A program made the translations under genes and the position numbers. Below, in pieces: positions 1-64,000 of a DNA stretch of 64,000 nucleotides (positions are counted from its first letter, which is position 1; each line of letters begins with the position of its first letter). The DNA is from Zingiber officinale (taxonomy: Eukaryota; Streptophyta; Magnoliopsida; Zingiberales; Zingiberaceae), in the NCBI RefSeq assembly GCF_018446385.1, contig NC_055989.1:133761004-133825003 (forward strand), given 5' to 3'. Under the pieces are notes generated by a model. It did not search any database. It was not told the DNA's origin and was given only the letters and a program-made list of their open reading frames with translations.

Positions 1-1268
1 TTCTGTCCTTTATCATCTGCCCTCACTGGTTGTTTCTTCTTGTCTTGGCTTTTGGTCTTCCCATCATGCTTGCGCTGCTTGCGCTTGGCACTCCAAGAGC
101 CCTTCCTCGACTCCACGACTAAAGCATGACTTGTGGTAGACCTAGCCACCTCTTAACGCTCCTCCTCGAGCTCACAATTCTTACTCACATCTATGAATGT
201 ATGGATACTCTCATTGTGAGTGAGATAGGCCTTAACAACCTCCTAGGAGTCGTGCAAGGACTGGATCACCCCCAGTACTTGAAGCTCATCAGATAATAAC
301 TCCCCCATATTCCTCAAAGAAGCAATCATACTCGACATTTGAATGAGATGTTGTTTCATAGTATGATCTCGCTTCTTCTTGTTGGTTATGAACCTATAAG
401 TTAATATCCTCAACTTAAGAGCTGACCGAGAGCATAAGCGCTCTTTAAGCGCTTGCCAGATCGAGATCGCAGTAGGAAACTGCTCATAAACCGGGATCAA
501 GTCATCATGCATGCTACTAAGAAGGATTGCTCTAGCTTGGTTATCCTTTTTCTTCCATGCACGGTATACCTCCTAATCCCGCCTCGCTTGAGGTATGTTA
601 CCCTCCCCGGCGTCTTGCATCTCGTGCTTCAGAACCTCGGTTAGTTCTTGATCCTCGAAGAGTAGCTGAATCTTCAGGTGCCAAATTCCATAATTGTCAC
701 CATTCAGCTTCTCTCCCTTGACGAGATCAGTTACGACAGTCTTTGATACAACCATAGTCTCTATTACATATAATGAGAGACATTAGTGATGTGTGATGCT
801 TATTCTCATCTTTTTATGTACCTCACAAATCAATAAGTCTCAAATGGTTTGAATATAAACCCCAAAGCGAGCATATAAGTCAACGGACACCATACACCAC
901 GACTCGGGATCGCATCTTACCATCTAGACTTGGATTCGGGACAAAAAAAATCACAATAGTCACATAAATATTATAGAAATCATCAGCATAGTTTGAATAT
1001 TAAAATAGGAAGAAAAATCACTATCACCAGCGACCGGAGAACCTCCCAAGCGCTTGCATGCGTCGACAAGACCTCGGGCCACGCGTCGGACGCGTAGTGG
1101 CCCCAGCCACACACCTCCACGAGTGATGACCGGGACAATCGGGTCGTGAACCGGGTTAGGACGTAGATCCAGATTCGAGTCTGGATAGACCCGACTGGGG
1201 TCCGGGGTCTCTATGACCCGATAAGATTTTTGAAAAATTATTTAATAAATCTAAACTTGCTCTAACCT

Positions 1269-1281
1269 GACTCTGATACCA
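1269..1281 (-). other. Primer-binding site (initiator tRNA-Met type)
   Basis: On the minus strand the bases read TGGTATCAGAGTC, matching the TGGTATCAGAGC complement of initiator tRNA-Met used by Copia elements. It adjoins the LTR and fixes the element's orientation. Confidence 0.8.
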
Positions 1282-1284
1282 AGT

Positions 1285-1699
1285 TAGATTTATTATATCA
1301 CAATGCGGAAGCGTGACATCTCTAATTTCTCAAAAAAATAAATAGGGTTGAGTTTTCAAAATTTACCTCAGCGAATGAATATTGAAGATCTGGGAATCAC
1401 GAAAAACTCCTTGAATCAAACTCGTAGTCAGGATGATAATTACAAACGAACTATCACCATAGATCCACAACGTCTCAATCCAGAGTTCGACGATTCAAGA
1501 AAAAAGTGTTAGAAGTCTCTCCTCTTTTTTTTTTTCTTTCTTTCTGCAATGTGCTCTTTATATAGTGCATATTTGCCTTACCCATTTCTCCCATTACCTT
1601 GTAGTGGGAATTATGGAGAAATAAGATTATGAGAATAACCACCCATGATCTCACAAGCGATATTATCAAAATACCCTTAAGTGGGCATAATTTCCAATA
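1285..1699 (-). repeat. Copia 5' LTR (left-edge element)
   Basis: The segment lies upstream (minus sense) of a primer-binding site. Its outer end reads TTGGAAATTATGCCC on the minus strand, a common start for plant Copia LTRs. A TATA-like box (ctatataaag, minus) lies near 1556-1565. The termini are not perfect TG...CA, so both boundaries are approximate. I saw no clear target duplication. Confidence 0.6.
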
Positions 1700-2300
1700 G
1701 ATGAGATAGAAAAAAGGATTAAAGCTTCTTAGCAATTCTATTCATTCATTCATTCAATCTACAAATTCCCACTCACATCGTTGGACCTTTTACTTTCGTC
1801 CCAGCATTCTGATCAATCAATTTCAGGATCATCACAAAAAGGTAAACCATAACGATAAGATGGACAGGAGGTATTGAAAATATAATTAAAATTTTATATT
1901 AAAAAAATATGAAAAAGATCCAGCATTTAAAAGGGATAAAAACATCTCTATTGATATGGTAGTTAAAGTCTAAAAATAAAATTATTTTAAGTCTAAAATA
2001 AATAATATTATATGCTATTGTGAAATTTGACCCTCTGTTTTGTTCATGGGATATATCTGTCATCAAATTCTCCAAGGCTATGCTTGCATTCTGAATGATG
2101 GTGATCGCCGCCGGCCGGCGACCGCCCAAATCCAAAAATGGGAGCGGAGATGTGATCGTAACTGTGTAGTTTGCCTTTGCAACGGTGTTTGCTTTTCAGT
2201 TTTTTTTTCCTACAAAAAAAAGTTATAGGATAATGTTGCGTTGACGTTGATTGATTGATTCACGGCCGTTGATTTGGAAGGCATGTAAATCCACTCAGGT

Positions 2301-2308
2301 TAGGGTTT
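2301..2308 (+). promoter_or_regulatory. Telo-box upstream of the NFD6-like gene
   Basis: TAGGGTTT is the reverse complement of the AAACCCTA telo-box, which is common just upstream of plant ribosomal and organelle-related genes. It lies 47 bp before the start codon at 2355. Whether it works here is inference. Confidence 0.45.
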
Positions 2309-2354
2309 AAGAGCCCGTTTGCATTCCTCCCCCTGTTCCTTCCGAGAAACAGCT

Positions 2355-2932
2355 ATGGCGTCACTTTGCAGGCCCGCCGCCATGGTCGCCGCGAGATCCG
2401 TCGTGGGGCGCACCAAGTCTCTTCTCCCCAAATCTGCACCGTCTCGGAGAGCTTCCTCAACCCTGACGAGGTGAAGGGACTCCCCTCCACTATCCTCGTT
2501 TTAAAATTTTATTCTTTCTCTTAGCTTTTGTTCCATTAGCCTGATGGCTTCCGATTTGACCTTGTTAGATACATGGCGCCGGCGTTGGGAAGCGTCGAGT
2601 CGTTGATGCCGCTTCACAGCGCCATCGCGTCGGCCCGTCTCAAGTCTTTCATCGCGGTTGATTCTTCCTGCTGGAGTTGGCTCTCCCAAGGTATCAGCCA
2701 CGAACTTCCTTAAGATTGTGCCGTTTTTTACTGGAGCCATGAAGTCTTCGTTTCTCGTCCTGCGCATGAGCATTTGCACTTTTTACTCTTTCCTGCAAAA
2801 ATTCAACACCTTTTCCAATGCCTCGCATAAGGTTTTAGCATCCAAAGAGTAGTAATTGTCTTGATTGTTATTGCAAAGTTGGAACTTTTGTCTTTGATAA
2901 TTTTGATGATAGGTTTAAACAAGCGCATCTGA
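2355..2932 (+). CDS. NFD6-like small organelle-targeted protein (3 exons)
   Basis: A small spliced gene. Exon 1 is 2355-2470, exon 2 is 2569-2690 and exon 3 begins at 2913, with the stop at 2930-2932. All introns are GT-AG, and the predicted protein has 85 residues. The N-terminus (MASLCRPAAMVAARSVVG, rich in Ala/Arg/Ser) looks like a mitochondrial or plastid transit peptide. The core LGSVESLMPLHSAIASARL is the signature of plant NUCLEAR FUSION DEFECTIVE 6-like proteins; Arabidopsis NFD6 is needed for polar-nuclei fusion. The tail is SQGLNKRI. If intron 2 is retained, translation instead ends at 2711-2713 (SQGISHELP, 86 residues). The start is the first ATG after a purine-rich leader. The biochemical role of the family is unknown. 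Confidence 0.75.
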
Positions 2933-5671
2933 CCATGGCTTTGAAGAGTGCAACGAAGAATGGGAGGAACATTGCATGTGAGGAATTTTAAACCATGATT
3001 TTTGTGGAATTAACCATACTATTGCCTCATTCTTTTTCTTGTTTTTTATTGAGCTACGCATGATTTATGGAATAGAATTGACATGGAATCAGGGATTTGA
3101 ACTGAACAGTTTTCCTAAGGAATGTGGTGGACAAGGAAAAGAATAGCAATGTGTAATCCATAGTCTGATTCATGGATGGAATAGATGGATGGTTTTCATC
3201 CCTGTATTTGGTCATTGGAGTGCTATTAGTAATATACAAGAATGAATTTTCACAATGATAAAACATCCCTCCGTGTGGTATACAAGGGTTTGTCTAGTCC
3301 ATCTGGTTCAGTCCGTCTTGCTGGCTCGACTGCCTAAGTCTGCCTTGCCTATCCAAAATATGTATTTCTTGGAGACTTGGATAGAGCAGCAATAGATGAT
3401 CTATTTCTTCAAATAGATTAAGAGAACCAAGTATGTCATTTTTGTTACTGAACATAGCAATAATTATTTCATAGCAATTGATCATGAATAGAATAGTCAT
3501 TTCGATGAATAAATGCACAATAAGAGTAGACAAAAGGATCAAAATTATAGGTTTGTGTTTTTCCTCTGCCTGAAACTGTGGTCAAATAGGAGAAAGGTTG
3601 TTTCTACAATTATTTCAGAACTGTAGTGAGTCTATGATTTCTGTGCTAATCTTTTGTTCTTCTTTTTGGCATAGGACGTGCTTTGCCTTTGTGACCCAGA
3701 TGTGCTGACTTCATGCTATATTGGTATTAGATTATCAAAGCCTCTCTGCTAATTTGATGATAATAAAAAAATGTATCATTGCATCTTTTCATCTCGTCCT
3801 CCGATGGATTTTATTTTAAAATATACATTAATTTTTGATACGGTATATGCTTCTGTTAGCAATCCCATTTGTGTTTTGTTCTTTACATAAGAAATTTGTC
3901 ACCACCAATTATTGCGTCGCCATTTATTTCATTTCAGGTGTTTTCTTTTACAGAACGTACTTGTTTTGAGGATCATGTTGTAATATTCATATTGCTGATT
4001 AACTAAAAAAAATTAGATGAATTTGTTGAATCTAAATTGGAGCTCAGTAGCTCACCAGAGATTGTGCTATATTTGCTATGTATTTATGCATGGTCAGCTT
4101 ATTTGTTTTTCAAACTGCAACTAGAATAAAGAGCATATGATCGTATAAACATCATACAACTTGTTACCAGACATCGAGAGCATTCAAGTTCTCCAGTTTT
4201 TTTTCGACTAGCAAGAAGGTGCTCTACCCAAATTATCTTCTCTAGGGGTTCATTCAATCTATCTAAGTTTCAGGAATCTCAAACACGATTATTCGATGTT
4301 AGACGGATTGAAGTTTCCAACATGGTAAATAAAGAGTCAAAGTATTATGCAAACCATGGAATTGTTCTTGAAATGAGTTCCGTTAATGTATTTGGTGTTT
4401 GTCAACGTGCGAAGAACTATCGGAGCCTCAATTAAATTGTTACTCCCACTGCGAAAGGGAGGCTTATTTGCATATACGATATATTGTTAAGCAATTTACT
4501 ATAAATTTTTTATTCATGATACAGAAGGAAGGATTCATGTGGCTGGTTTTTGGCCGGTAAATAGGAAAGTCATGTGGTAAGGTCAAGGTTCGACCAATAC
4601 AAGGATTATATGGTATGCTCTAGGACTTGGTTAATATAGTCTCTACATGGCGTATCAACAATCTTTGATTGGTCGTGCCGACCTGAGCGCAAAAAGTAAT
4701 TTATTCATGATACGGAAGTAAGGATCCATGTAGCGGGCACTTGGTCTGGACAATAGGAAGCTATGTGGTAAAGTCAAGGCTTGATCAATAACTGGATCAT
4801 GTGGTGTGTTCTAGGACTAGGTTAACATAGCCTCCATATGGTGTATAAAAATTTTCCGATTGGTCAAGCTGAGCTGATCAAGTTCTCGATCTCTTAAGTT
4901 GTCGATTCATCGATTTCTTGTCATGCCGACTTGTCGAGCTGTCAATCTTTTGACATGTGATGGTTACTAACATCAAAAGATATAATAGTTACAAATGATA
5001 ATCTTTAATGATGTATTAATCAAGTGTTAAAACGTTATTTATGAGGTCTTCTCTCTATGGTAGGAGGGGGCTCTGTCGCTCTCTGATACTCTCGCACTCA
5101 ATCTCTCGTATTTTATCGTTTTCCTCTACTATCAACCCACTATGCTGATTTAGGCATCAGCTTAGGCATTGGAGTGGCTTTGTCTATGGAAACCCCTAAT
5201 GAGTATTTTGATGTTTGTTATTTGTCGTAGGAATAGTCGCGCTATGGGAAAGAATCTAGAAGGCTTGAACGTCATTGTTTTTTATGTCGGGATAAATTTC
5301 TGCTGCTGTTATGGTGAGATTTTGGAAGAACTCATTTTTATTGATTTAGCCACAACAACTCGAATTCAACTTGGTGCAAATAATATTTAATACTATTTAG
5401 AGGAGCAACCTGCATTGCCAGATAGTTCGGTGGAGCAATGTGATATCGTTTATCTCAAGAAGTCACTATCGTCAGCCTCCCAGAAAGATACATAGAAGTA
5501 AATTATGGAGGTATTTTGCCCTAGCGAAATGCACAAATGATAGTTCATAAAAGCAATAAAGGTTGTTAGAGTAACAATGCCCAAGTCTAATTTCACAAAT
5601 GATGCTTCATAAGCCAACACCTTTCACAGGATTATTTGAGACAGAAACTGTTTAAAGGAAGCTGTTCTATC
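2933..5671. other. Intergenic, no gene seen; contains a two-copy direct repeat
   Basis: AT-rich spacer between the NFD6-like gene and the 3' end of the Sec14-like gene. The open frames here are short and resemble nothing I know. The first few hundred bases probably hold the 3' UTR of the NFD6-like gene. The only structure I see is the tandem duplication at 4510-4885 and a pyrimidine/CT-rich stretch near 5040-5130 that looks like transposon debris. Confidence 0.6.
4510..4885. repeat. Tandem direct repeat, two copies of about 190 bp
   Basis: Copy 1 starts at 4510 (tattcatgatacagaagga) and copy 2 at 4701 (tattcatgatacggaagta), an offset of about 191 bp. Shared landmarks follow in the same order in each: catgtggtaag/ctatgtggtaaa, ggtcaaggtt/gtcaaggctt, ctaggacttgg/ctaggactagg. 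The copies have diverged noticeably. The repeat is non-coding and of unknown origin. Confidence 0.75.
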
Positions 5672-7642
5672 TCAACTTGCTTGTGCTGTGAAATGCCCAG
5701 GCGCCGGTGCAACCCCTGATGCCGAATTCCCATGCATTGGATGATGGCCAAGCAAACTCTTCTCATCTAACCCCCAAAGAGCGGCCATCTTAATATCATC
5801 TTCTGCCGTCAGCTTAGTGAACTCCTCGTGGACATATTGAGCTATGTTCTTCCCTCCAAATTCCTCAGGTAGCATCTTGAGATCAAAGTTCTTCGCCATG
5901 AGTGTCACGCTCTCCTCATTCTTGGGGTACACAAACTTCACCTTCTGAAATGTTTTCGGATCCAAGAAGTATTTGATTATCTGTTCATGCAAAACTAGTA
6001 AGCGATTAGATAATGGCTAAAGTATCGAGACCATAGATTCCACTGTTCGTTATAGAACATAGTTTTTGGAAAAGGAGGCCGAGACCTTCCAAAGCGATTC
6101 AAAAATTCTTGGAGGGTCGTATAGGAATGCAACTGCAAGCCTCTCAGGATAGTGACTCTGCAAAACGTGGGCAGTTTCTCGAGTGGTCTTGATCGGGACA
6201 GAATTGGCCAGTGACCATCCTGTAAAGTCTATAAGCCATATCATTTGCTCTTGCCCATCGGGTAAGTTGATGATTAGGGATGATAATTTATCTGAATCTG
6301 ATGGATAATTTGACATTCGACCGGAATAGAAAAAGATATGGAGAGAATTTTTATATTTGATTATAGTAAATTGATATTCGGGTATGAGTATTTCGAGTAT
6401 GGGTATGGAGGTGGATGTGATAAAATCCTATCCATATCCTACCCGATATCCGATATATTTATTTATTTATTTATTTATTTATAAGTCTCATTTTTATTGG
6501 GAAAGAAAAAAAAAATTTAGCCCGTTTTCCGTCTTAGAAAACAAAACTTAGTTTGTCTCTTTATCCTGTTATCAACACGCATCTTATCTTCTTTTTCACG
6601 AAAAATGTTCACCCGATCGAAGGAGCGCGAGACGAGGAAGAGCTGACAAGTATATTGAAATAATTTTTTTAAATGAGAATGGTAGGGAATAATAGGATGA
6701 TGGGTAGGATATGAGTACCCGAAACTCCGATAGGTATGGAGATAAGTATGAAAGTTAAATACCCGATAGGTATGAAGATAAGTATAAATATAAATATAAT
6801 AAATAGAGATAAATACGAAAAATATAAAATTCTATCTAAATCCTATCCATTGTCATCCTCTAGTAAATACACTAAATATCTGAGTTGATCCTCATGTGAT
6901 GATGTGTTCTGCAACATATGCAAAATTATATCTGCATTTATGACTCTCGTTTTCTTTTTCGGAGAAATGAATATATTCAAAGACACCTGCTTTGCCGGTC
7001 TCATCACAATAACAGTTCTCCCTTCTCGGTCATGGAAATCTGCCCTGTAGGCTTTCCCGGTTTCGCCTTCAGTGGCAACTTGGTGCTGCAATAATCAATG
7101 AAAATATAGAGTGACAAACCTATAGTTTTAGAAGTATCCTAACCTGCTAGTGGTTGACCAGCTCAATTGAGCTCACCCAACGAATTTCCTCAGGTTTGAA
7201 AGTCGCTCTCCACTTGAGTGTCTCTTCTAACATTTTCTTTGACTTATCGACATTCCAGTTCCGAGCTTCCAAGTATCTCCTCAGACATGCGTTGTTGCAG
7301 AACAATGAACTACGGCCGGATAAGGGTCCGATGACTGCTCTGAGATCTTTAACCTGTTCCTTGAACCGATCTGATAGTCAGCATCGCATACTGGAATTTT
7401 TATACTGTTTTCTTCACAATATTATGCCAATAAAATGACAAGTAAAGCAAAACGAAGCTTTGTACCTCTAGGCAATTCTTGTGCTAGATCTAGTCGCTAA
7501 CTGAATCATCATTCCTTAATACTAATAGATGGATCATAGACAAAACCATATAGATTCTACTGACGAGTAAATAGGTTACCTTCTGTTCTTGTACAGCCTG
7601 ATTACCCTGTTGCTCTTGAGAATTATGCTTCCTTCTGAACAT
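5672..7642 (-). pseudogene. Sec14-like CRAL-TRIO phospholipid-transfer protein gene, interrupted by a TIR element
   Basis: Six coding exons on the minus strand: 7642-7580, 7353-7177, 7085-6987, 6908-6861, 6274-6086 and 5980-5672, with GT-AG introns between 1/2, 2/3, 3/4 and 5/6. The protein starts MFRRKHNSQEQQ. It has a CRAL-TRIO N-terminal helical part (CLRRYLEARNWNVDKSKKML), then the lipid-binding lobe (YRADFHDREGRTVIVMRP; INLPDGQEQMIWLIDFTGW; HYPERLAVAFLYDPPRIFE; KVKFVYPKNEES; LPEEFGG). These are hallmarks of plant soluble Sec14-like phosphatidylinositol-transfer proteins. Exons 4 and 5 are one coding block split by the 584-bp element at 6277-6860. Reading into the element gives a stop after a few codons, and I see no good donor site, so this copy should make a protein truncated near residue 133. 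Without the insert the frame is continuous at about 294 residues. Relatives that I recall have about three more residues (ENA) at the junction. Confidence 0.75.
6277..6860. mobile_element. Non-autonomous TIR element (584 bp) inside the Sec14-like coding sequence
   Basis: The ends are GGGATGATAAT on the left and ATTGTCATCCTC on the right, an imperfect terminal inverted repeat, each flanked by TA. The interior is AT-rich with many copies of a 'gggtatgg/gatatccg' motif, an internal (ATTT)n run near 6459-6482 and no transposase. The flanking coding sequence is host Sec14-like on both sides. The superfamily is unclear: a TA flank would suit Tc1/mariner-like elements, but the terminal sequence also resembles some hAT-type elements. 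Confidence 0.65.
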
Positions 7643-9071
7643 GATTGTGACTTGATTCAAATTTAGGTCCACCACTGTTGACATCAACACCCTTGTCATT
7701 AGAACTGTATGGAATAGAAGCATACGTTCGTTGTACTAGAAGAAAAAATAAAATAAAATAGCAATATGAACCAAAAAAGGAAGTTTATCTGTAAAGGATC
7801 TTAGTATTTGTCGTTAAGACGATGTTGCTACAGAACACAATAATTTGTATAATAGTTGTCAATCAATCTTAGCTATTTGGAGTTAGTTGAATCTTATTTA
7901 TCCATTTCACCATCATCAGCAACTGTTTTTCTCTTTAACTATTTGGTACCACCTGAATCTTATTTCTCCATTACATCATTTCATCTCAGCTGACTGAATT
8001 TCATTTCCACATTACATCATCATCATCCAGTGTTTGTCTCAACTATTTAGACTAAATGAATCTTACTTTTCGATTGACCAGCTATACGACAACTAACTTC
8101 TTCAAGAGCCAGAACATTTCAATTCATCCTGTGATCGATCTCCTCTTCCCCAGAGGATTCATTAGTTCAGTGAATAGTAAATACAAGATCCATTCTTCTC
8201 TACAGTATCACTCACTCTGGATTTCATGATGGACCAACAAGTGAGGTCCAATCATCATATAAGATCAATTCGAGTCAAATCCAAACACAAGATCGATAGC
8301 AAACCTAATCGAATCAGCTGTCGTTGCATGCCCATAACATTTTTTTATATGGATCTATAAAAGCAAGCCCAGTATAAGAAATTAAATCATGAGAAAGAAC
8401 ATTTTGGTCATAACAATTCTTTAACTCGTAAGAAAGGGCAATCAGAACAAGCGAATGGGTTCAGAAGATTCAAATCCTACATAATCGTAAACCGAGATCA
8501 AACAACAGAATCACACAACAATCGAACAGTGGAAAAGCAAAGAAAAAGGTGAACATTCTCAGTCAAGAAGAACTCAAAGACGAAAACTTTCTACAAAAGG
8601 TTCCAGATCGTAGATCGTGAAATCGGAACTAGGGATGGTTGAGAACGAGAGCGGGAGAGAGGAGTGGCGGCGTACCTGTAGGACAAAGCGAGATATATAT
8701 GGAGAGAGACGCGATCGAAGTGAAATCCATGTGTCTATGATTGGTAAACATTTGTAGGCACTGAAATGAATACTTACATTAGCGTTTGCAAGTTTGGCTT
8801 GCTTGTTCATTCCAAACCTCAAAGCTTCCAACTTCAAGTTATATACATGTGAAAGAAAAAGAGAGATTAATCATAGTTGATCTATTCTTAGTTACCCTAA
8901 AATGCCCTCATGATTTACCTACCCACCTTTTGCTCCAACTATCTGGAATCTTCGATTAAGGGAGAGTGTTATTCTCAAATCTCAAATACATTTCCTCCAA
9001 CCTTCACATTTTACAAACATATGAACAATGGCGCAAAATCGCACAACGAACAAAGTCATCAAGGCAGTGTC
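7643..9071. other. Upstream region of the Sec14-like gene and 3' flank of the NPR1-like gene
   Basis: No coding region recognised. A CT/GA-rich block at 8580-8700 (minus sense: ctctctcccgctctcg) with a TATA-like tatatatatctcgc near 8690 could be the promoter and 5' UTR exon of the Sec14-like gene, joined to the coding part by a long leader intron. Between 7860 and 8070 there are three loose repeats of an 'actatttgg...gaatctta..tccattacatcat' motif of unknown origin. Confidence 0.4.
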
Positions 9072-11244
9072 TCATTGACATCTTTTGGCCGCCTTGGAGC
9101 CTCGTCTTGTAGATTTCGAAGTTGAAGCAGAGGGAGATGCATATTCCAACTCTTTTTTATCTTCAGTAAATGCCAAGGAAAAATCTTCCATAATCTCGTT
9201 AAATCTGTTCTTCCGCTCTTCCGAAGTGTCAAGCTCTGCAGTCAGTCGATCAGACAGGCCTTCGTCGAGGAACTTGTTGATCAGCTTCGAGCATCGCGGG
9301 AAGAAACGCATTCCCAGTGTCACTGCAGCGCCATTTGAGTTTTTCAGCAGTAGATATGTACGCCAATATTTTTGAGCAGTAGATATGATTTCTACCTGTC
9401 GTCGCTAGGGCATTCATCAGACGGAAGTCCTCCTCTGTCATTTTGAAAGGTGCCTTTATAACATCACAGGCCGATCGCTTGCTCCCTGCACAAGAATTAC
9501 TACTGTGGAACTTGAGGGCGCCTTCCACATTGGCATTGTTCATAGCAGTTTTTGCTTCGGCAGGAAAAAGGCACTCGGCCAGCCAAACTGCAGAAATAGA
9601 AATCAGTCTTGACAGTCGTTTCCTTAGTTTGGCATTAAATCGAGTACAGAATCAAAGTATCAGTGAAGATGAAACTGGTGGTGCTGAATGAATTTTACCT
9701 CTGCTCTTCAGATAGAATAACTTCTCCCGAGGATTGTCACTCGTCATTTCGACTGGAATAGAAGTTACTTCTGTAACAGAATCTCTCGATTCAGCTTGCT
9801 CCAACACCTCGATGGACAATCGTTCTCTTGGAGTTGGAGCAGTTCCGACTGACCTGTAGTCCACAGCCCGAGTGAGCCTCTTGGCTATTTGAAGGGCAGT
9901 CCTTCCGTCCGTCGTAACATCGAATGGTCGAGCTCCCTTGTCCAACAAGTACATTATGATTTCAGGCTCTTTCCTCATCGCGGCAATGTGAAGCACGGTA
10001 CGATTTCTGTGGTCTCTGCCGTTGATATCTGCGAGATGAAGATCCAGAAGCTGTTTTGTGACGTTCGTATGGCAAAATGCTACTGCATAATGCAGAGCCT
10101 TGGCATCATCTAGAATGGTAGGTTTGCCGTCGATAAACCGCTTGACTAACTCAATGTCATCTGTGTCAAGAGCACCATAGATCTTTTTGGCAGCAGGAAG
10201 TCCGAGGCCATTTGAACCGCCCAACATCAAGTGAGCTCGGACGTCAAGGATGCGCTTCACAAGTTCTTGGGACAACTTCTTTTCCAGTGTCACGGACTCA
10301 ATATCAGATACGGCTACCAATTCGATGCATTTCTTGAGTAGTTGTCCGCAATGATTCTTGTTCAAATTTGCAACAACAAGGATAGGGAGGATGTCATCTT
10401 TGGCTACTTCATTTAGGATGTCGAAGAGGCGCCGCTGCAATAGAATTGTTCCTAAAAATCATCATCTAGAGCAAACACCGAATGCAAGAAATCGTAATAT
10501 GATCAAAAATTAAAAATCCAGGAATTCTAAAGAACGTCAGCAATATCGATCTCAACATCGAAGATCTGTAATGGAGATTTCGTAGAATGGATAAACCCTA
10601 ATATATGCTCGATTGTCAAGTGATGTGAAGTGAAAAACAGCACAGATTCCCCTCTTTCTTTTTTTTTTTTTTAAAAAAAAAACAGGAAAAAAGAAAAGGG
10701 GCAATCGCAAAATTAGACAATTTCGAGTAACCCAAACCTGAAAAAGGCTGACGAGCTCGTGGATCTGGAACGTGGAGGCGGCGTGGAGCACCTGGAGCAT
10801 GAAATGGAGGGCGGGCCAGCAGGCCTCGTGGCGGATGCAGCTCTCGTCAACGCATTCCGCCACGCCGATGGGGAGCTCCTCTAGGCGGCCGGTGTAGATG
10901 TACTGGAGCACAGCGACAAGTGCCTCAGGCCCGACCTCAAATCCTTCCGCCAGATCAACGATCTCGAGTTCGGTCGCCCCAGCCGCGAATTTCTCCCGGA
11001 AGAAGGGGCTCCGCGCAGAGAGCACGCAGCGGTGGACAGGCACCCCGCCGATGCGTGCGTCAGAGCAGAAGTTGAGCTCCGGGGCGTGGAGGAGGCATCC
11101 GAGTTGCTCCGAGAGGCGGCTGAACGCCGCCGCCTGGGCGACCGGAAAGCCAAGCTCAGCCTCCGCCGGCGGAAACTGCGGAGAGAAGTGGTTCGGGCTG
11201 CCGGTGGTGACCTCGGAGTCGGAGAAGCGATGGCTGTCGTCCAT
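9072..11244 (-). CDS. NPR1-like BTB/ankyrin transcription co-regulator (4 exons)
   Basis: Exons are 11244-10738, 10434-9699, 9587-9396 and 9322-9072, all GT-AG with matching phases (0, 1, 1), giving 561 residues. Layout: BTB/POZ (about 58-165; CSDARI...HRCVLSARSPFF) with the family zinc site C131-x4-C136-x2-H139-x2-C142; a helical linker; ankyrin repeats about 252-357 (LDDAKALHYAVAFCH, TVLHIAAMRKEPEI, DGRTALQIAKR); and an NPR1-like C-terminal domain (LFPAEAKTAM, GMRFFPRCSKLI). The tail is basic (STRRGSKAAKR), a likely nuclear localisation signal. Arg414 in FYLKSR^VWLAE appears to align with Arg432 of Arabidopsis NPR1, used in salicylate binding. NPR proteins sense salicylic acid and control TGA-factor-driven defence genes. 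I assign it to the NPR1-type clade, not the BOP clade, because of the C-terminal domain; the paralogue number is uncertain. It looks intact. Confidence 0.9.
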
Positions 11245-11286
11245 CTCCACGGCCAGCGACAACTGCAGCGAACTCCTCCGAAACTC

Positions 11287-11294
11287 GTCTTATA
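11287..11294 (-). promoter_or_regulatory. TATA box of the NPR1-like gene
   Basis: The minus strand reads ctatataag about 43-50 bp upstream of the ATG at 11244. If transcription starts the usual 30 bp downstream, the 5' UTR is only about 15-20 nt, so either the leader is unusually short or the true start site lies further upstream. Confidence 0.55.
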
Positions 11295-11295
11295 T

Positions 11296-12645
11296 AGAAC
11301 GACGGCAATGCCACGTGGCGAACTACTAATGGTTGGTCGGCAATACAACTTGGCACTGATCGAGGCACGCTGCTTCTCTTCTAGAATTCAATCCAATTGG
11401 ATTTTTCTCACTGTCTTGTTTTCTGTTCAGTCAACAACGAGAAGGGGAAAAAAAACAAAGACTTTACCATTTAAAGTCTCTTTGTTTTCTTTTCATAAAT
11501 AAATAAGAAGATAAGAGAAGAAAATTTAGGAGAGCATTAAGCCGTTGTATGCTATATTATTAGAAACATATATGAGAGCAAATACTTTCATTGCGTAGCC
11601 TCGAAGCTGATATCTGAATGCTAAGAAAGGAGTCGACCAACCCACCACACGCATCAACTTGCATGTAATAATAAAATAAAACAAATTACAGTCATTTACT
11701 AAATTAGTAAAGTGAATGCATCGAAGTGAGACCTTTGTTGATCCTTATCTCTTTCCGGACTCCGCCAAATCGCCAACAAATCTACTTTTTGAATTAGACT
11801 TCTTGGCATGTCTCTTGTACGGACAGACAGTGACTCTCCATGCAATCTGCCACCATTGTTGAGAGAATCTGACTCATTGGTCTGTTATCGTGACATGATC
11901 TTGTCGGTCCCACAAAGTGACAAAAGACGGAAGTAGAGTGAAGCCCTCTCTTTTCTTCTTTCAGTGAGATGTTAAAAAAAATAATAGGATATTGTTGAAT
12001 ATCCAAATCCATAGTTTTGTTATTTGCACATCCATTTATGGATAATCTATAAGTATCTGGTGTAATTTTTTTTTATGATTTAAATTAATTTATGATTTAA
12101 TGTTTAGGCTAAAAAAAGTGATTTTTTTTAAAAAATAAACTAGGTGTACGTTCACGGGTTGCTCTCCAAATGCATGCATTCTTAAAATTATGTATGTTTG
12201 ATTAATATTTATTTTAAACCAAATTATAAAATTTTCTCGAAGCTAATTAGTCAGTTAATACTTAATACATTGCCGTTCCAAAATGGATTATTGTTTAAAG
12301 TAATATGGAATATTACTCTTATATATTTATTTCAAATATTTTCATTCAGTAAAATAAGTGTTAAAGAAAACCTTTTAATTTGTTTATAGACTTTTATAAT
12401 TTCTATCTATCTAAATTTGGAAGATGGCTACTTTAGTTAGCGGCACATGAAATAGTGGAAAAGGATGGGAAGATTCGAGATGGAATGATACAGCTGTTAT
12501 ATCAGTGACCGATGGAAATTGAAACCCATGAAAGTGCAAAGAAACAAGAGATGAGGGCAATGACACCTACTATAGTGTGTGAAAGGAAAAAAAGGCATAC
12601 ATGAATGAAAATAACATGCCCTTCGCCGCCGCTATCGATAAAGAC

Positions 12646-12677
<32 letters not shown>

Positions 12678-12834
12678 AATCAAATAAAGTCTTGGAACAA
12701 AATCTACAGAACTGTATCCTTTTTATTTTAAAAAGCAGGAAATAAAGTTCAGCAACGATAAATTAGCTAGAAAAATATCAACAAATGTTCACAAAGCAAA
12801 AAGTTGTATGTCCGAAAGATTGGTGTATTTTAAT
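11296..12834. other. Promoter region of the NPR1-like gene and AT-rich spacer
   Basis: No gene recognised. Besides the W-box there is a long A-run at about 12647-12674 that could be a retroposon tail or a simple repeat, and several AT-rich stretches. Short open frames on both strands have no recognisable motif. Confidence 0.6.
11429..11434 (-). promoter_or_regulatory. W-box (TTGACT) upstream of the NPR1-like gene
   Basis: The minus strand reads TTGACT, the core bound by WRKY factors, about 135 bp upstream of the TATA box. WRKY control of NPR1 through W-boxes is known in Arabidopsis. A single hexamer can occur by chance, so the assignment here is inference. Confidence 0.4.
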
Positions 12835-14783
12835 TAGGGCATCTCCAATTCATCTTTAAAACATCAAATTTAATGTAAAATTAACATCGAAATATTTCAA
12901 TTTATACATCAAATTTCAGTATCACACTATCTTTGATATTGCAGTATTCATATCATCATATTTAGTGTGGAAGAATATTTTATTTTTAAATTTTATTATA
13001 TAATTAATAAAATCAAATGTAATTAATTTGTAATTATTATTTTCTTTGTCTTTATTTATAGAATATTTAAATGTAATTATTATTTATTACAAATTTAAAT
13101 TAGGTATATTTAGTAGCATATTTAAATTTTATTGTGTATATTTGTAAAAATTTAATTTATTATTTTTAATTTATTTAATATATTTTAATTATAATTTCAT
13201 TTATAAATTATATCACTAATTACATAAAAAAAAAAGAATATAATAAAATATTAAAAAAAATTTATATGCATAAATGTAAAATACATTACCCATTTATACT
13301 GACATATAAAATAAAAATAGTAGCAACACTAAATCAAAATTTTACTAATAAAAACTTAAAAACATGAGTAACTAAACTTAACAAACAAGTACAAATAAAA
13401 ACGATACTAATAAGCAAACATAAACTTAAACTTACTTTAATAATATTATAATACTAATATTCGAGAAGATCACTCCCCATTCCACTAAAATAATTATGAA
13501 ATTGCTTGAAAATATTCGTTGGGTTATGAGATTCTTGATTTTCACCTTAATATTGATTGAGTTGTGATCCTTCTCCCTGTATTGGAGATGGTTGAGATCC
13601 TTCTCCTTGATGTGCAACTGAATGAAGTCCTTGGACTTGCATTCTCTTTTGCATAATTCTAATTTACTCATTGTGAATATATTCACACATCAAAGATCGA
13701 GTTCAAATCTTTGAACAAAAGTTTAGTTTCTTCCTTGTAAATCATAATATCTACCATTTTTATAATAACAGCAGTACTTGCATTCATTGCCTCAACAAGT
13801 TAAACATAATATTAATTACCTTTGCAATTTGTTTATTATTTTCTTAATTCATTTTTGCTTTCTTCACCCCATGAGGTCATTTATTATAAATAGCACCGCT
13901 ATCTGAATCAGTGATATTAAGATCAAAAGTAGACACATAAGGAGATGAAGGTGTACGAAATTCTTCCTTGGAGAATTGTTGTTCAAATGAACCAGCATTA
14001 ATATTTTGTTGTCACGATTTCATGCCTACAGTATTCATAATGTCAATGCCCAATTTTTCAATATCTTTGAGAATATTCCATATATGATCAAATTTGAAAC
14101 TCAATTATCCATCAAATCCACTTTAATTAAGTACCTGAGGATTTAAGCTAAGATGGTAGCTTTGAGAACCACCAATGCGCCATCTATATTAGAATTGTTG
14201 GAAACACTTTCAATTAAAGGATCAAACATCCCATATATGGATATTTGAGTGTATTTTAGGTCTTCTGCTAACAACATTCTGACATGAGTTAACTAAAAAA
14301 AAATAATTGAACATTAGTTATGAAGATAATGATATATATTAATAAAGTTAGACTTTGATTATAAAATTTAGATAGTCTAAAATAAATTTGAGCATAGTAA
14401 CTTACAATATCTTGTTTAAATGCTCCACTAGGATTCAAATGTTCGATTTGTCATATGCAACCTTTCATTTTGGATACTGCACTAAGCATAAGAAGCATTC
14501 TTTTTTTGCAAAGATCTTGACGGTCGACTATGATGCACAAAATTTGGATCTACATGAAACTCTTACTCAATTCTTGTCCAGAATTGATCCTTCGATTGGT
14601 TGATCCCAATGATTGAATTTTGTGAAATATGAAGGTAAATATGATATAAGTGTTTATCTTCTTCAAATGAGTATGCAGCTTATCGGGGGGGGGGGGGTTC
14701 TACAAATTTTAGTAGAAGAGAAACTCTCACAAAAATTGTTGACATAAAATGTGTTATACCAATATCTGGTAAGCTATTATATA
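12835..14783 (-). mobile_element. PIF/Harbinger element, left arm with ORF1 relic
   Basis: The left end is GGGCATCTCCAATTC, a typical plant PIF/Harbinger terminus, preceded by TTA, the family's 3-bp target site. Read on the minus strand, about 14600 down to 13452 holds a decayed ORF1 (Myb/SANT-like accessory protein): LEHLNPSGAFKQDI-like and FKFDHIWNILKDIEK segments, a GxKKAK-type basic stretch, and a C-terminus PTNIFKQFHNYFSGMGSDLP ending in a stop near 13450. Frame changes and stops interrupt it. The arm ends where the Gypsy element was inserted. The matching right arm, with the transposase, resumes at 28239. Confidence 0.65.
13450..14603 (-). pseudogene. Decayed PIF/Harbinger ORF1 (Myb-like accessory protein)
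   Basis: Short homologous stretches in several minus-strand frames follow the order of plant Harbinger ORF1 proteins: NPSG-x-KQDI, then FKFDHIWNILKDIEKL, an acidic/serine stretch (SPYVSTFDLNITDSDSG), a lysine-rich segment, and the terminal F-G/S-D-LPEY type end. In active elements the ORF1 product binds DNA and assists the transposase. Stops inside these stretches show it is dead. The recognition is by motif memory, not by alignment. Confidence 0.55.
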
Positions 14784-15589
14784 TGATCCTGTCCAAACGC
14801 TGAATCGATAGACGCTGGGCACGTGACACTCTTCCAACTGATGACGTTGGTCTCTGACCGGCCGTATGGAGCTCCGGCGAACCTGCAAAGAAGTCGACCC
14901 GAGAAGGGGTTCCCGACGACGACCCTCCGATGCTCAAGTCAGGCAAGAGGAAAATGCAGAGGTGGCTTCGAATATCAGAGAATGCGTACCTCCGGCGAAG
15001 TATGAGGACCCTTATATAGAGCTATGAGGAGGCTTATGCACACATACCGAGGCTTACACGTGTCCTCTCACCATACCTCAGTATGGACTTGCTAGAGGAG
15101 CTTGCCTGACATCATACTGCTACAGTCCGAGCACCTCTCTGATGGGACAGTAGAACCTTCCATCATAGGATTTTGTGCATGGCTTGGTCTTCGAACATGC
15201 TTGTTGTCAGAGAATGTTCTTTTGTCCTTTTGTCTCTTCTCTCCCCACGCCGATCGTCCAGCCGCTCGGCAGCCCCATCATGTCCGACCGGACGCAGGTA
15301 CTGGTCCGCTAGGGAGATTCCTGGTCGGGTGCTCAGCTGAGGCAGCTCACGACATTGCTGCCTTATGCCTCGGCCGAGCAGGCCACCCGCTCGGCCTAGC
15401 AACCTTGTTCACCATGAGCGTCGGAAACCCGACTCCCCGCCGGGTTGTCTTTGATTCTGTTCTGGCCCGTTCGGTCGGTTGACCCGACCCTTACCTGATC
15501 GGCCGAACCTCATCTTGCCCTTGGACTTTTGACATCTACGTGTCATTGACTTCCCTCAAAGGGGGTCCCCCATCCTTACTGCCGGATCA
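14784..15589 (-). repeat. 3' LTR of the Gypsy element
   Basis: 806 bp, TGATCCTG...GCCGGATCA, highly similar to the LTR at 27447-28238 with scattered substitutions and a few short indels. Left flank: ATATA. Confidence 0.9.
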
Positions 15590-15604
15590 CTTGCCTCCCT
15601 TTCA
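15590..15604 (-). other. Gypsy polypurine tract
   Basis: The minus strand reads GAAAGGGAGGCAAG directly before the 3' LTR, the expected place and composition for the plus-strand primer. Confidence 0.65.
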
Positions 15605-15950
15605 AGTCTAGTCGAAGGAGGCGGTTAGTCCGACTGACTGGACCATCAGTTGTGCCGAGCGGCGTCTATATGCAACTATCCTCCGCTCGGCCTCCACGGG
15701 GGCAGCTACAACGTCAGTCAACGCCAACATTCCTCGGATCTCTTCGCAGTTTGTGCCAATCTCCATCATTAAGGCCGAGCACGCGCTCATTAAATGCGCT
15801 CCAATAGCTAGATGCCACATGGCGATGCTGTTGTCATCGTATGGTGGCGCCGCCGCGGGTGACGAGACCGAGGCGATTTGAAATGGACGGCGCAATGCGT
15901 GCTCCGGTTCTCGTGACCTGAATCCGACGGTGGAGGCCGCTCGGGCTTAA

Positions 15951-15958
15951 CCCTATAA
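15951..15958 (+). promoter_or_regulatory. TATA-like box ahead of the Gypsy antisense ORF
   Basis: CTATAAAG lies about 280 bp upstream of the first ATG of the antisense ORF (16237), followed by a CT-rich leader (tttctccgccttcgcc). It suggests the ORF has its own promoter outside the LTR. Not tested. Confidence 0.45.
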
Positions 15959-16236
15959 AGTCTTCGCTTTCTCCGCCTTCGCCGCATTTCTACTCTCGCG
16001 TGCCCAGAAGATTCCTTCGGCGTTTCAGTGCTCCGGCAGCTTCGGTTCTCTTTTTCCGGCGATCCCGCGTTCTTCGTCGATCCTCCTTTTTCTCTGTAAG
16101 GCTCTTTTTCTGTTCTATCTTTGATTCTTGTGTTTTTTTTGCGTTTCTTTCCCTAGTTTTGGTCCTTGAGGCACTGTTTCGTTTGCCATCTTCTTTCTTC
16201 TACCCTTTTCCTTTTGTTGTTTCGTCCGTTCGGACA

Positions 16237-18434
16237 ATGGCTAGCTCTTCTCAACCTCAAGACCAAGCCCTCGGCCCTTGGTATACTACCTTGGAGTCGT
16301 GATTCGATCGGCGCGACGCCGATGTTCTGATTGAAAATTTTGATATCCCTTCTGATTTTGAAATCATTTTACCCTCTCCCTCCGCTCGGCCACACAAACC
16401 GCCGCGCGGAGCTTTTTGTATTTTCCGCGACCAGTTCACAGCCGGTCTGCGATTTCCAATTCATCCCTTCATCGGTGAAGTTTGTAATTTTTTCGGCATT
16501 CCGCTCGGAAGCCTAGTCCCCAAAACTTTCCGTCTTCTGTGCGGCGTTGTCGTTCTGTTCAAAATCCACGACATTCCCCTCCGACCGGAGGTCTTCTACT
16601 ATTTCTACTACCCTAAACAGTCCGAGCTGGGCACTTACATGTTCCAGGCTCGGCCCGGTTTAGTTTTCTTTAGTAAACTGTCTTCTTCCAATAAGCATTG
16701 GAAAGAATATTATTTCACCTCCGTATGCCCGAACGGGCCTCCTTCCGAACCCAGTGGCAGGTCGGACAGCCAATCTCACCAGAGCTCAAAAGGTTCAAGA
16801 CCCGACCGGAGTATCTTCACGCTGCCAACATGCTAGCCGGTCTGAAGCTCAATATCAACAAGTTCTTACCAGAAGGGGTGATGTACATATTTGGCTTGAG
16901 TCCGATCAGGACCCCCCTTCCGAGCGGCTTCGGTAAGAATTTTACTTGTACATTTGCCTTAATTGCTAACTGATTTTCTCTTTTTTCCTTTGCAGCGGAC
17001 ATTGTCATGGAGTATGTGATGGCCGGCATTTTGAAGAGGAAGGCGGCGGCGCTCGAGGCCGCAGCTGCCAGAGAAATGGAGACGCTGGGCATTGAGCCAA
17101 TCGGCTCGCATGAGGGAGAGAGCGATACGAATGCGGGGGAGTCAGCCGCTCAGGCTTCTCTCCCAGAGCCAGCGCCTGGCGAGACTCAGGAGGAAGAGCG
17201 CCCCCTCCGACAAAAGAGGCGCCGCACGGAGACACCACTCCGCTCGGCTACATCTGCGGTCCATCCATCCGAGCGGGCCACCGTCGATTCTTGCGGCAAA
17301 GCCCCAGAGGTAGAGGCGATTTCGTCCGATCGGACGCCATCCCATCTAGATGCGTCTGCGGACCCCCTCGAGGCCATTCCAGTTAGCGCCCTTCCGCCCG
17401 CTCCCCGCCAAGTTCAGCGTTCAACAATTTTATCCCAGTTCTCTGCGCCTGTCTCCGATCCTTCCCCGGCTTCTGCTCAGATGACTCCCGGTCGGCACCG
17501 TACCATCCGGGTCTCACTTCACCTCCCCACCGAAGAATTATTGCCTGAGTCCGATCAGCCAACAGCGCCCGAGCACACGATCACCCTGAAGGGGCCTCTA
17601 GCCGAAATGTGGGCCGACACTCGGGCACGCGTCGCTATGATTCCACTACGCAGTCTGGCCAACAGCCACATGCAACAGGCCACTGGGGTAAGCGTATTTC
17701 CTCAAGTCTTTTACGCATTATTTTCGATCGGCCGCTAACAATCTTGTTTATGCCAGAGATGGGTGGAGGAGATCGCGGTCTCCAACCGTCTGGCCATGGT
17801 GGACGAGGAGCTAAAAAGGCTGAAGGCTGCAAGCGGTCCGTCCGGCTCCCAAGGCCCCTCTTACTCAGAGCTGCAGAAAGAGCTCAAAAAGACCCAAGCT
17901 CTGTTGGAGACCGAACGGAAGAAAACGGTCGGCCATGCTCACACTCTAGCCGAACTCGATCGCCAGAACAAATCACTGGATCGCAAAATAAGCCTAGCAA
18001 CCGAGTGGAAGAAGACGGCCATTGTCGACCTAGAGAAGAAGAATGTCGAGGCTCGGGGCCTGGAGCAAAAGGTTAAGGAGCTGATAGACCAGATGGCCAG
18101 CGAGAAGGCGGCCCGATCGGACGTGGTGACGAAACTTGAGGCTGCCCTGCAAGAACACCAGACCGCCGCTGACGCCTCCCGAGCGGTCCTCAAAGAATAT
18201 CAGGAGGCTGAGCCAAGCCGGGTCGCCGCCTTGAGGCAAAATTACATCCGTTCGGTCGAATTCTCCGAAAAAGTTTGCGAACGGATGTACACTGCCTTCG
18301 AGCTTGCTATGGATGCCACCACAACCTACTTGAAGTCCAAGGGTCTTCTTTCTGATTCCGCCACCATCCCAGCTCAAGACCAGGCGACACTTCTCAACAA
18401 CATCCCGAAGGATCTTTACGATTATCTGGAATAG
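16237..18434 (+). pseudogene. Antisense accessory ORF of the Tat Gypsy element, plant 'gypsy-type transposon' domain with coiled coil (fossil)
   Basis: A reading region on the strand opposite to gag-pol, between integrase and the 3' LTR. The N-terminal half (FDIPSDFEIILPSPSARPH, IHPFIGEVCNFFGIPLG, LNINKFLPEGVMYIFGLSP) resembles the 'putative gypsy type transposon' (Transposase_28) domain. The middle is acidic and Ser/Pro-rich with a basic QKRRR patch. The C-terminal part is a long predicted coiled coil (ELQKELKKTQALLETERKK; EKKNVEARGLEQKVKELID). Two segments with GT...AG ends and pyrimidine-rich 3' sides lie at about 16934-16995 and 17688-17758 and look like introns, as is known for such antisense ORFs. 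A TATA-like box lies at 15951. About one break; function unknown. Confidence 0.65.
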
Positions 18435-18799
18435 AAGTATAAGTGTAATTCGGTCGCTCGGCCAAAGACTATCCTTTTTGTAATTCGGTCGCTCGGCCTT
18501 AAATTTTCTAATGCTATCCTTTTACTTGCTTTTTCTTTTGTTAATCAATATGCGTACTGTCCGGTCGGCATGCCAATTGCCGTTGTTCATGTTCCTCTAA
18601 TTCTCCTCGTTATTCGCCTCTCATCCCACCTTTCTTGTGTTTGAAAGGGGTTTTTTCGAAGTATTTTGCGTAGCTAGTCCGCTCAGAGGAATATATCCTG
18701 TTTCGCAAACGGGATTTTCGCCAGATGTTCACAAAGTACTTTTGGTTGCTTGGCCGCTCGGCAAAACGACTCACAAGTCGACATCTTTATTGCCTTATT

Positions 18800-19127
18800 C
18801 CGGTCGGAGGGTTTATAGTCGCCGACGCGACTCTCGATTTTTAACGTCGGAGCTCGACGGTCTTCCGGCCGGAGGGTTTATAGTCGCCGGCGCGACTCTC
18901 GATTTTTAACGTCGAAACTCGACGGTCTTCCGGCCGGAGGGTTTATAGTCGCCGGCGCGACTCTCGATTTTTAACGTCGGAGCTCGACGGTCTTCCGGCC
19001 GGAGGGTTTATAGTCGCCGGCGCGACTCTCGATTTTTAACGTCGGAGCTCGACGGTCTTCCGGCCGGAGGGTTTATAGTCGCCGGCGCGACTCTCGATTT
19101 TTAACGTCGGAGCTCGACGGTCTTCTG
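18800..19127. repeat. 67-bp minisatellite, about five copies, in the Gypsy spacer
   Basis: The unit begins ggccggagggtttatagtcg and ends acgtcggagctcgacggtct, repeated nearly without change from about 18800 to 19127. Each unit holds a short hairpin, GTCGC-CGGC-GCGAC. Tat-group elements are known to carry tandem repeats in this 3' spacer. Confidence 0.85.
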
Positions 19128-19135
19128 ATTAGGTT

Positions 19136-19545
19136 GACGATGCCCTATACTTGCGCTAATTTTCTGATTTTTTACTCCTGTATTTCAAATATACAGCCAA
19201 ACGGAAAATATACAACATACATTACATTGGCGCACCTTTCACCCCGCCCGGAAAGGCTGGAGGTGGTTCGCGCTCCATGGTCGATCCAGTTGTCGGCCGT
19301 CTTTATCCTCCAGATAATAGGCACCCGAGCGGAGCTTTTCGATGCCTTATACTTGCGCTAATTTTCTGATTTTTTACTCCTGCATTTCAAATATACAGTC
19401 GAGCGGAAAATATACAGAATATATTACATTGGCGCACCTTTCACCCCGCCCAGTAAGGCTGGAGGTGGTTCACGCTCAATGGTCGATCCAATTGACGTCC
19501 GTCTTCATCCTCCAGATAATAGGCACCTGAGCGGAGCTTTTCGAT
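19136..19545. repeat. About 205-bp tandem duplication in the Gypsy spacer
   Basis: Copy 1 (from 19138) and copy 2 (from 19340) both read cgatgcc(c/t)tatacttgcgc, then atttcaaatatacag, acattggcgcacctttcacc, ctccagataataggcacc and gagcggagcttttcgatg, in the same order. Divergence is low. Confidence 0.85.
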
Positions 19546-19599
19546 GACTTTGAAGGGGCCCGCCCAAGGAGCCTCCAGCTTGCCGACGTTCCCGACCGG

Positions 19600-22500
19600 C
19601 TTTACTTTTTCCATACTAGGTCGCCGACCTGGAACGCTCTAGGGATCACGCGCCGATTGTAGTTTTGCTTCATTCTCTGCCGGTACGCCATCAGATGGAC
19701 AGACGCCCTGGCTCGCACTTCGTCGATCAAGTCCAACTCCATGTTCCTCCGCTCGGCGTTGTCATCATCATAGTTCTGGATCCGCACGGACTCGACGCCG
19801 ACTTCAATCGGGACAACTGCTTCACCTCCGTACACTAAATGGAATGGCGTGACGCTCGTTCCCTTCTTTGGGGTCATGCGGATAGCCCATAAGATGCCAG
19901 GCAGCTCGTCCACCCAGCTTCCTCCTATGTGGTCAAGTCAAGCCCGAAGAATTCTGAGTATTTCTCTGTTGGTTATTTCCGCGTGGCCGTTACTCTGGGG
20001 ATATGCCACGGAAGTGAAGTGTTGTTCAATGTCATAACTTTTGCACCATTCTTCGAGCTGCTTCCCGACGAACTGTCGTCCGTTATCGGATATGAGCCGG
20101 CGAGGGATGCCGAACCGACAGATTATATGCTGCCAGATAAACTTTTTGACCATTTACTCGGTGATCTTCGTCAGCGGCTCGGCCTCCACCCATTTGGAAA
20201 AGTAATCAACCGCCACTAGAAGAAACTTCCGCTGACCAGTCGTCATAGGGAACGGACCCACGATATCCATTCCCCATTGATCGAACGGACAGGAGACAGT
20301 AGATGCCTTTATCTCCTCAGCCGGTCGGTGGGAGACGTTGTGGTACTTCTGGCAGGAGATGTCACGCCCCCAGAGGAGTCCCTGTCCGAGGAAATTTCGG
20401 CAGCATCTCCCCTGTATGGTGGACAATCTGAAGCTTTTCTACATCTCATATACCTCAGCCACAGGCGGCTGGAATAATAACAGAAAATAAAATCAATCAC
20501 CACGCAGTTTATATATGTATTTAGCCTCTGGCTGTCACAACCACGCAGTTAATAAAATAAACAACATAGTAATACTCGAAAACTCTAACACCGATGCGCC
20601 GACTAGAATTTCTTACCTCTTCTGCCGTCCAAGCAGGCATGTAGTAGTATAAAATCGAAGACAAATCCATCAATGAGACAAATTATATAATATCTAAGTA
20701 TTCAACATCCAAATCCAAATATAGTCAAGTGAGAATCAAAAACAATACAAACGATAGAAATAGCTGGAGGTCTGCAGGGATCTAGCACTACGTGCTGTGG
20801 GGACTAGCGACTGGAACTCCCTCCGGACAGCATCAACCTGAAAATAACAACCATGGAGGCGGGGTGAGTCCAACACTCAGCAGGTACAGTTGATATGCAA
20901 AGTAAAGAAACAACACCTAGCACTAATCATGCGTACAGTCTCCTGATAAGAAAGATAAAAATGCATCTGAAGTAAACAGGAGAATTCTTCAGTGCTCAAG
21001 AGGACAATAGTCATGAGTTCGAGATAAAGAAATCACTGTATGCATGTCAAATAATTATCCAACAATAGCATATAAATGCAGCAAACACAAACACAAACAA
21101 TAAATGCATCATGCATATGATGCCAATGATGCGTCCTGGTCACCCCTGACGCCAGTCGATCATCTCACAGAATAGTGAGGCCGAGTGGGTAGGGCTGTGA
21201 CAACCGTGCACTCTGTCGTCACTACTCCTGATGAGTGACCGAGTGGACGGGATGCTGTCGGAGTACACCTATCCTCCTACCCCAAATCATAAATGGGGGA
21301 GCGCAATGCTCTCAACTCCCGGTACACGATGACGGGGAGGAATCCCTGCCGGATAACACGTTGTGTCACACTACCCATGAGCGGACCAACGGTGCCTAAC
21401 AGAGTCCCTGCTGCAACACACTCAGCCTGAATCGACCACTAACCCATGAGTGGTGGTGTGTGCAGATCCATGTAACTGGCGATGTGCTCAGCAATAATGG
21501 AGCGGACTATCGCACAGCATGCAATCATGCAAATGATGCATGGCAATAACCATATAAACATCCTGACCTAATCCATATATATAGAAAAGTGCACCCTAGG
21601 TCAACGAATCATATCGAATCAAAGGTACACAGAAGGTATAAAAACCTAGGTCCTGAACATGGTGAAACATGGTATATCACTACCCCCTATAAGCATGTAT
21701 AAACAGGTAAAATATACATGAGATGCAAATCAATCAATCAATCAAGTACGTACCAAGATTTGGGTAGTGATTAACCGAAACAGATAAGAAACACAATTGA
21801 TGCAATATGTTAATTTCATTACTAAGCATATCAAAGACAAAAAGTCAAAAGTACCCGCCTCCGATAAAATAGTCCAAATCTGACTCCGAGATACTCGTCT
21901 CGCGTCAAAGTCCTGTGATACCAAACATACATTTTTATTTAGCTACAAGTTAAACGAATAACTAAATAAAAATCCTTAAGAACAGTTTTAGGGAAAAACC
22001 CTAAACCATAATCTCGACCTTCCTAAATTAAATCCAACAATTAACTAGGGTTAATTTCCTTTAACCCTAATCATAACATTAGATTAAAAGTCTAAAGCGA
22101 ATCAAATCTACCTATTCCAAACATAAACATCATCAACCTACTCGAAGTTCAATATCCTAAACCTTACCTCAAATTCACCGTCGTTACAAGAACCAATAGC
22201 CACTGTATGGAGTGACTGTCCAACCACAGCACGAAACTTCACCTCAAAGCTGGGATCACTGCTGAAATCAGACTAATCAGAAAAAGGATCAATCAGTGGA
22301 AATCACAGATCCTACACAACCCAACTCACCTTATCTGCTTGGGTTTAGGATCAATCGGGATGTGGCCGACGGCGGTTTCGGGACTAAGGTACGCGGCTGG
22401 AGTTACCCGATCCAGGGTCGGCAGCAGCGCAGAGAGAAGGGAGAGTGGCAGTGTCGAAGAGGAGACTGGCTGGTGGCACTGTTTCGTGCGACGCCGGATA

Positions 22501-23515
22501 CTAGCTAGGGCACAGCGGACAGAAGAGGGGATAGGCTCGGTGTCGGCAGTGCTCGGTCACAAGGGAAACACCGGCGGTGGTACTCAAGTGCCGGCGAGAA
22601 GGAAAACTAGGCCACAATCGGCGCTGGGTCGAGAGGCGGCAACGTCGGCAAGCACAGTGGTGGCAGTCGGTGTTGGCTGTGATCGGCGGCGGAAGAAGGT
22701 GCGGCCAAGACGAAATCGGCTGGGAATAAGTAGAAGGAAAGAACCGCACAGCGGTTAGGGCACGAGGAGAAGTCGGGCTTGCGGGAGGTCTCGGCGTCTG
22801 TAGGGGTGGCGGCGGCGCGTCGCTCAGCGAGGAGGAAGAGCACCGGCGGTGTTGTCGGGTGGAGAAGGCCGGCGTCGCGAGAGATGAGGGAAGGAGGGTT
22901 CGGCAAAGGAGAAGAAGAACACGCGAGTTCGGCGTCGGGGAAAAACCAGAGGAAAAGAAAAATAAAAGAAAAAGAAAAGGAAAAAGGAAACTTAAAACTT
23001 TTCCTCATTAAAACAGGGTATCCTAAACAGGTTTTTCCGGGCCCCGTTTTTATCCCCGTTAACTCGTCCATACGATCTTCCAAAAATTCCCAAAAAATTT
23101 CTAAAAATTCCAGAAAATTCCCTTACGATTATTCGCCTATTTTCGGTATTTTACAGGAGAGGCACGAGGCGACGGTCCGAGCGGCGTCTGCTTTCAGTGT
23201 TGGCCAGAAGTATCCAGCCAACAGGATCTTCCTAGCCAGCAATCGTCCGCCCGGATGTCCCCCACACGATCCTTGGTGCACTTCCTAGATGATGTACGTC
23301 GCGTCTTCTGAGCTCACACATTTCAGAAGTGGGCGGGAGAAAGCCTTCTTGTAGAGTTGGTCTCCAACGAGTGTGAACCGGCCGGCTCTCCTTCTTAATA
23401 GACGGGCTTCCTCCCGGTCGGACAGTGTCGCACCCGAGCGCAGAAACTCCATGATGGCTGTCCTCCAATCACTCGGGAATGTGAGTCCCTCCATCCGGTC
23501 GATGTGCACCACCAA
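19600..23515 (-). pseudogene. Gypsy integrase region, split by a solo LTR (fossil)
   Basis: The part at 23160-23515 carries the end of the connection region and the zinc-binding H2C2 start of integrase (EVHQGSCGGHPGG, CLSC). It resumes at 20355 and runs down to about 19600 with the catalytic core (DQWGMDIVGPFP, DYFSKWVEAEPL, SDNGRQF, YPQSNGHAE) and the C-terminal part (TPFHLVYGGEAVVPIE, FQVGDLVWKK). The gap is the 2.8-kb solo LTR. A fossil. Confidence 0.85.
20360..23155. mobile_element. Solo LTR (about 2.8 kb) nested in the Gypsy integrase, probably Del/Tekay chromovirus
   Basis: The insert starts TGTCACGCCCCC and ends ATTTTACA, a TG...CA pair, and is flanked on both sides by the 5-bp duplication GGAGA (20355-20359 and 23156-23160). 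Removing it rejoins the integrase coding sequence of the host element. It has no gag or pol. A TGTCACGCCCC start, a long LTR and a 'ggggtgagtccaacactcagca' segment are features I associate with Del/Tekay Gypsy LTRs, so it most likely formed by LTR-LTR recombination. A GC-rich block at about 22340-22960 is non-coding by eye. Confidence 0.8.
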
Positions 23516-23536
23516 GGATACTTGTTCGATTGGCTG

Positions 23537-26148
23537 CTAGATGACGACCGGTGATATTGAACTTGCAAGTTTGGCTAACTCATCTGCCGCCTGGTTCTCT
23601 GCTCGGGGTATCTTCTGGATGATGACTTCTCTGAAGTGAGTCTTGAGCTTTCCAAAGGCCTCAGCGTAAAGCTTGAGCCGAGCGTTGTTAATCCCAAAAG
23701 TGCCCAAGAGCTGCTGGGCGGCCAGCTGAGAGTCTGAATGGAGTGTCACCCGACCGGCCCCTACATGCCGGGCGGCCTGCAAGCCGGCTATGAGTGCCTC
23801 ATACTCCGCTTCATTATTGGTGGCTTTGTAGTCCAGCCGGACGGATAGGTGCATCCTTTCTCCTTGGGGAGAGAGCAATAACACACCAATCCCGCTCCCG
23901 AGCCGGGTGGACGATCCATCCGCAAATATTTTCCACATAGCTTCGGGCTCGGGATTTTGCACTTCGGTAACAAAATCTGCTAAGGACTGCACCTTTATCG
24001 CCGAACGGGGTTGATACTGAATATCAAATTCACTCAACTCCGTTGTCCATTTGATGAGCCGCCCGGACGCTTCTAGGTTCAGCAGCACTCTTCCCAATGG
24101 GCTACTTGTCCGGACGATAATTGTATGTGCTAGGAAATAAGGAAGAAGCCTCCGAGCAGCGAGGACCAAAGCAAAAGTCAGCTTCTCGAGCCCAGTGTAG
24201 CGAGATTCAGCGTCTTTTAAAATATGGCTCAAGAAGTACACGGGTTCTTCTCCGCTCGTCCTCACTAATGCCGAGCCTACTGCCCGCTCGATTGAAGATA
24301 AATAAATACAGAGCGGCTCCCCTACGACAGGCTTGGCTAGCACGGGTAAGGAATTCAGGTATGTCTTCAGCTCCTCAAACGCCCGATCACATTCTTCGTC
24401 CCAGTGAAATTTAGTAGCTTTGCGCAGGATCTTGAAAAAAGGGAGGCTCCGGTCGGCGGTCTTAGAAATGAATCTTGACAATGCCGTTATCCGACCGGCC
24501 AGGCGCTGTACTTCCCTCAGATTTCTTGGAGGCGGCATATCTTGCAACGCTTTTACTTTGCTGGGATTTGCCTCTATGCCCCGCTCGGTCACTATATAGC
24601 GCAAAAAACGCCCACCTTTTGCTCCGAACAGACATTTCTGAGGGTTGAGCTTGATTCCATACCTCCTTAGCGTTCGGAATGTCTCCTCCATGTCAATAAA
24701 AAGATCAGCTGCTCGGACGGACTTGATGAGAATATCATCCACGTACACTTCTAAATTGCGTCCGATCTGCTCCTTGAATACTTCGTTCATCAAGCGCTGG
24801 TAAGTTGCTCCTGCGTTATTCAATCCGAACGACATTACATTGTAGCAGTAAGTGTCGTCGGCTGTGACGAAGCTAACCTTCTCTTGATCCTCCCGGGCGA
24901 GTGGCACCTGATGGTAGCCCTGATAAGCGTCCAGCATGCATATTAGCTCGCACCCGGCTGTGGAGTCCACCAGTTGATCAATCCGAGGCAGAGGGTAGAA
25001 ATCTTTTGGGCATGCTTTGTTGAGATCCCGGAAATCAATGCAAACCCTCCACTTGTTGCCCGGCTTGGAGACTAGCACCACGTTCGCCAACCAGCTCCGA
25101 AACTGCACTTCACGTATGTGGCCGGTCTCCAGGAGCTTCTCGACCTCCACTCGGATGATGGCGTTCTATTCGGCGCTGAAGTCTCTCTTCTTTGCTTCAC
25201 CGGCTGAGCGTCCAGTCGGACGTGAAGCTCATGCTGTGCTATACTTAGCGAAATCCCCGGCAGCTCATGCGTTGACCAAACGAAGACATCGCAGTTTCTC
25301 TGGAGAAATTTGATCACCTCCTTTTTCTGGCTTGCCTCCAGATCGGCCGCAATGAATGTGGTAGCCTCCGATCGGGTCGGGTGGATCTGCACCTCCTCTT
25401 TTTCTTCGTAAACCAAAGAGGGCAGTTTTTTGGTTATTGCGTTTACCTCGATCCGTGGCGTCTTCCGAGCGGAATTAGCTTCGGCTCGGACCATCTCGAC
25501 GTAGCATCGCCGAGCCGCCAGCTGGTCTCCTCGCACTTCTCCGACTTTATCTTCGATCGGGAACTTAATCTTCTGGTAGAAGGTGGAAACGGCTGCTCGG
25601 AACTCACTAAGCGCCGATCGCCCCAGGATAACATTGTATGTTGAAGGAGAGTCGACCACGATGAAGTTGGCAGTCCGCATCATTCTGAGCGGCTCCTCTC
25701 CCAATGAAATAGCCAGTTGGACCTGTCCGACCGGCAGAACTTCATTGCCCGTAAACCCGTAGAAGGGGGTTGTCATGGGCAACAACTCGGCTTGATTAAT
25801 TTGCAGTTGGTCGAAAGCTTTTTTGAATATGATGTTGACCGAGCTGCCTGTATCAATGAAAATGCGGTGAATAGTATAATTAGCTATTACCGCTTTGATG
25901 ATGAGGGCGTCGTCATGTGGCACTTCGACTCCCTCAAGGTCCCTGGGCCCGAAGCTGATTTCAGGCCTGCTCGCCCGTTCTTGACTGCAGTCGACCGCAT
26001 AGATCTGGAGTTGCCTGACACTTGCCTTCCTTGCTCTGTTGGAGTCACCTCCGGTCGGCCCACCAGCGATGATGTTGATTCCACCACGGGACGTGTTGCT
26101 TCTATTTTCTTCCTCCCGTGCGGACGGCCTAGGACGCTCCTTAGACAT
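23537..26148 (-). pseudogene. Gypsy protease, reverse transcriptase, RNase H and second RNase H (fossil)
   Basis: The protease region has IFIDTGSSVNIIF. Reverse transcriptase motifs include WRVCIDFRDLNKACPKDFYP and EVYVDDILIKS. The RNase H that follows has FEELKTYLNSLPVLAKP. A second, archaeal-type RNase H comes after it (MWKIFADGSSTRLGSGIG, NNEAEYEALIAGL, RVTLHSDSQLAAQQL). Possession of two RNase H domains is a known mark of the Tat group. Broken overall. Confidence 0.85.
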
Positions 26149-26299
26149 CCGGGGATTGACCTCATGCCTCTGAGGATGATGCCACTCAGGAGACTGTCGT
26201 TGTCGCCTGTTGCCGATCCGCCGATCGGCTTCATAGTGTCGCTGTCGCCTGTCGGATGATGGCGATCGACGATGGCTACTCCGAGGAGCGGGGTGGGCG

Positions 26300-27410
26300 A
26301 TCAGGAGAAGGCTTCGGCAATCTCGTGTGTTATGCGTGTCGGTTCGGTGGAATGAACAAAACCTAGGGGCCCATACCTTCTTTTTTGGTTTGGGTCGCTC
26401 GGCGGATACCTCTTGGACGGCATGGGACCTCGCTGGTGAGAGCGGATTGCCTCGGCACGCGGTCCTCTGGGCGGCTCCTGTCGAGTGACAACCTTTCGCT
26501 CGGCAGGTGCTAGCCGCTCAGTTGGAACTTCTTTTCTTCGAGCCGCCTGGGCTTCCTCTACATTAATGTATTCATTGGCCCGGTGTAACCTATGATCGTA
26601 GTCTCGGGGCGGCTTCCGAATGAGTGAACGGAAGAAGTCACCGTCCACGAGGCCTTGTGTGAACGCATTCATCATCGTTTCTGAGGTGGCTGTTGGAATA
26701 TCCATGGCCACCTGGTTGAATCGCTGGATGTATGCTCGGAGCGACTCCCTGGGCTCTTGTTTGATGGCGAATAGACTGACACTAGTCTTCTAGTAACGTC
26801 GACTGCTTGCGAAATGGTGGAGAAAGGTCGTGCGGAACTACTTGAAGCTGGTAATGGATCCGTCCGGCAGCCTCCGAAACCATCGTTGCGCCAATCCCGA
26901 GAGGGTGGTAAGGAACACCCGGCACTTTACTCCATCTGTGTATTCATGTAGGGTAGCTGTGTTGTCGAACTTACTCAGATGGTCGTCCGGGTCGGTGGTT
27001 CCGTTGTATTCACCGATCGCCGGGGGCACATAGTGCTTTGGCAGAGGGTCCCGCAATATGACTTCTGAAAACTGCCGGTTGATCCGCTCGGGGGAGGAGT
27101 CCGTTCGGGGAGCCTTGCCTTTTCTGTTGTCTCGCATGGGCGCCTAGTCGGAGGAAGACCCTCGATCAGGGTTAACTGTTGCGACTTCAGGAGGCGTACG
27201 GAATAGGGCTCGATGAAACGGAACCGTGGCAGGCGGTGCTTCCGCTCGGCCTCCCGACACGGACGTCGCTTGTTGCTCCATCCGCTCGGCTTGTGCCTTC
27301 TGTTTCTGTTGTTCCACGAGCTTAGCTGATTTTGTCTCGATTAGAGCGTCGAGTTCCTCCTGGGAGAGCATCACGGTGTGCGGTCGTCCAGCTTCATCCA
27401 TCTTTTCCGT
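26300..27410 (-). pseudogene. Gypsy gag region (fossil)
   Basis: Minus-strand coding stretches begin near the start of the internal region (QEELDALIETKSAKLVEQQK) and include the retrotransposon gag core (YNGTTDPDDHLSKFDNTATL, FLTTLSGLAQRWFRRL; later MNAFTQGLVDGDFFRSLIRK), typical of plant Gypsy gag. The downstream part is basic and proline-rich. Broken; a fossil. Confidence 0.8.
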
Positions 27411-27423
27411 CCGGATGTAGGTG

Positions 27424-27446
27424 TGTTCCCACAGACGACGCCAATT
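27424..27446 (-). other. Gypsy primer-binding site
   Basis: Just inside the 5' LTR the minus strand reads AATTGGCGTCGTCTGTGGGA, close to the TTGGCGCCGTCTGTGGGAAC-type site common in plant Gypsy elements. It fixes the orientation. Confidence 0.7.
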
Positions 27447-28238
27447 TGATCCTGTCCGAACGCTGAATCGATGGGCGCTGGCACGTGACACTCTTCCAAC
27501 TGATGACGTGGGTCTCTGACCAGCTGTATGGAGCTCCGGCGAACCTGCAATGAAGTAGAGCCCGGCGACGACCCTCCGACGCTCAAGTCAGGCAAGAGGA
27601 AAATGTAGAGGTGGCTTCGAATATCAGAGAATGCGTACCTCCGGCGAAGTATGAGGACCCTTATATAGAGCTGTGAGGAGGCTTATGAACACATACCGAG
27701 GCTTACACGTGTCCTCTCACCATACCTCAGTATGGACTTGCTAGAGGAGCTTGTCTGACACCATACTGCTACAGTCCGAGCACCTCTCTGATGGGACAGT
27801 AGAACCTTCCGTCATAGGATTCTGTGCATGGCTTGGTCTTCGAACATGCTTGTTGTCAGAGAATGTTCCTTTGTCCTTTTGTCTCTTCTCTCCCCACGCC
27901 GACCGTCCAGCCGCTCGGCAGCCCCATCATGTCCGACCGGACGCAGGTACTAGTCCGCTAGGGAGATTCCTGGTCGGGTGCTCAGCTGAGGCAGCTCACG
28001 GCATTCGTGCCTTATGCCTCGGCCGAGCGGGCCACCCGCTCGGCCTGGCAACCTTGTTCACCATGAGCGTCGGAAACCCGACTCCCCGCCAGGTTGTCTT
28101 TGATTCTGTTCTGGCCCGTTCGGCCAGTTGACCCGACCCTTACCCGATCAGCCGAACCTCATCTTGCCCTTGGACTTTTGACCTCTACGTGCCATTGACT
28201 TCCCTCAAAGGGGGTCCCCCATCCTTACTGTCGGATCA
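27447..28238 (-). repeat. 5' LTR of the Gypsy element
   Basis: 792 bp, beginning TGATCCTG and ending GTCGGATCA in plus-strand reading. It matches the other LTR along its whole length (shared landmarks ggcacgtgacactcttccaa, gaggacccttatatagag, cccctcaaaggggg-type end). A TATA-like cttatatagag at 27660 is antisense-compatible with both copies. Right flank: ATATA. Confidence 0.9.
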
Positions 28239-28284
28239 ATATATGAAAAAAATGTTATTATAAAATTATACAAATTTTGATTCA

Positions 28285-29150
28285 GTGTCAGGTCACATCG
28301 CTTGCTCAACTTATTTTGATATTGTCATTGTTGTGTCACGTCATCTATGCAATTTTGTCCAAATGTGTTTATTGTTAGGTCATATCATCTGGATACAAAA
28401 AATATGTGTTCAGTGCCAGGTCACGTCGCCTGCCCAACTCGTCCCGATGTTGTCATTGCTGTGCCACGTCATCTATGCAATTTTGTCCAAATGTGTTCAT
28501 TGTTAGGTCACGTCATCTGGACACAAAAAATGTGTGTTCAGTATCAAGTCAAGTAGCTTGCCCAACTTATCCCAATGTTGTTATTGTTATGTCACGTCAT
28601 GTATGTAATTTTATTTAAATGTGTTCGTTGTTAGGTCACATCATTTGGATACAAAAAAATGTATGTACATTGCTAGGTCACATCGTCTTCTCAACTTGTC
28701 CCGATGTTATCATTGTTGTGTCACGTCACCTGTGTAATTTTGTCCAAATGTGTTCATTGTTAGGTTACATCATCTGGACACACAAAAATGTGTGTTCAAT
28801 GCCTAGTCACATTGCCTGCTCAACTTATCCCGATGTTGTCATTGTTGTGTCATATCATCTGAGTAATTTTGTTCAAAAGTGTTCATTGTTAGGTCACGTC
28901 ATCTGAACACACAAAAATGTGTGTTCAGTGCCTGTTCATGTCTTCTACTCAACTTGTCACGATGTTCTCATTGTTGAATTTTATCCAAATATGTTCATTG
29001 TTAGGTTACGTCATCTGGACACAAAAATGTGTGTTCAATGTCCGGTTATGTCACCTGCTCAACTTGTCCCGATGTTGTTCTTGTTGTGTCACATCATCTG
29101 TGTAATTTTGTCTAAATGTGTTGATTATTAGGTCACATCATATGTACAAA
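28285..29150. repeat. About 128-bp tandem repeat, seven units, rich in ACGT cores
   Basis: Units start near 28286, 28413, 28541, 28670, 28797, 28926 and 29036 with variants of gtgccaggtcacgtcgcctg. Each carries two related sub-motifs, tgtcacgtcatctgtg and aggtcacgtcatctgg, separated by ttttgtccaaatgtgttcattg. Open frames spanning it are artefacts of the periodicity. It lies between the ORF1 and transposase relics of the Harbinger element. Confidence 0.85.
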
Positions 29151-29399
29151 ATAAAAAAAGTATAGATATAACATACATTATAAATACACACCCTATAAGC
29201 AGTATGTATCTCATCCATTCAATTATCTCAGAAAATGGATAACAACAATGAGGGTTCATCAAATTTATCATCTTCAAACTTTGATGATGATAGCTGAAAT
29301 TTTTTGTACAAGGCAACAACTGATCGCTCAGGTGATTTCTACCAGCAATCAAATTATCTTGAATTATCTCAATTAAGAAAACAACCAAAGCATACATTG

Positions 29400-30422
29400 A
29401 GGCTGAATTCTTGGTCACAACATGATCAATCGTAATCGTGAAGCTGCTGATGGTAATCTATTCAATGATTATTTCGCCAAAAATGCATTGCATAATGATA
29501 CAATGTTTCGAAGAAGATTCTGAATGAGACAAAATTTATTTATGTATATCTGTGATGTTGGTAGTAATCATAACAACTATTTTATATAGAGAAGAGATGG
29601 GCTTGGAAGACTGGGTTTGTTTGGTTTGCGAAAAATAACAGCTGCATTTCGGATATTGGCGTACGGTGTACAAATAGATGCTACTGATGAGTACATTAAA
29701 ATAGGGGAATCAACTGTCATTGAAAGTGTGAAACGATTTTGTCATGCTATTGTTGAAGTTTTTAGATGGCGGCACCTACGATCTCCAAACGCTCACGATG
29801 TTGCTAGGCTACTTCAGATTGGTGAGCAAGGAGGTTTTCCAGTTATGTTAGGTAGCCTAGATTGCATGCACTGGATGTGGAAAATTTGTCCAATAGCATG
29901 GGTAGGACAATATTTTAGTCGTAATGGAAAGCCAATAATTATTCTAAAAGTTGTAGCTGATTATGATTTATGGATTTGGCATGCGTATTTTGGGTTGGCA
30001 GGATCGATTAATGATACTAATGTACTTGAGTCTTCTCATCTTTTTGCTAATCTTGCTGAAGGTATGACTATTCCTGCTCATTATGTTATTCAAGCAAAAG
30101 AGTATAATATGGGTTGCTATTTAACTGATGGTATATATCTAAAATGGTCAACACTTGTTCAAACAATTCATGCTCCATGAGGTCAAAAGAATAAATTATT
30201 TGCAATGAAGCAAGAAGCGTGTAGAAAGGATGTTGAGTGAGCATTTGGCATGCTCCAATCACGATTTGCAATTATTGCATGACCATCACATTTTTGACAG
30301 AAAATATTTTACATGACATACTAACATCATGTATTATTATGCATAATGTGATAATTGAAGATGGACATGATTTAAATACACCAATCGTTAAACACTTTGA
30401 GGTGACGACTCCAGATGTTTAG
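29400..30422 (+). pseudogene. PIF/Harbinger (HARBI1/ALP1-like) transposase relic
   Basis: The plus-strand translation follows plant Harbinger transposases closely: FGLRKITAAFRILAYGV, ATDEYIKIGESTVIESVKRF, SPNAHDVARLLQIGEQGGFP, then the first catalytic Asp in LGSLDCMHWMWK, the second in GSINDTNVLESS, and the Glu region KQEACRKDVE-AFGMLQSRFA. In-frame stops occur upstream (after FRRRF and after NYFI), after TIHAP, between DVE and AFG, and after FAIIA, so no full-length enzyme is possible. The tail SCIIMHNVIIEDGHDLN is also recognisable. Related domesticated proteins (ALP1, HARBI1) keep one open frame; this one does not. Confidence 0.9.
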
Positions 30423-30499
30423 CTCGTAGTAGATGATAATACTCGATTTGAAGATGATAATACTCGATTTGAAGAGGTGTCCTTCGAAATATATTAATT

Positions 30500-31072
30500 G
30501 AGCATTTATGGGAATAATATAGTAATTCTAAACGTTAAAATCATGTAATATTGCATTTTCAATTAAATGTTATAGTTTGTTTTAAATAAAAAATAGTAAA
30601 ATATTTTATCCTAATTGTGTATAATTTTATAATATTTTTAAAATATATTTATGCCGTAACAATTATGTAATAAAAATTTAAAATCAAAATCATAATTTTT
30701 TTATATATATTAGATAGATGACGAATTTTAAAAAATTTAACCTATCAAAATCAATGAAGTATTAATTTTAAATATAATAATTATCATATAAAAATATTAA
30801 TAAATTTAAATGTACTTTGATAATTAAATTATAATAAGAAAAATAAAATATTCTAAAGAATATTCTTTTTTGATGTAATATGGTATGGATGTGTTTGAAT
30901 GGAAATAGTATTTGGTGTTAAAATTATTTTAGTGCGAAAATAGTGAGTTGAATAAATTGAAATCAATTTTAGAAATTACATCTTAATATAAATAATTTTG
31001 AGTGAAAAGAAATATTTGCATTGAAAAAGTTTATACAATTGGAAGAATAGAATAGAATGTTTATTGTAATTG
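30500..31072. other. AT-rich spacer between Harbinger and CACTA elements
   Basis: Nothing recognisable apart from very AT-rich sequence. It may contain the decayed right end of the Harbinger element. Confidence 0.5.
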
Positions 31073-31084
31073 CACTACAACAAT

Positions 31085-31790
31085 TACTGTATTTTGGGAC
31101 GAATTTATAAAAAAGATTCGTTACAAAAGTTTTGGGGACGAAATTTGGGACGAAAAAATTTTCGTCCCAAACAGGTTGATGCTAACTTTTGGAACGAACT
31201 TATGTTTATTGCAAAATTGGCAACGAAATTGGGGACGAAAATAGGGATGGAAAAAAACTTTGTCCCCAAATTCATCGGCAAATTTGTAACAAAAAAAATT
31301 TTTTGTTGGAAAAGTTTTTACAATTTTACAACGAATATTTTTTTGTTGCAAACTTAACAACGAATTTGGGGTCGAAATTTTTTGTCGAATTTTTTTTTGT
31401 TGCCAATTTTGTCCCTAATTTTGCAACGAATAGTAATTTTGTTGCAAAATTGGCAACAAATTTGGCAACAAAATTTAGCAACGAATTATTTTTTCGTTGC
31501 CAAATTCGTCGCCAAATTTGCAACAAAACCCCCTACTTGTTGTAATATTTCATACAATTTTGGGATGAAAAATTTTTTGTTGGAAACTTTGCAACGAATT
31601 TGGGGACGAATTCAGTGACGAATGAATTTTTGTTGCTAAGTTTGTCGCTAATTTTGCAACGGATAAGATATTTGTTGCAAATTTGGCAACGATTTCTGGG
31701 ATGAAATTTGCAACAAAAAATATTTTGTTGCGAAGTGACGATAGAATGGCAACAAAAATTATTTGTTGCCAAATTCGTTCCTAAAAACAG
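31085..31790. repeat. CACTA left subterminal repeat zone
   Basis: Dozens of short repeats alternate in both orientations: gggacgaa, ttcgtccc, ttggcaacgaa, ttcgttgccaa. Overlapping open frames rich in 'NLATKF/FVAKFA' residues are by-products of these repeats, not genes. Confidence 0.8.
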
Positions 31791-32696
31791 AACTGCACAT
31801 TCCAGTATACCTGATTTCAACAATTCAATCCATACATACATATACAACAAATTCAAATAACACATTCAAATATATTCAACACATCCTCATTAACATTATC
31901 ACATCTTAATTAATTCACATACATCTATTCACAACAAATTCAAATGTTTCAAACCCAACAAGTCATACAATTAAGATCATAATTTGTTCTTTAAGCTACT
32001 CAAAAATGTTTCACAAGTTCAACACTCCAACAAGTTTCCATAAAAGTCCATCAATCCAAGAATTTAAACAAACTAAGATGCATCAAGTCGTCTTCTTATT
32101 CCACAAAAGTTTTCATCCCCATCAAGTCTTCTTTTCCTACATAAAAACAAACAAATAAACTAGATCATATGTAACCAGAAAGATAATTACTTAAAATGTA
32201 ACAGTCTCATAATTAGTTTGCTTGCATGGGAGTGTGGCATCACAAACTTGGTTTGAGGCGTGGTGCTTGAGGATGTTATATAACTTGTGTTGTTGGCATA
32301 AACATTAGTTAAACTCATTAGTTAACCCTTGACGATTAGGTAAATTCTTGTTATACATCCAACTTCTTTCATTCTGCATTTTACCTGTATGTAGTTATTT
32401 AGTTAAACATTATTAAAAATTACTATAAATAAATCTTATCATTGAAGACTAAGCAACAAAGACCATCAGATCAAAATGAAGGAATACAATTAATCAACCA
32501 ACTATAACTTAATTATTTAAAGTTAACTTATAAGAAAATGTATATTAATATACTTAGGAATACCGAAAAGAGGTGAATAAAAACGGTTGTCCTGATCGTA
32601 CACTGAGATCACGGCAAATTGATACCTGCAAAAATAACTCAATGAATTATAAGAGCACCTTTCAAATTTTAAATAAAAATTTATACAATATTAATT

Positions 32697-33330
32697 TTCA
32701 TGCTGTCGCGCTTAGCGGGGACAGCCGCGGCCATCCGGGGGCATTCACGGCCAGCATGGGCAGCCGCATTCCTCGCGTCCAACAGCGGACACAGTGGGCA
32801 GCCGCTGCCACCCTACGTGTGCAGCAGTGGCCACGCCCCGTCACGGCCAGATTTGGCCAGTGACTGCCAAGTTCTATCAAGCGGCCACCTCCGACCAAAC
32901 GCGGCGACTCGGCCACCCACAGCCAAAAGCGGCCAAGCCACAGCCAGGCCAGGATTCGTCGACTCCCGCCTGCCGGCAGCCACGGCCAGGCGCGGCGCGG
33001 CGACTCGCGCCTGGCGCCATCCACGGACAGGCGCGGCCAGGGGCGCCGACTCGGCCAGGAGAGGCGACTAGGCCAGGCCGCGCTCAGGCGCGACGACTCG
33101 GGCCTGTCCGCAGCCACCTGCGACCACTCGCGACTACCGGCGGCCACTCGCGCTTGCCGGCAGCCACCCGCGGCTGCCACCGTCCGCGCGGCCAGAGAGG
33201 GGAAAGGGGAGATGGGAGAAGCCGAGATAGAAGATGCATACCGCCACACGGTTCCACCGTCGGAGATCAACGCCGCCGCCGGAGTACAAAGGTGCCGCCG
33301 AAATGAGCGCAGATCTGGGAAGGTCGCACG
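32697..33330. other. GC-rich island inside the CACTA element
   Basis: A sharp-edged block, far more GC-rich than the AT-rich flanks, built of loose repeats of cggccaggcgcggcgactcg. Long open frames on both strands (for example minus 33372-32698, starting MASFRLCPLPFVSARATF) follow from the composition and match nothing I recognise. It could be a captured host fragment, a promoter/first exon of a lost transposon gene, or an expanded simple repeat. Confidence 0.55.
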
Positions 33331-33537
33331 GGCAGAGACGAAGGGTAAGGGACAGAGACGAAAAGAAGCCAAACATATCAGATCTGGGGTTTTTATGCAT
33401 CAAACAAGGTTTGTTGCCAATTTCGTCCCAGATTTGGGGACGAATCCAGGATTCGTCCCAGATTTAGGGACGAATCCAGGATTCATCCCAAAATTAGAAA
33501 AAAAAATATATATATATATATATAAGACTTACATATG

Positions 33538-36500
33538 GATCTAAAGGCATCGGAATTTAATGAAGCAAGTTTCTATGCGTTCGTATCATTGTCCTGATCG
33601 TTATTATGTATTTATAAATATTTTTGACCAAATATATTGATTGTTTGAATTTTTAATCCTAATTTGACCTAATTTGATTTAAAAATTTGAATCTCTCAAA
33701 ATATAAATTAAAAATCTTGTTTGATGGTATATTTACGATCAGGACAAGAATACGAATCCATAGAAATTTATTTCATGAAATTCCGATGTCTCTAGGTCAA
33801 TATATAAGACTTCCGTGTTTTATTTTTTATTTTTTAATTATTTCAATTATGGGGCGAATCCATGATTCGTCCCAGATTTGGGGACGAATTTGGGACGAAT
33901 CCAGGATTTGTCCCAAAATTTAAAAAAAAAAAAAGAAAAAAAATTTGTAAGGCTTACATATGGACCTAGAAACATCAGAATTTAATGAAACAAGTTTCTA
34001 TGCGTTCGTATCATTGTCCTGATCGTAATTAAATATTTATAAATATTTTTGACCAAATATATTGATTGTTTGAATTTTTTATCCTAATTTGATTTAAAAA
34101 TTTGAATCTATCAAATTATTAATTAAAAATTATGGATGATGGTATATTTACGATCAGGACAATAATACGAATCCATAGAAATTTATTTCATGAAATTCCG
34201 ATATCTCTAGGTCCAAATTTAAGATCTCAGTCACATAGCTACTAACATGCGTTGCATAATAACTTGTTAGTTAGTTGTAAACTATATATGTTTTAAGAAA
34301 ATCTACCTAGAGATATCAGAATATAATAAAATAAGTTTCTATGTGTTCGTATCATTTTCCTGATCGTAATTATATATTTATAAATATTTTTGACCAAATA
34401 TATTGATTGTTTGACTTTTTTATCCTAATTTGACCTAATTTGATTTAAAAATTTGAATCTCTAAAAATATTAATTAAAAACTATGGAAGATGACATATTT
34501 ACTATCTGGACAATAAAACGAATCCATAGAAATTTATTTCATGAAATTCCGATATCTCTAGGTCAATATATAAGCCTTTCGTGTTTTTTTTCCTTTTTTT
34601 TTAATTATTTCAATTCTGGGACGAATCCAGGATTCGTCCCAGATTTAGGGGCAAATCCTGGATTCGTCCCAAATTTTGGGACAAATCCTAAATTCATCCC
34701 AAATTTTGGGACGAATCCAGGATTCGTCCCAAAATTTAAAAAAAAAAAATTGTATGACTTACATATGGACCTAGAGACATCGGAATTTAATTAAACAAGT
34801 TTTTATGCGTTCGTATCATTGTTCTGATCGTTATTATATATTTATAAATATTTTTGACCAAATATATTGATTGTTTGAATTTTTTATCCTAATTTAACCT
34901 AATTTGGTTTAAAAATTTGAATCTCTAAAAATATTAATTAAAAGTTATGGATGATGTCATATTTATGATCAGGACAATAATACGAATCAACAGAAATTTA
35001 TTTCATGAAATTCCGATGTCTCTAGGTCAATATATAAGCCTTCCGTGTTTTTTTCCTTTTTTTTTTTAAATTATTTCAATTCTGGGACGAATCCATGATT
35101 CGTCCCAGATTTGGGGACGAATCCTGGATTCGTCCCAAATTTTAAAAAAAAAAAATTGTAAGGCTTACATATGGACCTAGAGACATCGGAATTTAATGAA
35201 ACAAGTTTCTATGCGTTCATATCATTGTCCAGATCGTAATTAAATATTTATAAATATTTTTAACCAAATATATTGATTGTTTGAATTTTTTTATCCTAAT
35301 TTGACCTGATTTGATTTAAAAATTTGAATATCTCAAAATATTAATTAAAAATTATGGATGATGGTATATTTACGATTAGGACAATAATTAGAATCCATGG
35401 AAATTTATTTCATAAAATTCCGATATCTCTAGGTCTAAATTTAAGATCTTGGTCACTTAGCTACTAACATGCTCGGTCACTTAGCTACTAACATGCGTTG
35501 AATAATAACTTGTTTATTAGTTGTAAACTATATATGTTTTAAGAAAATCTATCTAAAGGCATCGGAATTTAATGAAACAAGTTTCTATACGTTCGTATCA
35601 TTTTCCTTATCGTAATTATATATTTATAAATATTTTGACCAAATATATTGATTGTTTGACTTTTTTATCCTAATTTGATTTAAAAATTTGAATCTCTAAA
35701 AATATTAATTAAAAATTATGGATGATGGCATATTTTCGATCTGGACAATAATACGAATCCATAGAAATTTATTTCATGAAATTCCGATGTCTCTAGGTCA
35801 ATATATAAGCCTTCCGTGTTTTTTTTTTAAATTATTTAAATTTTGGGACGAATCCAAGATTCGTCCTAGATTCGGGGACAAATCTTGGATTCGTCCCAAA
35901 ATTTTTAAAAAAAGAAAAAAAAAATTGTATGGCTTACATATGGACCTAGAGACATCGGAATTTAATGAAACAAGATTCTATGCGTTCGTATTATTGTCCT
36001 GATCGTTATTATATATTTATAAATATTTTTGACCAAATATATTGATTGTTTGAATTTTTTTTCCTAATTTGATTTAAAATTTTGAACCTCTCAAAATATT
36101 AATTAAAAGTTATGGATGATGGCATATTTACGATTAGGACAATAATACAAATCCATAGAAATTTATTTCATGAAATTCCAATGTCTCTAGATCAATATAT
36201 AAGCCTTCCGTGTTTTTTTTCTTTTTTTTTTTAAATATTTTCAATTATGGGATGAATCCAGGATTTGTCCCAAATTTAAAAAAAAAAATTGCAAGGTTTA
36301 TATATGGACTTAGAGACATCGGAATTTAATGAAACAAGTTTCTATGCGTTCGTATCATTGTCCTGATCGTAATTATATATTTATAAATATTTTTGACAAA
36401 ATATATTGATTGTTTGATTTTTTTTATCCTAATTTGATTTAAAAATTTGAATCTCGCAAAATATTAATTAAAAATTATGGATGATGGTATATTTACAATC

Positions 36501-36948
36501 AGGACAATAATATGAATCCATAGAAATTTATTTCATGAAATTCCGATGTCTTTAGGTCAATATATAAGTCTTCCGTGTTTTTTTCCTTTTTTTTTTTTTT
36601 TTTAATATTTTCAATTATGGGACAAATCCAGGATTCGTCCCAAAATTTTAAAAAAAAAAGAAAAAAATTGTATGGCTTACATATGGACCTAGAGACATCG
36701 GAGTTTCATGAAACATGTTTCTATGCGTTTGTATCATTGTCCTGATTGTAATTATGTCCACATAATTTGTTTTAACCAAATATATTGATTGTTGGAATTT
36801 TTTTATCCTAATTTGACCAAATTTGATTTAAAAATTTGAATCTCTCAAAATATTAATTAAAAATTTTGTTTGATGGTATATTTACGATCAGGACAATAAT
36901 ACAAATCCATAGAAATTTATTTCATGAAATTCCGATGTCTCTAGGTCC
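33538..36948. repeat. Array of nine palindromic (foldback) units inside the CACTA element
   Basis: Nine tandem units, period about 390 bp, each with a left arm of about 66 bp (gacctagagacatcggaatt... to ...cattgtcctgatcgtaa), an AT-rich loop of about 125 bp, and a right arm that is the reverse complement (ttacgatcaggacaataata... to ...ccgatgtctctaggtc). Left arms start near 33538, 33961, 34303, 34765, 35174, 35548, 35945, 36306 and 36685. Most units are separated by a perfect 11-bp-arm palindrome GGGACGAATCC-A-GGATTCGTCCC or a variant. Plus-strand frames of 60-100 codons recurring here (RIHRNLFHEIPMSLGQYI) are just the right arm in translation. Confidence 0.9.
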
Positions 36949-37158
36949 ATATATAAGTCTTCCGTATTTTTTTTTTGTTTTAAATATTTTTGGACGAATC
37001 TTGGATTCGTCCCTAAATTTGGGACGAATCTTTGATTCGTTCCAGATTTGAGGACGAATTTAGCAACGAAATATTTGTCTGCTGCCATTTATCCTAATTT
37101 TGGGATGAATATTTTTTGTTCCAAAATTTTGTCTCTAAATCATTGTTCTTTTGTAGTG

Positions 37159-37892
37159 TTTGGATCATTCTAAATTTAGATTGTTTGATTTGCAATAATC
37201 TTTGATTGTTTGTTTGTCAAAACTTTTGATCTTTGACTTGATTGTTTAAATTCACTTTTTTGAGCTTTTTAGCTAATTCACTTGTACATTTTACACAAAT
37301 TATAATCATTTTCATGGTCAAAATGCTTTCAAACTAATTAATATATAAGCCATCAAACTAGTCCGCCGCTTTAATTAAATAAAGTTGCATACTCAACTAA
37401 TTTGTTAATCTCAAACAATAATTTAGATATATTAGTCAAACATCATAGACCATTAACGGCTGATCTATATATAATCCATAAAATTAGTCCACTGCTTGTA
37501 TATATACATACATACTCAAATTAAGATGATCCTGTGCATAAAATTATCGAGCCAAATCAGCAAATGAAGAACCTCACCACGTTGATCGAGAACACAGATT
37601 TGAGTATCCTTGATCAAACATATCATGAAATAAAGAGTGTACATATATATATAATTAATAAGGATAGCAAGCCAGATGGTTTACTTAGATGAAGGAATCT
37701 GATGTTGTGTTTGTTATACAAGAAGACAACAGGGGAAAAAGAAAAACAGATCGTTGATGATGGGGAGTAACATTACAAGAAGACAACAGGGGAAAAAGAA
37801 AAGAAAGGAAAACAGGGGAAATTACTAATTTTACTTGAGGATCGATGGTGATGGACGAGCGAGAAGGGGAAAAATCTGAGGAAAAATATATA
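37159..37892. other. Spacer and 3' flank of the LRX gene
   Basis: AT-rich, no gene seen. A 38-bp direct repeat (acaagaagacaacaggggaaaaagaaaa) occurs at 37718 and 37772, probably within the LRX 3' UTR. Confidence 0.5.
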
Positions 37893-40136
37893 TTAGCGGT
37901 GATGATAAGGCGGCGGAGGTGATGTGTATGGGATTCCGACGACGGCCGGCAATGGATCTTGATGTGGTGACGGTTCAGGTAGTGTTGGCAATGCCGAGGG
38001 TGATGTTGCCGATGGCACGATGCATGGAGGGGGAGGGGGTTCGATGCATGGTGGGGGCGGGGGTTCGATGCAAGGAGGTGGCGGCGTAGGCGGAGGTTCA
38101 TTAATGCATGGAGGAGGAGGAGGCAGTGAGCCCGGTGGAGGCGGCGGCGAGTACAACGAAAGAGGGGGATTCAGTTGAGGCGGGTAGCAGGATGGAGGTG
38201 ATGGGGAGTATAATGAAGGTGGCGGTGGAGGCGAGTTCTGTGGAGGAGGTGGGAAGTACAATGGGGATGGCGGCGGATAGGATGTGAAAGATGGAGGCGG
38301 TGAATAGATTGGAGTAAGGGTAGGACTTGGTGGTGGAGGGAAATTGAGAGGAGGTGGCGGTTGAGAGCAGTAGACGAGTGGCGATGGAGCTCGTGGGCAG
38401 TAGACGGGCGGAGGTGGAGATGTTGAGCAATAGACTAGCGGCGGAGGTGGCGATGGAGTTCGGACGCAATATGGAGGCGGTGGTGGCGAAGGTAAAGGAG
38501 GCGATGGCGGCGGAGTAGGAGACGGCGGTGGAGGAGATGGAGGCGGCGGTGATGGCGGTGGGGGTGATGGAGGCGGCGGAGATGGCGGTGGAGGTGATGG
38601 AGGCGGCGGTGGGGGTGATGGTGGCGGCGGGGACGGCGGAGGAGGAGATGGCGGGGGCGGTGACGGTGGTGGAGGAGATGGCGGCGGAGGAGACGGCGGT
38701 GGAGGAGATGGCGGAGGAGGAGACGGCGGGGGCGGTGACGGCGGTGGAGGAGACGGCGGCGGAGGAGATGGAGGCGGAGGAGACGGCGGAGGAGGAGACA
38801 GCGGAGGAGGAGATGGAGGCGGCGGTGATGGCGGTGTGGGTGATGGAGGCGGCGGTGGAGGATTTGGTGGGGTCGGGGACGGAGGAGGAGGAGATGGCGG
38901 GGGCGGTGATGGAGGTGGAGGAGATGGCGGTGGCGGTGATGGAGGTGGCGGAGGGAGCCGAGGCACCAAAGGCTTACAACTGAAAAAAGAGCATTCAGCT
39001 GGAGGATGAGAGAAGAAAGACCTGCATTGTCTCTCCGATCTCTGCTTCGGCCGTGCTAAAAGGCAATTTCGCCGGTCATTGAAGGAGGACTGCCGGGCGA
39101 AGCACTCCTCCGGCGGTTCCCCGCTGAAGTAATTGTACGAATAGGTGAAGTTCTTCAGGCGTGGAAGACTGCAGATTGAGGGCGGAATAGAACCGGAGAA
39201 TAGATTGTGTGCGACGTCAAGCTGCTCGAGGCTGAACATTCCGCCGACGGACTCTGGGAGTGAGCCGACGAGGTTATTGTAGCTGAGGTCGAGCACTGTG
39301 AGGCTTTTAAGAAGGCCGATCTCGGAGGGGAAGCAGGAGTTTAGGCGGTTGCCCATGAGGATGATCTCGTTGAGTGTCCTAGACATGTTGCCGAGGCTTG
39401 CGGGCAGACATCCATGAAAGCGGTTGTTGGCGAGGACGATGACGGAAACAGGTGAGTTGCCGATGTTATCGGGGATCTCAAAGGCGAAGCGATTGTGGTT
39501 GATGAAAATGGCGTCCAGGTTACGTTCGAAGAGCTCGGTCGGCACGCCGCCCTCGAACTCGTTGAAACGAAGATCGAGGTAACGGAGAGAGGGGAGGCGG
39601 AGGACGACGTCAGGGAAACGGCCAGAGAGACGATTGTTGCTGACGTCGAGCTCATGGAGGAGAGTGAGACGGCGGAGGGAGCGGGGCAGGGTGCCGCAGA
39701 AGCGGTTGGAGTTGATGTGGATGAGCGCGAGGTCGTAGAGTAGACCGATCTGGGAGGGGATGAAGCCGGCGATGTCGCCGTGGTTGAGATCGACACCGGC
39801 GACGACAGTGCCGCTTGGATCGGAGGGTAGGGAGGAACAGAAGACGTAGGTGTAGTTGCAGACAGCGGGGCCTACCCAGTTGGCCGTCAGGTTCTTTGGG
39901 TCGGAGATGATGGCGAGCTTCCAAGCCTGGAGACCAATGTAGGCGTCTCGGAGGCGGGGGTTGGGGAAGGAAGCGAAATCGTCGACTCCAGTGGCCTGTA
40001 GGAGCTGTCGCAGCCTCTGCGCGTGGCCATTACGGCCGGAGCAGGAGTCGGCGAGGGGGAAGATGACGAGCAGCAGCAGAAACGGTAGAGAAAGAAGGAG
40101 CCAGGGATCTTCTCGGCCTGCGCGCTTCCACCTCAT
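37893..40136 (-). CDS. Leucine-rich repeat extensin (LRX) cell-wall protein
   Basis: A single uninterrupted ORF of 747 residues from a true ATG. Layout: a basic start followed by a hydrophobic signal peptide (about 12-31, LLLSLPFLLLLVIFPLADS); an N-terminal LRX domain (LQAWKLAIISDPKNLTANW, then VCNYTYVFC); about nine or ten LRRs (110-340; for example LTVLDLSYNNLVGSLPESVG); a cysteine-rich hinge (346-390); and an extensin region (391-747) of SPPPP repeats. LRX proteins bind RALF peptides through the LRR and anchor in the wall through the hydroxyproline-rich part, guiding wall integrity and tip or root-hair growth. Oddities: the Tyr/Cys-rich block (VYCSTSPPPPVYCP) and three tandem CIEPPPPP units add cysteines to the extensin part. 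The leader has no clear TATA. Vegetative versus pollen (PEX) type cannot be decided. Confidence 0.95.
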   Translation of the reverse strand: MRWKRAGREDPWLLLSLPFLLLLVIFPLADSCSGRNGHAQRLRQLLQATGVDDFASFPNPRLRDAYIGLQAWKLAIISDPKNLTANWVGPAVCNYTYVFCSSLPSDPSGTVVAGVDLNHGDIAGFIPSQIGLLYDLALIHINSNRFCGTLPRSLRRLTLLHELDVSNNRLSGRFPDVVLRLPSLRYLDLRFNEFEGGVPTELFERNLDAIFINHNRFAFEIPDNIGNSPVSVIVLANNRFHGCLPASLGNMSRTLNEIILMGNRLNSCFPSEIGLLKSLTVLDLSYNNLVGSLPESVGGMFSLEQLDVAHNLFSGSIPPSICSLPRLKNFTYSYNYFSGEPPEECFARQSSFNDRRNCLLARPKQRSERQCRSFFSHPPAECSFFSCKPLVPRLPPPPPSPPPPSPPPPSPPPPSPPPPSPTPPNPPPPPPSPTPPSPPPPSPPPLSPPPPSPPPPSPPPPSPPPPSPPPPSPPPPSPPPPSPPPPSPPPPSPPPPSPPPPSPPPPSPPPPPPSPPPPSPPPPSPPPPSPPPPSPPPPSPTPPPSPPLPSPPPPPYCVRTPSPPPPLVYCSTSPPPPVYCPRAPSPLVYCSQPPPPLNFPPPPSPTLTPIYSPPPSFTSYPPPSPLYFPPPPQNSPPPPPSLYSPSPPSCYPPQLNPPLSLYSPPPPPGSLPPPPPCINEPPPTPPPPCIEPPPPPCIEPPPPPCIVPSATSPSALPTLPEPSPHQDPLPAVVGIPYTSPPPPYHHR
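38515..38955 (-). repeat. Extensin-coding minisatellite (15-bp SPPPP units)
   Basis: The plus strand reads repeated ggcggtggaggagat-type units, the complement of codons for Ser-Pro-Pro-Pro-Pro. The tract is open on the opposite strand too (38528-38983, rich in Met/Glu/Ala), a codon-composition artefact. Such tracts expand and contract easily. Confidence 0.9.
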
Positions 40137-41783
40137 CTCATCCTCCGCCGCCGACGTTTCCTCCGACGCCTACTACTTCTTCTTCTTCGGCTTGCGGCAC
40201 AGATCGGCCGTTTATTTGAACGAGACTCAGGGACCACGGCAGGCAGCGCACGGGAATTGTTTCTTAACCGTTGGATCGGGCGACGTGGCCCACCAAATCC
40301 CAGTTCTGATGCATCCTCTTCCGACGACGGACGGTATTTTGTCTAGTCATTTTAATTTAATGTTATTATTAGGGTGGTCAATTTGTTTTGGGTTGCAAAT
40401 CGAGTCGTAGAGCGATGACGTGGATAGCAGGAGGAACGAGTAACGACAAGGAGCACACTGCTCTGTTTTTAATTACAATAATAATAATTACTATTATAAA
40501 TTTATTCTGTCAGTCATCGTTTACTTCGAGGTGTAATATTTACTGTTCTTTAAAAGGAAGGATTAAGAGAAAAACAATCTCATCGATGAAAGTATAAATC
40601 TGGGATTAAAGTAGGGTTGTAAATAAGTCGTTAAATTTTAGAATAACTTTTAAGATTATTGTTTAAGTTTGATTTAATTTATTTTTGATGAATTTGAGTT
40701 TAGTTTGAATTTAGTTTATTTAAGGATAGTGTTAAATTGATGGAATCTTGTCAATCAATATATTTTATAAATTATTATTAAAAATATTTTAATAATATCA
40801 TCTCTATCTATTAATTAAAAGTATTATAATTCAATTCTGACCCATCGTCAAATAAATTTACTGTTTATTTAAATGCTATTAAATTTTTAATTCAAGTATG
40901 ATTTGAGATTGGTTCATTTAGATATTATCAATTTAAATTTATTTGATTGTTTGAAAATTTTACGTGTTTAATTAGTTATTAAGTTTGATAATTTAAATTT
41001 ATTTATTTTTAAAAAATATTTATTTAACAATTGATAAAAAAAATTTATTAATAAACATAGTTTATGAGCATTAACAAATTAAATACATATTTGTTTAATT
41101 TTATTTATTTAATTTAATGAATTATTTAAATTTATTTATTTAATTCATCCGTGTCTATTAAATGAATATAAATAAATTCTTAGTAAGTGAATGCTAAATC
41201 TATTTATAAACATTTGATTGCAATATTATTGTAATTCATAAACAATTACTTTCACACCATTATAAGTTGGTGTAGTTGATATTATATATGTGTGTTTCTT
41301 CTAATAAATTTTAAAATTAATTTTTAACCGATATAAAATATTTTATTAGGTGCATCATATTTCTCATACCTACTACCACTGTACTGAAAAAAATGTCTTC
41401 TATACTTAATCCGTCTGTATTTTATCACGAAATACACGATAATAGGACGAACGATATGATTGATTTACTCTCATAAACAATTACTTTCACTATATTTGTA
41501 AACTAAAGAGATAAATGTAGAGCCGCGGGTCCTGCAATTGCAGGGAGACACGTGAGCAGTGGCCCACCGTGATGATGTACTATGTCTATTTAATAAATAC
41601 GTTGTTTGGTTTAAATTATTTTATATAACCTTAGTTATTTGATTATCAAGCAATCATATAATCAAGATTATAATAAATAAAATATAATTAAATATTATTT
41701 GATTCAATCTAAATTATTTGGTTCAATCTAAATAATGTAATAAAAATATATTTATTTGAAGATTTTAATGAATAACTTAGTTT

Positions 41784-41949
41784 GGAGATGAGATCCTCTG
41801 TCCCAAAAATATTATGTCCTCGTGTTCCAGTGCCGATCGGACGGTTATGATATTTTCATGATGTACACTGTATTTTTGAGATGTGATTTAATTCGTCCGA
41901 TCGATACTGGGACACAAGGACATAATAATTTCAGGACAGAAGATCTCAT
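41784..41949. mobile_element. Foldback MITE, about 165 bp
   Basis: Near-palindromic: the left arm gagatcctctgtcccaaaa...ttatgtcctcgtgttcc...gatcggacg is mirrored by cgtccgatcgatactgggacac...ggacataataatttcaggaca...agatctc. It has no coding capacity. The arms run almost the whole length with a short AT-rich loop. Confidence 0.75.
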
Positions 41950-42439
41950 TTGCTTAGTTTGAAGGTATTAACACCATTAGAACTTTTAGATGATCCATAT
42001 AGTGGATCTGCTTATGAAGGATTAATCATTTGGCAATGGTAGAATAAGGCAGGTTGATCCGTGGTAGATTTAAAAATTATTAAATCAATTTAAGATGGAT
42101 TACATTAGATGATCAAATCATGGGCCATCAAAAATTTAAAATAAATAAATAAAATTTAAATTTTACTTCAAAGATTTTCTTTTTATCAATTTCCATCTAG
42201 TCTATTTTTTTACAAAATAGTCTCAATCATTCCATAAATAAATATTTTAAATATAAATAAATATAAAATTGATATTTATATTTAATGAAAAATATTATTT
42301 TTAATTATAACAAAAAATATAATAAATTAATATAAAATTTAAGTTATATGTATTTCTCAATTGATTCATGTTGTTCATGGAATCAACGGATCTATCTAGA
42401 TAGTAAATAAGTTAATAAAATTTTAACTCAATCTATTTA

Positions 42440-42578
42440 AATTATTTAATTAAATGAACTAACTCAACGGAACCTATTTAAATTGGCAGTTTTAATCATA
42501 ACGACCTTAAATAATTTAATGAAATGGACTAACTCGACCGACCCTATTTAAATTGGCAGTTTTAATCATATCGATCTT
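42440..42578. repeat. 70-bp tandem duplication
   Basis: Two adjacent copies share gaactaactc(a/g)ac and aacctatttaaattggcagt followed by tttaatcata. Non-coding. Confidence 0.75.
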
Positions 42579-43091
42579 TTACGTGGAAGAAACCGTATAC
42601 TCAGAAAAATATGTTTACATCCCTTAAAAATTAATCTCCAAATCTATTACCACAAACACTCAACTACACCGCTCCACAAAACTAATCAATTATTTAAATT
42701 ATTAATTTATTTTTTAGATGGTATACATAAATATTCGATCCGATTAATGAGACCGACTATTCGACTCTACTGAAATTTTCCGTCCATCAGGATTAATTAC
42801 TTAGTTATTGAAACTATACGATATTGATCAGTGAGTCAAGACAAGCAGAAGCTAAAGGGACTCAACAGTGGAAGGCGAAGTGGGGTCCTGCGTCGGCGGG
42901 CATTGATAGATTAGACAGTGGGATGCGTGCGGTACGGCGGGTGTCGGTCGAACTGTAGAGGCGAAAGTTAACTTCTCTTACACAGCCGTCAAAGTAAACA
43001 TTGAGAGCATTGCAATTAGAGTTATAAATAATGTTTTTTTTTTTTAATTTTTAATAGGTCATATCACAGGCATAAAATCTGCAACACTCTT

Positions 43092-43125
43092 ATTATTATT
43101 ATTAATAATAATAATAATAATAATA
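43092..43125. repeat. TTA/TAA microsatellite
   Basis: (TTA)n followed directly by (ATA/TAA)n, a self-complementary simple repeat that can fold on itself. Confidence 0.8.
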
Positions 43126-46100
43126 AAGCCTCCTCACAAATCTAAACATCATTGTTAATTAATCACTTGATCCACTAATATTATTAATTTTAAAAGAAAA
43201 AAAAATCTAGCTCTTGAACTAAACCTCGAGCCTGAGTTTTTTATTCAACTTTTTGATTTGATAAATCTCTCTAAAAATCTTGTATGGGAATGCCCTTACT
43301 CCTCATCTCTTAATATTATACTATTTTCATTTATTTGTAAAATTAGAAAATACAAATCAGTCAAATATCTTCCCGTTGCAAAATTAGAAAATCATTTTTT
43401 AATAAAATTATTATTACTTATTAATAATAATTGTAACCATAGTGAACGATAAATTTAAACGTGAATAAACAATTTTGAATCATAAATCACAATTGTCTTA
43501 AACAATTAAGTTTAGAACGGTCCAACCGACAATTCTAAATCATTGAACCGTCTGTCTATCAATCTAGGCTAGTCTTCCTTGAAGCTCCTGGGAATTCATT
43601 GGAGCAGGAAACCATTTGAAATCTAGAAATTGTTAGATGCTAAATTTCAGATTTGCGAACTTGTCAATCAATGAGCGTCGTTGGTTCTCCCACAATTTTT
43701 GTAACACAATTGCGATCGCAAAATAACTTTTGAATGTAACTTAAGGTTTTGGCATTTTAGACGGTTTTACTTATTTATTTTTTTAATTAACACTAAGTAT
43801 ACAGTTCTTTGATTGATTAATTTTGAAGATATCAATCCAGTCTTATAAAAATTTTTCACCAATTATTATTAGAGGATTTTTTTTTTTGGAGTATATCATA
43901 GTTGATTTAAATCTTAAATCCCTTAATTATTTATTAGATGGTCTAATCATTATCCTATCGTCCCATACTATTTTTGATAATTTTATGAATTTATTAAAAG
44001 ATGCCTCATATTTTATTTTTTATTAAAAGACCTACTTAGTTTCCACTTAATTTTCAATCTATTTCAATCTTAAATTATTTTTTTTAAAAAATATTAAATT
44101 GAAGCAAGTTAAATCGAATCAAACCAATTAAAATAATAATAATAATAATAAATTAATTATTTCATCACAGACTTTCATATAAAAGACATTGATAATCATA
44201 ATTTTTTTAATTACATCATTAAACTCATGATAGTTTCAAGATTTATCCATTTCTTTTTTTAAAAAAAATAAAATTTATATATATAGGAAGATTAAAAAAA
44301 ATTAAAAAATATATTTTTAAATATCTAAGTATAAAAAATAAAGAAAAGTGACATAAATTAATAAAAATAAAAATAAAATAAAACTTATTTATTTTATAAA
44401 TATTTTATATTAACAATATTAAAATTTATATAAAATTAATATTATTTACTAGGAATAACCTTCTTAATTTATTTATATAGTTTTTAAAATTTATTGAGTT
44501 TTTGTAAGTCCATTAATGAATTGCAGTGAGTTATTTTTAGAAAATCGTTAATATATTATAAAAAATGTTAATAATAAAAAAACTGTTTTTTAATATCTAA
44601 TTATAATAAAAATTAAATTAAATTAAAAATTAACAAACTAAAAAAAATGTTGTTGTTTCGTTCAAAACATTTAAATCATCAATGAGCTTATTAATAGACC
44701 TAAATAAGTCATATTAAGTTCAAACCAAATCTAATATGTTCCAATTACTCTCTTGAGTTTCATGCTAAAAAATTATTAATTCACGACCTCTATCAATTTT
44801 AAAAATTATTTAAAAATCTAGCGCTCTTTGCCTCTGATAAAATTTTAATACCTTCTTTATACCGTTTTGATCTTGTCCATGATAAAGTTCAAAATTTTAA
44901 AAGCATCTAAGTGAAGAATGAGTTTTGACTAATAAGTTTCTTTCGCTTTCCCAAATTTCATCATGTTCAAAAACATTATCCTTATAATTTAGAGAAATTG
45001 TTTTAAAAAAATTAATATGTTTTTATTTTTGGCAAAATGTCATATCTGAAACTATATACTTATGATTTATTCTTGACCCTCTAACTAATGGGCCGACTTT
45101 ATGGCCCACTGAATAATAGGCCTAATTCGTGCTGACTGATGGGCTGATATTAGGCCCTCAGATTGATGGCCGGATTTAGGTCATTTATATATAGGCTGAT
45201 ATTTAGCTCGTAAATTAATCGGCCGATTTCTAGGTATAATATAGTTGGTTTATGTAAAAGTGTTACCGTCAATAAATTCAATCCCAATGTGAGTGAAATG
45301 TCTTGTTGATTTCTTAACCCTTGCTTGCATGGGTTATTGGATAAAATCTTTCATGATTTACTTCCCTTTCAGACAATTGGTGATCACTCTGGAGGGGTCA
45401 CCAAGATAACGATTTTACGTTAATGATGGAAATACCACTAACTCATGGACCCAATGCAAGATCGTTAACTAATAGGCCAGATTCTAGACCCTTTAGCCCC
45501 GGTCCTGGCATGTTAACTTACAGACTTAACTCTTAGCACGCTGAAAGTTGGGCTCGATTGAGTCAACGGGAAGTATCCATAATCCTTGTCCATGTCGACA
45601 ATAGGTTGTCATTTGTGTGCCTTTAATAGCCTACGTTGACAATGGGCATAATAATTGTTGGGTTGTTCAATTTTTTAATTTATCTCTTTACAAATTATTA
45701 TGAAACCGACTGTATAAAGATACCTGCAGTGACCTTTTCACATAATAGTGATTGTTGGACCCAACTTCACTGCGCTTAAAATCAAATCTGAAATTAATTT
45801 AACGAGTCAAACTTTAGTGCGGATAACCTCCCTTCCAATTGCCTTGACGGAAAAAAGGACGTCTCGAAGAGAAGGATGCCTCGGATGAGCAAGTAACCGT
45901 TTACCATGTAATGTTAGCCATATAATGGGTACGTAATAATTTAGACCCAAATTATTTTATGGGCTCGACAGCTAAGAAAATGTGTGTGAATCTTGATTTA
46001 AACAGGCCACCAACAATTGCCGACCGACATTTGTGTAGCATATGATTCTCCAGTGGGACTCAGACTAGAAAATCAGCATAATTTTCATACAATACTGATG

Positions 46101-46253
46101 ATTATACATACACGTTGCATGAACTAAGCTCCTTATACTAGGTGAAATAATGTAGAAAGATTAATGAGACGTCAGACATACATGTAGTAATAATAATCCC
46201 AATAGCTATTGTAACGAACTTCTCCTTAGCAAAAAAAAAATAAAAATAAAATT

Positions 46254-46334
46254 AGATCCTCTGTTCCAAGATTCCTGTGTCCCCGTGTCCCCTCATCTAT
46301 TGGATCATCATGACATCTTTGTGACAGAGGATTT
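46254..46334. mobile_element. Short foldback relic related to the 41.8-kb MITE
   Basis: Ends agatcctctgttcc and gacagaggattt are inverted. The interior has gtgtccccgtgtccc, like the gtcctcgtgttcc of the element at 41784. Only about 80 bp, so probably internally deleted. Confidence 0.5.
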
Positions 46335-47210
46335 GATTTCAAAAAAATATACTTTTTAATATCGCCGACCTAAGATATTTATAAAAACTCTTTTGCTCAC
46401 AGTATTACTAATTATAAGATATGAGACTAAAAAATCTCTAAATTTCTAATTGATTAAAATGGAAAAATCTCAAAAACACACAACAATTGAATCTCTAACT
46501 CTAAATCTTTTATTAATTAATAAGAAAAATTTTCAAAAATACATAGCAGTTGAGTTTCGAACTCTAGATCATTGATTAATAAAAAAAAATTTCACTAATA
46601 CACCACATCTAAGTCTTAAACTTTAGATCACTAATTCATGCGTTTATGAAAATTATTATTAAACTTTAAATTATTTTCAATATGAAAAGAAAAAAAAAAG
46701 AATATTAACATAATTTCAATAGTGAAGGGAACATATTCTTAATAAAATAGTAATTTTATTAAGATAAAATAACAAAAGATGGAGCGCCATACTATCTCAT
46801 ACAATATGTTAAAACTAATAGAAATAACTGGTTCATTCAAATTTCATAAATTCTACTTTGCATCAGCCTGCCCCAAACAGTCATAAAATTACCATATGAC
46901 TTCAAATGTTCACACATTGAATAACAATGGAGTGGGAAAGAAAAAAAAACAGAGAAGGAAAATGCACGCGGAAATTGATTGCTGAATCATGGAGAAAACA
47001 AACCCTGCTGATACTAACTATACACAGACAAACACGTATCCTGGAGATATGAATGCTTTGCAAACAAACCACACACTGATCCGTTCAAATCACTTTGTCT
47101 AGAATTGTGCGGAGCACAACACCAACAAGCAAATAAATAGAGAAGCAAAAATGTTCTTCAACTCAAATTTTACTTCGGACGAGTAATTTGGGTTGACTTC
47201 CCAGTGCAAT

Positions 47211-50200
47211 TCACCGCCTCCATCCCACTTGAATAGCTTTATCTGCACATTTTCAAATTTTGAAGGGCATTTCATAAAAAAGTACAAGTTAACAAAGCTC
47301 CCGACGATTCAGGATCCCAGTCTTACCTTGCTTTGCAAAAAGTTATTTTCGAAATTCAAACCCGTGACCTCTAAGTCACACAACAATAACTTTACTATTA
47401 AGCTAAGACTATCCTTCATGACAAGTTATTAGTACAGGTACATATTTGATGACCACCAATTCATGAAAAAGGAGAAAACCAATAGAATTTCTAGTTATTT
47501 ATGATTTTTATTTCCTCAATCCACAATTAGGTTATATAATGTCTCACTAGACTTAGTTCAAAGCAAATCTATGATCACAAAACATTTCTAAATGTTATTT
47601 TTCACAGCAAAATTTTAAGCAAAGCTTTACCCGATGACTCAAATTCAATCATTAATTGTACCTAAATCCAACATAAACAAGGTCACCTACAGTCATCAGG
47701 TACAGACAATCATCCTTAATTTCACCCCTTAACCATTAACATTGTTACTTACAAAAAAAAAAAGAGTGATTTCAGACAGTGTCATGCCTACCACTAGTAT
47801 TATTCCATTAGATGACTCATGGCAAAGTAAATGCATCTAACTCAAAGATAAAGATTGAATTTTATTTCTACTTGTTCCCCTACCTGGTATTGGTCTCTTT
47901 GTCCTTGGTGAACTCATTTTGCCATTGGTAGCAGGCGGTAGAGAATGTCGTCGAGTGATACCACTTTTGTCCTCACAGTCCAACGCAAGCCTTGGAGATA
48001 TTTGTCCACGTAATTTTGCCTTAGCAGATTCAGTTGCTGCCATATAGCTAGGAAGCACAGGAATATTCGGCAAACCATTTTCAGGATATTCTGATTTTGC
48101 TGAGAATGATCTCCTTTTCCCTGTCTTTTGGTTTTCATGACAAAGTTGTTCTTCCTTTAAGCTTACTTCTTCACTTGTCAGTATATTGTTCTCTGCATTA
48201 TCCATCTCCTGCAATAATTGTGTTTCATTCAATAGCTTATCATAAAGCGGCACATCAATTTGTTCATCTGCTACAGCAGACTTGGTAGTATTTTCATTCT
48301 CTGGTTTTAAAGTAGGTGTTAGAGCAATATCCATCTTTGGTTTTTCCATGGAATCAACAACTCCTAGGCTAAGATTCTCAGAAAAGACAACAGCCACATT
48401 TTTCAAACTTAGGTCTGATTTCTGACTTTCGAACTCTGGTTGCTCAGTCACGTCCTTTATAGTAGATATCTTTCTTAAATTACGTTTTACTCTTTCAAGC
48501 TCCGATTGTGCTTGTTCTGGTATGGTTTCCACTGGGGAACTGTTTGCCTTTTTCAGATTCCTCTTTGCCTTTTCAGGTTCATTGTTGGTATTTGTTAATT
48601 GACCAGTTGCAGTATTTGAAGCAGAATTATTTTGCACGCGCCTTGATTTTCCTGATTCAATTTCCACAGCTCGGTTGGTTTGGCCTTTCAAAGTAATTCT
48701 CCGTTTCGATTTGGCTGTAGGCACTGAGAAACTGATAGTGGTCCATCTATCTAACCAGCTGAAGACTGAATTGGGGTCTTGTTTATCATAGTTAATTTGC
48801 AGAGGTTTTGGCCGAATTGAGGACGTAAGAAGCTGCAGAACATGAATGACTTATAAGCACAGAAATATGTTGGTAGATCAATTCTTACGAAACCAACAAA
48901 AACATAATCAATGATAAAGCAAAAAAATACTAAATACAATCTAAAGGTCAACGAATAGGAGGGAGAGTGAACGTAGTAGACCCCCAACTTATTTGGAAGC
49001 AATTTCTAAGGCGAAGGAAGAATGATAAGATGAAAATAACCCTGTCCTATTTGTTTTACACCTCTCAAATTATGGCAATCTACAAAACAGGTCCAAAAGA
49101 TGATAATTTTACAGAGGCTAATGTAAGATATACTATCAAGTAGCAATACAAATTGGTATAGTAAAAACCCTAAAGATGCTAAGCCATCAGAAGACTTCAG
49201 CAGTAACTGCAGATTTTTGCAGGTACTCTACCAAATACTGTCATATCAAACTGCTATCTTAATTTTTGCATGCTTGGAAAAGGATTCGAACATAAAATAT
49301 GGGTGCGATGAAAAACTAGCTAAACTTGAGAATTCAAATCAAGCCAAAACCATGTTTGATACAAAAAATATTTAGATTAGAGAGCTAAACCAGCTAAACT
49401 TGAGAATTCACCATAAAAAATTAGAATATAGCACATATACCTTCCATATAAATGCGTTTGATGAAAACTTCCTTTTCCAAGCATCCTGTGCTATGGGATC
49501 CTGAAAAGAAATTGAGCATATTAAATAGTATGGACATGAAAACTTGACTAAACTACCACAATCAGGCACTTAAGTATAGACTGACATAATGGAAGGAACT
49601 CATATAAAGGTTCCCTAAAAGGTACCATTGACACGAAGGAAGCAAAAGAACATTGTGAGCCAATTTCATACTGAAATCAGAATGGAGGAAACAATATCAC
49701 ATTAGTAATTCATTTGTCAATAATTGAATCACTTTTGAATCCTCTCGTGGTTCGTGTTAATAATAAAGTTGCTCTGAAATAAAGACTCGAGAAACATGTT
49801 ATTGGAAGAAAATTAGGTGTATAATTTACAAACGGCCAACATTTCAAATATCTTTCTTTTCCTTCTTTCTGTTGAAAAGAGGATACTGATGGAGATAACT
49901 AGATTAATTGGGTAACTGTATCTTTTTGTTTTAATGTAGAAGCTTTGTCTGCAAACCAAACGAACATTTTAATCTCTAATTTTACCCAACCCCAAGCAAA
50001 TCTTCACTTGGAATAATCCTTTAAACCACAAATTAAATACTAACAAATTTCTAATGAATCCATCAGCCAGTAGCAGATTATCTGTTTTCAATTCCTCAAA
50101 TCTGGTGGTAGGCATCTTCGACCAGTTTGCCATATATTATGAACAGGCACACTGTAAATAGAGTTCTACACGTTGCTATTTTATTGTTTGAAACAAGAAT

Positions 50201-52124
50201 ACTCCACAACATCTGCAAATGATGCCTGGTTATATTGGATATATCTCCAAGAAGTCAACCAGAAACCTATTTGCATGATGGTATATTACCCGTATATGAA
50301 CAGTTAGTACATGGTCTCATATGAATGAAGCTGCAGTAGATAGCGTGGCTTATAACAAACCATGACTATGAGGATCAGATTCCAGTAATGTGATTATGTT
50401 ACATCAACCATCCAAAGCATTGAGGAGTTTCATGCATTCATTCTTTGAGCATAATTTGGTTCATTGTGAATCGGAGAATATTATAACAGCAGGACCATAA
50501 AGTATAAACTTCTAGAAGATGATGGATACCAAATTAAATAATGAAAATTTAAATTCAATTTACTAGGAAAAGAAAGATGAATAATGACAAAGCCAACGAT
50601 GAAAAGGAACTAGTTTGCACTTACTACGGTCTTTAGTTGATTATAGTTTACAGTGACTTTAAGCTCACTAAAGGAATGTCTAACTTTTCTTCCACGAGCT
50701 ATAGCTTGTAATTTGACAATTCCTTCCATCGCATGTAGAGTTGCAATAGCTTGTCTTCTCACCAGGTGCCCTCTTATTAATGCCTGCAGCCTAATAATAC
50801 CTTTAAGAGCACGAAATGCCCTACGTGCCTGCATCAAAAGTATCATTAAGAATACATGAGATGGTTAAGTCATTCGGAAGTACCATATAGATTCGTGCCT
50901 TGCATGCCTTTTAGATGTATCATTAAGAGCACAAGAGAGAAGTAAGTCATTTGGAAGTACCATGCAGGCTTAGTGTAAGATAGAAGCAGTGTGATTCATT
51001 TGGCAAAAAATTTTGTAGCAGTGTTGGGGTATGCCAAATTGCAAGGCACCCAGCATAATTAATACTATAAACTAAAATATTGAAATAGATATATTATAAC
51101 TAAAAGTACCAGATAACCACGGAATGCTGCCTGTGCCTTTATAGCAGCATGCTCTGCTGCATCATTGTTCATGCGTTCTGATATAATAGATTCTACAACT
51201 CCTTGATTAGTGTTTGAAATGGCCAACTCCCCTGTATCTGATGGTTTCCCTTCATATGATGTCACTATATCTCCACCATTCCCAATGCTTATTGGAAGTG
51301 GTTCAGAAATTTCCAGAGAATTCACTGCTAAATTTGGGCCTTTTGCACCAGCATATCCTCTGTTAGCTTCTCTCTGCAGATGAAAAATGGAATCACAATA
51401 AGTCTCTTCTTAAAATGCTATATAAAAGCAAGTAAACATGAAAACCTTGGGAACATTTTTTAAGTTCAATTACTCAGCAAAACTAAGAAAACTCAAAAAG
51501 TTTTTTTTTTTTAAGAATAATGAATGGGGTGATTCCCTTAGCTTCTATCAAATACATTGGTTAAATACAATCAGTTCTTCAATAAAGAAGGGAACCAACC
51601 AGTCGATCAAGGCCTTTTCATCTATGCTAGGCTGAAAATTAACATGGAGACAAGACAAAGAACATTAGGATGAATTACCATATCTATGTTAGTCGCTAGA
51701 GTATAAAGAAATAACATAATTTTCATCTCTAATTATTGTATTCTTAGTAAAATTATAGACTACTAAAACAATTTCCCCCCCTAATAATGCATCCTACAAA
51801 TCCACACTTTCTGATCCATACTTAATCTCTAGACCTTTTTTCATTTTATAACAATTTTTTATATTTTAACTGTAAGATCCATAGTCAAATACATGATAAG
51901 TGAGCCAGAAAAAAAAATTGTCGGTATAAGTAAGCGTAACAATCCGACCACATAACCTTTTTATCACGACGGGTATTATTTATTATTGTACAATCCCACA
52001 CATGAACCAAAAAAAAAAAAATAAGTAAAATTCATACCGGTAAATTCCTTCCTTTTGTAGCCTGTGATTTCGTCTTCTTTCCAAAGAGAAGTGTCTTGAT
52101 CCATCTTCCAGGAGATTTTCCCAT
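47211..52124 (-). CDS. IQ67-domain (IQD) calmodulin-binding protein, IQD31/32-like (6 exons)
   Basis: Exons: 52124-52038, 51373-51110, 50828-50625, 49500-49441, 48832-47884 and 47242-47211, all GT-AG with consistent phases, 531 residues. The start MGKSPGRWIKTLLFGKK is the IQD family signature. The IQ67 domain spans exons 2-3 with three IQ motifs (IKAQAAFRGYLARR, IRLQALIRGHLVRR, VKLQAIARGRKVR), and the intron after FRGYL is the conserved family intron. The middle is basic/acidic and disordered. A DUF4005 segment near the end reads PSYMAATESAKAKLRGQ. The last 32-nt exon gives DKAIQVGWRR, matching the conserved VEWRR-type end. IQD proteins are basic scaffolds that bind calmodulin and microtubules and link calcium signals to cell shape. 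If intron 5 is retained, the end becomes GRGTSRNKIQSLSLS, with a stop at 47837. The gene looks intact. Confidence 0.92.
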
Positions 52125-52700
52125 CGGCAGGATCCCAAACCTCAAAGCCCTGATCTGAACTTCTAGACACCTCCGCAAACACCAAGATCAGTACTCACAG
52201 CATCCGATAATTGATTGCACAAAAATGACCAATATGTGCACGGATAGAATTCAATTCACTCGTTCGAATTCAAACCCTCTCAAAGCAAACTTCACTCAGA
52301 AAACAAAACAAACAGACATCTACCATTTATCCGGGAAAAGAAAAACAAGATCTAGAGCTGAATCAAGACACAGACCCAAAACCAGTACTACATTTCAACA
52401 AAAAAAACCACCTCTAAGACTTTAATAAATAAATAAAACAGGGTGAAACCAATCTCGATGCCGAAGCTACACTGTTCCGGCGACAAACAAAAGATAAAAG
52501 AAAAACGAGAATAGATCCCTTCGAAATATCGCTAAAAATTAACCACGTAACGCATGCAGATACAATAAACCAGTCAGATCTGTTGAAGTACTCACTGCCT
52601 TCTACGGCAAAATGCAGAATGATCTGTAACCACCGTCGCAGCTCTCTCACCGCCTTCTCCTCCCGCTATCCATCCCTAAAATGTAGCAAAAGAGTAAAAG
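52125..52700 (-). promoter_or_regulatory. Leader and probable 5' UTR intron of the IQD gene
   Basis: Minus-strand sequence around 52595-52680 is GA-rich (gcgggaggagaaggcggtgagagagctgcg) and followed by a possible donor (ggcag/gtgagtac-like, near 52593), so a non-coding first exon with an intron before the coding exon at 52124 is likely. No clear TATA box seen. Confidence 0.4.
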
Positions 52701-53071
52701 GTGATACTGAAAAAGTAAAAGGACAAAATTCTTCTCGATTTTATATTAAAAAAATACAAATAAAAGGTATAATTTGCCGCTTGGAAAAAGAAAATGAAAT
52801 AACAGACTGAGACCGAGAAAACAAGCAACTCCAGTCCGAAATACGTAGTTTTATAGGACGTCAGATTACTACATATTCGTCATTTAAGTATTTGGTGTTG
52901 TCCTCGATACAGCTGATTCTCACCGACTATGCTGCAACCAACCAAGTCAGGCCCAAAGTGAATTCAAAGACCGTTGGGTTCACTCACCCATCCGACATGG
53001 ATAACTTAACTCTGTTTGTTTTTAAAGACGGAAAAATAAGAGACGGGAACATGATATGGTGAAGAACGAGG

Positions 53072-53228
53072 ATAGATCTTCTGGTCCGTAATTTATGGAT
53101 CAGAAGATGATTTATTATTATAGATCGTTGATTTAGATGAGCCCTACTAATTTAAAAATAAATTCTATCTAAATCAATGATCCTTATATAATAGACCATC
53201 TCCTAATCCATAAATTACGGATCAAAAA
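53072..53228. mobile_element. Foldback MITE, about 155 bp
   Basis: The left arm tctggtccgtaatttatgga...gatggtttatta...gatcgttgatttagat is matched by the inverted right arm atctaaatcaatgatcc...catctcctaatccataaattacggatca. AT-rich, no coding capacity, and distinct in sequence from the 41.8-kb element. Confidence 0.75.
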
Positions 53229-53944
53229 ATCCGGCTCGGTGAAAAACCCACTCATAACTCGTAATGATAAAACTGGCCGTGATGATGGAGGTCGGTGTCG
53301 GTGCTGCGTCGGACGCTTCGCCCACCCCCACTACGGCACTACCGGTAAGGAAGGAGCATTTAAGATTTTTAAGCATGGACCCTGCTTCAACGTTTGTGTA
53401 ACGGCGACGCGTGGCGGATGCTCTTCGTCTCGCTGTCCGTCTTCCATTTTCAGTTTACCGGATGATAGACAGCTGGACTAACTCTAACGGCAAAAATCAG
53501 ATGAGAAATAAAAGTCAAAATAAAATTATCCTTCCTCAATTTATCGAGTTACAAGCAAGTACTAGTAATTTTTGTTGGAATTAATTATTCCTTAATTATT
53601 TTGATGCCACGTCATTATCTTACAAATCAAGAACCAAACTCACTCTACTTCCACTTTGTTATGAAGAATCACGATTCTTTTTGAAGATACTTCATCCATA
53701 TAAAAAGAATGGAAAGATTCTATCTCCTTCTATATTATACTGAATGGGGATAAAGGAAATAATATCGTTGCATGTGCAGCCATACTAAGTCAAAGTTGTA
53801 CTAATCTTTTTGTTAATAAAATATTTTCCGTAAGAAAAATATTTAGTTCAACCTGCAGCTACGATGGATTGATTTTACTGGCCGACATTTTGAGGCGAAA
53901 AAAATAAATCCTCTCAAATAGCATCACCTACTTAGAATTAAAAT

Positions 53945-53946
<2 letters not shown>

Positions 53947-53983
<37 letters not shown>
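53947..53983. repeat. (TA)n dinucleotide repeat
   Basis: About 18 TA units in a row, a simple sequence repeat. Confidence 0.95.
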
Positions 53984-53987
<4 letters not shown>

Positions 53988-54252
53988 ATTTTACTTTTCA
54001 TTTTGAGTTATTTTTTACAATCTAACAAAATATTTTAAATATATTAAAAATACATATATTATTATTATTTTTAAAATAATTAATTTAAATATTTTAAATT
54101 CAATTTGAAAAATACAAATACAAAAATATATGAATAAACAATACATATATTCATTGGGGATTTTTTTTTCTCCCGTGAAAAATAGATTTAAGATGGTTAA
54201 TAATTTCCATAAATACTTTTTAATTTATTATCATGATGCATTCTATTGATAG

Positions 54253-54648
54253 AAAATTTGGATGGAATTTAACACCACAAACAAAGCAAAGTGTCAAATG
54301 TGTCTTCATCACTCAGACTCATCTCAGGAGTGATTTCAACCATTCCTCATGCAGGGCGGAGAACTCAGACCTTGGCTCGCTTGCCTTGAAATTTCGACTG
54401 ATCAGCTGTTTTATCTTTGGGGCAGCACTTGAGGTAATTTCACAGCTTGCTTAGGGAGGCCTGCCATTAAAGCAAGACCATGTGCTGTAGGGAGACAAGA
54501 GGGTGTGAACCAACTTCTTTAGTGGGCAGCAAACAGAAACCTGCAGCAAACTTTTTCTAAGAGATGCAAAAACATTCTCTGGTAGCATTCTGAAGAACTG
54601 ATGCTGAAGAACTGATGCTGTTTTTGAGCACTCAACATACAAAGTGCC
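54253..54648 (-). pseudogene. Intronless decayed fragment of an MSH7-like (MutS homologue) gene, C-terminal end
   Basis: Minus-strand stretches in three frames follow the order of plant MSH7 as I recall it: VECSKTASVLQNATRE (ATPase-domain region), LLPTKEVGSHP-V-L-HM (the LTKEF-SHPRV-HM region), ALMAGLPKQAV, EITSSAAPKIKQLISRNFKA, SEFSALHEEWLKSLL, and DEDTFDTLLCLW at the end. Pieces that are separated by introns in functional genes lie side by side here, some with internal deletions; there is a frame change after QAV and stops after SLLR and LCLWC. A 14-bp direct duplication (catcagttcttcag) interrupts the first piece. It looks like a retro-processed or heavily deleted pseudogene. The Copia element begins about 90 bp to its right, so more sequence may have been lost there. 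Identification rests on memory of the family. Confidence 0.55.
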
Positions 54649-54737
54649 TAACAGAAGACCAATTTAAAAGATTAATATATATAGCACTCTCTATGTAGCG
54701 TGTTAAATTTTACCAGGATAAAAATATATGATCCACT

Positions 54738-55869
54738 TGTTGGAAATGTGAATGGAATAAAAAGATGGGGATAAAAATACTCTATTGTGCATGAGTTTAG
54801 TTCCACATTAGAAGTCTCTTGGCTTTATTGTTGGTTTAAATTATGACACATGGAGACTCTCTCACGCGTGAGTGCGCAGGGGTGGGTGCAAATCCAGGGC
54901 TCGGATTGTACTGAACCAAGGTTGACTCGTGCGCGAGCACGACTTGCGCATGTCGAATGCTGGACCGGTTGAGGTAAAATTTACCCAAAAGAATGAACCA
55001 ACATATTGCCACTTGAATCTTGCTCAAGGGTGTAATGGAAGTATTAATATGAAATTAATGCTGATTCCGTACCGTCTCGACATTAATGACGACATTAAAC
55101 ACATTAATGGTGATTTCGTAACGTCTCAGTATTAATAGCGACATTAATCTCATTAATAATGATTCTGTAACGTCTCGACATTAATGAAGACATTAAACCC
55201 ATTAATGACGAAATTAAACTCAGTATTAAATGATCATAAATGATCATAATTTGATCATTTATTGCAGGTAAGATGAGAGCTCATATATAAGGAGACTGGA
55301 TCTTGAGCAAAGACAAGAGAAAGCGAAAGCAAAGTGAAAGCGAAGCAAAAGCAAGAGAATTCCTCCACCTTCGTTCCCCGATTCTTTTCTCTCAGTCGTG
55401 CATCCGCTCGGCTAAACTACTTGTGATAGCACTCAAGTGCATTCTCAGTTCGCCACGAACAACCAGTGCTTGGTTGCGTTCGTGATTTTGCCGCTATATC
55501 CGGGGAAACAGACGATCCGAGAAAACCTCGAAACACAGCCGGAGGTGGGACGAATCTGTTTCAAGGAAACTGCGTCGATCGCAGGCCTCGGTCCGCTGCT
55601 CTGTTTGTCCGCTCGGTTGGACTCTTCATCTGCTGGGTCGGCCACTCGCCCTTCTGATCTGCCCGACCAGTCTCCCGCTCTGCCTGTCTATCCTTCAGTC
55701 TGCTCGGACGCTTTGATTGCTCAGACTTTGAGGTCAGAAAACCAGCCCCTGCTGGCAGCCTGAGATTATCTGCTCAGGTCATCTTAACTGTGAGTTGAAT
55801 TTAATTCGAGTATTTAGATTCAGCTAATTTCCTGTAAATCTCCAGCTACATATTGTTTGGTTTCCAACA
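54738..55869 (+). repeat. 5' LTR of the Copia element
   Basis: 1132 bp, TGTTGGAAA...TTTCCAACA. It includes a TATA box (catatataagg, near 55281) followed by a GA-rich leader, and four loose 50-bp repeats of cgtctcgacattaatgac-type sequence at about 55070-55215. Confidence 0.92.
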
Positions 55870-55897
55870 ATCTTGAAACAGATTCAATTCTGTTGAG

Positions 55898-56800
55898 ATG
55901 GCCACGGAACGAAATGTTGAGGTGCAACAGACTCAACACGTGCAGGCCCCCTCCGCCCCGATTGGAACTGTGTCAATCAGTCATGGGGAAAAGCCAGAGA
56001 AGTTCAGTGGACTGAACTTCAAGAGGTGGCAGCAGAAGATGCTCTTCTACCTGACCACGCTCAATCTGGCTCGGTTCTTGACCGAGGACCGTCCCAAGTG
56101 CACTGAGGATGTTGATGCGCAAACTATCAGTACAGTGGAGGCATGGACTCATTCTGAGTTCCTTTGCCGAAACTATATCCTCAACTGTTTTGCCGACTCG
56201 TTGTACGCTGTGTATAGCATGAAGAGAATGACTAAGGGGTTGTGGGAGTCCCTAGACAAGAAATACAAGACGGAGGATACAGGGGCAAAGAAGTTCATCG
56301 TGGGCTGATTCATAGACTACAAGATGGTTGACTCCAAGACGGTGATCAGCCAAGTCCAGGAGCTTCAGGTGACCTTTCACGAGATCCACTCAGAAGGAAT
56401 AGTTCTGAGTGAAACCTTCCAGATGGCTGTTATCATTGAGAAATTGCCTCCCGGCTGGAAGGACTTCAAGAACTACCTGAAGCACAAGCGGAAGGAGATG
56501 AATGTAGAGGAACTCATTGTTCGACTTCGCATCGAAGAAGACAACAAGAGTTCAGAGAGGAAACTGTTCTCTCAGGCTACTGTGAAAGCCAAAGTGGTCG
56601 AGCTCGGTCAAAGATCGAAGCAGAAGAACCCCAAGTCTTCCAAGATGGGACCCAGAGAAGGCATCAGCAAGAAGAAGTTCTCTGGGAAGTGCTTCAACTG
56701 TAACAAAGTGGGTCACAAATCTTCGGAGTGCAGAAAGCCGAAGAAGAAGCAAGAGGCCAACCTGAACGAGGGACCAGAAATGGACGACCTCTGCGCTGTG
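55898..56800 (+). pseudogene. Copia gag region (fossil)
   Basis: Begins 29 bp after the LTR with MATERNVEVQQTQ. It has the UBN2-type gag core (EKFSGLNFKRWQQKMLFYL, LWESLDKKYKTED) and a CCHC zinc knuckle (CFNCNKVGHKSSEC, near 56692). Part of one gag-pol reading unit; broken. Confidence 0.88.
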
Positions 56801-56829
56801 GTCTCTGAGTTGAATCTGATCGGTTCAAA

Positions 56830-59790
56830 CCCGCGGCAATGGTGGATCGATATTGGAGCCACCAGACATGTGTGCTGCAACAAGGAACTGCTCCACAACT
56901 TCGAGGAAGTCACTGGAGATAAACTGTTCATGGGGAACTCAGCAACCTCGGACATCATGGGCCAAGGAAAGGTGGTGCTGAAGATGACCTCGGGCAAGGA
57001 CCTCACTCTGAACAATGTGCTGTATGTTCCGGAGATTCGGAAGAATCTAGTGTCCGGATCACTGTTAAGCAAGCATGACTTTCGCATTATTTTTGAGTCG
57101 GATAGAATTGTATTGTCCAAAAATGGAATGTTTGTAGGAAGAGGCTATGTATCTAATGGGTTGTTTGAGCTCAATGTAATGGCCATTAGGCCCAAGATAA
57201 ATAAAAATGAAAGCTCTTCCACTTATATGCTTGAGTCTTCGTGTTTGTGGCATGGTAGACTAGGACATGCTAACTACGATGTGTTGCGTAGATTAATAAA
57301 CATGCAAAGCATACCTACATTCCACCTTGACCCAAAACACAAGTGTGAGATTTGTGTTGAAGCGAAAATGACAAGGTCATCATTTCAACATATTGAAAGA
57401 AATAATGAACCACTTAACCTAATCCACACTGATGTGTGCGACCTAAAAGGTACACCAACACATGGTGATAATAAATACTTCATCACTTTTGTAGATGATA
57501 ACACAAAATATTGTTATGTGTATCTTCTCAAAAGTAAGGATGAAGCTATAGAGAAATTTGCTCTCTATAAGAATGAGGTTGAAAACCAACTTAATAGGAA
57601 AATTAAGGTGGTTCGAAGTGACCGAGGCAGTGAATATGTGTCACTATTCATTGAGTTGTGTGCTGAACATGGGATCAGACACGAAACAACAGCTCCATAT
57701 ACTCCTCAGCAAAACGGAGTTGCTGAGCGAAAGAATCGAACTCTTAAGGAGATGATGAATGCTCTTCTATTAAGCTCTGGATTGCTAGAGTCCATGTGGG
57801 AGGAAGCTGTGTTAACAGCTAATTACCTTTTAAATAAGGTGCCCCGGAAGAAAATAGATAAGAGCCTTATGAGTTATGGAATGGAAGACAACCGTCCTAC
57901 AAATATTTATGAATGTGGGAGTGTCTTGCCAAAGTGTTGGTACCTGATCCGAAAAAGATTAAGATAGGACTAAAGACTGTTGATTGCATATTTATTGGAT
58001 ATGCACATAACAGCAGTGCTTATCGATTTTGTGTGTATGAGTCGCACATACCGGAGATACACAAGAACTCGATAATCGAATCAAGAAATGCCTCTTTCTT
58101 CGAGCATATGTTTCCGTATAAGACCCGGGAGGATGCTAGCTCCTCAAAACGGGCAACCGAAACACAAGGTGAAGAAGAAGATGATGATGACGAGGAACCC
58201 GTGGAGGTTGAGCCTAGATGGAGCAAAAGAGCTCGGGTAGAAAAATCCTATGGATTGGATTTTATTACTTTTATGTTGGAGAGTGAGCCCCGAAGTTACT
58301 CAGAAGCTGTAGGCTCTTTTGATGGATCTCACTGGAAAGAGGCAATTGCATCTGAGATAGAATTTATCTTGCAAAATCACACTTGGGAACTTGTGGATCT
58401 TCCTCCGGGAAGTAAACCACTAGGTTGCAAGTGGATCTTCAAGAAGAAAATGAAATCAGATGACACGATTGATAAATACAAGGCCAGATTGATAATTATA
58501 GGATACCGACAACGAGAAGGCCTTGACTACTTCGATACATACTCTCCGGTATCGAGAATAACTTCCATTAGAGTATTGTTGGCTATTGCCGCTCTATGGA
58601 ATCTCGAAGTACATCAAATGGATGTAAAGACAGTCTTTCTAAATGGGGATTTAGAAGAGGAAATCTTCATGGACCAACCTGAGGGGTTTTCTGTGCCAGG
58701 ACAGAAAAACAAGGTCTGTAGATTGATGAAGTCATTATATGGCTTGAAACAAGCATCAAAGCAGTGACATGAGAAATTCGATAATGCCATGAAGGAATGT
58801 AGATTCAAGATCAATGAATGTGATAAATGTGTCTACATGAGAGTCACAGAGAGTAACTATGTTATCTTGTGCCTCTATGTAGATGACATACTTATCATTA
58901 GGAGCAATGATAAGATAATCAAATCCACTAAAGATATGATGAAGTTAAGATTTGACATGAAAGACATGGGCCTAGCTGATGTGATTCTAGGAATTAAAAT
59001 TCTTAGAACGATAGAAGGACTTGTTCTTAGTCAGTAGTCCCATTACGTGGACAAGATTTTTGAGAAATTCACCAAGGGTGATACTGCGTTGGTACGAACG
59101 CCGATAGATACGAGTCAACATCTATCAAAAAATCGAGGTGAAAGTATCTCGCAGACAGAGTACTCTCAAGTGATTGGAAGTCTGATGTACTTGATGAGTT
59201 GTACTCGACTAGACTTGGCCTACGCAGTAAGCAAACTGAGTAGATACACGAGTAATCTCAGTGTTGAGCACTGGAAAGGGATAACAAGAGTACTAAGGTA
59301 CTTGAGGTATACTCGTGAATATGGACTGCACTATACAAGATATCCTGCTGTGATCGAAGGATACAATGATGTAAGTTGGATATCTGATATAAAAGACTCT
59401 AAGTCTACAAGTGGATATATCTTCACTCTAGCAGGTGCAGCCATTTCCTGGAAATCTTCTAAGTAAACCGTAATAACCAGATCCACGATGAAATCTAAGT
59501 TTGTAGCTCTTGAGAAATGTTATGAAGAGGCTGAATGGTTACGACAATTCTTAGAAGATATTCCTCTATGGCCGAAACTTGTGCCGGCGATTTGCATACA
59601 TTGCGATAGTCAATCAGTAATCGGTCGGGGCACAGAGCCATCTGTATAATGGTAAGTCTAGACATATACGTCGTAAACATAATACCATTAGACAACTATT
59701 CTTAACTGGAATTATCACTGTTGACTATGTGAAGTCAAAGGATAACCTAGCGGATCCGCTAACCAAAGGGTTAAATTGAGAGTTAGTTGC
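56830..59790 (+). pseudogene. Copia pol region: protease, integrase, reverse transcriptase, RNase H (fossil)
   Basis: In order: the aspartic-protease region, the GAG-pre-integrase zinc region (LWHGRLGHANYDVL, HKCEICVEAKM), the integrase core (LIHTDVCDLKG, APYTPQQNGVAERKNRT), RVT_2 reverse transcriptase (WKEAIASEIEFI, GCKWIFKKKMKS, QMDVKTVFLNGDLEE, LCLYVDDILII) and Ty1-type RNase H ([39 protein letters not shown], ending near DNLADPLTKG-type residues). Typical Copia order. Broken. Confidence 0.88.
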
Positions 59791-60345
59791 AAGATCATCA
59801 AGAGGAATGGGCTTGATGCCGTTGTCAGCGATCAGTGCAGAGGACACCCAACCTATGCTGACTGGAGATCCCAAGAACTAGGTTCAAAGGGACAACTAAT
59901 CTGCACTGACTAGACACACTGTGGGGGGGGGGGGGGGGGAGCCCAATGAAACAGTGACTAGACCAGGATAAGCCGATGAGCTTTTAATGATCAAAACGAG
60001 TAGATGGTAACTCTTGAGGGATCACCTATGTGAGAAAGAAGTGGGGTCGCTTTGAAGAGAATTGGAGGCACAATTCTTAGAGCTTCTCACAGAACTAGAC
60101 ATGTTCATGGCTAAGAAGGAACACACTCATGAGAACTGAGTTGTATCAGGGAGAGTCTTGAGTGAGATTTATTACTGCTTACACAGACGACAGTATAATT
60201 CAAGGACATCGTGTCTACTATCAGCCAGTAAGCAACCAGATCTTCACATGAGAATGTTCAAAGGGTAAAACCTACCTATCCTATACTTGACTCAATTGTT
60301 GAATGCTATCACATACCCTGTTTTCCATTCATGGGGGGGGGGGGT

Positions 60346-61496
60346 TGTTGGAAATGTGAATGGAATAAAGAGGTGGAGACGAAGAGACTCTATTGTGCAT
60401 GAGTTTAGTCCCACATTAGAAGTCTCTTAGCTTTATTGTTGGTTTAAATTATGACATATGCATTGTAAACATATGCATGGGGAGAGACTCTTTCACGCGT
60501 GAGTGCGCAGGGGTGGGTGCAAATCCAGGGTCCGGATTGTACTGAATCAAGGTTGACTCGTGCGCGAGCACGACTTGCACATGTCGAATGCCGAACCGGT
60601 TGAGGTAAAATTTACCCAAAAGAATGAACCAACATATTGCCACTTGAATCTTGCTCAAGGGTGTAATGGAAGCATTAATGTGAAATTAATGTTGATTCCA
60701 TAACGTCTCGACATTAATGGTGACATTAAACTCATTAATGGTGATTTCGTAACGTCTCAGTATTAATATCGACATTAATCTCATTAATAATGATTCTGTA
60801 ACGTCTCGACATTAATGAAGATATTAAACCCATTAATGACGAAATTAAACTCAGCATTAAATTATCATAATTTGATCATTTATTGCAGACAAGATGAGAA
60901 CTCCTATATAAGGAGACTGGATCTTGAGCAAAGAAAAGAGAAAGCGAAAGCGAAAGCAAAGCGAAAGTGAAGCATAAGCAAGAGAATTCCTCCACCTTCA
61001 TTCCCCGATTCTTTTCTCTCAGTCGTGCATCCACTCGGCTAAACTACTTGTGATAACACTCAGGTGCATTCTCAGTTCGCCACGAACAACCAGTGCTTGG
61101 TTGCGTTCGTAGTTTTGCCGTTGTATCCTGGGAGACAGACGATCCGAGAAAACCTCGAAGCACAGCCGGAGGTGGGACGAATCTGTTTCAAGGAAACTGT
61201 GTCGATCGCAGGCCTCGGTCTGCTGCTCTGTTTGTCCGCTCAGTTGGACTCTTCATCTGCTGGGTCGACCACTCGCCCTTTTGATCTGCCCGACCGGTCT
61301 CCCACTCTGCCTGTCTATCATTCAGTCTGCTCGGACGCTTTGATTGCTCAAATTCTGAGGTCAGAAAATCAACCTCTGCTGACAGTCTGAGATTATCTGC
61401 TCAGATCATCTTAACTATAAATTGAATTTAATTCAAATATTTAGATTCAACTAATTTCCTGTAAACCTCCTGCTACACATGATTCGATTTCCAACA
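60346..61496 (+). repeat. 3' LTR of the Copia element
   Basis: 1151 bp, collinear with the 5' LTR (shared tcacgcgtgagtgcgcaggg, cctatataaggagactgg, cgaatctgtttcaaggaaac). Preceded by a polypurine tract that includes a run of 12 G (60333-60344). Confidence 0.92.
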
Positions 61497-61520
61497 CCAC
61501 TTACTTTCACTGGACATGAA

Positions 61521-63299
61521 TGTTAGGATCTTGGATGGCTAGAGGGGGGTGAATAGCCTCTTCAAAAGCTAAAACTCAAAGATAAAACTCACACGAGTGG
61601 TTAGCGCAGCGGAAAACAAGTTAAGGACAGAATAAGAGAATAAGAGAAGAAACAAAGCAAACCACAGTGACTCAAGTGTTTACGAGGTTCGGGGATAACT
61701 TGCCCCTACTCCTCGGTGTCCGTAAGGTGGACAAGCCGATCTTCGGTAGATCAACCCCGGTGAACACCCGGCTATGAACTTTCTCCTTCTCGGTGGAGTG
61801 ACCTCTCAACAAAATCTCAACAGGTATGTAGAATATAGCACAAGACTTACTGAGCTTGGTGACTTAGGAGAATGAAAATTAAGCTTACAGTCACGCGAAG
61901 GTCAGTGAAACAGAGAGCAAGTCGAGACAGCCGCTTCTCAGCCCCGAGCGTCAAAGCTTTTGCACTGATCGACAGAGAGTGTTTTTTCTTCACCAAGAAA
62001 ACTTCTACTTAACCCTCTCTTCAACCAGCCTTTTATGTCTCTGCCATCTCTGCCTTTCGCCCGCAACGGATCCCTGCCAAACTGCAGCAAATCTCTGCAT
62101 CCAGCCATAGCATCGCCAATCACGCTTCTTTCTCATATGATCATCTGAGCTCACACCAATGGAATTCTGGTCTTCACTGGTGTCTCTGAGCTCCACCCAA
62201 TCACCATGAGTTGAGCTGATCGATGCCAGATCACCGCCAGATCGCAGCCACGATTTTGCTGCTTTAACAGGTTTACAGCAAAAGTCTCTCTGGTATCCTC
62301 TACTAATGAAGCTCAATTTGAAATCAACCAATTGCAAATTACCAGTAACCTGCACCTCAAAATCTTGCAGCAGATGGTTAGAAATATTTAGGCAAAAGCA
62401 ACTTTGAATCAGAAAGAATCAGAGAAAGTGCATGCAAAACAGACTATAGTATGGATCGGTCTGCAGGCCGATCCATACGCTCAAATCTCTTTTTCGATCG
62501 TTCGATCAGACTTAAAGGGGAGGCATGTGATCCAGGGATGACTCAGAAGGGCCCACCTTCGAGGATCAGGGATCGATCGAGGTCAAGGGCAAGGGGCCAA
62601 CTAAGTGATCAGCCGATCGGACAACTCTCCCTCACCGATCGGCCGGACCGATCGGAATACTCTCCATCCCCGGTCGGCTAGAGGACTCAGCATGTCATGG
62701 ATCGGTCTGCCGACCGATCACCCGTGCCACTTGTGCCACTGGATCGGTCATCGGACCGATCCAAGGCTGTGATTTAAGGGCAAGCATCCAAGCTTGCTAC
62801 CCTTAATCCGACAGTCCGAGACCGAGCTACCGAGCTCTTCTCCGACTATACATGCCAAGTTTCCATACTTGACTTCCCAACACCGGATGTCCGATCACCC
62901 TTGATCCATCTCGATTTTCCTTGCCGGCTTCACTCACCGGACTTTCCAATTGCCTGCTTCACTCACCAGACTTCCATTGCCTGGCTTCACTCACCAGACT
63001 TTCCAATTGCCTCGCTTCACTCACCAGACTTTCCAATTGCTCGGCTTCACTCACCGTGACTTTTCCATTGCTCGACTTCACTCACCAGACTTTCCATTGC
63101 CTGGCTTCACTCACCGGACTTTTCCATTTGCCGGCTTCACTCACTGGGACTTCTCCGTGCCAAGCTCCTTGCTCGGACTTTTCCCAATCCAAATCAGTCA
63201 ACCAAGTCAACCCTGATTTGTCTGAGTTAATTCAATATCTGATTGAAACTTAAATCAGTGTCAACATCAAAACAACATCCAGGTCAGACTGTATCAACA
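61521..63299 (-). repeat. LTR of a Sirevirus-type Copia element (minus strand)
   Basis: In plus reading TGTTAGGATC...GTATCAACA, 1779 bp with TG...CA ends. A purine tract (minus AACAAAAAGGGGGAGAT) abuts the right boundary, so this is the 3' LTR of an element whose body lies to the right. The interior includes clusters of the palindromic GATCGGTC/GACCGATC motif (62452-62770) and a minisatellite (62928-63155). Confidence 0.7.
62928..63155. repeat. About 30-bp minisatellite, seven or eight copies, in the Sirevirus LTR
   Basis: The unit is approximately ggcttcactcaccagacttt-ccaattgcc, repeated with small changes from 62928 to 63155. Frames reading 'LHSPDFPLPGFT' across it are artefacts. Confidence 0.85.
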
Positions 63300-64000
63300 A
63301 TCTCCCCCTTTTTGTTGTTTGACAACACGATTTAAGTTTAGATCAGAAATGCTTTCATATCCATAATTTTAGGGAAATCGGGATCCTCCCCCTAAGACGG
63401 ATATATCTCAAATATCTTCTCCCCCTTTTTCATATTGAGTTTACAATTCGTCTCTAAACTTCAAATATCTTCTCCCCCTAAGACGGATATATCTCAAATA
63501 TCTTCTCCCCCTTTTTCATATTGAGTTTACAATTCGTCTCTAAACTTCAAATATCTTCTCCCCCTTTAGGGAAATCGGGATCCTCCCCCTAAGACGGATA
63601 TATCTCAAATATCTTCTCCCCCTTTTTCATATTGAGTTTACAATTCGTCTCTAAACTTCAAATACTCTCTCCCCCTTTGTCAAACACCGAAAAGGTATAT
63701 ATAAAAAATATGAGGACTGACAAACACCTCCCCCTTAAACCCATATCATAATCCACAAAAAGAAGTAAGATATGATAGAACTCAAGCAATGTCATATACA
63801 TAGCATGAAAAAGATATCATAGGAGTACAAAACGCATGAAAATAAACATAATGTCTAAAATAGCAACCATCCAGGACAGGCAATCAACATCGTATCTAGA
63901 ACAAAGTAGCACAATCAACAATCAATCAAAACATAGAGAATGTCAGCCAACATCCTCATCAAGAGGATCATCTGCAGCATCAGCTGGAAGAGTGGAATCC
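63300..64000 (-). mobile_element. Sirevirus 3' internal region with reiterated polypurine tracts (runs off the right edge)
   Basis: Next to the LTR, the minus strand has many GGGGGAG tracts. A block containing aagacggatatatctcaaat and catattgagtttacaattcg recurs three times (63394-63680). Repeated polypurine tracts before the 3' LTR are a known Sirevirus mark. At the right edge the minus strand reads a short acidic frame (TLPADAADDPLDEDVG, stop near 63942) that may be the end of an element ORF. Status of the coding part cannot be seen from here. Confidence 0.65.

Follow-up and report, generated by a model that had tools for sequence, protein, structure and literature searches.

The maize element En/Spm has a GC-rich first exon and a layout of 12-bp direct and inverted motifs. 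Its terminal motifs are bound by TNPA, and its deletion derivatives keep both ends, as stated in the available part of a report (PMC2613891) that also describes Tgmt* of soybean, a 20.5-kb element with CACTA ends, a 3-bp duplication and asymmetric subterminal repeats, in which one border has 12 potential stem-loops and the opposite one 2. In the mostly non-autonomous Tpn1 family of morning glory, the subterminal tandem repeats are 122 and 104 bp long (PMC5105172, available sections), and Jozin, a 16.5-kb CACTA element of quinoa found in several copies, bears near one end a 5.55-kb satellite of 32.5 × 171 bp (PMC8978399, available sections).

Here we describe an array in cultivated ginger in which the repeat-rich ends already known in CACTA transposons are strikingly enlarged, with precedents in soybean, morning glory and quinoa. 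The ginger family resembles Tgmt* in its CACTA ends, its 3-bp duplications, its asymmetric, stem-loop-forming subterminal repeats and the total size of one copy (on contig C12). However, the stems of Tgmt* are at most 17 bp long and lie within 732 bp of one end (PMC2613891, available part), whereas the ginger array is built from ~390-bp units with 72-bp arms and extends over up to 10.3 kb. Subterminal tandem repeats and a prevalence of non-autonomous copies liken Tpn1 to the ginger case, but alternating inverted half-units, which the ginger array has, are not mentioned in the sections of PMC5105172 available. The Jozin satellite is described as captured and is placed downstream of the coding sequence, close to the 3' end; the ginger array, in contrast, precedes the transposase gene, is palindromic and includes the terminal motif of the family itself. 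En/Spm, for its part, shares with ginger the retention of both ends in deletion derivatives but, unlike ginger, has short motifs without a satellite. Among the published CACTA elements listed in literature searches are some with satellites and others whose subterminal repeats form stem-loops or are tandem; long palindromic satellite units of the ginger type were not found in those listings or in the available parts of that literature. The word CACTA is absent from the main text of two ginger genome papers.

The ginger element and its empty allelic site

The window analyzed comprises 64,000 nucleotides of contig NC_055989.1 in a haplotype-resolved ginger assembly. Nine left/right arm pairs at 33537-36948, matching within a base the nine units that the initial annotation had placed at 33538..36948, lie within a 6,086-bp CACTA element (31073-37158). 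Both element termini read CACTACAA... and form CACTA terminal inverted repeats. The features are:

31073..37158, no strand: CACTA element of 6,086 bp with termini CACTACAACAATT... and ...TTTTGTAGTG
31073..37158, no strand: element flanks TTG / TTT, an imperfect target duplication; empty allelic site on C3
31073..31832, plus strand: distal terminus (opposite the array), carrying 6 GGGACGAA/TTCGTCCC motifs where the Markov mean is 0.03, plus GCAACGAA-type repeats
32302..32310, no strand: internal-deletion junction, approximate, with short filler at the join, from blast blocks against the C12 element
32311..32379, minus strand: what is left of the transposase gene start, 23 codons beginning at an ATG, MQNERSWMYNKNLPNRQGLTNEF (C12 ORF: MQNQRSWMYNKNLPNRQGLTNEFI)
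32673..33420, minus strand: GC-rich block separating the transposase start from the array, with GC reaching 0.74
33437..33489, no strand: two palindromes bordering the array on its inner side
33537..33798, plus strand: unit 1 (left arm, loop and right arm)
33962..34214, plus strand: unit 2
34303..34565, plus strand: unit 3, preceded by a spacer without palindrome
34767..35029, plus strand: unit 4
35173..35435, plus strand: unit 5
35549..35800, plus strand: unit 6, preceded by a spacer without palindrome
35942..36194, plus strand: unit 7
36306..36558, plus strand: unit 8
36685..36948, plus strand: unit 9, fold -114.9 kcal/mol, z -16.8
36991..37158, plus strand: array-side end, with two further palindromes that have 2 and 3 mismatches, as well as motif repeats and the terminal TTGTAGTG

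Compared with the C12 element, the window copy lacks ~6.3 kb, including most of the transposase gene. It is a non-autonomous internal-deletion derivative in which both ends and the nine-unit array are kept. The GC-rich block (32673-33420) is a probable promoter/leader region, its strand and role being taken from the transposase; a 224-aa ORF within it had no Pfam match.

Four flanking blocks are collinear between C3 and C4 with 84-96% identity, and C3 is apparently homologous to C4, a contig pairing that we infer. On C3, no element is found at the homologous place and the flanks meet at a single TTG. The window element is polymorphic between haplotypes, with an empty allelic site. The imperfect TTG/TTT duplication suggests a small later change or an excision-type edit.

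The insertion site lies within another dispersed repeat (29400-31072) with mostly 81-90% identity among 43 matches, drawn from 40 scored of 706 first-look candidates. A 129/258-bp tandem repeat is located upstream of the element (28281-29156) and a G-rich 15/30-bp minisatellite ~1.3 kb past it (38497-38953). Within 54853-61241, direct repeats of 94-95% identity are spaced by 5.63 kb (54853-55152/60484-60783 and 55315-55614/60942-61241), with one 49-bp tandem repeat common to both regions; they are probably the two LTRs of an LTR retrotransposon.

Unit symmetry and arm pairing

The spacing of the units, initially given as ~390 bp, is irregular in the window (343-462 bp), and the core arms are ~72 nt long instead of ~66 bp. 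The arms are nevertheless inverted as described: the left arm and the reverse complement of the right arm are on average 79.6% identical in the window's nine units, and arm complementarity is 80.7% over 158 units, six of which, from the C1 copy, are in opposite orientation to the rest. Whole units are 73.5% identical to their own reverse complements (158 units), compared with 54.6% for letter-shuffled units (60 units). For the loop alone the values are 63.7% vs 56.6% after shuffling, showing that the symmetry extends weakly into the loop. The arm has at its centre (e.g. window 36331-36342) the short sequence GAAAC-AA-GTTTC, a perfect inverted repeat; the right arm of the main group has GAAAT-AA-ATTTC at the same place, with the inverted repeat retained.

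The palindrome GGGACGAATCC-N-GGATTCGTCCC, 23 bp in length and composed of two inverted GGGACGAAT half-sites, occurs 15 times in the window with at most 3 mismatches (0 expected). The initial annotation had described perfect palindromes between units. Indeed, six of the eight inter-unit spacers contain the palindrome, but only 4 of the 15 are perfect, and the spacers at ~34215-34302 and ~35436-35548 are of a different kind and hold none of them.

Folded singly, the nine window units reach -65.1 to -114.9 kcal/mol, the lowest value being that of unit 9 (left plus right arm; z -16.8 vs shuffles). An alternative frame, in which a right arm pairs with the next left arm and a palindrome forms the tip, gave -117.9 kcal/mol (z -16.1). 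The unit frame is arbitrary, each half-unit pairing equally well with its neighbor on the other side. As both frames fold equally well, the array consists of alternating inverted half-units with two symmetry axes, and the nine hairpins of the initial annotation represent one of two readings of equal standing.

The great stability of the folds in both frames is what a small-RNA generator would offer: read-through hairpins would be diced to 21-24-nt RNAs that silence the family or aid its control. The 104 novel miRNAs reported for ginger, mostly 24 nt long and with precursors of 52-1,439 nt (PMC8756691, available part), would accord with long inverted repeats generally, with no tie to the present array. 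However, left and right arms match no better within a unit (0.807) than between units of the same array (0.805) or between elements (0.801; 158 units, six misoriented), and the per-array figures of the 24 loci agree, so that within-unit coevolution of the arms was not found in this set. Outside the main group, own-array arm fit was better by 2-9 points both ways in five of nine arrays (C1, L056, L057, L059 and L063) and no better in the other four (L058, L060, L061 and L062).

Covariation gave a divided picture. Without the most distant copy it equals that in shuffles (0.065 vs 0.064, reached by 204 of 500; 20 units, with window unit 2 entered twice, once as L013, and the C1 copy left out), arguing against the small-RNA generator. 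With one C1 unit added (21 units, no duplicate), covariation rises above shuffles, in its favor (0.079 vs 0.071, reached by 15/500), as do pairs changed on both sides (10 vs 6.4, 14/500) and cells changed on both sides (15 vs 8.7, 7/500). In these pair counts the structure was taken from one alignment row, which favors it, and related sequences can exceed shuffles without any structure. Within the main group, pair counting gave no sign that the arms are kept together. Across the deepest split, selection for pairing, arm-to-arm conversion or selection on a shared sequence may have kept the arms alike, and conversion would mimic the covariation signal. A lineage-level odds ratio of 8.2 for co-change was also obtained; as pairing is present in both lineages for 45 of the 98 double changes, and the variable sites coincide, we draw nothing from it.

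Rfam yielded no family at its gathering score, again to the disadvantage of a small-RNA gene; among 57 matches below that score the best, MIR5512 (46.8 of 139 bits), lies at the other end of the element.

Arrays in related elements

We read 218 units at 24 loci, with 2-27 units per array in the sequence read. A unit search gave at least 186 matches on both strands (40 scored of 2,818 first-look candidates); an arm 33-mer occurs at 853 places in the genome with at most one mismatch, and the exact palindrome at 2,915. An assembly artefact, absent from other copies of the family, had been raised as a concern for the array; arrays in many copies, at the 24 loci read, rule it out. Four copies are complete:

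C12:78445448-78465107: 19,660 bp, 27 contiguous units making up 52% of the length, perfect duplication CGA
C15:25289991-25298873: 8,883 bp, 13 units, duplication CTA
C1:2572587-2578773: 6,187 bp, 6 units, duplication TAA
window: 9 units, TTG/TTT

In all four, the array adjoins the same terminus, beside the GC-rich block. The 5' ends assigned to two other copies (C15a and C17a) were chance CACTAC strings and were left out. The CACTA context proposed initially is thus well founded in the terminal repeats, the motif clusters at both ends (see below), the 3-bp target duplications of three complete relatives (CTA, TAA and CGA) and the empty allelic site.

The same arrangement was recovered starting from the GC block. 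Of 44 matches listed (40 scored of 76 first-look candidates), four second fragments were dropped. For 35 of the 40 remaining, an array-side terminus of the family was located on the expected side, no more than 40 kb away, including two matches on C3 that have a single terminus in common. No match showed the wrong arrangement, and the other five lacked a terminus at this distance; the terminus set comprised 68 places with at most one mismatch, among 100 listed of 298 found. The distance from GC block to terminus is 3.0-25.8 kb, with a median of 7.1 kb. A 5-kb stretch sampled from the 25.8-kb span, on C10, contains no unit. This observation indicates that the longest spans overstate array length, nested insertions being the probable cause, and that a span above ~11 kb should not be taken for an array.

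As every unit is an inverted repeat, the array could also derive from a separate foldback or MITE that inserted into the CACTA element and was amplified afterwards, as the initial annotation had considered. From 100 arm places listed of the 853, we picked eight that seemed isolated or had odd pairing. A CACTA-type terminus was present within the 6.5 kb fetched in three of them and absent from that distance in the other five, so that some arrays may lie outside CACTA elements. All eight, however, proved to lie in arrays of 4-10 units, with no single free-standing foldback among them. In addition, the symmetry continues through the spacer palindromes without an evident insertion boundary, and unit identity between arrays falls to 0.69-0.76, which indicates that the arrangement is old. 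We therefore consider such an origin very improbable.

The units have the traits of satellite monomers. They are more alike within an array (0.91-0.93) than between elements (0.897), and on C12 units at lag 2 (0.966) resemble each other more than those at lag 1 (0.931), forming a two-unit higher-order repeat that was not seen in the other two arrays tested (C15 and C10). The varying unit number, the similarity within copies and the two-unit repeat together form the pattern that replication slippage or unequal exchange gives. Arms (0.88 and 0.90) and loop (0.89) are about equally alike inside the main group, while between the main group and nine other units the arms are at 0.86 and 0.81 and the loop at 0.72, and between the main group and a C1 unit at 0.73 and 0.79 vs 0.59 (21 unit rows). 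When subfamilies are compared, the loop is less conserved than the arms. How the C1 units are oriented with respect to the main group is uncertain, as they are reversed when oriented by the element, whereas the other orientation is slightly better by sequence (0.738 vs 0.717).

Two irregularities were observed among the divergent arrays. In an array on C1 (L063 1174-4157), ~2.9 kb of other sequence separates the arms of one unit. In the subfamily of L058, L060 and L061, the left arm of the first unit is nearer to the window's (score 134) than those of later units (84-116).

These traits raise the possibility that the array is a passive satellite that grew by slippage or unequal exchange and rides along with the element, function residing only in the terminal copies of the motif. 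The loose copy number (2-27 units in the sequence read), the higher-order repeat of C12 and the published CACTA-linked satellite arrays (PMC8978399 and PMC7320549, available sections) all fit this explanation, and the unit-free 5 kb in one long span suggests that insertions are tolerated. Against it, the loop drifts across subfamilies while the arms are kept; the far-flung arrays were found via their arm sequence, so that their arms are no independent evidence. On balance, we regard passive growth as unlikely, though not negligibly so.

Promoter-side position and putative binding sites

The C12 copy contains a 783-aa ORF (stop to stop) with Transposase_21 (PF02992, 272.7 bits), part of DUF4218 and Transpos_assoc. 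The ORF starts just within the GC block and is directed away from the array. A copy at 20.49 Mb on C15 has the same arrangement, with its transposase in several open-frame pieces. As the transposase reads away from the array in both copies that have one, the array is on the promoter side, upstream of the gene. Its location upstream of, and not inside, the transposase gene argues further against a small-RNA generator. The idea that the unit derives from, or is aimed at, the transposase gene was rejected, as matches between the unit and the rest of the C12 element are short and weak among the matches listed; this, too, disfavors small-RNA production from the array, which we consider distinctly unlikely.

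The motif GGGACGAA, one half of the palindrome, is clustered at both element ends and near-absent between them. Counts of GGGACGAA/TTCGTCCC at the far end, in the interior and on the array side are:

window: 6, 0 and 20
C12: 8, 0 and 68
C1a: 8, 0 and 39
C15b: 6, 1 and 22

The corresponding Markov means are below 0.3 in the four complete copies, all of which have direct and inverted motif clusters at both ends. End motifs of this kind bind TNPA in En/Spm (PMC2613891, available part). By analogy, the array would multiply such sites on the promoter side.

Based on these results, we suggest, with somewhat more confidence than doubt, that the array is a promoter-side subterminal region that has expanded into a satellite of probable binding sites for a transposon protein. 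It most likely holds putative binding sites rather than a hairpin RNA gene. Amplified transposase-binding modules, already envisaged in the initial annotation, are by inference the best supported of the earlier readings. Each repeat is a pair of inverted half-units of ~190 bp each, with alternating axes, one through the 23-bp palindrome and one through the AT-rich centre. The element's own DNA-binding protein, in the role that TNPA has in En/Spm, would bind the palindromes and the conserved arms, and expansion would provide more docking sites for transposition and/or for control of the adjoining promoter.

Several observations weigh against this proposal. The sole sign of a TNPA-type gene is a 96-aa ORF in the C12 copy, on the same strand as the transposase and beyond it, that matches Transposase_24 (Ptta/En/Spm), the family of En/Spm-type second proteins, with 20.7 bits (E 0.0005), short of the 28.7 cut-off; the other two of three short C12 ORFs had no relevant match. 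Docking at the termini alone fails to explain the arms, as these are present only at the array end. The modest arm covariation with the most distant copy is not predicted if the array consists purely of binding sites, and tandem growth alone, without a selected function, could yield such an array.

A bolder variant, which we put forward as a speculation with little probability, would make the array a dosage device. Selection would keep the two-axis satellite long, so that it collects the transposon's DNA-binding protein by the transposase promoter and ties transposase supply to array length, while the hairpin symmetry would also feed small-RNA silencing of that promoter. If this were true, deletion derivatives such as the window copy would act as sponges for the DNA-binding protein. 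CACTA subterminal repeats vary widely, and some of them grow into long arrays. With complete copies of 6, 9, 13 and 27 units in one genome, at least one of them polymorphic between the assembled haplotypes, the ginger family would allow array length to be compared with transposition, methylation and small RNAs within one plant.
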